From IMG/VR virus record IMGVR_UViG_3300007236_000043, positions 1 through 27,443 of that record: a DNA stretch of 27,443 nucleotides. One strand, 5' to 3'. Both the position numbers and the translations under genes were made by a program. Below, piece after piece: positions 1 through 27,443 of this stretch (within the stretch, counting starts at the first letter, position 1; each line of letters starts with the position of its first letter). This DNA is from a virus. Under the pieces are notes generated by a model. It ran no database searches. It saw only the letters and a list, made by a program, of their open reading frames with translations, and had not been told where the DNA came from.

Positions 1-1619
1 TTGGTCACAGTGCCAAACACCTGTAAGCCATTGCCGTTCACGCTGCGATCTTCTTCGGCTAGGCGTACTGAGATGTTGTCTACGGTTGTCTGCTGACCAG
101 AAACAGTACCCCCACCCTGCAAGCTAAAGAATGTTGTGGTAGATGTAGCCACAAAATCTAGTGCAATAGTCGTGTTCGACAAGAAGCCAGATGCACCTAT
201 GTTTCCTGAAGACGCAGAGGTTCCAATTAAAATCCTAGATGTAATGCCCGTAACATCACAAGAAGCAACGTACCTTTTACCCACTACAGTGGTAATACTT
301 TGATACACAGAAGCGTTTGACCCAGTGACTTGCTCCAAAATTGCAGAGCCACTTGAGTAAGTGAAAGTCCCATTTGAGGTGACTGTCCACCCAGAAACAT
401 CACTATCAAACGTACCATTCGTCACCAACTCACTGCCAGTAACGTCAGTATCATCCGTGTCGGACAAGGTGGCGAGTTTGATGTCGCCGTTCATCCAACC
501 TGTGTTGTAGGTGGAGGTAATATAAGCACCTGCATTTTCGTTATTAATTTCAGATGTTTCTAAGATAGCTGTTAATCTGCTATTAAAACCTGCGGCAAGG
601 CCATAATCTGTGGGCGTTGCATCTATTACATTTGCACCTGAGTTTGTGTACGTTATGGGGTTTAAAACAACAGCAGAATACGCTAGAGTGCCAACTAGCG
701 TTTCATAGACACGTTCACTATTACCTCGCCAGTTACTAAATGTTTCGTCAGACGAAGGTATACTATCTACCACATAGTTGTAATATTGTTGTTGACCACC
801 ACTATTTTGTGCTGAAAACGCTAATTTGTTTTCTTTAGTAAATTCTATTTTATTTGCGCCTGTGTAGGTATTTGTTGTCTTTAAATCGACAACAGTCCCA
901 TCATCCTTGATAACACTGACACCACCATCGGAAGCTATCGCAATCGTAGGCACAGGTAAGCCCGTAGCTGCATCAATCGGGGCGTTGGGTAGCACGGTCA
1001 TGGCTACATCGTTGACTATGGAGTTTACCAAAACTGGATATAATTCTGGTGTAAAATCGGTGTCTACATAATCTATTAAAGGAGTTACAAAGCCATTAAC
1101 ATTAACAGTGTCCGATCTGTGATAAGCTACATCTTCTATAAAACTAAAGATATCAACCCCTGCGTTATAAGTGGTACTAGATGCTGTTTTCCCAATTACT
1201 AATGTAGCATTAAGCATGGAGACTGTAGTTACTGGATAACTACCACCACCTATACGCATAATACCCGCACCATTTGACGTTGATGACGAAACAAGCTGCT
1301 TCCACATAGGCAGATCAGGGTCATCACCATCGTAGATCGTAACGGTATCACTCTCAGCCACAATCACAGCAACCGCAGGGAACTCCTTACGGCTACCACG
1401 AGTAGCAGTGTTCAAGGTTTCGTTATACCAGCTTGTGCCTTGTGTGCGCTTACGCCATGCACCACCGTCACTGTCCTTGCTGGTGTCATAAACGAATACG
1501 TCTACGGCTGTGTCAAGGATCTCTTTATTGTACTCATTGAGGTCAAGGCTGTGCCAGATGTCATTCAGTTTAGTACGAACTGATAGACCACTTTCGCCAT
1601 TACTTATGGATGTTGCCAT
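1..1619 (-). CDS. Tail/appendage protein with a putative carbohydrate-binding module (3' end outside window)
   Basis: The frame is open from ATG 1619 to the window edge (539 codons visible, no stop). The start has a good ribosome site, AGGAG, about 11 nt upstream. The N-terminus (about residues 1-75) contains SDGGAWRKRTQGTSWYNE and GSRKEFPAVAVIVAE, a head module I associate from memory with structural proteins of marine phages. About residues 395-525 begin with NGTFDSDVSGWTV and are rich in Thr, Ser and Gly beta-strand sequence, resembling a galactose-binding or CBM-type jelly roll. The visible end reads NGNGLQVFGTVT. It is probably a virion appendage that contacts the cell surface. It lies downstream of the putative small terminase in the leftward late operon. 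That it is a CDS is near certain; the adhesin role is inferred from composition and context. Confidence 0.75.
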   Translation of the reverse strand, partial: MATSISNGESGLSVRTKLNDIWHSLDLNEYNKEILDTAVDVFVYDTSKDSDGGAWRKRTQGTSWYNETLNTATRGSRKEFPAVAVIVAESDTVTIYDGDDPDLPMWKQLVSSSTSNGAGIMRIGGGSYPVTTVSMLNATLVIGKTASSTTYNAGVDIFSFIEDVAYHRSDTVNVNGFVTPLIDYVDTDFTPELYPVLVNSIVNDVAMTVLPNAPIDAATGLPVPTIAIASDGGVSVIKDDGTVVDLKTTNTYTGANKIEFTKENKLAFSAQNSGGQQQYYNYVVDSIPSSDETFSNWRGNSERVYETLVGTLAYSAVVLNPITYTNSGANVIDATPTDYGLAAGFNSRLTAILETSEINNENAGAYITSTYNTGWMNGDIKLATLSDTDDTDVTGSELVTNGTFDSDVSGWTVTSNGTFTYSSGSAILEQVTGSNASVYQSITTVVGKRYVASCDVTGITSRILIGTSASSGNIGASGFLSNTTIALDFVATSTTTFFSLQGGGTVSGQQTTVDNISVRLAEEDRSVNGNGLQVFGTVT

Positions 1620-1700
1620 TTTGAAGTTTACTCCTAGATTCTTTTTCTTCTATCAGTTTATTCTCTTAGTGTTTGTTAGTTCTCTCTCTCTGAGAGCAGT

Positions 1701-1997
1701 CTATACGGTAGTCCAGTCAGCACTATCACGCCAGAACTCTGAGTCATTCCATAAGCCTGTATTCAACAACCAAGACTTACTTGGGTCTGTCTGTTCGAAC
1801 TCTGTTGCTATTAACTGTTTCCATGAGAAGTAACCGAACTCAGCCTGGAAGTAGGCCAGCATACGGTCAGCCAAGGTGCCGCTTGTGTAGCCCTGGTCAC
1901 CTAGGTACTTATACTGCATATCGTTAAGTGTGCCCGTGTAACCCTTCTCGGTTAGGATCTGGGCTTCTTGATCTGGGTCATCCGCAAATATCTGCAT
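1701..1997 (-). CDS. Hypothetical 98-aa phage protein
   Basis: Soluble acidic protein with no membrane segment, rich in aromatic residues (several Trp, Tyr and Phe), including QYKYLGDQGYTSGTLADRM and NDSEFWRDSADWTTV. An AAGGGA lies about 13 nt before the ATG, a weak ribosome site. It sits 81 bp before the tail protein and 17 bp after the putative terminase gene, so it is cotranscribed with the late genes. A structural or connector role is possible from position only. I do not recognise a named family. Confidence 0.75.
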   Translation of the reverse strand: MQIFADDPDQEAQILTEKGYTGTLNDMQYKYLGDQGYTSGTLADRMLAYFQAEFGYFSWKQLIATEFEQTDPSKSWLLNTGLWNDSEFWRDSADWTTV

Positions 1998-2014
1998 GAA
2001 ACTCTAAGTATCCC

Positions 2015-2539
2015 TTAATTGACTTTAATGCCTAGGCGTTCTGCATCCTGAGAAAGTAATGACAAAGCCTGTTTGTTCTGCTCTTGCTCTTCCTTGGCTG
2101 CTAACTTCTTCTTAGCCTGAGAAGCATTGTCTTTATCTAACCAACCTTTGTCTAGCAAAAGTTTAGCCGCAGAGAAAGAACTACGACCACCAGTCTTCAT
2201 TTCCTCAGCAATAGCCTTGATAGCCTCAGACTTAACCTTTACTTCTACTTCTCTACGCCAACGCTCTACATGAACCTTGACACCAGGACACTTACTTATG
2301 TTTTGCCATATGTCCCAAGAACCAAAGACTACCTGAGAGAACTCATACTCCGTAGGATCGTTAGGGACCATTGACAAATATAGAGCCTGAAGAGAAAGGT
2401 AATGCTTACCATGAGCCTCTATGTCCTGCTCCTTTAAGGTAAACAAGACATCTGAAGGATCTGCATAGGATAGCTCATAGAACAAACTTACTGTCCGAGC
2501 TTTACCATTAACACCTTTTAGTTGAGATAAGGAGAACAT
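2015..2539 (-). CDS. Putative terminase small subunit-like protein
   Basis: A 174-aa protein and the first gene leftward from the divergent control region. The middle (about residues 58-110) reads MVPNDPTEYEFSQVVFGSWDIW and then a run ending HVERWRREVEVKVKSEAIKAI, and the last 50 residues are a charged Lys/Glu/Gln helix. The DPTEYEF...W...W...EEWR-type pattern resembles small terminase-like proteins of marine podoviruses as I remember them; small terminases recognise the packaging site and pair with the large ATPase. No large terminase is in the window, so this cannot be confirmed by context. There is no clear Shine-Dalgarno before ATG 2539; the transcript from the promoter at 2589-2617 would have a leader of about 43 nt. 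The gene is solid, the function tentative. Confidence 0.55.
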   Translation of the reverse strand: MFSLSQLKGVNGKARTVSLFYELSYADPSDVLFTLKEQDIEAHGKHYLSLQALYLSMVPNDPTEYEFSQVVFGSWDIWQNISKCPGVKVHVERWRREVEVKVKSEAIKAIAEEMKTGGRSSFSAAKLLLDKGWLDKDNASQAKKKLAAKEEQEQNKQALSLLSQDAERLGIKVN

Positions 2540-2588
2540 AAGTATACTAACTATTCTATCTTTTATTTTTTCTGAGGGTACAAGGTTA

Positions 2589-2617
2589 AGTATAGCACCA
2601 TGTTTTTAAGGTGTCAA
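2589..2617 (-). promoter_or_regulatory. Leftward sigma70 promoter for the late operon
   Basis: On the minus strand, TTGACA (2617-2612) and TATACT (2594-2589) are separated by exactly 17 bp. The predicted start is near 2582, about 43 nt before ATG 2539. The match to the housekeeping sigma70 consensus is 11 of 12 bases, which suggests host RNA polymerase transcribes the structural genes. Confidence 0.75.
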
Positions 2618-2676
2618 GAAGAAAATGACAAAAATAAGTAATTAAATTTTTATAGTCCTTGAGGTGATTTTAGGGA

Positions 2677-2705
2677 TTGACAAGAGGCTCAGGAGTGTGT
2701 ATAAT
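2677..2705 (+). promoter_or_regulatory. Perfect-consensus rightward sigma70 promoter
   Basis: TTGACA (2677-2682), a 17-bp spacer and TATAAT (2700-2705): all 12 consensus bases at the ideal spacing. The predicted start is near 2712. No gene follows before the terminator at 2935-2976, so its product appears to be a short noncoding RNA. Its -35 box lies 60 bp from the -35 box of the leftward promoter. Confidence 0.8.
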
Positions 2706-2750
2706 TTCATTATCAGCCCGCCAGGGGTGATATAGTATATATCTATAGGC

Positions 2751-2840
2751 TATACCTTAGTATAAACTAAGGTTACCTTAGTATAGGCTAAGGTCCACTA
2801 CGTAATCACTCTACGTAAGTACTTAACGTAGGTACTTAAC
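2751..2840. repeat. Hairpin and direct-repeat cluster in the control region
   Basis: Hairpin 1 is CCTTAGT-ATAA-ACTAAGG (2755-2772). Hairpin 2 is ACCTTAG-6 nt-CTAAGGT (2775-2794). Both share the arm CCTTAG and the following TATA. Next come CTACGTA twice (from 2797 and 2811), a palindromic 21-mer (2811-2831) and GTACTTAAC twice. The symmetry would serve equally as RNA stem-loops or as binding sites for a dimeric protein. Confidence 0.7.
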
Positions 2841-2934
2841 ACCAATAGGAGTAATAGTAATAGAATAATATTCTTTATGGTTCTTCTTACTTACGCCTAG
2901 TCCTAAGGACAGGTTCAGATTATCTCTGCTATAG

Positions 2935-2976
2935 CACCCCTTGGTACTTAAAATACCTTGGGGTGTTTTTCTTTTT
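2935..2976 (+). terminator. Rho-independent terminator with no upstream gene
   Basis: The arms are CACCCCTTGGTA (2935-2946) and TACCTTGGGGTG (2954-2965) with a 7-nt loop. They pair as 6 bp, a two-base TT/TT internal mismatch and 4 bp, followed by TTTTTCTTTTT. The T-tract is on the plus strand, so it stops rightward transcription before the early genes begin. Confidence 0.75.
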
Positions 2977-3396
2977 GTTTATGTGTGTGTGTGTGTACTA
3001 TGGCAATCCTTTTTGGCACCTAGGGAAAACTTATGAGAAAATTTAGGGTTGCATTGTACATACAGTAGGCACCCCCACGTCCCCCTTGGTCTCCCCTGCG
3101 CATCCCCTTACATTTAATGCCCCACCCCTAGGCTTTCCCTTGGTATTACCTGGGTGTTGCCTTGGTATTGCCTTAGTGTTGCCTTGATTGGGGTGAGGAT
3201 AGCTTAATGTTAATAGGATTTACATTAGGTAGGTCATATGGGAAATAAACCTAAGCTCACCTTGAGCTATTCATGCCCCTGCAATCCCTAGGCTTTTCCC
3301 TGGGCTACCCTTCCAGGCATATCCTTGGCTAATACTTGGCTTATGGGATGTTTAAGATATTTCTTTCGGTAGTCATAAATTAATTTAAATTAGGTG
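2977..3396. other. Non-coding stretch between the orphan terminator and the early promoter
   Basis: I see no plausible gene on either strand. It starts with an alternating TG run (2982-2996). From about 3067 the plus strand is strikingly C-rich, with runs such as CACCCCCACGTCCCCC and TGCCCCACCCC. It then holds the 22-bp tandem repeat (3138-3181) and two copies of a CCCTAGGCTTT(T)CCC motif (3126-3143 and 3286-3304). Strand asymmetry plus repeats in a divergent promoter region would fit a replication origin, but no recognised origin motif was found. Confidence 0.5.
3138..3187 (+). repeat. 22-bp tandem repeat, two copies plus a partial third
   Basis: Copy 1 is 3138-3159 and copy 2 is 3160-3181. 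They start CCTTGGTATT and end GTGTTG, differing at three positions in the middle. A third partial copy starts CCTTGATT at 3182. The array is too short and without spacers, so it is not CRISPR; it is iteron-like. Confidence 0.7.
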
Positions 3397-3426
3397 TTGA
3401 CAAATAGAATTATGGTTGTTTATGTT
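3397..3426 (+). promoter_or_regulatory. Early rightward promoter of the replication operon
   Basis: TTGACA (3397-3402), an 18-bp spacer and TATGTT (3421-3426). The predicted start is near 3433, about 32 nt before the first early ATG (3465), leaving room for the ribosome site AAGGA at 3451-3455. The -35 box is perfect and the -10 box matches 4 of 6. Confidence 0.65.
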
Positions 3427-3464
3427 GGTGTCACTAACACAAACCCCTGAAAGGATCTAAGCCA

Positions 3465-4088
3465 ATGGCTCACCCTCTAATTCATATTTCTAAAATGACT
3501 GGTAAGCTGGACGGGTTCCAGGCTATCAGCACTAACACCATGACAAACGAGTATTGCATTAAGCAAAACGCAAGTGGCAAGGCTGACAACATTTGCACCA
3601 AGTGTTACAGTCACACAATGCTAAAGTCATACCGAAAGAATATGCAACCGGCATTGCAGCGTAACAGTGAAGCCTTGGCTAATAAAGTGCATGATATGGA
3701 TTACCTTCCGTCAATCAATCAGGCTTGGTTTAGGTTCAATGCTCATGGTGAATTGATTAACCTAACTCACCTAGAAAACCTAAACAGAATAGCAAGGAAG
3801 AACCCCCACTGTTCCTTTGCTCTTTGGACTAAACGGAATGATTTGGTGTCAAAATACTACAAGACAAGGGAAAAACCTAGCAACATGATCTTGATCTACT
3901 CTAACTCTAAGGTGTCAACTATTATGAGCAAGCCACCAAAGCACTTTGACAGAACATTTAATAATGTTTTAGAGCATGAGCATGTTGACAAACAGAATTG
4001 CACTGGTCAAAAATGTAAAGACTGCCGCCTATGTTATACTATAGGCAACCAAGTAACCACCATTGTGGAGATGGTAAAGAAATACTAA
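3465..4088 (+). CDS. Cysteine-cluster protein resembling the phage Gp88 family
   Basis: First gene of the early operon, 207 aa. The N-terminal third has NICTKCYSHTML (Cys-x2-Cys) followed by SYR...LQRNSEAL. The C-terminus has CTGQKCKDCRLCY, that is C-x4-C-x2-C-x2-C. This arrangement, an N-terminal C..CY pair and a terminal Cys cluster, resembles the phage family called gene product 88, whose biochemical role I do not know. The clusters probably bind zinc or an iron-sulfur centre. The ribosome site AAGGA is 9 nt before the ATG. As the first early product it could be a host-takeover factor (inference). Confidence 0.6.
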   Translation: MAHPLIHISKMTGKLDGFQAISTNTMTNEYCIKQNASGKADNICTKCYSHTMLKSYRKNMQPALQRNSEALANKVHDMDYLPSINQAWFRFNAHGELINLTHLENLNRIARKNPHCSFALWTKRNDLVSKYYKTREKPSNMILIYSNSKVSTIMSKPPKHFDRTFNNVLEHEHVDKQNCTGQKCKDCRLCYTIGNQVTTIVEMVKKY

Positions 4089-4102
4089 AGGAGAAACTAA
4101 AG

Positions 4103-4327
4103 ATGTTCTATTGTATAGCAACCAAAGCCCTCAAGGATGGCACTCAAGGATTCCGCTTCAATGTGTGTGGCGTCAAAGGATTAACTCGCAAGAGGTTATT
4201 CAAGCGCCGCTGGGGCATAGCCAAAGGCAAGTCAATGGTGTCATTGCATATTGGTAAGCGTTCTGTTTATATTGAACGGAAGACAAACAAGACCAAAGGT
4301 AAAAGGATCAGGCATTTTGCAGGATGA
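4103..4327 (+). CDS. Small basic hypothetical protein (74 aa)
   Basis: Start ATG 4103 was chosen over an upstream in-frame start inside the preceding gene because AAAGGAG precedes it by about 9 nt. The product is strongly basic (RKRLFKRRWG and ERKTNKTKGKRIRH), with no membrane segment or recognised domain. It could bind nucleic acid. It belongs to the early small-gene set. Confidence 0.65.
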   Translation: MFYCIATKALKDGTQGFRFNVCGVKGLTRKRLFKRRWGIAKGKSMVSLHIGKRSVYIERKTNKTKGKRIRHFAG

Positions 4328-4457
4328 ATTACCTAAGTATCTCGAGAGAGAATTGGATCTGCTGGGTGTTGTGTCTCAACGCATGACACCTAGGCAACCA
4401 CAAGAGAAACAAGAGCCACCTCAAGTATGGGATGGCAAAGGGGATTGTCCCTTTTAA
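4317..4457 (+). CDS. Small hypothetical protein with a TTG start (46 aa)
   Basis: The frame is open from TTG 4251, but TTG 4317 is preceded by AAAAGGA at 9 nt and avoids a long overlap with the previous gene, so it is the likelier start. The product is charged, with a Pro/Gln-rich tail ending VWDGKGDCPF. No family recognised. Its position between two well-supported early genes supports expression, but the start codon is uncertain. Confidence 0.4.
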   Translation: MQDELPKYLERELDLLGVVSQRMTPRQPQEKQEPPQVWDGKGDCPF

Positions 4458-4473
4458 ATTAGGAGAAACTAAT

Positions 4474-4644
4474 ATGCTAGTGCAAGTTATTACCCTGAAT
4501 ATTTCCGATGGGGGTCAAACCACATATGTTGACATAGTAGGCACAGAGGATGCCGCAGAGAGTTATTTCATTTTGGATTTCCACAGAGAAGGGGGTGGGA
4601 ATGGGACATTGAGAGTGTGCAAACTAGTGGAGGTAAGCCAATGA
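4474..4644 (+). CDS. Small hypothetical early protein (56 aa)
   Basis: ATG 4474 follows TTAGGAGAAACTAAT, a strong ribosome site, and is preferred to the in-frame upstream ATG at 4432. The product starts MLVQVITLNISDGGQTTYVD, looks like a small beta-rich soluble domain and ends CKLVEVSQ. Its stop overlaps the next ATG as ATGA, so translation is probably coupled. No recognised family. Confidence 0.6.
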   Translation: MLVQVITLNISDGGQTTYVDIVGTEDAAESYFILDFHREGGGNGTLRVCKLVEVSQ

Positions 4645-4976
4645 TCTATGCAATCGCAGACGTACCACACGCAGATTATGACAATTATGACATGCTTAAT
4701 AAGCTCTTTCACGCATTGTCACCGCTTGGCTGGGAGCATAGCTCGTGGAAGAATGACACATGCCCATCACTCCACTTTGATGACATGAAAGAGGAACGGC
4801 ATGGCAACACCTGCCAGATATTCGTGGACTATGCAGACCCCGCCATGCGAGAGGATCCAGAGTGGCCTGTGCTGTCATTCAACTGCTATGACGCAGAGGG
4901 AATGCTGACACTCCAGAATGATTTTGACAATGTGGACAAGCTCCTAATCTATCTAACAGGGAAGGTGACACAATGA
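4641..4976 (+). CDS. Hypothetical early protein (111 aa)
   Basis: ATG 4641 is preceded by GGAGG. The product is acidic and soluble and starts MIYAIADVPHADYDNYDML. A central segment has WEHSSWKNDTCPSLHFDDM, and the end is hydrophobic-alternating (NVDKLLIYLTGKVTQ). Four Cys residues are scattered and form no clear metal motif. It overlaps both neighbours by ATGA. Function unknown; a small early protein of this kind often targets host processes, but nothing here identifies a target. Confidence 0.65.
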   Translation: MIYAIADVPHADYDNYDMLNKLFHALSPLGWEHSSWKNDTCPSLHFDDMKEERHGNTCQIFVDYADPAMREDPEWPVLSFNCYDAEGMLTLQNDFDNVDKLLIYLTGKVTQ

Positions 4977-5272
4977 CAAGGACAAGGGCAAGACAGTTAG
5001 AGGTTGTAAGGGTAGCAAGGGCCAAGGCATTTGTTGACAACTACAAGATGAACCAAGGCTGCAATAGGTGTGGCTTTGCCGAACATCCTGTAGCACTACA
5101 AATGAACCACATAGATCCCAGCACTAAGTTCAAGAATGTCTCTGAGTTAGTGAAGAAAGGTGTCATTGATACAATCAAGACGGAGCTGTCAAAGTGTGAG
5201 GTTCTTTGTGCTAACTGTCACGCTGTCCACACATATGCAAACCAACATCACAGAGAGGAGTTAGGCTCATGA
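4973..5272 (+). CDS. Small HNH endonuclease-like protein (99 aa)
   Basis: An HNH (beta-beta-alpha metal) fold is suggested by CNRCG (C30, C33), ALQMNHIDP (N45, H46) and CEVLCANCHAVHT (C79, C82, H83, H86): two Cys pairs that bind zinc around the His-Asn-His nuclease core. HNH proteins cut DNA using a divalent metal. At 99 aa it is near the minimum for the domain and has no added DNA-binding module, so it may be a free-standing homing endonuclease or a nuclease used in host DNA breakdown. It overlaps both neighbours by ATGA, unlike an unadapted insertion. Confidence 0.8.
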   Translation: MTRTRARQLEVVRVARAKAFVDNYKMNQGCNRCGFAEHPVALQMNHIDPSTKFKNVSELVKKGVIDTIKTELSKCEVLCANCHAVHTYANQHHREELGS

Positions 5273-5415
5273 TCCGTATTGTACTGACCAGCAAGAGAAC
5301 AAACCAAGAGATCTGCTATCATACATGCAAGAGACTGGACGAGGCGGAGAAACATGCCGAGATTTATAGTCGTATGGATGGTGTCAAAACGGAGATAGTG
5401 GGGGTGACACAATGA
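5269..5415 (+). CDS. Small hypothetical protein (48 aa)
   Basis: ATG 5269 follows GAGAGGAG at good spacing, overlaps the stop of the HNH gene and ends by ATGA overlap with the next gene. The product begins MIRIVLTSKRTNQEICYHTC and continues as a helix (LDEAEKHAEIYSRM). The pattern resembles small phage proteins with a beta-hairpin followed by a helix. No family assigned. Couplings at both ends make it likely real. Confidence 0.65.
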   Translation: MIRIVLTSKRTNQEICYHTCKRLDEAEKHAEIYSRMDGVKTEIVGVTQ

Positions 5416-5600
5416 CAAAGCGTAGGGACATAACACCAATAAGATCATACCAGATAAGACAAATAGATGTTATTGATGATGCTGACTGGCTAACGGAGCA
5501 AGAACGTGTCCATAGGTATGAAGAAGAAATAGAAGACTGCCTGTTGGTGGTGATGCCTAAGGAATATACCTATAGAACCCTTGTCAGGGACAAGCCCTAG
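5412..5600 (+). CDS. Small hypothetical protein (62 aa)
   Basis: Starts by ATGA overlap with the 48-aa gene. The N-terminus is basic (MTKRRDITPIRSYQIRQ) and the middle acidic (WLTEQERVHRYEEEIEDC). No membrane segment and no recognised domain. Part of the early small-gene set. Confidence 0.55.
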   Translation: MTKRRDITPIRSYQIRQIDVIDDADWLTEQERVHRYEEEIEDCLLVVMPKEYTYRTLVRDKP

Positions 5601-5638
5601 GGTATCAACATTTTCAGATGTGTCAAGAGGGAATCGAC

Positions 5639-5896
5639 ATGGATTATGAAACAAATATCAGGCGTCATGACGGAGAGTATACCGTCTATGGAGAGCTATG
5701 GGATGATGGTATGGGGTTCTGGGATAAATGGGGTGACACAGGCTATACCTTCGAGGTGCAGCACGAGCCAGAGTTCTCTGTCACTGAGCTATACAACAAG
5801 GATGGCAAGCCCGTTCCATTAACTACCTTGACACCTAAGGAGATCCTTGTCATCATAGACATCTTCACACAAGACTATTGGGATCACATATTATGA
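5639..5896 (+). CDS. Hypothetical protein (85 aa) before the primase
   Basis: Start ATG 5639 was chosen because AAGAGGG lies about 8 nt upstream; an in-frame ATG at 5618 lacks such a site. The acidic, aromatic-rich N-terminus is MDYETNIRRHDGEYTVYGE followed by LWDDGMGFWDKWGDTGY, ending with a helix (TPKEILVIIDIFTQDYWD). It overlaps the primase gene by ATGA. Function unknown. Confidence 0.65.
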   Translation: MDYETNIRRHDGEYTVYGELWDDGMGFWDKWGDTGYTFEVQHEPEFSVTELYNKDGKPVPLTTLTPKEILVIIDIFTQDYWDHIL

Positions 5897-7515
5897 ATTG
5901 GAAATCACATAAGCCTTGTCCCTACGAGGATTGCGGTAGCACAGATGCCTTTAGCTATAACCTGGACAGCATGTCAGGTAGGTGTCACAGCTGTGAACGT
6001 AAGTACCCAAGGGACAAGGCAGCAAAGCTAGACTGGGCAGAGGAAGAGTATCCTACTCAGGGACAGCAGCAACAAGAGAAGGATGATTGGGACATGGAGC
6101 CAGCGATCAAGGCAGTGCCTACCGAGGTACTCACAGGCGTATACCGAACCATACGTAGCATCTCAGACCAGACCATGCGAAAGTATGACTGTAAGACATA
6201 CCTAGACAAGGATGGCAAAGAGGTTAAGCAAGAATACATCTACCCTTCTGGTGGTGTTAAGACACGTTACTTCCCAAAGGAGTTCCGTGCAGTTAACCTC
6301 AAGTCAGACGAGCTATACGGTATGAACCTCTGGAACGCAGGGTCAGGTAAGATTGTGACCATATGCGAGGGTGAGCTAGACGCCATGTCTGCCTATCAGA
6401 TGTGTCATAACCCTAAGTTCTCCTCTGCCTTTGTGTCACTGCCATCGGCAACACCATCGAAGAAGCTATGGACAAACACAAACGATTGGCTGTCATCCTT
6501 TGACAAGATCATTCTGTCTATCGAGCATGATGACCAAGGCAATGCCGTGGCCCAGCGCATAGCTAACCTATACCCCAATAAGGTATACCGTGTGCAGCAT
6601 GACAAGTACAAGGATGCCAATGAGTTCCTTGAGGCAGGTGCAAAGAATGAATACTATAACGCCTGGATGAATGCCCGTAAGTATACCCCAGAGAATGTCA
6701 TCAACACCACTGACCAGTTCCTTAGCCTCTACAACAAGGCAGAGAACCACACCTATGTTGAGACAGGCATACAAGACTTCGATGATATGTGCCTAGGCCT
6801 GATGCAAGGACACTTCACCCTGTTCAAGGCCCAGACAGGCATAGGTAAGACAGAGTTTATGCGCTACTTGGAGTATCGTATTCTGGCTAAGAACCCTGAC
6901 ATCAAGATCGCCACATGGCACATGGAGGAGACTAAGCTACGATCCTTGTTGGGTCTGGTGTCATACGACATCAAGGATAACGTGACCCGCATGGACTTGA
7001 TCGAGGACAAGGGTGTCAGTGCCAAGGTACAAGAGTCAATCAGCAACATAACCAAGGACGAGAGACTATTCCAGTTCTTCTTGAATGACGAGGACGATCC
7101 CCTTGACCTGCTCGGGCACATACGTTATCTATCCCAGGCTTGTGATGTTAACTATATCTTCTTCGAGCCTATCCAAGACATCGCAGCTAACATGGGCGGT
7201 GACGAGAGCAAAGAGCAATTCCTTGCGGATCTATCTGTCAGGCTATCTAAGTTAGCCGCTGAGTTGAACGTAGGTATCGTGACCATCGGGCACACTAATG
7301 ATGACGGTCAGGTTAAGTACTGCCGTATGATAGAACAACGAGCATCTGTTGTTGTTGATCTACAACGCAACAAGATGGCTGAGGACGAGGACGAAAGGAA
7401 CACAACCAAGTTACTTGTCACAAAGAACAGACCAGTGGGTCCAACAGGGTACGCAGGACAACTTAAGTTTAACACTAACACCTTTACATTGGAAGAAAAG
7501 TATGCCTTCATTTGA
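5893..7515 (+). CDS. Bifunctional DNA primase-helicase (T7 gp4-like)
   Basis: A 540-aa replicative primase and 5'-3' helicase. Domain order: zinc ribbon with C9, C14, C31 and C34, which reads the priming site; toprim-like primase with EGELDA at 159-164 and EHDDQG at 211-216; DnaB-type RecA helicase with the Walker A AQTGIGKT at 313-320, the Walker B region YIFFEPIQD near 421-429 and the GIVTIGHTND segment near 461-470. The length is close to T7 gp4 (566 aa). Two acidic sites carry Glu where Asp is usual: the first residue of toprim DxDxxG (E211) and Walker B (E425). ATG 5893 overlaps the previous stop, which decides it over a TTG at 5878. It works with the split polymerase and the SSB downstream. 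Confidence 0.95.
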   Translation: MNWKSHKPCPYEDCGSTDAFSYNLDSMSGRCHSCERKYPRDKAAKLDWAEEEYPTQGQQQQEKDDWDMEPAIKAVPTEVLTGVYRTIRSISDQTMRKYDCKTYLDKDGKEVKQEYIYPSGGVKTRYFPKEFRAVNLKSDELYGMNLWNAGSGKIVTICEGELDAMSAYQMCHNPKFSSAFVSLPSATPSKKLWTNTNDWLSSFDKIILSIEHDDQGNAVAQRIANLYPNKVYRVQHDKYKDANEFLEAGAKNEYYNAWMNARKYTPENVINTTDQFLSLYNKAENHTYVETGIQDFDDMCLGLMQGHFTLFKAQTGIGKTEFMRYLEYRILAKNPDIKIATWHMEETKLRSLLGLVSYDIKDNVTRMDLIEDKGVSAKVQESISNITKDERLFQFFLNDEDDPLDLLGHIRYLSQACDVNYIFFEPIQDIAANMGGDESKEQFLADLSVRLSKLAAELNVGIVTIGHTNDDGQVKYCRMIEQRASVVVDLQRNKMAEDEDERNTTKLLVTKNRPVGPTGYAGQLKFNTNTFTLEEKYAFI

Positions 7516-7732
7516 TGACCTGACAAACATGACAACAGTAGCAGCAGCCCTCTACTTCCTTGGGGTCTACTTCCACTACGTCCATGTCAAAACTATCTTT
7601 CACCTCCTCGATAGATACGAGGACTTAAACAAAACTAAAGCTATCTTCCACAGTGTAACGTGGCCTATCACAGTGCTAGTACTTATGTGGGATGAGTTCT
7701 TTGGAGCAGAAGAGGACGAAGACTTAGAATGA
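7502..7732 (+). CDS. Small two-pass membrane protein (76 aa)
   Basis: ATG 7502 has GGAAG at good spacing inside the primase 3' end, and the gene overlaps the primase by 14 nt and the polymerase by ATGA. There are two hydrophobic segments, about residues 11-28 (TTVAAALYFLGVYFHYV) and about 50-65 (VTWPITVLVLMW), and an acidic tail EEDEDLE. The likely inner-membrane location between primase and polymerase genes might tether replication or act on the host envelope; neither is shown. Confidence 0.65.
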   Translation: MPSFDDLTNMTTVAAALYFLGVYFHYVHVKTIFHLLDRYEDLNKTKAIFHSVTWPITVLVLMWDEFFGAEEDEDLE

Positions 7733-8637
7733 AAACCGTAGCAATGGACATAGAGACAGACGACATTGATGCCACACGCATCTGGGTTATCTGTGCCAAG
7801 GACATAGACACAGGGGAAACAGAACAATTCCTTAATGTGTCACACATAGAAGAGGAGAAACAAAGGTTCATAGAGTACTGCGCTGATGTTGAAACATTTG
7901 TATTTCACAACGGCATTGCCTTCGATGTCCCAGTAATTAACAGGTTGCTTGGTGAAACTGTTGTTGACTTACACAAAGTACTTGACACCCTGATTGTGTC
8001 ACGCCTAGTGGACTACACTTTGGATGGCAAAGGACATAGCCTCAAGGCATGGGGGCGTAGACTAGGTGACCATAAGCTAGACTTCAAGGACTTCTCAGCC
8101 CTAACAGAAGAGATGATCTTCTACTGTCATCAGGATGTTACTGTGACGGTGCTGCTCTACAATACACTTAAGCCTGTCATCAATGACCCTACGTGGGATG
8201 AGGCTATCAGGTGTGAGCATGAGATCCAGATGCTATGTGAAGAGATGACAGACAATGGCTTCTACTTCGATCAGAACCAAGCAGAGACATTGCTTGATGA
8301 GATAGAGTTAAGGATGCTAGAGCTAACCGATGCCTTCCAAGAGGACTTCCCTCCCCAACTACAAGAGGTAAACCGTATAAAGTATAGGCGTAAGGCTGAT
8401 GGTTCTCTTTTCTCTAACGTAACCAAGGCACACGAGCAGTACGAGAAGACAGTAGTAGACTGGGCAGCTCAACCACCTGAGCTAGTCTGCTATGACTACA
8501 TAGAGTTTAATCCTGCCTCCCCTAAGATGCGTATAGAAAGACTTTGGGAAGCAGGGTGGACACCATATGAGAAAACGAAAGGACACATACAGTATGAAAG
8601 GGATGCAACTAGAACTGTTTGGTCATCAAGAAAGTAA
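7729..8637 (+). CDS. DNA polymerase family A, N-terminal piece (3'-5' exonuclease and start of thumb)
   Basis: The exonuclease motifs are complete: Exo I DIET (D7, E9), Exo II FHNGIAFD (N61, D66) and Exo III YCHQD (Y132, D136). The thumb region runs through FNPASPKMRIERLWEAGW, then stops at 302 aa before any polymerase motif. The remaining polymerase lies at 9198-10223 in a different frame, with an HNH gene between. Homology appears to end at about D292 (GAT 8602-8604); the last ten residues (ATRTVWSSRK) are read through from the insert. Proofreading should be retained, but activity requires assembly with the C-terminal piece. The start overlaps the preceding stop as ATGA. Confidence 0.92.
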   Translation: MKTVAMDIETDDIDATRIWVICAKDIDTGETEQFLNVSHIEEEKQRFIEYCADVETFVFHNGIAFDVPVINRLLGETVVDLHKVLDTLIVSRLVDYTLDGKGHSLKAWGRRLGDHKLDFKDFSALTEEMIFYCHQDVTVTVLLYNTLKPVINDPTWDEAIRCEHEIQMLCEEMTDNGFYFDQNQAETLLDEIELRMLELTDAFQEDFPPQLQEVNRIKYRRKADGSLFSNVTKAHEQYEKTVVDWAAQPPELVCYDYIEFNPASPKMRIERLWEAGWTPYEKTKGHIQYERDATRTVWSSRK

Positions 8638-9226
8638 GTCTTGCTCTAAGTGTGGTGAGGTTAAGCCTCTTGATTATTTCAGTAAAAATAGGTCAAAAAG
8701 GGATGGTCATCAAACAGAATGTAAAGTTTGTAATAAAGCTTACTGTCAAGATAACAAGGAAGCTATGGCAGATTATAACAAAGCTTACCGAAAAGCTAAC
8801 AAGGAAGCTATAGCAGATTATCGCAAAGCTTACCGAAAAGCTAACAAGGAAGCTAACAGGGAAGCTAACAGGGAATACTTCAAAGAATACTATCAAACTA
8901 ATAGGGAATATTACAATGAAGCAAACGTTAAAAGAGTTGCACTAAAAAAATCTAACACACCTGAGTTCATACTTGATTGTGAGGTAGAAAAGAAGAGAAG
9001 GGTAGACACATACAAGCTACGTAGCCTAATGACAAAGGTGACAGGCATTCAGCATCACGTCGATCACATGTGGCCATTGTCTGACGGTGGTCCTCACTGG
9101 TCAGGTAACCTACAGGTGATACCAGCCACTGACAACCTATCTAAGAAGGCTAGTGTAGACCTTGAAATAAAGATAACGATACAAGAAGGATTAGAATATG
9201 CAAGACAATGCTATGAGAGGAGATAA
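8594..9226 (+). CDS. HNH homing endonuclease inserted in the DNA polymerase gene
   Basis: A 210-aa protein. ATG 8594 has AAAGGA about 10 nt upstream; an in-frame ATG at 8567 lies further inside the polymerase piece. N-terminal zinc finger: C17-x2-C20 and C43-x2-C46. The middle has a 15-residue repeat, then the HNH core HHVDHMWPLSDGGPHW (H154, H155, D157, H158) with N172. Such enzymes cut an unoccupied copy of their target gene so that repair copies them in. The ORF fills essentially the whole insert (8605-9224) and overlaps both polymerase pieces, so no separate intron core fits. It is in frame with neither piece, so it is not an intein. Its C-terminus (CYERR) is encoded by a sequence similar to the 5' junction. 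Confidence 0.92.
   Translation: MKGMQLELFGHQESKSCSKCGEVKPLDYFSKNRSKRDGHQTECKVCNKAYCQDNKEAMADYNKAYRKANKEAIADYRKAYRKANKEANREANREYFKEYYQTNREYYNEANVKRVALKKSNTPEFILDCEVEKKRRVDTYKLRSLMTKVTGIQHHVDHMWPLSDGGPHWSGNLQVIPATDNLSKKASVDLEIKITIQEGLEYARQCYERR
8753..8875 (+). repeat. 45-bp tandem repeat inside the HNH gene
   Basis: Two nearly identical 45-bp copies (8753-8797, 8798-8842) encode NKEA-M/I-ADY-N/R-KAYRKA. A third partial copy follows (8843 on), giving NKEANREANRE. The near-identity at DNA level suggests recent slippage expansion. The coded helix is rich in Lys, Ala and Tyr and probably lies along DNA between the zinc finger and the nuclease core. Confidence 0.85.
9186..9190 (+). promoter_or_regulatory. 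Shine-Dalgarno that starts the C-terminal polymerase piece
   Basis: AAGGA at 9186-9190, 7 nt before ATG 9198, lies inside the HNH coding sequence. Ideal spacing suggests the C-terminal polymerase is translated independently, not made by splicing. Confidence 0.7.
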
Positions 9227-10223
9227 GTTTGCTAAGTACGGGTGGACACTATCCGAAGCAAACCTTAACACACTACCAGACTCAGCCCCTGAGGGAGGCA
9301 AGAGGTTAGCTGAGTGGTTGACTTTGGAGGGACGCAGAAGCTCCCTGGTGGAGTGGCTAGGCCACGTTAAGGACGATCACCGTATTCATGGTAGGTTTGC
9401 ACACATCGGTGCATGGACAGGACGTATGGCACACCGAGCACCTAACCAAGCCAACATCCCATCGGAGTTCCATGGCACACCTAAGTCTGCCGTTGAGGAG
9501 GTGAAGCACAGGTACGATGGTAGGTTCCGCAGCCTATGGACAACGCCTGATGGTTGTTTGTTGGTGGGTACTGACGCAGAAGGTATCCAGCTACGAGTAC
9601 TTGCGCACCTCATGAAGTCAGAAGAATATGTACACGCTATTGTGTCAGGCCGTAAGGAGAATGAGACAGACATCCACAACTTAAACCGCAAGGCCTTGGG
9701 TATGTCACACATCACGAGAGACATGGCTAAGACATTCATCTACGCCTTCCTGCTAGGAGCAGGTAACGAAAAGATCTCTCAGATCCTAAAGGTAAACCGT
9801 AAGGAAGCAACACAAGCAGTAGATAATTTCATGGAATCTATCCAAGGATTGTCTGAGCTGAAGAAGAAGATTATACCTTACGTTGCTGGACGTGGTTACT
9901 TCAAAGGTTTAGATGGGCGTAAGGTCAAGGTTCCCTCCGAGCACAAAGCCTTGGCTGGTATGCTACAGAATGGTGAGTCTGTCATCATGAAACATGCAGC
10001 CCTACAGTGGGTGCGTGAGGCAAAGCAGCAGAACCTAGACTTCAAGCTGGTCACCTGGCCTCACGATGAGTGGCAGACAGAGATCCGTGGTGGCATGGAA
10101 GAAGCAGAACAATTAGGTTCACTACAACGTCAATCTATTGTTGACACAGGAGTTAAATTCGGTATGATGTGTCCTCTAGCTGGGTCAACTGACATCGGTA
10201 AGAATTGGAAGGACACACACTAA
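9198..10223 (+). CDS. DNA polymerase family A, C-terminal piece (fingers, palm and rest of thumb)
   Basis: A 341-aa piece with all polymerase motifs: motif A GTDAEGIQLRVLAH (D126), motif B RDMAKTFIYAFLLG (R174, K178, Y182) and motif C WPHDEWQTE (H289, D290, E291). D126 and D290 should bind the catalytic metals. The residue equivalent to E. coli Pol I F762 and T7 Y526 is Tyr (Y182). The position of T7 Y530 is Leu (L186). Homology seems to start at about D9/K10; joined to the N-terminal piece at the shared GAT codon it would give a polymerase of about 624 aa. ATG 9198 has its own AAGGA. It overlaps the HNH gene by 29 nt. Confidence 0.93.
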   Translation: MQDNAMRGDKFAKYGWTLSEANLNTLPDSAPEGGKRLAEWLTLEGRRSSLVEWLGHVKDDHRIHGRFAHIGAWTGRMAHRAPNQANIPSEFHGTPKSAVEEVKHRYDGRFRSLWTTPDGCLLVGTDAEGIQLRVLAHLMKSEEYVHAIVSGRKENETDIHNLNRKALGMSHITRDMAKTFIYAFLLGAGNEKISQILKVNRKEATQAVDNFMESIQGLSELKKKIIPYVAGRGYFKGLDGRKVKVPSEHKALAGMLQNGESVIMKHAALQWVREAKQQNLDFKLVTWPHDEWQTEIRGGMEEAEQLGSLQRQSIVDTGVKFGMMCPLAGSTDIGKNWKDTH

Positions 10224-10318
10224 TGCTCCCTTATATTGTTGCCGGATCACCCATAATTTTTGTCTTGACAATGCAGGCAATAGTTTATATAGCTAACAAC
10301 AATACCAAACGCCAGTAA
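10223..10318 (+). CDS. Tiny single-pass membrane peptide (31 aa)
   Basis: A short frame coupled to the polymerase stop by TAATG. A hydrophobic stretch covers almost the whole N-terminal two thirds (MLPYIVAGSPIIFVLTMQ then AIVYIA), followed by a basic polar tail NNNTKRQ. GGAAGGA lies about 8-9 nt before the ATG. It resembles other phage micro-membrane proteins only in composition. It may be real, but it is short enough to be chance. Confidence 0.4.
   Translation: MLPYIVAGSPIIFVLTMQAIVYIANNNTKRQ
10265..10293 (+). promoter_or_regulatory. Possible internal promoter upstream of SSB
   Basis: TTGACA (10265-10270), a 17-bp spacer and TATAGC (10288-10293). The predicted start near 10300 would give a short leader before the SSB ATG at 10333, which also has its own AAAGGAG. 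A separate promoter would allow extra SSB synthesis. TTGACA is also a frequent coding string in this genome, so confidence is limited. Confidence 0.35.
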
Positions 10319-10332
10319 AAGGAGATACCTCA

Positions 10333-10824
10333 ATGGCAGCTAAGAAGAAAACTAAGTTCGGTGTATTCGAAGGTGAATTGTTTTATCCTCGTTTGTTCGA
10401 AGATACCATGGACACTTCTGAGTACCACGAACGTATACAAGGTCAGTACAGCACCATGTTCGTACCTAAGGACAGTGAAGAATTGAATCGTTTAATTGCG
10501 ATGGGATTCCCTGAGGTTTCCCTGGGTCACCAGATGGTCAAGCCTATCGCAATAGCTGATAACCGCATGGGTGTTAAACTTAAGCGTCCTAATGTACACC
10601 CTTCAGGTATTGAAGACTTTGGTGGTGCACCAACAGTTACTCATGGCGTGACCAACCAGAAGTGGGATAACATCGTTGATGGAAACTTAGGTCATGGCAC
10701 CAAGGCTAAGGTAAAGATCTCTATCTACGGTGAGGGTGAAAGAGCAGCGGTACGATTAGAGAAGGTTGGTGTTATCGAACACGTACCCTACCAAGAATTA
10801 GCTGAGGCTGAAGACCGCTGGTAG
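10333..10824 (+). CDS. Single-stranded DNA-binding protein (T7 gp2.5-like)
   Basis: A 163-aa protein placed directly after the polymerase. It has a basic N-terminus (MAAKKKTKFG), a beta-rich centre (GTKAKVKISIYGEGERAAVRLEKV) typical of an OB fold, and an acidic C-terminus ending EAEDRW. An acidic tail closing with an aromatic residue is the hallmark of T7 gp2.5, where it contacts polymerase and helicase. It would coat single strands during replication and recombination. The ribosome site AAAGGAG precedes the ATG. A weak hairpin follows the gene, so its mRNA may be partly separate. Confidence 0.7.
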   Translation: MAAKKKTKFGVFEGELFYPRLFEDTMDTSEYHERIQGQYSTMFVPKDSEELNRLIAMGFPEVSLGHQMVKPIAIADNRMGVKLKRPNVHPSGIEDFGGAPTVTHGVTNQKWDNIVDGNLGHGTKAKVKISIYGEGERAAVRLEKVGVIEHVPYQELAEAEDRW

Positions 10825-10830
10825 ATAAAC

Positions 10831-10860
10831 AAAGGGTGGGGCTTAATTGTCCCACCTTTA
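10831..10860 (+). terminator. Weak hairpin terminator after SSB
   Basis: The arms AAAGGGTGGG and CCCACCTTT form a stem with one bulged G and a loop of about 10 nt, but only a short T-run follows. Probably partial termination or mRNA 3'-end protection that sets SSB levels above those of the genes downstream. Confidence 0.45.
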
Positions 10861-10879
10861 ACCACTTAAGGATGGACAG

Positions 10880-11545
10880 ATGATTAAAGCAACGTACATT
10901 GACCACATGGGTAATGACTTGACTGTAGCTAACGCAGCCCGTGTGTCATTCGGTAAGACATCCGAGATGGAAGACGATCCGTGGGGGCCACCAAAGCTCA
11001 AAGCTAAGGATGATAAGCTGATCCGTTACCTCGCCAAGCACAAGCACATCAGCCCGTTTGGTCATTGCTTCGCATCCTTCCACGTCAAGGCTCCTATCTT
11101 TGTAGCACGTCAGCTAGTTAAGCATAAGTTCCTGCGCTGGAACGAGATCAGCCGCCGTTACGTTGATGATGAGCCTGAGTTCTATGTACCTGACGTGTGG
11201 CGTGGGCGCAGTGCTGACAAGAAGCAGGGTTCTGAGGGTGAGGTTAAACTTGGAACACTAGATGATACTATAGTATCGGACAGCCCACATGAGGCACTCT
11301 GTGCGTACAATGCCTTACTAGATGCAGGTGTAGCCCCAGAGCAAGCACGGATGGTGCTGCCACAGTCTACTATGACTGAGTGGTACTGGTCAGGTAGCCT
11401 AGATGCCTTCGCTGATATGTGTAACCTGCGTTGTAAGCCCGACACACAGGCGGAGACACGAGAGGTAGCACGACAGATTGACCACAAGATGATTGAGTTG
11501 TTCCCTGTGTCTTGGGATGCACTAACGGAGGATGACGATGAGTGA
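10880..11545 (+). CDS. thyX: Flavin-dependent thymidylate synthase ThyX
   Basis: A 221-aa enzyme that makes dTMP from dUMP using FAD, NADPH and methylenetetrahydrofolate, active as a tetramer. The signature region is KHKFLRWNEISRRY (K81, H82, K83, S91, R93, Y94). The family motif is RHRx7S; here both Arg are Lys and the spacing to the Ser is exact. Other family regions are present: QLVKHKF before the motif, QARMVLPQSTMTEWYW, and LRCKPDTQAETREVA near the end. The length is normal. It begins the nucleotide-metabolism half of the early operon and supplies thymidylate alongside MazG and RNR. Confidence 0.92.
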   Translation: MIKATYIDHMGNDLTVANAARVSFGKTSEMEDDPWGPPKLKAKDDKLIRYLAKHKHISPFGHCFASFHVKAPIFVARQLVKHKFLRWNEISRRYVDDEPEFYVPDVWRGRSADKKQGSEGEVKLGTLDDTIVSDSPHEALCAYNALLDAGVAPEQARMVLPQSTMTEWYWSGSLDAFADMCNLRCKPDTQAETREVARQIDHKMIELFPVSWDALTEDDDE

Positions 11546-11693
11546 AGTAAAGATAACTGAAATAACTGAGCATGAGGATGGCAGTGCTACGTTGCAGGTA
11601 GAGTGTGGCCCAGAGACATTTGCAGCCATATTTAACGTGGGCTTTGTGTCGTTAATTAAAACTGGCCTACACTGGGAGAGTGAGGATGGCTAA
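11538..11693 (+). CDS. Small hypothetical protein (51 aa)
   Basis: ATG 11538 follows GGAGG at ideal spacing, overlapping the thyX end by 8 nt. The product is acidic and starts [20 protein letters not shown]; the pattern looks like a short beta-sandwich strand set with the hydrophobic segment [12 protein letters not shown]. Its end overlaps the next gene start by 8 nt. No family assigned. Confidence 0.6.
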
Positions 11694-11898
11694 ACTATAC
11701 GACTTAGAGCCTATGATTATGGACTGCTGGCATGTATGCGATGACCTTCAGGTTATCTTCAGACAGATAGGTGATGGTGAGCGTGAGCCTACCCCAGACG
11801 AAATGATGAACACCCTGATGGGTATGCAGCAGCTATACCAGTGGAAGTTTGAGCAGTTGTTCTTCAAGTATGAGGAGGTACTACGTGACAGACAATGA
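11686..11898 (+). CDS. Hypothetical helical protein (70 aa)
   Basis: ATG 11686 was chosen over GTG 11680. The product starts [18 protein letters not shown] and continues as amphipathic helices with many Met, Gln and Phe ([20 protein letters not shown]). Soluble, small and acidic, with no catalytic motif. I have a vague memory of similar proteins in marine podoviruses near thyX but cannot name a family. Confidence 0.65.
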
Positions 11899-12058
11899 CT
11901 GGCCCTTAGAGGCAGACTTTAGTGTCATCAGACCTATGACACCAGAAGAACGTAAGGCATCCTTGGAGCGTGAAGAGAAGAACAAGTGGCGCAAGTGTGT
12001 AAGCTGTGGTAATGCAAGTAAGGATACATGGTGTGGCTTCTGTCTGGAGGAAGAGTGA
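11885..12058 (+). CDS. Small zinc-ribbon protein with a GTG start (57 aa)
   Basis: GTG 11885 has GGAGG exactly 6 nt upstream, which decides the start over an in-frame ATG at 11849 inside the previous gene. The C-terminus holds [16 protein letters not shown], two CxxC knuckles 10 residues apart, a minimal zinc ribbon. The N-terminal part is an acidic-basic helix ([16 protein letters not shown]). It may bind nucleic acid or a host protein; role unknown. Confidence 0.65.
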
Positions 12059-12369
12059 TGATAAACAGTGAGTGGAAGAAGTTGTTAGAGGAAGAAGAGA
12101 ACTTTAAGGAGAAGGTAATGTCAGAACACACAGCAGACATCGTGAATGAGCCTGAACACTATGCCCGTTGGGAGATAGAACCTATCACATACATCATGCT
12201 AAATGACTTTGAGTTCTGGCGTGGGAATATTGTCAAGTATGCTAGTCGTGCTGGGTTTAAGTTGTACGATGGTAAGACTAAGGATGCTAGTGAGATCGTT
12301 GACCTAGAAAAAGTTATCCGTTACGCAGAGATGCGGATCAATCAACTTAATGGAGAGGATAAGTTGTGA
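12058..12369 (+). CDS. DUF3310-like phage protein
   Basis: A 103-aa protein. ATG 12058 overlaps the preceding stop (TGATG) and has GGAGGAAG upstream. The C-terminal two thirds carry the DUF3310 pattern: NEPEHYARWEIEPITYI, then WRGNIVKYASRAGFK, then DASEIVDLEKVIRYAEM. The family is widespread in phages and is often labelled nucleotide kinase without firm support; it lacks a P-loop here. Context among dNTP and DNA-processing genes fits a nucleotide-related role, but this is inference. Confidence 0.75.
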   Translation: MINSEWKKLLEEEENFKEKVMSEHTADIVNEPEHYARWEIEPITYIMLNDFEFWRGNIVKYASRAGFKLYDGKTKDASEIVDLEKVIRYAEMRINQLNGEDKL

Positions 12370-13076
12370 ACAAGCAAGTCCTAGTAGACGGTGATCCTTT
12401 TGCTTACAGAGCAGCCTTCTCTTGTGAGGATGAGTCTGAGGAGGAAGCCCTGGCTAAGGTTGATTCTGTTTTGGATGATGCTCTTAACGAAGTAATGTGG
12501 GAGGTGTCTGAGAATAACTATCAGATCTTCCTTACAGGTAAGGGTAACTTCCGTTATGACATAGCTGTATCCCATGAGTACAAAGGTAACCGTAAGGGTG
12601 TAGAGAAACCAGCACACCTACAGGCTATTCGTCAACACATGATTGACAACTGGTCAGCCATTGTGTCTAAGGGGGAAGAGGCTGACGATCTACTAGGAAT
12701 TTGGGCTACTGCGTATGGTCCTAACGCCACCATCATATCCATTGACAAAGATATGTTGCAGATCCCTTGTCACCATTACAACCCTAATAAGAAAACCTTT
12801 ACTACAATGTCAGAACGTGAGGGTGCTAAGTTCTTCTACACGCAGATCCTTACGGGTGATAAAGCAGATAACATCATAGGTCTCTATGGTATTGGCCCCA
12901 AGAAGGCAGAAAAGTTATTAGCTGATTCTGTTACTGACGAAGAGATGTACGAAGAGTGCTTACGTGCATACGGTGGTGAAGAGGATCGTGTCATTGAGAA
13001 CGCCAGGTTACTATGGCTTCGTCGTTACGAAGGACAACTATGGGAGCCACCTAAATGCGTTTTAGATCAGGCTTAG
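12366..13076 (+). CDS. 5'-3' exonuclease (T7 gp6/FEN-like)
   Basis: A 236-aa flap endonuclease/5'-nuclease family protein. Metal-binding acidic residues are visible in VDGDPFAYRAAF (D8, D10), KGEEADDLLG and SIDKDMLQIP, followed by the helix-hairpin-helix region TGDKADNIIGLYGIGPKKAE. In T7 the equivalent removes RNA primers and degrades host DNA. It starts with GTG at 12366, overlapping the previous stop as GTGA, with GGAGAGG upstream. The endonuclease I gene overlaps its end, the pair being adjacent as a nucleolytic unit. Confidence 0.9.
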   Translation: MNKQVLVDGDPFAYRAAFSCEDESEEEALAKVDSVLDDALNEVMWEVSENNYQIFLTGKGNFRYDIAVSHEYKGNRKGVEKPAHLQAIRQHMIDNWSAIVSKGEEADDLLGIWATAYGPNATIISIDKDMLQIPCHHYNPNKKTFTTMSEREGAKFFYTQILTGDKADNIIGLYGIGPKKAEKLLADSVTDEEMYEECLRAYGGEEDRVIENARLLWLRRYEGQLWEPPKCVLDQA

Positions 13077-13423
13077 AGAAAAGGACAGCTGCTTGGCTAA
13101 CTCTTCGTAGGGTTAAATTCAAGTATGAGAAGACGAGAATACCTTACGCTGTGTCAGAGGTGCGTCACTACACACCAGACTTCCAGTTACCTAATGGGAT
13201 CTACATTGAGACAAAGGGTAGGTTTCTTCCGTCAGATAGAAAGAAACATTTACTTGTCAAAAAACAGTATCCAGAGCTTGACATTCGGTTTGTTTTCAGT
13301 AATCCTAAGGCCAAGATCAGGAAAGGTTCTAAGACATCTTATGCTGATTGGTGTGACAAACATGGGTTCTTGTATGCACAAGAGTATATACCTGTTGAGT
13401 GGGTAAAGGAAAAGAAGAAATGA
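13055..13423 (+). CDS. Endonuclease I, Holliday junction resolvase (T7 gp3-like)
   Basis: A 122-aa resolvase with the T7 endonuclease I active site: E8, D42, E52 and K54, in MRFRSGLEKR and YTPDFQLPNGIYIETKG. The D-x9-E-x-K spacing equals that of T7 D55, E65 and K67. RKKHLLVKKQYPELDIRFVF also matches the family. The enzyme resolves branched DNA before packaging and helps break down host DNA. It overlaps the exonuclease gene by 22 nt, and the next gene overlaps by ATGA. Confidence 0.93.
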   Translation: MRFRSGLEKRTAAWLTLRRVKFKYEKTRIPYAVSEVRHYTPDFQLPNGIYIETKGRFLPSDRKKHLLVKKQYPELDIRFVFSNPKAKIRKGSKTSYADWCDKHGFLYAQEYIPVEWVKEKKK

Positions 13424-13632
13424 TCTTAAAGATACACAGGGTAACAAGTGGTCCTTACTTCTTAGACGAAGAGAACTGCTACTATAACATCTGTTTAGTT
13501 GAACACGAGGATGGGACCATGGAGGAAGACGAGATACTTATGGATGACTTTGACAGTGCCTATGAAATGATTAAGCACTTAAGTACAACCATAGAGCCAA
13601 TCATCCTAGAATATAATCTAGGGGCAAACTAA
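13420..13632 (+). CDS. Small acidic hypothetical protein (70 aa)
   Basis: ATG 13420 overlaps the resolvase stop; AAAGGA lies 9-10 nt upstream. The product has a beta-rich N-terminal half (MILKIHRVTSGPYFLDEENC) and is strongly acidic (DGTMEEDEILMDDFDSAYEM). No catalytic motif. It could be a DNA mimic or an inhibitor of a host enzyme, judged on charge alone. Confidence 0.6.
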   Translation: MILKIHRVTSGPYFLDEENCYYNICLVEHEDGTMEEDEILMDDFDSAYEMIKHLSTTIEPIILEYNLGAN

Positions 13633-13644
13633 TGGTGCTTGACA

Positions 13645-13830
13645 ATGTTTGACTTAGATAGTAAACTTCGTGCTCTTGTCGAAAACTACGGCTTAGAATT
13701 GCTGTTAGAACAGAACGAGATCTCAGAAAGACTTATCATAGAATACCTAGTAGACGAAGGTCTTATAGACTTAGACGACTACTTCAACTTAGACGCAGAA
13801 ATGGCTGAATGGAAAAGGATAGAAGAATGA
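13645..13830 (+). CDS. Small acidic helical protein (61 aa)
   Basis: The product is almost wholly helical and acidic: LRALVENYGLELLLEQNEI followed by YLVDEGLIDLDDYF. From memory, similar small proteins occur in marine T7-like phages, but I know no function. The ribosome site is poor; TTG 13639 is an alternative start two codons upstream. The 3' end overlaps mazG by ATGA. Confidence 0.6.
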   Translation: MFDLDSKLRALVENYGLELLLEQNEISERLIIEYLVDEGLIDLDDYFNLDAEMAEWKRIEE

Positions 13831-14183
13831 TTACAGCAGAAGACATCGAGGCTTTTAGCATTGTCAATGTCACACCTATGGAATACTCTTACTGGGTAGA
13901 GGGTAAGATCGTAACTGAGGGAGATAACAGACTTGTCGAGAACATCTTAGGTTTGGTTGGCGAGGCGGGTGAGGTAGCTGAGAAGATTAAGAAGTATCGT
14001 AGAGACAACACCAAGATCAACCAGAAGGAGATCATCAAAGAGTTGGGTGATGTTGTGTTCTACGCAACTGCCTTGGCTAACTACTTCTACAGTAACCTAC
14101 CTGAGGTACTGGAGGCTAACATGGACAAACTGAATGACAGGTATACTCGTGGTGTCATTAAAGGCTCGGGGGACAACAGATGA
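13827..14183 (+). CDS. MazG-like nucleotide pyrophosphohydrolase
   Basis: A 118-aa all-alpha NTP pyrophosphatase-type protein with one MazG domain. The metal motif ExxE...ExxD is present: GEAGEVAEKIKK (E46, E49) and IIKELGDVVFYAT (E72, D75). Phage MazG proteins hydrolyse noncanonical or host nucleotides and may adjust pools for phage DNA synthesis. ATG 13827 overlaps the previous stop, with AAAAGGA upstream. It lies two genes before the RNR, consistent with pool control. The name MazG-like is used because substrate preference cannot be read from sequence. Confidence 0.85.
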   Translation: MITAEDIEAFSIVNVTPMEYSYWVEGKIVTEGDNRLVENILGLVGEAGEVAEKIKKYRRDNTKINQKEIIKELGDVVFYATALANYFYSNLPEVLEANMDKLNDRYTRGVIKGSGDNR

Positions 14184-14377
14184 AACAGAGATGGGTAAAT
14201 AATATATTTGTGAGGTTCATGCGGTACTGTATTATGTGGTCAGAGCATAGAGCAGCAGTCAAGATCTTAAACCAATTATCCGATAGAGAACTAAAAGACA
14301 TTGGCATGAGTAGGCAAGACATTGACCGTATGGTCTGGCTAGAAGAAGATAAAACAATGCGAGGACGAGGTAAATGA
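14180..14377 (+). CDS. DUF1127 small protein
   Basis: A 65-aa protein with a basic N-terminal helix (MKQRWVNNIFVRFMRYC) and a DUF1127 core at about residues 23-52: HRAAVKILNQLSDRELKDIG then MSRQDIDRMVW. This matches the YjiS/DUF1127 consensus LSDRELKDIGLSRxDI. The family is abundant in alphaproteobacteria, where some members affect RNA turnover and phosphate or stress responses. A phage copy suggests acquisition from the host and possible interference with host small-protein regulation. It is ATGA-coupled to both mazG and the RNR gene, so it is fully embedded in the operon. Confidence 0.85.
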   Translation: MKQRWVNNIFVRFMRYCIMWSEHRAAVKILNQLSDRELKDIGMSRQDIDRMVWLEEDKTMRGRGK

Positions 14378-16278
14378 GCAGCAACCTACTACCGACAGAC
14401 TACCAGACCTTTATTGCTACCTCACGGTATGCACGTTGGTTGGACAAAGAAGGACGCCGTGAGAACTGGGGTGAGACTGTATCTCGTTACATGGACAACG
14501 TGGTACGTCCTGTTGTTGGTGACAACACTTACATTGACCAGCTAGAGGAAGCTATCCTTAACCTTAGTGTCATGCCATCCATGCGTTCACTTATGACAGC
14601 AGGGCCAGCTGCTAGTCGTGACAACACTTGTATGTACAACTGTTCGTATCTACCCGTAGATGACCTTAAGGCCTTCGATGAGGCTATGTTTATCCTCTTG
14701 TGTGGCACTGGTGTCGGGTTCTCCGTCGAGCGCCAATTCATCAGCAAGCTCCCAGAAGTGCCTCAGCTCTTCGAGAGTGAGTCTGTCATTGTCGTTAAGG
14801 ACAGTAAAGAAGGTTGGGCTAAGGCTCTCCGTCAAGTTATTGCACTCCTCTACAGTGGTGAGATCCCTAAGTGGGATGTATCTAAGGTGCGTCCTGCCGG
14901 TGCCCGTCTTAAGACATTCGGTGGACGTGCGTCAGGACCAGCACCATTGATAGACTTGTTTAACTTTGCTGTCAATACATTCCGTGCAGCAGAGGGACGT
15001 AAGCTGTCATCTGTAGAATGCCACGACTTAATGTGTAAGATCGGTGAGGTAGTTGTAGTTGGTGGTGTAAGACGTAGTGCTATGATCTCCCTGAGCAACC
15101 TTTCGGATGACCGTATGCGTCATGCTAAGTCTGGCTCATGGTGGGAGAACAATCCCCAACGTGCTTTGGCTAACAACTCTGTGTCATATACGGAGAAGCC
15201 AGATGCTATGTCATTTATGCGTGAGTGGACAGCCTTGGTTGAGTCAGGCTCAGGTGAACGGGGTATCTTTAACCGCCAGGCCTCAAAGAAACAAGCGGAG
15301 AAGAATGGACGCCGTGATCCTAACTATGAGTTCGGGACCAATCCTTGCAGTGAGATCATCCTACGTCCTAACCAATTCTGTAATCTAACAGAGGTTGTTG
15401 TTAGAGCTACAGATAACTTTGACAACCTAGCCCATAAGGTTAAGTTGGCTACAATACTAGGTACGATCCAGTCCACCTATACCAAGATGCCTTACCTTCG
15501 TAAGATCTGGACTACCAACACAGAAGCTGAACGTCTGCTAGGGGTGAGCCTTACAGGCATTATGGACAATCCGTTAATGACCAGTAAGAATGCTGGCTTA
15601 GATAAAACATTGGAGAAGTTACGTGAAATTGCAATCGAAACTAACGCTGAGTGGGCTGGCCTTCTTGGCATTCCTGTTGCTGCTGCTATTAGCTGTGTTA
15701 AGCCATCGGGAACAGTCAGCCAACTCGTTGACTCAGCCTCTGGGATACACGCCCGACACAATAACTACTACATCAGAACCGTTCGAGGAGACAACAAAGA
15801 CCCCTTGACACAATTCATGATTGACCAAGGTATTCCTAGTGAGCCATGTGTCATGAAGCCAGACCAGACTACAGTGTTTAGCTTCCCTATGAAGTCTCCT
15901 GATAATGCTGTCACACGTAATGACACAACAGCAATAGAACAACTGGAGACCTGGTTGACCTACCAACGCCACTGGTGCGAACATAAGCCATCCGTTACGA
16001 TCTCCGTTAAGGATGCTGAGTGGGTGGACGTAGGTGCCTTCGTGTACAAACACTTTGATGAGATGAGTGGTGTTTCTTTCTTACCTCACTCTGACCATAC
16101 GTACCAACAGGCACCCTACCAAGACTGTGGTAAGTCTGAGTACGAACAACTGTTGTCACTTATGCCCGAGGCTATCGACTGGACTTCTCTTGCTGACTAC
16201 GAGAAAGAGGACAACACTTCAGGTAGTCAGACTATGGCTTGCTCAGGTGACTCTTGTGAGATTGTGGACTTGACATGA
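14374..16278 (+). CDS. nrdJ: Adenosylcobalamin-dependent (class II) ribonucleotide reductase, monomeric type
   Basis: A 634-aa enzyme that reduces ribonucleotides to deoxyribonucleotides using a thiyl radical made from B12. Key sites: active-site NPCSEI (N323, C325, E327), the redox Cys pair C90 (in NTCMYNCSY) and C336 (FCNLTEV), and a C-terminal shuttle pair C623/C628 (ACSGDSC). It lacks an NrdB partner and an N-terminal ATP cone, and is nearer the Lactobacillus-type monomeric reductase though shorter. The phage thus needs host cobalamin but not oxygen. It is ATGA-coupled to the glutaredoxin gene, its probable electron donor. Confidence 0.95.
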   Translation: MSSNLLPTDYQTFIATSRYARWLDKEGRRENWGETVSRYMDNVVRPVVGDNTYIDQLEEAILNLSVMPSMRSLMTAGPAASRDNTCMYNCSYLPVDDLKAFDEAMFILLCGTGVGFSVERQFISKLPEVPQLFESESVIVVKDSKEGWAKALRQVIALLYSGEIPKWDVSKVRPAGARLKTFGGRASGPAPLIDLFNFAVNTFRAAEGRKLSSVECHDLMCKIGEVVVVGGVRRSAMISLSNLSDDRMRHAKSGSWWENNPQRALANNSVSYTEKPDAMSFMREWTALVESGSGERGIFNRQASKKQAEKNGRRDPNYEFGTNPCSEIILRPNQFCNLTEVVVRATDNFDNLAHKVKLATILGTIQSTYTKMPYLRKIWTTNTEAERLLGVSLTGIMDNPLMTSKNAGLDKTLEKLREIAIETNAEWAGLLGIPVAAAISCVKPSGTVSQLVDSASGIHARHNNYYIRTVRGDNKDPLTQFMIDQGIPSEPCVMKPDQTTVFSFPMKSPDNAVTRNDTTAIEQLETWLTYQRHWCEHKPSVTISVKDAEWVDVGAFVYKHFDEMSGVSFLPHSDHTYQQAPYQDCGKSEYEQLLSLMPEAIDWTSLADYEKEDNTSGSQTMACSGDSCEIVDLT

Positions 16279-16523
16279 GTTGGGTAGTCTTAGGTAGAAC
16301 ACAGTGCAACTTCTGTGATGATGCTAAGGCTATGTTGCGGGGTAGGGGGTTGACATACACCTCCTACACCCTCGACTCCCCTAGCAGTAAATGGCTATTG
16401 ACATTAATCAAAGATGCTGGTATGACGACTGTACCCCAGATCTTTAACCCTACAGGTGAGCACATTGGTGGCTACACCGAACTAAAGGAACTACTCAATG
16501 ACAGCAGTACGGAAGAGTTTTAG
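16275..16523 (+). CDS. Glutaredoxin
   Basis: An 82-aa thioredoxin-fold protein with the dithiol site CNFC (C11, C14), the cis-Pro loop TTVPQIF and the glutathione-contact segment GGYTEL. It lies directly after the class II RNR and is coupled by ATGA, so it probably re-reduces the RNR C-terminal Cys pair. The central CNFC dipeptide is less usual than CPYC. Length is normal for a small glutaredoxin. Confidence 0.9.
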   Translation: MSWVVLGRTQCNFCDDAKAMLRGRGLTYTSYTLDSPSSKWLLTLIKDAGMTTVPQIFNPTGEHIGGYTELKELLNDSSTEEF

Positions 16524-16944
16524 TCGAGCACTATACGAAGCGTATGATAGTCCTGCCCGTGATGCCTTGGTCTCCTACTTGGAGGCTAAGGGTCACACGA
16601 TAGTTAACAACGAAGAGAACTTTAATGTTGACGTTGTATCACAGAAGAATGGATACACCTATTTCAATGAGGCTGAAGTAAAGACAGCGTGGAAAGCTGA
16701 CTGGCCTACGCATTGGACAGAGATCCGTATCCCTGAACGTAAGCAACGTCTGTTAGATAAGCACACAGAAGAAAATGGTGTCCTTAACTTCTATATCTTT
16801 CGTCCTGACTTCAAGCAAGCATGGCGTATTAAAGACACACAGCTCACCAAGGAAAGCCTTAAGGGGGCTAAGGGTAGGTATATCACACATGGTGAAAAGT
16901 TCTTTCACATTCCTTATGTAGAAGCTGAGTTGGTTAGCTTATGA
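16498..16944 (+). CDS. Putative PD-(D/E)XK-type nuclease
   Basis: A 148-aa protein. N-terminal helix, then NVDVVSQKNGYTYFNEAEVK: D45 followed 15 residues later by E60-x-K62, the spacing and strand context of a PD-(D/E)XK nuclease core. The next segment is Trp-rich and basic (AWKADWPTHWTEIRIPERK). There is no visible DNA-recognition domain. ATG 16498 has AAAGGA about 8 nt upstream and overlaps the glutaredoxin gene by 26 nt; its end is coupled to phoH. It could process replication intermediates or host DNA. The fold assignment is from motif spacing only. Confidence 0.6.
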   Translation: MTAVRKSFSRALYEAYDSPARDALVSYLEAKGHTIVNNEENFNVDVVSQKNGYTYFNEAEVKTAWKADWPTHWTEIRIPERKQRLLDKHTEENGVLNFYIFRPDFKQAWRIKDTQLTKESLKGAKGRYITHGEKFFHIPYVEAELVSL

Positions 16945-17651
16945 ATAACATTGAACCACTACAAAAGCCTACACGTACCCGCCGTAAGACAAACTATAAG
17001 GGAGCAACAACAAAGAAGACATCAGGCCTAGTCCCTCGCACACCTAAGCAAAAGGACTTCATTGATGCGTTGTCAAGTAACAATCAGGTCTTTGTTCTTG
17101 GGCCTGCTGGTACTGGTAAGACTTACGTTACTGCCACCTACGCAGCCGACCTATATGCTACCAAGGCTATTGACAAGATCGTCATTACCCGTCCCCATGT
17201 AGCCGTAGGAAAAGAACTAGGGTTCCTTAAGGGTGACCTTCAGGAGAAGACTATGCCATGGGCCTTGCCTGTGCTAGACGTATTGGAGAAGCATCTTGGT
17301 AAAGGAACCGTTGAGACAGGGATCAAGAATGGCAACATTGAGATGGCACCTCTTGCACTTATGCGTGGGCGTAGCTTCGATAATGCCTTCATAATCGTTG
17401 ATGAGACACAGAACATCACCACTCACGAACTTAAGATGTTGCTTACTCGTGTTGGTGAAGAGTCAACGATTGTACTTAATGGGGATGTCCAACAGTCTGA
17501 CCTTAAGGAAGCCGATGGTCTCTCAAAGGTCATCCACTTAGCTAAGAAACATATGCTACCTGTGCCTATCATTGAGTTTGGTGTGGAGGATATTGTCAGG
17601 AGTGACATATGTGCTCAGTGGGTCAAGGTCTTCATGAAAGAAAAACTCTAA
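16941..17651 (+). CDS. phoH: PhoH-like P-loop ATPase
   Basis: A 236-aa protein with Walker A GPAGTGKT (54-61) and Walker B IIVDETQN (151-158), plus ITRPHVAVGKELGFLKGDL and LNGDVQQSDL, all characteristic of PhoH-like ATPases. A basic N-terminal extension (about 30 residues) precedes the ATPase. PhoH is common in marine phages; suggested roles include phosphate stress and RNA metabolism, none settled. It is the last gene of the rightward operon, 10 bp before the bidirectional terminator. Confidence 0.92.
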   Translation: MNNIEPLQKPTRTRRKTNYKGATTKKTSGLVPRTPKQKDFIDALSSNNQVFVLGPAGTGKTYVTATYAADLYATKAIDKIVITRPHVAVGKELGFLKGDLQEKTMPWALPVLDVLEKHLGKGTVETGIKNGNIEMAPLALMRGRSFDNAFIIVDETQNITTHELKMLLTRVGEESTIVLNGDVQQSDLKEADGLSKVIHLAKKHMLPVPIIEFGVEDIVRSDICAQWVKVFMKEKL

Positions 17652-17660
17652 CCTAAAAGT

Positions 17661-17690
17661 AAAGCCCCTTGGATTTCTCCTTGGGGCTTT
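17661..17690. terminator. Bidirectional terminator between converging early and late operons
   Basis: The arms AAAGCCCCTTGG and CCTTGGGGCTTT around a 6-nt loop pair as 8 bp, a TT/TT mismatch and 2 bp. Rightward it is followed by T-rich sequence (CTTTATTTCTTTTTT) after phoH; leftward the complement also gives a T-rich tail after the last late gene (stop at 17696-17698). Confidence 0.85.
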
Positions 17691-17695
17691 AAACT

Positions 17696-17800
17696 TTATT
17701 TCTTTTTTGTCATCATCGTCATTGATTTCTTTTTCTTAACTGGTTTCTTCTTAGTTGCACCAGTTCCGTATGAAATCTTCTTACCGTTTTTGTATGGCAT
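17696..17800 (-). CDS. Tiny lysine-rich protein (34 aa)
   Basis: Last gene of the leftward operon. ATG 17800 lies 1 nt after the stop of the 50-aa gene, with AAAAGGAAG upstream. Product: MPYKNGKKISYGTGATKKKP followed by a Lys/Met-rich tail; 14 of 34 residues are Lys. Such extreme basicity suggests DNA or RNA contact, perhaps a minor head component. The function is unknown, and the evidence for it as a gene is the ribosome site, spacing and position before the terminator. Confidence 0.6.
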   Translation of the reverse strand: MPYKNGKKISYGTGATKKKPVKKKKSMTMMTKKK

Positions 17801-17801
17801 A

Positions 17802-17954
17802 TTACTTCTTCCTTTTCTTTGCTGTCTTTGCCGCTTGTTTAAAGTTCTTATCTGTAGGTGCGCCTTTACTCCCTACCTTACGCATCTTCTCACCCGATCC
17901 TGCTGCTATTCGTTTACGTTTAGCATGGATGTTTGCGTATAATCCTTTAGCCAT
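17802..17954 (-). CDS. Tiny basic protein (50 aa), MAKGLYANIHAKRKRI type
   Basis: The product starts MAKGLYANIHAKRKRIAAGS and continues GEKMRKVGSKGAPTDKNFKQ with a KKRKK end. I recall very similar peptides from many marine podoviruses, always unnamed. It is rich in Lys, Arg, Ala and Gly and probably binds nucleic acid. ATG 17954 overlaps the upstream stop as TAATG. Conservation across phages in memory makes the gene credible; no function is claimed. Confidence 0.8.
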   Translation of the reverse strand: MAKGLYANIHAKRKRIAAGSGEKMRKVGSKGAPTDKNFKQAAKTAKKRKK

Positions 17955-18142
17955 TAGGCACTCTCCCCTATCTTAAAGCAGTTGGGTCTTACGAAGTACC
18001 CATCCATCATGAACTTAGTTCCTACGGTTAAGACATCCGCCCTACACTGCTCCTCAGTAGGCCACAGGTTTTCCGTATTGCCAACAACAATACAGGATGA
18101 AACTTCAGGGGTTGAGCAAACCATTAGGACAGCTAACCACAT
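17954..18142 (-). CDS. Small exported Cys-containing protein (62 aa)
   Basis: ATG 18142 overlaps the upstream stop (TAATG), which decides it over GTG 18148. A hydrophobic N-terminus MWLAVLMVCSTPEVSSC looks like a short signal or anchor, followed by a mature part with further Cys residues (EQCRADVL, RPNCFKIG), five Cys in all. It may sit in the periplasm or membrane, with disulfides. Position in the late operon beside likely lysis genes suggests an envelope role. No family named. Confidence 0.65.
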   Translation of the reverse strand: MWLAVLMVCSTPEVSSCIVVGNTENLWPTEEQCRADVLTVGTKFMMDGYFVRPNCFKIGESA

Positions 18143-18405
18143 TACCACTTTACCTTGTCAGCCCAATAGGCAGCTGACATCTTACCCTTGGCAATGTTCT
18201 TAGCATGACGGGCTTTGAATGCTTTGTTCCTTTTGGAACCATCGGGGCTACCCTTGACACCCTGTTGACCGAACCTAATTGTTTTAATCTTGTCACCCTC
18301 TTTGGCAACAACAACATGAGACTTGGTTGCATGACCAGGTGTAGCCTTAGGTTTATTGAAACCTGATACGCCAGCACGTTCTAGTCTTGGATCTTTCTTA
18401 GCCAT
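18142..18405 (-). CDS. Basic conserved phage protein (87 aa), DUF5872-like
   Basis: ATG 18405 overlaps the upstream stop (TGATG) and is chosen over a start 30 codons upstream. The product begins MAKKDPRLERAGVSGFNKPK; the centre KSHVVVAKEGDKIKTIRFGQ and the end SFKARHAKNIAKGKMSAAYWA-type sequence (here FKARHAKNIAKGKMSAAYWA) are a pattern I associate with DUF5872 proteins of marine phages. Strongly basic. Probably a DNA-associated or minor virion protein; role unproven. Confidence 0.8.
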   Translation of the reverse strand: MAKKDPRLERAGVSGFNKPKATPGHATKSHVVVAKEGDKIKTIRFGQQGVKGSPDGSKRNKAFKARHAKNIAKGKMSAAYWADKVKW

Positions 18406-18881
18406 CACCACTTCCCTTGTTTCTTGCCGAGGAAATAAATTCCCACGCCGAGGATACCAACGCCTGATACCACCACCAGAATGCCCAAAGTCCACTCGAT
18501 AATCGCCTGCTTAATCTCCGCCTTGCGATATAGAGTTTTCTGACGATCCTTGCGCACTTGAGATTCGATGCGTAGAAGTTCCTCCCAAGCAGACTGACCA
18601 TAGGCAAACTGGATATATTGCTTAATATCTGCACGAAGAGCCTCCGCTTGTTTCTTTTTGGCGAAGATGTCTATTGCACTGGGGCCAGTACCACCAAACA
18701 ACACGGCATACCAAGGTTGATTCTCAGCTGACTTATGTGCAAACTCCAAGTCTGAAATAGCTCCAGCAAATTTAGCTAAGTCGTTAGAGATACCAGCAAT
18801 ATCTTTACCTAACTGTATGCCTTTCTTAATGGCAGATACGGCTGTCTGTGCTGCTGCAAAGGCTGTAAACGGATCAATCAT
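18405..18881 (-). CDS. Membrane-anchored phage protein (158 aa)
   Basis: N-terminal helices (MIDPFTAFAAAQTAVSAIKK), a middle coiled region (KKKQAEALRADIKQYIQFAY then GQSAWEELLRIESQVRKDRQ) and a C-terminal membrane segment at about residues 132-151 (LGILVVVSGVGILGVGIYFL) with the basic tail GKKQGKW. I recall similar unnamed proteins in many marine podoviruses. A coil plus C-terminal anchor could fit a lysis or virion membrane role. It follows the spanin-like gene by 5 bp. Confidence 0.75.
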   Translation of the reverse strand: MIDPFTAFAAAQTAVSAIKKGIQLGKDIAGISNDLAKFAGAISDLEFAHKSAENQPWYAVLFGGTGPSAIDIFAKKKQAEALRADIKQYIQFAYGQSAWEELLRIESQVRKDRQKTLYRKAEIKQAIIEWTLGILVVVSGVGILGVGIYFLGKKQGKW

Positions 18882-18886
18882 TAGGT

Positions 18887-19162
18887 CTACCTAGGGTCAC
18901 GGTTAGATGAAGTCTTCTCCATCATAACCCTAATGGACTTAATATTCTCGTCAATACGAGCTAAGGTCAAAGCCTGAGACTGGACTACATTCTCCAGGGC
19001 TGAAAGCCTTACGTCTTGCCTAAGCAATTCCTTCTCATTATTTTTGATGGTATTGTCTAACGATGACACATACCATACTAAAGAAACCGTTTGTATAAAT
19101 ATAGCCACAACAAATGTCAGTGGTACTGACTTAGATAAATGCCACTCTTGATCTTGGTTCAT
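18887..19162 (-). CDS. Single-pass membrane protein with coiled coil, possible spanin or holin partner (91 aa)
   Basis: ATG 19162 overlaps the upstream stop as ATGA; a longer frame from 19255 overlaps that gene and is rejected. One membrane segment (about residues 11-31, PLTFVVAIFIQTVSLVWYV) is followed by a coiled coil of about 50 residues with heptad-like Leu/Ile (LRQDVRLSALENVVQSQALT). This is the layout of an inner-membrane spanin (Rz-type), and it lies near a peptidase and a multi-pass membrane protein. No outer-membrane lipoprotein partner was identified, so the call is tentative. Confidence 0.65.
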   Translation of the reverse strand: MNQDQEWHLSKSVPLTFVVAIFIQTVSLVWYVSSLDNTIKNNEKELLRQDVRLSALENVVQSQALTLARIDENIKSIRVMMEKTSSNRDPR

Positions 19163-19581
19163 TTTGAAAATCCCGCACCGAAATATAGTCCAACGATAGC
19201 TGACACAATGTGTGTGTCCAGCGGTGTGATGACGAACCCTTGGGCAGACTGCCATACAATCTGCTTGTCAGGTCCAAACAGGAAGTTCCAGAAACCCCCT
19301 TGTACTTCTGTGTACCCTACAAACACGGGTACTTCTGGATACCACACAGCTACGAGCTTAGGTAGTACGATGATTGAAATGACAGCTGAGAGTGCTATGA
19401 TCCTTCGTGTCCATGCGAAGTGTTTGTCTTTTGATCCATACTCTCTGGCCGTGTTGGTTGCTCCTATGAGCATAGCCTGTTGTTCTGCTTTGTTCTTGTT
19501 GCTTTGGCCCCATATGGACATGACACCACCTAGCACGGTGGAGAATAGCATGGTGATGAGTTCTAAGGGGAGACCAAACAT
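19159..19581 (-). CDS. Multi-pass membrane protein, holin candidate (140 aa)
   Basis: There are three hydrophobic stretches: about residues 4-22 (LPLELITMLFSTVLGGVMS), 61-79 (IIALSAVISIIVLPKLVAV) and 118-137 (ITPLDTHIVSAIVGLYFGA). Between the first two is a charged Gln/Lys-rich region (QSNKNKAEQQAML). Directly after the M15 peptidase gene (1-nt overlap), it fits a holin that would release the peptidase, but size and the long loop are larger than in most holins. It could instead be a virion membrane protein. Confidence 0.6.
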   Translation of the reverse strand: MFGLPLELITMLFSTVLGGVMSIWGQSNKNKAEQQAMLIGATNTAREYGSKDKHFAWTRRIIALSAVISIIVLPKLVAVWYPEVPVFVGYTEVQGGFWNFLFGPDKQIVWQSAQGFVITPLDTHIVSAIVGLYFGAGFSK

Positions 19582-20411
19582 TAGGGAGCCTTTATTTGAG
19601 CTATCAAATCACTTACAGGCTTGCCAGCAAACAAGTCATTACCATACGACCAGCCTCTATTTCCACCCATGTCTATGTGGAGTATATTGTTACCAAAGCC
19701 AAAGCCTTTAAACCCCGCCTTCTTTGCAACAGCCACAAGTTTTAATTTCTCAGAGTCAGGCATACCCGCTACAGAAATATCGAGAGCATCTCCGTGGAAG
19801 TGTCTTGAGTTAGGTGTGTTTTTCTCTCTAGTTGAACCCTTCTTTGGAAGAGCATCGTTTATTATTAGCTCCGCCCCAAAGTTTTGTTGTAATGTCTGGA
19901 AGGCCCCTCGAAGAAGGTTATCCATTCTTTCAGGAGCTTCTGGTTTTGTAAGTAAGGAAGCATTAGTTAAAGTAAACGTAGGTTTCATAGAAGTATTAGT
20001 TACAATCTTAAAACCTTTATCGTCCAACCCTTCTGGCCTCATTTGTGGCCTAAGGGAAGTCTCGGGTGCTGCAACATCTTTGTCTAGTTGTTTTATAACC
20101 TGTAAGTCAGAGGCTATATCAGCAGCAGGATCTACCTCACTTAGTGGTGCCGTAGACTCATCAGCAATAATATCCGAAAGCTCAGACGGTACCATATCAA
20201 CAGGACGCATCTCGGGGCGTACCATATCGCCTGTGTCTCTAACGAAAGGCTCCGCAAGAGACTCAGTAATACCTGCCGCTTCTCTGGCTTTAGCATTTTC
20301 TTCTGCTGACTGACGAGATAGCTCTAGCATGTCCTTTAGAGTTGACACAACTTGAGCACGTTCTTTCTCTGCAACAAGAGTTGCTCTACCCTCTAAGTTA
20401 ATGCCTGCCAT
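19581..20411 (-). CDS. M15-type zinc peptidase (endolysin or virion-associated muralytic enzyme)
   Basis: A 276-aa protein. ATG 20411 begins 1 nt after the stop of the upstream virion gene; the longer frame from 20558 is rejected. Residues 1-155 are low-complexity and acidic with two copies of a RP(E/Q)MRP motif (near 65-70 and 121-126). Residues about 160-265 are a D-Ala-D-Ala carboxypeptidase/L-Ala-D-Glu peptidase-like domain: SRHFHGDALDI (zinc ligands H204, D211) and LHIDMG (H245). It would cut peptidoglycan cross-links. Because it follows the ejected core proteins and has a long disordered arm, it may be carried in the virion and not only used for lysis. No signal peptide. Confidence 0.85.
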   Translation of the reverse strand: MAGINLEGRATLVAEKERAQVVSTLKDMLELSRQSAEENAKAREAAGITESLAEPFVRDTGDMVRPEMRPVDMVPSELSDIIADESTAPLSEVDPAADIASDLQVIKQLDKDVAAPETSLRPQMRPEGLDDKGFKIVTNTSMKPTFTLTNASLLTKPEAPERMDNLLRGAFQTLQQNFGAELIINDALPKKGSTREKNTPNSRHFHGDALDISVAGMPDSEKLKLVAVAKKAGFKGFGFGNNILHIDMGGNRGWSYGNDLFAGKPVSDLIAQIKAP

Positions 20412-20412
20412 T

Positions 20413-22374
20413 TTACTGCTGTCCCTTGACGTAGGTGTTGCCGTCAGGACCAATAAAATAGTCACCGTCATCAAGGTTTGCAAACATCTTTTCATCTGTA
20501 TCCGTGTTGTCTGACCAGAGAATAGGATATGGTTTAGCCTCTGTACCCATTTGAGCATCTGCTTCTGGTACTGACACTGGTTTAATTAAGGCAGCTTCAA
20601 TAGCTGCTGTGTCCATACCCAACTTCTTAAGCATCTTAGGGTAGAACTTAAGGATCTCGGACTGCTTGAGAACCTTGTTGTAAGCTACTCGTTCAGAGTT
20701 AAAGTTAAACCCTGCGCTCTGCACCTGGTTTCTTTCCATTGTTGGTAATTTACGACCACGATCAACAATCATAGCTGACACACTACCGTTATAGTACTTA
20801 GACGCAGCTGTGGTTACCAAAGGAACTACCGAACGATCCATACGGAACACACCACCCTCTGCACGAGCCTCCGTATCGAAAGTCACCTCGCCCAAACCTG
20901 TTACCTTCCAGAAGCTACCTTGTAGAGAACCTGAGGCAGTAGTAGAGGCCACATTGAACTGAGATAACAGGGCATCCTTAAGTTGAGCCTTAGCTACGGC
21001 TGCCTTCTCAGGGTCAAGACGAGAGATATTATCGAGCTTCTTAAATGTGTCGTCGTTAAGAATACCAGAAATAGTCTGCTGACTAAATAAAGTAGGTGAT
21101 GTTGCTATGTTGACAGACGCCTGAGCAACACCAGAAAGGAAGTTGTCACGAGACTCAGGTTTATTTACAGATTCTGGTGTCTCAAGATTAATACTTAAAT
21201 CAGAAGCAAAAGAAACAGCATCTGATCTTTCTTTATTGGTTCTGTCTGTAGCCTTAGATACTTCATCTTCCGTATGGAGATCAGGTGCAGTAAACTCTGG
21301 GCTATCATCAGAAGGAACCTCAGGCAGAGGTTGGTTTAGAGGGGTATACTGGCTGTCCTTTACCTGAATGTTGTTTAGGGTCTCAAGAACCTTAGGGGCG
21401 TTGTTAGCTAGAAAGGCGGAGAAGTCAGGGTTAGGTTGCAAGAGAGCAGCCTTGATTAGAGGGTTCATGTCTGGCATACCAATGATAGCTTCAGTAATAA
21501 CCTCTAAATGCTCGGCCTTTGTCTTATTTAATACTTCTTGGTCATAAGACCCTAACGTAGTGACAAGCTCTTCAGTGGAATTTATCAAAGTTTGAATAGG
21601 TTTGTAGTCTTCGTCGGAGATACCAGAAGGACGAGAAGATTGAAGGTTAGACTTTAGAATTTGAAACTGAGTCTTTAGATTAACGAACACCTCAGGAGAA
21701 ATATCTCCACCTTCCATCTCAATAGCAAGACCTGACATAGTGGAGTTAACAATACCACCCATCATGGTACGAGCATTAGGTATATACTCTTCTTGGAATT
21801 GCTTTGTATTCATAACCTTTGAGTTAGCAATCTGAAGTGCTGCCGCTTCAACCTTCTGAACGTCAGAGATAGCTAAACTTAAAACATCGTCTTCTGTATA
21901 GGGTCTACCTGAGGCATCCAGGATCTTACGGGCATTGAAGACATAGCCTGGGTTTTCCCTTAGCTTGTCTACTGAGCTGTTAATAGCTTCTTGTGCTGGG
22001 TCATAGTTTAGATAAGAAACATCAACACCTGTAGCTGTCTTAATCATTTCTGCTACGTTATCGTCTACGTCGAATCCTTCGTTAGTGTAAGATGCAACAA
22101 GAGAAGAGACAGCTGTTCGTTTCTGTAGTGGTGTTTTTCCTTTAAGATTGTACAAGGACTGTGACAAACGACCAACAGCTTCTCTTTTGATAGAGCTTTC
22201 TGTTTGTTTGACTGGTTGGTTAGCTCTTGCGTAGTCGTCTAGGGCACCAAAGATCCCCCTACCTAGCATGGCTAATCCGTCAGCAGCGGCACCTGTGCTA
22301 GTTGCGCTGGGCATTGTGACACCCTGTTCAAATGCAGCACCTGCATCACCAATATCTACAGCAAATCCAGCCAT
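20413..22374 (-). CDS. Internal virion protein, T7 gp15-like by position (653 aa)
   Basis: Large soluble protein with mainly helical, Gln/Ser/Asn-rich composition. The N-terminus MAGFAVDIGDAGAAFEQGVT is Gly/Ala-rich; the centre has acidic Pro/Ser segments (PLPEVPSDDSPEFTAPDL) that look disordered; the end reads DYFIGPDGNTYVKGQQ. The order gp14-like, giant protein, this protein is like the T7 14-15-16 block though the two larger genes appear swapped. T7 gp15 and gp16 form the DNA ejection channel across the envelope. Sequence similarity to gp15 is not evident by eye. Confidence 0.7.
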   Translation of the reverse strand: MAGFAVDIGDAGAAFEQGVTMPSATSTGAAADGLAMLGRGIFGALDDYARANQPVKQTESSIKREAVGRLSQSLYNLKGKTPLQKRTAVSSLVASYTNEGFDVDDNVAEMIKTATGVDVSYLNYDPAQEAINSSVDKLRENPGYVFNARKILDASGRPYTEDDVLSLAISDVQKVEAAALQIANSKVMNTKQFQEEYIPNARTMMGGIVNSTMSGLAIEMEGGDISPEVFVNLKTQFQILKSNLQSSRPSGISDEDYKPIQTLINSTEELVTTLGSYDQEVLNKTKAEHLEVITEAIIGMPDMNPLIKAALLQPNPDFSAFLANNAPKVLETLNNIQVKDSQYTPLNQPLPEVPSDDSPEFTAPDLHTEDEVSKATDRTNKERSDAVSFASDLSINLETPESVNKPESRDNFLSGVAQASVNIATSPTLFSQQTISGILNDDTFKKLDNISRLDPEKAAVAKAQLKDALLSQFNVASTTASGSLQGSFWKVTGLGEVTFDTEARAEGGVFRMDRSVVPLVTTAASKYYNGSVSAMIVDRGRKLPTMERNQVQSAGFNFNSERVAYNKVLKQSEILKFYPKMLKKLGMDTAAIEAALIKPVSVPEADAQMGTEAKPYPILWSDNTDTDEKMFANLDDGDYFIGPDGNTYVKGQQ

Positions 22375-22383
22375 GGTTTATCC

Positions 22384-25300
22384 TTATTGTGTTTGTGTTC
22401 TAAACAGCTCTGCGTCATATTGAAGACCAAGCCTCATAGCATTACGCATGATGTCGGGTACGACAGCAACATTTACAAGACTACGTTGTAGGGAGTTTTT
22501 AAGTTGGTTAGAGAAACGTGAGGACCATACCTCATCATTAATCTCTTCCCAAAGTTTAGTTCCCCTTAGCATATCATCTTTGTCACCTTGTGTCAAGAGT
22601 GAAAGAGCTAGGGTAGCTTTCTGTTTTTGGTAGTTAGCAAACTCTTTATACTCTTGGTTCTCTCTATAGATCATCTCACGTATGTCATAGTAGTTCTGTA
22701 CTGGTGCTGGTGTAGCACCGAAGAAGACACCAAAGGCAGCGTTAGGATCTAAACCACTTACAGCAAGTTTGTGTGTCTTACTGCGGTAGTTGCCTGTCTC
22801 TACAAGCTCACGGATCTTAAAACCTTTGTCGAAGGTGGAAAGGTTACGTAGGAGTTGCGTCAGGTCATCACGAGCCATGCCTGGGTTACCCCCTACCATA
22901 GCTTTGACACCCGACAGGCCAACCGTAAGCATGTCACCACCAATCTCACCTGAAGGACCAAAGAGAGTAGTGAAGAGATCATCCTCGAAGAGCTTACGAT
23001 ATGTGTCCTGAACCTGACCAAGAGGAGCTACACGCTGGGCGTAGGCTGTTTCTGTTCCTAGAAGATTAGACAAGACAGCATCAACTAAACCATACTTGAT
23101 ACGATTAAACATCTTGACAGACTCAGTATCTTCTGGGTCATAACCTAGGCTCTCTGTAATGTAGCCAGTCATCTTACCTGCACCTAGGCCTGTAAGACCA
23201 AACATCGGACCCATGACTAAAGCCATACGTACACGTTCACCTGCTGTAAAGTTACGACCAACAGCAATATTTTCCATAGCACGGATGGTAAAGGAAAGCC
23301 ATTGAGTAGGGACACGCATAGGTCCACTCTGAGCAAAGTTTCTTGATTGTGTTGTCATACGGAATGTAAGGTCTTGCTCACGGTTAGTGATCCAAGTCTT
23401 ACCTTCTGGTGACAGAGGGTCAATGCCAGGACGTTTAGCACGATGCTCTAGGAAAGCCGTGATAATACCTGTCATACGAGAGGCACGTTCACCTTCCTTA
23501 AAGAAGATAGTAGACTTGTCTAAGAAGTAGTTGACACCTTCTACTGCCTTACCTGTTAGGTTACTAGCCGCACCAAACTTTTGTGGAGCCTGAAGTTCTA
23601 TAACTTGGTTGTCTACAATGTTACGACCACTCTCGTCAATGTAACGGACAAGAGTATTGATCTCGTCTAACTCTAGGCCTGTTCCCTTTGCTAGTCGTTC
23701 TATTGCTAACTTACGTGTAGTTGGGTTTGTAATATTAGCGATGGCAAGCATAGGCACAGTCAGGCCTATACCTTTAGTGCCCTGCACAGGGGAGATCCCT
23801 ACGATAGTCAAGGCATGTAACCCTTGCAATACAAACTGGTCAGGGTTAAAGAAACCAAACTTAGAGTAGAAACCTACACGAAGTAACTGACTGCCAGGAT
23901 CAGTCTTAGTGAAGTCTACTTTCTTACCTGTGATACCAAAGACTGCCTCGGTAGCCGAAGCTGTGAAGGTGTCCCATTTGTCACTTAGCCATGTTGACTG
24001 GTTAAGCCTACGTTTAATTACGTCTTGTTGCTCACGTAGCTGGGCAGCAATATCATTGAACTTACCTGTGTTAGTTACCTTGGCACCAAGGAAACGATTG
24101 AGGTAGTCGTTAGTAGGAACACCAGCAGGGAACTCAACAACACCACCAGCCTTCTCAGCTAGTTTGACCCAACCTACCAAGGCATTCTGGGAGGCTGCAC
24201 GGTTAGCATATCCGAATGTTTCAGATCCAAACTGGTCAGCAATGGCTGAGATAGGGTTGGCGTTAGCAGCTTTCTTACCGCCAAACTCCATGAGAACATT
24301 GTCCCCACGTTTCATGTTTAGGCGAGAACCAACAACCTCTCCAAAGGTTGAACCTACGTTAGCTACATTCTCTCCTGCCTCTTCTACTGACACCTTCTCG
24401 TCACGAGCCTTGAACACAAAGTCCTCAGAGAAGTTAACCTTGTACTGTTGGGAGAGCTTCTGTAAGTCCTCTAGGTCAGTCGTATGTTTTCTCCAAGTGT
24501 TGTTGTTTCTGATAACGTCACCAAGTTCGTCATACTCAGCTTTAGTAAGTACAAGCTCTTTAATGTCCTTGACACCATTGGCACTCAGTAGTTCTCTTAC
24601 TTTGGTTGAGATGTTGTTTAACTCAGTCCTTGCGAGGATAGCCTGGTCTTTACCAAAGGAGCCAAGCATAGTCTTGAAGCCACCTGAGATCTTGTTACCT
24701 GACACCAAAGTCTGTTCTTTAGTTAAGCCTACAAACCAACGGAACTCAGCGTTAGTACGAGGACCACCAACATTATAAGGCATAACATCTACTCGTTCGA
24801 GTACACGAGTGGACTTTACATTAGTGACATAGAGGTGGTCTAGGTGTGTCTCTGGTACTTTAAAGGATACTTGGTCAGGCCCAAGCTCTTCCTTACGCAA
24901 GCTACGGCCTGTCTTTAGGTCTAGGATAAGTTCGTCATCAGGAATGCGAATTTTCTGACCATCCACACGGTACACCACATCTCCGAAAGTATCCGTGAAG
25001 TCAGCGTAGATACCACCCTCAGCAACTATCCTCTTTAATCTCTCAGAGGATTTGATCTGCCATGTGGCGTCATTAATATCCTGGACAGCTTCGTAAGCAT
25101 CCAAGACTTTATTAGAAGGTGTCGTCTTGTACATAGTCTTGTACATAGATTGGAAAGACTCTCGTGTTGGAGCCTGACGCATATGCGATAGGTCACCGTC
25201 ACGGAGCTGCTCAAAGAAGTCACTTAAGTTCTCTAGCTCTTTACCTCTTACAGCACGAATAGTCTTCTGGTATGGTTTAAACAACTCACTTATAAGTGCT

Positions 25301-26805
25301 TGACCAGCTTCAGCCTGCATAAACTTAGCACCTAGCTTATCACCTAGGCGTAAAGTAGCAGCACCAAATACTTTATTAATGGCATCACCAACAAAGGTGC
25401 CTTTGGCTAAAGCCTCGGCCTGCCCAGGTAAACCTAGGACATTTATTCTTTGTTCTGTCTCAACGAACCAGCCACGGCCTTCTTCTCTTTTGACAACCCT
25501 AAGGCTAGGGTCTTGGGCTGCAATGTCTTCTGCATCTACCTTACGTCTAAATGGAGCACCCGAGCCTTCCTTACCCATACGAACGATAACCTTGAAGTCA
25601 TCAGATCCTTCGTCAATAACAGAACGAGTACTGACAACAACATCGTTTAGACTATCTGCAATACGAGCAGCAATATCTGTAGCTCGTGCTTCGATAACTG
25701 CACGAGGAATGTACTCCCCAAAGGAACCCTGGCGATTGATCTGCTCAAGTTTCTCAGTGATGATATTCTTTCTTGTACCGTTACGTACCTCAACACCAGA
25801 GGGACGAGCCATAGGTCCAGAGGCAGGGTCTAAGTCCTCAGGAAGCATACGCCCTGCCATGATCTCGTCTGTCTGTACACCTGCGTCATCCACAAGTTTA
25901 GTTGCCGCAACAGCCGCTGGTACTTCTCCGTCGATAACAGCAACAGCATCAATAGGACGACGAGCCTTTGACAAACTAAGGAGCTTACCTGTACTACTAA
26001 GACCAGCCTTAGCTAACTTAGTGGCACCTAAAGTAGCAATGTCAGCTGCACCAAAGGCAGCATTCAAGCCAGCCATAGGGTCATCCCCTAGGTATGTGGC
26101 ATCGTTAGCTGCTTTAAATAGATTCCAGATGCTATCCTCTGTGAAGATACCTTCTGATGCTCTCTCCTTGATGTATTCTTTAGCCCACTCCTTAAACTCG
26201 TCAGGTTTAAGTGTATTGAAGGCTTCTCTGATTTCTGTACCCTCACGATTAGAACGGAAGGTTACATTCTCAAAGGCACCAATAGTAAGCTCTCTTAAGA
26301 TATTAACATCAAGGAATGTGACAACTTTAGAGAAACCTGACTGGTCATTGTCTTCGAACGCCTGTTGCATCAGGTCATTCCAAGTCTCCATATTTGTCAT
26401 TGTACGAGCAGCGTAGGCATTGACACCATTATCACCAAGCATCAGGTTCTGCATAAGCATGTACTCACCCAAGGTCATATCCTCACCCTTGGCTGTACGC
26501 TGTTCAATAATCTCTGCTACTTCTTCTGGCTCTAAGCCATCCTCAATAGCCTTGTTAATTGTCAAGGCATAGTCAAAGTTAAGTCCTTGTGTTCTTGCTG
26601 CTGTCTCTGCTGTGTTGTCCCCTACGGCACGTTCAGCTTCTACTTGGTCTACTGGAAGGTCTGTTGCCAAAGCAATGCCTTGGGATTTCTTACGTTCTAC
26701 ATCACTAAGAGGATTGTAGACAGAAGGCTCTTCAGCCAAGTCTAAGTCCTGCTGTAAGGCAAGTTGATTGAAGATCTCATCTTCTAAGGTCAGCAGAGTT
26801 GTCAT
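22384..26805 (-). CDS. Giant internal virion protein, T7 gp16-like by position (1473 aa)
   Basis: The largest gene of the window. ATG 26805 overlaps the upstream stop as ATGA. The N-terminal about 150 residues are acidic (LEDEIFNQLALQQDLDLAEE); hydrophobic segments follow, for example LNAAFGAADIATLGATKLAK, GLTVPMLAIANI and MALVMGPMFGLTGLGAG. T7 gp16 (1318 aa) forms the ejection tunnel and carries an N-terminal transglycosylase; I see no such catalytic motif here, so wall cleavage may be left to the M15 peptidase. The order relative to the 653-aa gene differs from T7. Role by position and size. Confidence 0.75.
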   Translation of the reverse strand: MTTLLTLEDEIFNQLALQQDLDLAEEPSVYNPLSDVERKKSQGIALATDLPVDQVEAERAVGDNTAETAARTQGLNFDYALTINKAIEDGLEPEEVAEIIEQRTAKGEDMTLGEYMLMQNLMLGDNGVNAYAARTMTNMETWNDLMQQAFEDNDQSGFSKVVTFLDVNILRELTIGAFENVTFRSNREGTEIREAFNTLKPDEFKEWAKEYIKERASEGIFTEDSIWNLFKAANDATYLGDDPMAGLNAAFGAADIATLGATKLAKAGLSSTGKLLSLSKARRPIDAVAVIDGEVPAAVAATKLVDDAGVQTDEIMAGRMLPEDLDPASGPMARPSGVEVRNGTRKNIITEKLEQINRQGSFGEYIPRAVIEARATDIAARIADSLNDVVVSTRSVIDEGSDDFKVIVRMGKEGSGAPFRRKVDAEDIAAQDPSLRVVKREEGRGWFVETEQRINVLGLPGQAEALAKGTFVGDAINKVFGAATLRLGDKLGAKFMQAEAGQALISELFKPYQKTIRAVRGKELENLSDFFEQLRDGDLSHMRQAPTRESFQSMYKTMYKTTPSNKVLDAYEAVQDINDATWQIKSSERLKRIVAEGGIYADFTDTFGDVVYRVDGQKIRIPDDELILDLKTGRSLRKEELGPDQVSFKVPETHLDHLYVTNVKSTRVLERVDVMPYNVGGPRTNAEFRWFVGLTKEQTLVSGNKISGGFKTMLGSFGKDQAILARTELNNISTKVRELLSANGVKDIKELVLTKAEYDELGDVIRNNNTWRKHTTDLEDLQKLSQQYKVNFSEDFVFKARDEKVSVEEAGENVANVGSTFGEVVGSRLNMKRGDNVLMEFGGKKAANANPISAIADQFGSETFGYANRAASQNALVGWVKLAEKAGGVVEFPAGVPTNDYLNRFLGAKVTNTGKFNDIAAQLREQQDVIKRRLNQSTWLSDKWDTFTASATEAVFGITGKKVDFTKTDPGSQLLRVGFYSKFGFFNPDQFVLQGLHALTIVGISPVQGTKGIGLTVPMLAIANITNPTTRKLAIERLAKGTGLELDEINTLVRYIDESGRNIVDNQVIELQAPQKFGAASNLTGKAVEGVNYFLDKSTIFFKEGERASRMTGIITAFLEHRAKRPGIDPLSPEGKTWITNREQDLTFRMTTQSRNFAQSGPMRVPTQWLSFTIRAMENIAVGRNFTAGERVRMALVMGPMFGLTGLGAGKMTGYITESLGYDPEDTESVKMFNRIKYGLVDAVLSNLLGTETAYAQRVAPLGQVQDTYRKLFEDDLFTTLFGPSGEIGGDMLTVGLSGVKAMVGGNPGMARDDLTQLLRNLSTFDKGFKIRELVETGNYRSKTHKLAVSGLDPNAAFGVFFGATPAPVQNYYDIREMIYRENQEYKEFANYQKQKATLALSLLTQGDKDDMLRGTKLWEEINDEVWSSRFSNQLKNSLQRSLVNVAVVPDIMRNAMRLGLQYDAELFRTQTQ

Positions 26806-27281
26806 TTTTGTGGACCACCATCACCAAATCCTTTAGTAGCACCAAATGCTCGGAAACCTAAGTCAGCGATAGTACCGAACATCTGAGCTTGGGCACCTGC
26901 TTGTGCAGCTTGGCCTGTAAGAGATGTGTATTGTTGACTTAAACCAGACATCATGCTTCCGAAGCCTAGGTTAGATCCTAGTTGAGAACTAATACCAGAC
27001 TGACCACCAGCTAATGCTGAACTATCTGACACACCCATAGCTTGAGCTTGGGCTTGCATTTGTGCTCGTTGAGCTAGTGTTGCTCGTATTGCTGAACGCC
27101 TCTGACGTTGAGCTTGTTGACGTTGTTGTTGTATCTGTGTCTGGGCAGCAGATCTTGCAGCACCAGCGGCTCTTTTCTGTGCGTTGTAAGATGCTACTGT
27201 TCCTACCGCAGCGACACCAGCACTAACAGCAGCTATTGTAGGTGCATATGCAGCTATGAATGTTCCAATACCTGTTGGCAT
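26802..27281 (-). CDS. Internal virion protein, T7 gp14-like by position (159 aa)
   Basis: The N-terminus is a hydrophobic Ala/Gly/Val segment (about 5-30: IGTFIAAYAPTIAAVSAGVA). Next comes a Gln/Arg/Ala-rich coil (QIQQQRQQAQRQRRSAIRA, then AQMQAQAQAMG) and a Gly/Ser/Gln-rich end. This matches the character of T7 gp14-type core proteins, which enter the outer membrane during ejection. It is coupled by ATGA to the giant protein. The preceding partial gene encodes a GNAT-like protein as at T7 gp13. Confidence 0.75.
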   Translation of the reverse strand: MPTGIGTFIAAYAPTIAAVSAGVAAVGTVASYNAQKRAAGAARSAAQTQIQQQRQQAQRQRRSAIRATLAQRAQMQAQAQAMGVSDSSALAGGQSGISSQLGSNLGFGSMMSGLSQQYTSLTGQAAQAGAQAQMFGTIADLGFRAFGATKGFGDGGPQK

Positions 27282-27282
27282 T

Positions 27283-27443
27283 TTAAATGTCCCTTCGGAA
27301 AGTGGCTTCTATTTTTCTGTAACCAAGTCTATTATACAGCTTAGTTAAGTCTGTGAGGTCTTCTATGTGAGACAAGTTGATGCAAATAACACCATTGTTT
27401 TTAGCCCAGTCCTCATAGGCTTTCAGCAGTCTTATAGCTGCTG
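27283..27443 (-). CDS. GNAT-like protein, C-terminal part (T7 gp13-like by position), 5' end outside window
   Basis: An open frame enters from the right edge and stops at TAA 27285-27283; 53 complete codons are visible. The end reads LSHIEDLTDLTKLYNRLGYR and then KIEATFRRDI, the C-terminal part of a GNAT acetyltransferase fold (a helix with Y-N-R-L-G-Y-R-K and a final strand). In T7, gene 13 sits at this place and encodes an internal or assembly protein that has also been compared to GNAT folds. Catalytic residues are outside the window. Confidence 0.7.
   Translation of the reverse strand, partial: AAIRLLKAYEDWAKNNGVICINLSHIEDLTDLTKLYNRLGYRKIEATFRRDI

Follow-up and report, generated by a model that had tools for sequence, protein, structure and literature searches.

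A conserved, predicted noncoding RNA unit beside the inferred terminal repeat of Veravirus-like cobaviruses

The window analysed here, a stretch of 27,443 nucleotides, comes from a Veravirus-like cobavirus (Zobellviridae, Cobavirinae) and covers part of its genome, the joined ends included; its nearest named relatives are Roseobacter phage CRP-5 and, after it, Lentibacter phage ICBM2. Among the widespread phages that infect marine roseobacters are the cobaviruses; the Roseobacter-type hosts are those of the named isolates. The window has the two-arm genome, the cobalamin-dependent ribonucleotide reductase and the direct terminal repeat (DTR) region of Veravirus and the Cobavirinae, together with similarity to CRP-5 and ICBM2, whose gene order it shares. 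In the early arm, DNA identity with CRP-5 is 94.5% (aligned over 57% of window positions 1701-7500).

A noncoding region separates the two arms. On its left it is bounded by the last gene of the late, leftward arm (2015-2539, minus strand), an open reading frame of PHROG 8035, a family of unknown function. It is homologous to the gene that, in Citrovirus and other Zobellviridae, immediately precedes the large terminase gene. Because of this adjacency to TerL, it is a candidate for the small terminase subunit, possibly that of the cobaviruses at large, in which it has so far gone unannotated. The divergent promoter of the late arm, TTGACA-N17-TATACT (2589-2617, minus strand), matches the sigma70 consensus at 11 of 12 positions and is kept at 10-12 of 12 in nearly all relatives and in Siovirus. 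Towards the right, beyond the DTR and at the left end of virion DNA, stands the early promoter (3397-3426, plus strand; 10/12), which occupies the same place in CRP-5, followed by the first early gene in the window (3465-4088, plus strand), which has a Pfam match to the GP88 family.

Within this region, a reading of the letters alone (hereafter the sequence-only reading) had proposed a perfect sigma70 promoter, a terminator at about 2976 and 265 nt without a gene between them, and our analysis bears out each of these. The promoter, TTGACA-N17-TATAAT (2677-2705, plus strand), is an exact 12/12 match and the only such site in the window when both strands are scanned; 0.01 sites per window are expected by chance from dinucleotide shuffles of the whole window. 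The predicted noncoding RNA (2712-2976, plus strand; about 265 nt) has an inferred start at about 2712 and ends in the T-tract of an intrinsic terminator (2934-2976, plus strand), the stem of which, at about 2935-2965, reads CACCCC-uu-GGUA....UACC-uu-GGGGUG and is followed by TTTTTCTTTTT at 2966-2976. The hairpin at 2934-2965 is missed by a simple terminator scan because of its 2x2 UU/UU internal loop. It folds both in the window and in its relatives, its stem sequence varying between groups with the pairing kept and with the UU/UU internal loop present in most of them. No open reading frame longer than 7 codons was found in the RNA of the window and none is shared among 16 diverse relatives, so a coding peptide was rejected. 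With a promoter and an intrinsic terminator of its own, the unit has the make-up of a stand-alone small RNA gene. Just beyond the terminator and before the conserved box described below, the window has a (GT)n run (2983-2998) that is absent in CRP-5.

The DTR, and with it the genome end, is placed by homology to the annotated 159-bp DTR of ICBM2, the ends of which were mapped with PacBio reads (PMC6775973). The ICBM2 repeat begins ATTGTACATACAG, the same sequence stands at window position 3053, and the inferred repeat extends to about 3246 (3053-3246). With the DTR so placed, the RNA unit would lie at the right end of virion DNA and the early promoter at the left end, about 40 kb away; from the promoter of the unit to the inferred physical end is about 570 bp, from the 3' end of its RNA about 270 bp, and the unit adjoins the early promoter on concatemers or circles only. 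The sequence-only reading had correctly recognised the second promoter at 3397-3426 and took it to serve the early genes after an RNA made at once on infection. That order of events is unsupported, since the inferred DTR lies between the two, which puts the unit at the opposite end of virion DNA from the early genes; the timing of RNA synthesis depends on which genome end enters first. The unit keeps a fixed position, flanked by the divergent late promoter on one side and by the terminal repeat on the other. Its own promoter and the late promoter stand back to back, their -35 boxes 37-59 bp apart in relatives compared by eye.

Directly before the DTR is a conserved box, GAGAAAATTTAGGGTTGC (3035-3052), which is kept in nearly all relatives and is likely to be part of the terminase recognition site. 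More broadly, GAGAAAATNTTNGGTGCAT, TGTACATAYAG and then a C-rich TACCCCC span the DTR start at window 3035-3100; this stretch too is conserved in nearly all relatives and probably marks where the terminase cuts. Within the inferred DTR, at window 3126-3190, there are several copies of an 11-bp repeat (CCTTGGTATTG-like), and CCTTGG occurs also in the terminator of the RNA and before the DTR of ICBM2. At the left genome end of ICBM2 (L083, about 470-738), just before the first early gene, is a separate conserved noncoding stretch that shares 87.5% identity with SIO1 over 273 nt, and 81% with part of ICBM1; it is absent from the window and from CRP-5, has no Rfam match and folds with a z of only -1.2.

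Relatives were fetched through the neighbouring protein (2015-2539), a procedure blind to the promoter. Among the 36 loci with upstream sequence, the promoter matches at 12/12 in 28, at 11/12 in four, at 10/12 in one and at 9/12 in two, and one locus has none; the spacing among loci fetched in this way is 17 bp. A pattern search anchored on the DTR start yielded 42 distinct homologous units in the same genome position, 36 of them with a 12/12 promoter and CRP-5 and ICBM2 included, a count that is biased because the pattern itself requires TTGACA and a spacing of 17 bp. CRP-4-like phages have a weaker promoter, TTGACA-N17-TACCCT. Loss of promoter and terminator in close relatives, which the sequence-only reading had named as evidence against itself, was not seen within the Veravirus-like clade. 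The unit was not found in the sister genus Siovirus (SIO1, ICBM1 and P12053L), although the late promoter is present there and the DTR start is similar to that of the RNA-bearing phages, and it is absent from the Cobavirinae record T5S1-k141_653015. In the wider Zobellviridae, Citrovirus and Vibrio phages carry the homologue of the 2015-2539 gene in a different context. Between the window and CRP-5 the first 40 nt of the predicted RNA are 92.5% identical and its last block 94.2%; the adjacent gene reaches 74.7% and its leader region 70.2%. By this measure, the ends of the putative RNA are better conserved than the adjacent protein gene.

The RNA of the window (~2712-2976) is predicted to fold at -82.9 kcal/mol (z -4.55), beating 200 of 200 shuffles, and full-length folds of 16 diverse members give z values from -1.9 to -5.3; without the terminator the fold is unremarkable in several members. 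Lengths range over about 100-260 nt (103 to 267 nt among the folded examples), the predicted RNA being about 210 nt long in CRP-5 and about 260 nt in ICBM2. At the 5' end a terminal hairpin, AUCAgCCC-GCCA-GGGgUGAU (2712-2731, plus strand), folds in most groups and is weak in L008, L009 and ICBM2. Its arms differ from group to group, as AUCAgCCC/GGGgUGAU, GUAUCGCU/AGCGGUAC, UAUAGCUGC/GCAGC(c)UAUA, AUCCC/GGGAU and ACCCC/GGGGU, and in these hand-made alignments, from which one bulged C was omitted, 32 of 36 positions are paired when each arm is matched with its own partner, as against 15-22 when arms are swapped. Comparison between groups shows two-sided changes at 8 of the 9 paired positions, and in a wider set of eight, likewise aligned by hand, 42 of 48 positions pair, a score matched by 38 of 5000 shuffles. 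The covariation in related phages that the sequence-only reading had proposed to look for is present at this hairpin. Compensatory changes are confined to the 5' hairpin and the terminator.

The middle of the RNA is variable and contains many short tandem palindromes, in agreement with the hairpins and repeats that had been noticed earlier: in the window, two tandem 21-nt hairpins (2753-2794, plus strand) that are absent in CRP-5, and further short hairpin repeats, CTACGTA... and GTACTTAACGTAG... (2798-2839, plus strand), that are expanded in L085. Just 5' of the terminator lies a motif, CCTAAGGACAGGTTCAGATT (2902-2921, plus strand), which is common to most groups. Its form CTAAGGACAnnTnCAGATTCTAC occurs in 2-3 copies in ICBM2, L101 and L009 and is absent from the most divergent units (L187, L193 and L197), so it is not present in all units, and across the predicted folds it is variably unpaired. 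A short palindromic insert, like GAGAAGACGTAGTCTTTGACTACTTTGG, is found in L104, L109, L132 and L133, either within the motif or right after the terminator, and looks like a small mobile repeat.

Searches of the window and its relatives against Rfam (4227 families, with pRNA and 6S included) gave no match at the gathering threshold, which agrees with the earlier statement that no known RNA family was recognisable; the best permissive match, to AniS, scored 22.6 bits (E 0.15), where the threshold is 50, and is not credible. No tRNA or tmRNA was found. In 85,000 species genomes neither the 20-nt motif nor the 5' block was found as an exact copy, and all of the placeable IMG/VR matches to them belong to the RNA unit itself. 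Across eight genomes the motif has no shared phage mRNA target beyond chance: the best family, a small membrane protein whose start sites were not curated for this test, reached a mean rank of 0.20 in 6 genomes, as is expected when many families are tested. Pairing of the RNA with the late leader was likewise without a supported case (mean z +0.4). A solitary CRISPR repeat, acting as an RNA anti-CRISPR, was considered because the motif repeats in some relatives, and was not favoured; the motif is not known to resemble CRISPR repeats. In this region the isolate annotations of cobaviruses list proteins only, and the main texts searched on cobaviruses and RCA phages mention neither a promoter nor a noncoding RNA.

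A dedicated noncoding RNA of no known family, as the sequence-only reading had suggested, is a well-supported prediction, the unit being conserved, structured, terminated and free of open reading frames, and we rate it as a candidate new RNA family among phage small RNAs. The explanation that we prefer, to which we give about an even chance of being right, is that of a stable, fast-evolving phage small RNA that is made by the host polymerase and acts in trans. Host RNA polymerase would strongly transcribe the unit from its near-consensus sigma70 promoter; we infer the host enzyme because the phages are without an RNA polymerase of their own, the gene being absent from SIO1 and CRP-4/CRP-5 (PMC6775973, PMC6918029). 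The 5' hairpin and the terminator would shield the two ends, so that a stable RNA of about 100-260 nt could accumulate, and this RNA would pair with or titrate, in trans, a host or phage RNA or an RNA-binding protein. In the lineages that possess them, the CTAAGGACAnnTnCAGATTCTAC motifs would be the most likely contact site, and the fast-changing middle and the varying motif copy number would fit a decoy or regulator directed against a varying host target. Against a trans-acting RNA stand the negative searches for targets and host copies, the lack of the motif in those most divergent units, its inconsistent exposure in the predicted folds, the ordinary fold of several members once the terminator is left out, and the fact that Siovirus lives without the unit. 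A narrower form of the proposal is in our judgement doubtful: a clade of lytic podoviruses would carry at the genome end a fast-changing RNA, a new class of counter-measure, that shuts down a host RNA or RNA-binding factor (a component of defence or of RNA turnover, for example) or serves as a decoy for it, with the copy number of the motif tuned to the host.

The main rival to a trans-acting RNA holds that the act of transcription matters and its product does not, a strong promoter serving to open or mark the right end for replication, concatemer processing or DNA entry, much as has been proposed for the right-end promoter of T7. The predicted stop lies about 80 bp before the terminal repeat, every unit adjoins the DTR and the conserved box before it, and the promoter and terminator persist while the length and sequence of the RNA vary greatly; moreover, a T7-like strategy of replication and packaging has been inferred by the cobavirus authors (PMC6775973). 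The compensatory changes in the 5' hairpin, and RNA ends that are more conserved than the neighbouring gene, argue instead for a function in the product, and Siovirus has no such promoter despite sharing the same DTR start and late promoter; we consider this rival rather unlikely. We think it improbable that the RNA primes or regulates DNA replication from an origin close to the right end, in the manner of plasmid RNA II or of the noncoding RNAs at prophage origins of mycobacteriophages: the RNA would stop at the strong terminator, short of any conserved sequence further on that it could prime, the phages carrying the unit encode their own primase/helicase, the sister genus Siovirus does without the unit and no precedent was found in a lytic T7-like podovirus. 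In favour of such a role are an AT-rich, palindrome-rich stretch downstream of a strong promoter at the genome end, and the RNA-based origins of Alma and LadyBird (PMC7157519).

If some transcripts made on concatemers or circular DNA continued past the terminator into the early genes, the unit would be an attenuated leader, as the sequence-only reading had offered among its candidate roles. Once the ends are joined, the early genes do follow the unit in the same orientation, and pairing is possible between GGGGTGATATAG (from 2724) and CTATAGCACCCC of the terminator (2929-2940); this antiterminator-like pairing was not found outside the window's own group, however, and the early genes have a conserved promoter of their own. 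Because the DTR, and hence on virion DNA the genome ends, lies between the unit and the early genes, which are joined only on concatemers or circles, we rejected such a leader as the main role and regard it as very unlikely. Least probable of all is a structural part of the packaging machine resembling phi29 pRNA. The unit does adjoin the DNA end that is cut and packaged, as well as the possible gene for the small terminase subunit, but its length and fold are too variable for a fixed ring part, no Rfam match was obtained with the phi29 pRNA model included, and the closely related Siovirus packages by way of a similar DTR without the unit.

Should the RNA be produced, it could rank with the most plentiful transcripts of the phage during infection, as happens with mycobacteriophage L5, and ocean metatranscriptomes might then reveal it. 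The isolates CRP-5 and ICBM2 exist with cultured hosts, so the question is directly testable.

Several known systems resemble the unit in part. The T7 phiOR promoter lies near the right end and reads towards the terminal repeat, where there is a concatemer-junction pause site, and we know of no RNA product that matters there. Like phiOR, the cobavirus promoter lies upstream of the right terminal repeat and reads towards it, with a stop or pause before or at the repeat; phiOR, however, is served by T7 RNA polymerase, whereas the present unit has a host sigma70 promoter and an intrinsic terminator. The pRNA of phi29 is likewise a small phage RNA encoded at a genome end, but the cobavirus unit has no family match or fixed fold and is absent in sister phages. 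An RNA of the phi29 type would be expected in every phage with the same packaging machine, and Siovirus, of the same subfamily and with a similar DTR start, does not have it. The predicted RNA is akin to VpdS, PreS and SprY in being an independent phage small RNA whose expected partners are host RNA or RNA-binding proteins; these, in contrast, are proven and come mostly from temperate phages or prophages (PMC12197685). It resembles the lambda OOP RNA in being short and terminated, with its own promoter, and a priming role in replication was at one time suggested for OOP too (PMC12197685). Unlike OOP, which is antisense to cII, the cobavirus unit has no overlapping gene on the opposite strand. 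Noncoding RNAs are known at the prophage origins of other mycobacteriophages (PMC7157519), and the nearest analogue of all is the abundant right-end RNA of mycobacteriophages L5, D29 and StarStuff, which it resembles in being terminated, in lacking a conserved open reading frame and in its fast-changing sequence (PMC5712189). That RNA, of about 500 nt, is abundant, stable and processed, is transcribed from Pleft towards the genes, was demonstrated by Northern blot and RNA-seq, and comes from a region that is toxic to the host (PMC5712189). The cobavirus RNA differs in being shorter (100-260 nt), in reading towards the genome end and in being predicted from sequence, and no sequence homology between the two is known; if made, it would add a further strong noncoding RNA at the end of a phage genome, the second such case and unrelated to the first.

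Follow-up and report, generated by a model that had tools for sequence, protein, structure and literature searches.

The 27,443-nucleotide viral DNA analysed here (the window) very probably encodes a T7-like DNA polymerase of two subunits that is broken within the thumb, with a homing-type gene as a late arrival at the seam. In the arrangement we propose, the 3'-5' exonuclease would reside in the N-terminal protein together with the beginning of the thumb, and the palm and fingers in the C-terminal protein together with the remainder of the thumb. An entire clade of Cobavirinae phages has inherited this split; in these phages the polymerase gene normally stands in the +1 frame, overlaps the exonuclease gene by about 35 nt and starts inside its end behind an AAAGGA formed by the codons of a KG pair. 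An HNH homing-type gene would later have been inserted into that overlap, adding about 598 nt, taking over the start site of the polymerase and the stop codon of the exonuclease, and furnishing from its own 3' end a new ribosome-binding site and ATG for the polymerase piece. The HNH protein presumably mobilises itself by cutting empty junctions.

The polymerase locus

Three open reading frames in three different frames of the plus strand make up the locus, as the initial annotation, made from the letters of the DNA, had described: an exonuclease piece at 7729-8637 (302 aa), an HNH-type endonuclease gene at 8594-9226 (210 aa, with the frame open to a possible start at 8567) and a polymerase piece at 9198-10223 (341 aa). 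The middle gene overlaps both outer ones, which lie 560 nt apart in different frames and therefore do not form a single polypeptide. Pfam models score above their cut-offs on each outer frame, DNA_pol_A_exo1 on the first (E 2.7e-8) and DNA_pol_A on the last (E 2.3e-35). The exonuclease piece also matches PHROG 17/403, DNA polymerase exonuclease, while the polymerase piece, which contains motifs A, B and C, matches T7 gp5 (E 2e-29). These matches identify the locus as encoding a family A (T7 gp5-like) DNA polymerase, though not as a single-chain member of the family. The AAGGA earlier placed 7 nt before the C-terminal piece is indeed found at 9186-9190, within the 3' end of the HNH gene and ahead of the ATG at 9198, where it would serve as a ribosome-binding site for the polymerase piece. 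Motif B of that piece, RDMAKTFIYAFLLGAG, has Tyr at the position of T7 Y526 and Leu where T7 has Y530 (FLYGAG); the pattern is common to the fused relatives and so is a trait of the clade.

An assembly error was considered and is excluded, since the locus recurs in two further IMG/VR contigs at 99.96-99.97% identity. A search of a bacterial genome collection turned up no relative.

Indications that both pieces function

The initial annotation had suggested aligning both pieces to intact polymerases. In such a comparison, the residues invariant among 26 fused relatives are retained in the window at 34 of 34 positions on the exonuclease side and at 94 of 95 on the polymerase side. Neither piece has an internal stop, and across 115 exonuclease and 132 polymerase pieces the catalytic residues are intact except for one D7N. 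Between the window and its close relative CRP-5, dN/dS is 0.086 and 0.121 for the two pieces, values like those of fused genes; pairwise values in split genes run from about 0.04 to 0.2, again similar to fused genes. We looked for a second polymerase and found none: there is one PF00476 match per genome in ten split genomes, and no PolB in the three records searched (G000, CRP-5 and ICBM2).

By every sequence test, then, both pieces look functional, which bears out the earlier reading of a polymerase in two pieces. Conserved residues, purifying selection and a single polymerase together make it most likely that the two proteins work in trans, as had been proposed, and we infer that they assemble into one proofreading polymerase.

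Position of the break

We modeled a fused homologue, L127, with a pLDDT of 89.4; the model matches T7 polymerase with a Z score of 34.0 and an rmsd of 2.6 over 533 residues. The break corresponds to about residues 286-300 of L127, near helices 283-291 and 295-304. By the anchor LxEAGWxPxxxT..G it falls at about residue 360 of T7 gp5, and the same anchor aligns it to KKTPGGAP of E. coli Pol I, which we take to lie in the thumb. The break lies in a clade-specific extension of this thumb loop (KTKGH...YGW, against KKTPGGAP in E. coli Pol I). The initial annotation was right to place the break in the thumb, but some of the thumb belongs to the exonuclease piece as well.

The HNH gene and its seat

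The product of the middle frame matches PHROG 1035 (endonuclease; E 2.9e-25), and the Pfam HNH model reaches a sub-threshold 16.3 bits against a cut-off of 21.4. The HNH-type residues H154, H155, D157, H158, N172, N181 and K184 (HHVDHMWP...GN...N..K) are kept in 26 relatives. In an AF2 model of the protein the catalytic part mostly has pLDDT below 60, and the model was set aside as a fold-search query; the HNH alignment, run as a profile against the PDB, gave no match. Close relatives differ in the presence of the gene at this one site (present in the window, absent from contig L013 and CRP-5), and most other loci of the same HNH family lie away from the polymerase gene. G+C content is 0.39 in the insert, 0.46 in the exonuclease part and 0.49 in the polymerase part. 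On its sequence features and distribution, we classify the gene as a free-standing, homing-type gene.

Its boundaries coincide with former boundaries of the genes it separates. The start at 8594 lies 865 nt past the exonuclease start, and the ATG of the CRP-5 polymerase gene likewise lies 865 nt past the start of its exonuclease gene; the start chosen in the initial annotation is supported by this match to the polymerase start in empty relatives. An AAAGGA resembling a ribosome-binding site stands at 8578-8583, in the codons of KTKGH within the exonuclease gene; it would serve the HNH start here, as its counterpart would the polymerase start in empty relatives. The HNH gene stops at the TAA at 9224-9226, the same TAA that, within TAAGTTTGC, ends the CRP-5 exonuclease gene. 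At 633 nt, compared with about 598 nt added relative to CRP-5, the HNH frame spans the whole insert. It contains internal repeats at 8725-8855, with copies 45 bp apart and units like NKAYRKANKEA.

The HNH protein (8594-9226) begins MKGMQLELF, in which QLELF fits the bacterial beta-clamp-binding consensus, QL[SD]LF. About a dozen junction nucleases, drawn from two different families, share this N-terminal peptide, the codon differences among them at Q, L and F being mostly synonymous, and a variant, MKQLDLF, occurs in 5 of 35 relatives of the window's HNH protein that are located elsewhere. No such N-terminal peptide occurs among 29 CRP-5 proteins. The window has a second HNH endonuclease gene at 4973-5272, upstream of the primase (PHROG 2255, E 6.3e-25); CRP-5 gp07 is an HNH gene in a similar position.

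Split, fused and occupied forms among relatives

The same split, with the insert absent, occurs in the closest phages, the Roseobacter phage CRP-5 and the Lentibacter phage ICBM2 (Zobellviridae, Cobavirinae, Veravirus), as well as in dozens of marine contigs. CRP-5 is 91.7% identical to the window in DNA over 84% of the query. Its exonuclease and polymerase genes overlap by 35 nt, those of ICBM2 by 50 nt, and neither phage has a nuclease gene between them. CRP-4, CRP-9, P12053L and SIO1 have one continuous polymerase gene, and in T5S1-k141_653015 the exonuclease and polymerase pieces are separate genes with a primase-helicase gene between them.

We scanned IMG/VR with the polymerase pieces of the window, CRP-4, T5S1 and ICBM2 and joined duplicates. 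This gave 210 distinct loci, from contigs that are partly redundant and biased toward marine samples: in 94 the gene is split and the pieces overlap, in 78 it is fused, in 31 an insert lies at the split, and in 7 the pieces are far apart. In T5S1-like phages (L006, L151-L154 and L169) the pieces lie 1.5-3.2 kb apart, and the gap holds the primase-helicase gene and, in most, small ORFs of unknown function.

Five kinds of nuclease gene were found at the polymerase junction: the HNH type of the window (also in L244, L247 and L040), Endonuclease_7-like genes (for example in L063 and L074), a T5orf172/GIY-YIG gene (L047), an HNH+HTH_7 gene (L015 and L214) and an HNH_3 gene (L131). In most insert-bearing loci the old polymerase ATG is now the start of the nuclease gene, and the polymerase gene begins anew at or near the nuclease end. 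L244 has two nuclease-like genes stacked at the junction (3990-4992), the second with a Recombinase-type domain.

The polymerase gene is in the +1 frame in all 32 split-overlap representatives. In each of the 94 split-overlap loci a +1-frame ATG lies past the exonuclease tail and ahead of YGW, preceded in 85 by a Shine-Dalgarno-like site, and all 94 have AAAGGA or a close variant as the codons of the conserved KG. These signals suggest that translation of the two genes is coupled in the empty relatives. A +1 ATG in the same stretch also occurs in 30 of 70 fused genes, which means that starts of this kind were already there when the split arose.

Order of events

A tree of 74 representatives, built with the linker left out, contains a clade of 48 that is entirely split (support 100/99). 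The window adjoins L013, which is split, empty and 97% identical in protein. The state of the insert changes at least nine times (9-9 in bootstraps), a count of changes on the tree and not of their direction, with gain and loss of the insert not told apart. The fused or split state changes three times, and the best tree has the split arising more than once; with L131 set aside, an AU test does not reject a single origin of the split (p 0.248).

The present HNH gene most likely invaded a polymerase gene that was already split. The ATG and TAA of the HNH gene are those of the former polymerase start and the former exonuclease stop, which points to entry into a gene already in two pieces; and because L013 and CRP-5, the nearest relatives, are already split and empty, the insertion in the window was probably not the cause of the split. 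The original split of the clade may have come from an older nuclease insertion or from a small frameshift.

One contig differs. In L131 an HNH_3 gene (2060-2653) splits the polymerase and has replaced part of the linker, and the closest relatives of L131 are all fused. Loci newly classified around it comprise 37 fused and 29 split, the split ones resembling the clade of the window (73-85% identity) and having no insert. L131 is possibly a snapshot of splitting by a homing gene. Both orders of events thus appear to occur in the family, the nuclease-first order on the evidence of this one contig.

Alternative explanations

The initial annotation had the HNH gene itself split the polymerase, after the manner of mobE and nrdA in phage Aeh1. 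In its fullest form, this alternative holds that the HNH gene or an ancestor broke a continuous polymerase gene, and that the empty split relatives arose by later loss of the nuclease, leaving the polymerase under the nuclease's start codon. The start and frame of the polymerase in those empty relatives are the same as those of the nuclease genes, as expected of such a relic, and L131 offers a nuclease gene that interrupts the polymerase from a comparable start site within the exonuclease tail, its examined relatives in that clade being fused. However, the empty form is widespread in the main split clade, every sampled member of which is split, and the relatives nearest to the window, L013 and CRP-5, are already split and empty. 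The split without an HNH gene in those relatives, and the position of the HNH gene in an overlap of pre-existing genes, tell against the claim that this gene made the break; the Aeh1 model is not supported for the window, where empty relatives are also split, and fits L131. We regard this alternative as possible, though somewhat doubtful, and prefer insertion of the HNH gene into a polymerase already split.

Group I introns that contain HNH genes are frequent in phage polymerase genes, and a group I (or II) intron, or a split intein, might rejoin the pieces at the RNA or protein level. An intron has been raised as a possibility for OM43 phages (PMC10580990). Rfam searches found no family at E<=1 in the window from 7500 to 10500, and none at the gathering score in 14 insert-bearing loci; we reject an intron on these results. 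The HNH frame, moreover, covers the whole insert, in agreement with the earlier remark that there is no spare length for a group I core, and in the empty relatives, whose two genes overlap, there is nothing to splice. For an intein, tails of about 17 aa or less beyond the homology leave no room for its halves. We judge rejoining of either kind very improbable. A split that is only apparent, with programmed +1 frameshifting making a fused polymerase in the empty relatives, would agree with the +1 relation, which is universal in the split-overlap loci examined, yet is quite improbable. The codons that precede the exonuclease stop differ between loci (AGA, CGC, GGC, AGG, TAC and others) with no shared slippery site, which argues against a shared frameshift signal; the +1-frame ATG is present in every split-overlap locus, mostly with its Shine-Dalgarno-like site; and frameshifting cannot operate in the window, where the HNH gene intervenes, or across the gap of the T5S1-like phages. 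That the polymerase is decaying while the genome is copied by a host polymerase or a different phage polymerase seems improbable in the extreme. In its favor stands only the fact that the gene is broken; against it, both pieces are under strong purifying selection, almost every copy has its catalytic residues intact, there are no internal stops, and the productive isolates CRP-5 and ICBM2 are without another PolA or PolB. The initial annotation had itself raised another intact polymerase beside decaying pieces, and the same findings speak against this.

Comparison with known systems

Separation of polymerase and proofreading exonuclease into distinct subunits is familiar from alpha and epsilon of E. 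coli Pol III. That polymerase belongs to an unrelated family, and the break in the window passes through the thumb as well, so that both subunits are needed to make up a single domain. A closer likeness is gene 43 of the T4-like Aeromonas phages 25 and 44RR, split into 43A and 43B and encoding two polypeptides; a homing gene lies at the break in one relative and is absent in another, and the phage 25 pieces co-purify and are active (PMC2988022). There, as here, a replicative phage polymerase is made as two polypeptides and only some phages have a homing gene at the break, but gene 43 encodes a family B and the window a family A polymerase, and the break in 44RR is an untranslated spacer whereas the empty relatives of the window have a coding overlap. 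For phage 25 it was suggested that the gene may have been split before the homing gene entered it, the order being left open (PMC2988022); the many empty split relatives of the window point to the split coming first for its insertion. In Aeh1, insertion of mobE produced the split nrdA and a two-piece enzyme (PMC2988022). The window resembles it in having a free-standing HNH gene between two pieces of an essential gene, with no intron and a two-piece enzyme as the predicted product, but its split is most likely older than its HNH gene, and L131 is the closer parallel.

Within the same phage family, the OM43 phages MEP401 and MEP402 (Zobellviridae) have a family A polymerase in two genes, between which lies a small ORF with no known homology; the authors suggested an intron (PMC10580990). 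We considered whether the MEP401 split is the same event and rejected this, as the break is at another position (C-terminal piece of 236 aa, compared with 341 aa in the window). GenBank annotation gives ICBM2 separate "exonuclease domain" and "polymerase domain" genes and CRP-5 gp12 and gp13, split at the same place as the window with no nuclease gene; the two genome papers searched do not mention the split, and we found no paper describing the Veravirus/Cobavirus split among the openly licensed literature. Replacement of one nuclease class by another at the same phage site is already known (PMC10448857).

A wider reading, which we hold with about even confidence, is that a marine phage lineage has a two-subunit, thumb-broken family A polymerase, with the genes no longer adjacent in one related branch, and that the seam of the overlapping genes is a landing site where unrelated homing nucleases arrive and are lost again, each taking the polymerase start codon and supplying a new one, and possibly recruited through the clamp-binding-like QLELF. 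It is a common view that essential phage genes are split by homing nuclease genes, yet for the best-known polymerase case, gene 43 of T4-like phages, the order of events was not settled. In the present family, close relatives include fused, split-empty, split-occupied and unlinked forms of one polymerase, which allows that order to be read: the split most likely preceded the insertion in the window, whereas L131 points to the opposite route. The two-subunit family A polymerase predicted here, naturally broken within the thumb, may also prove useful as a split polymerase.
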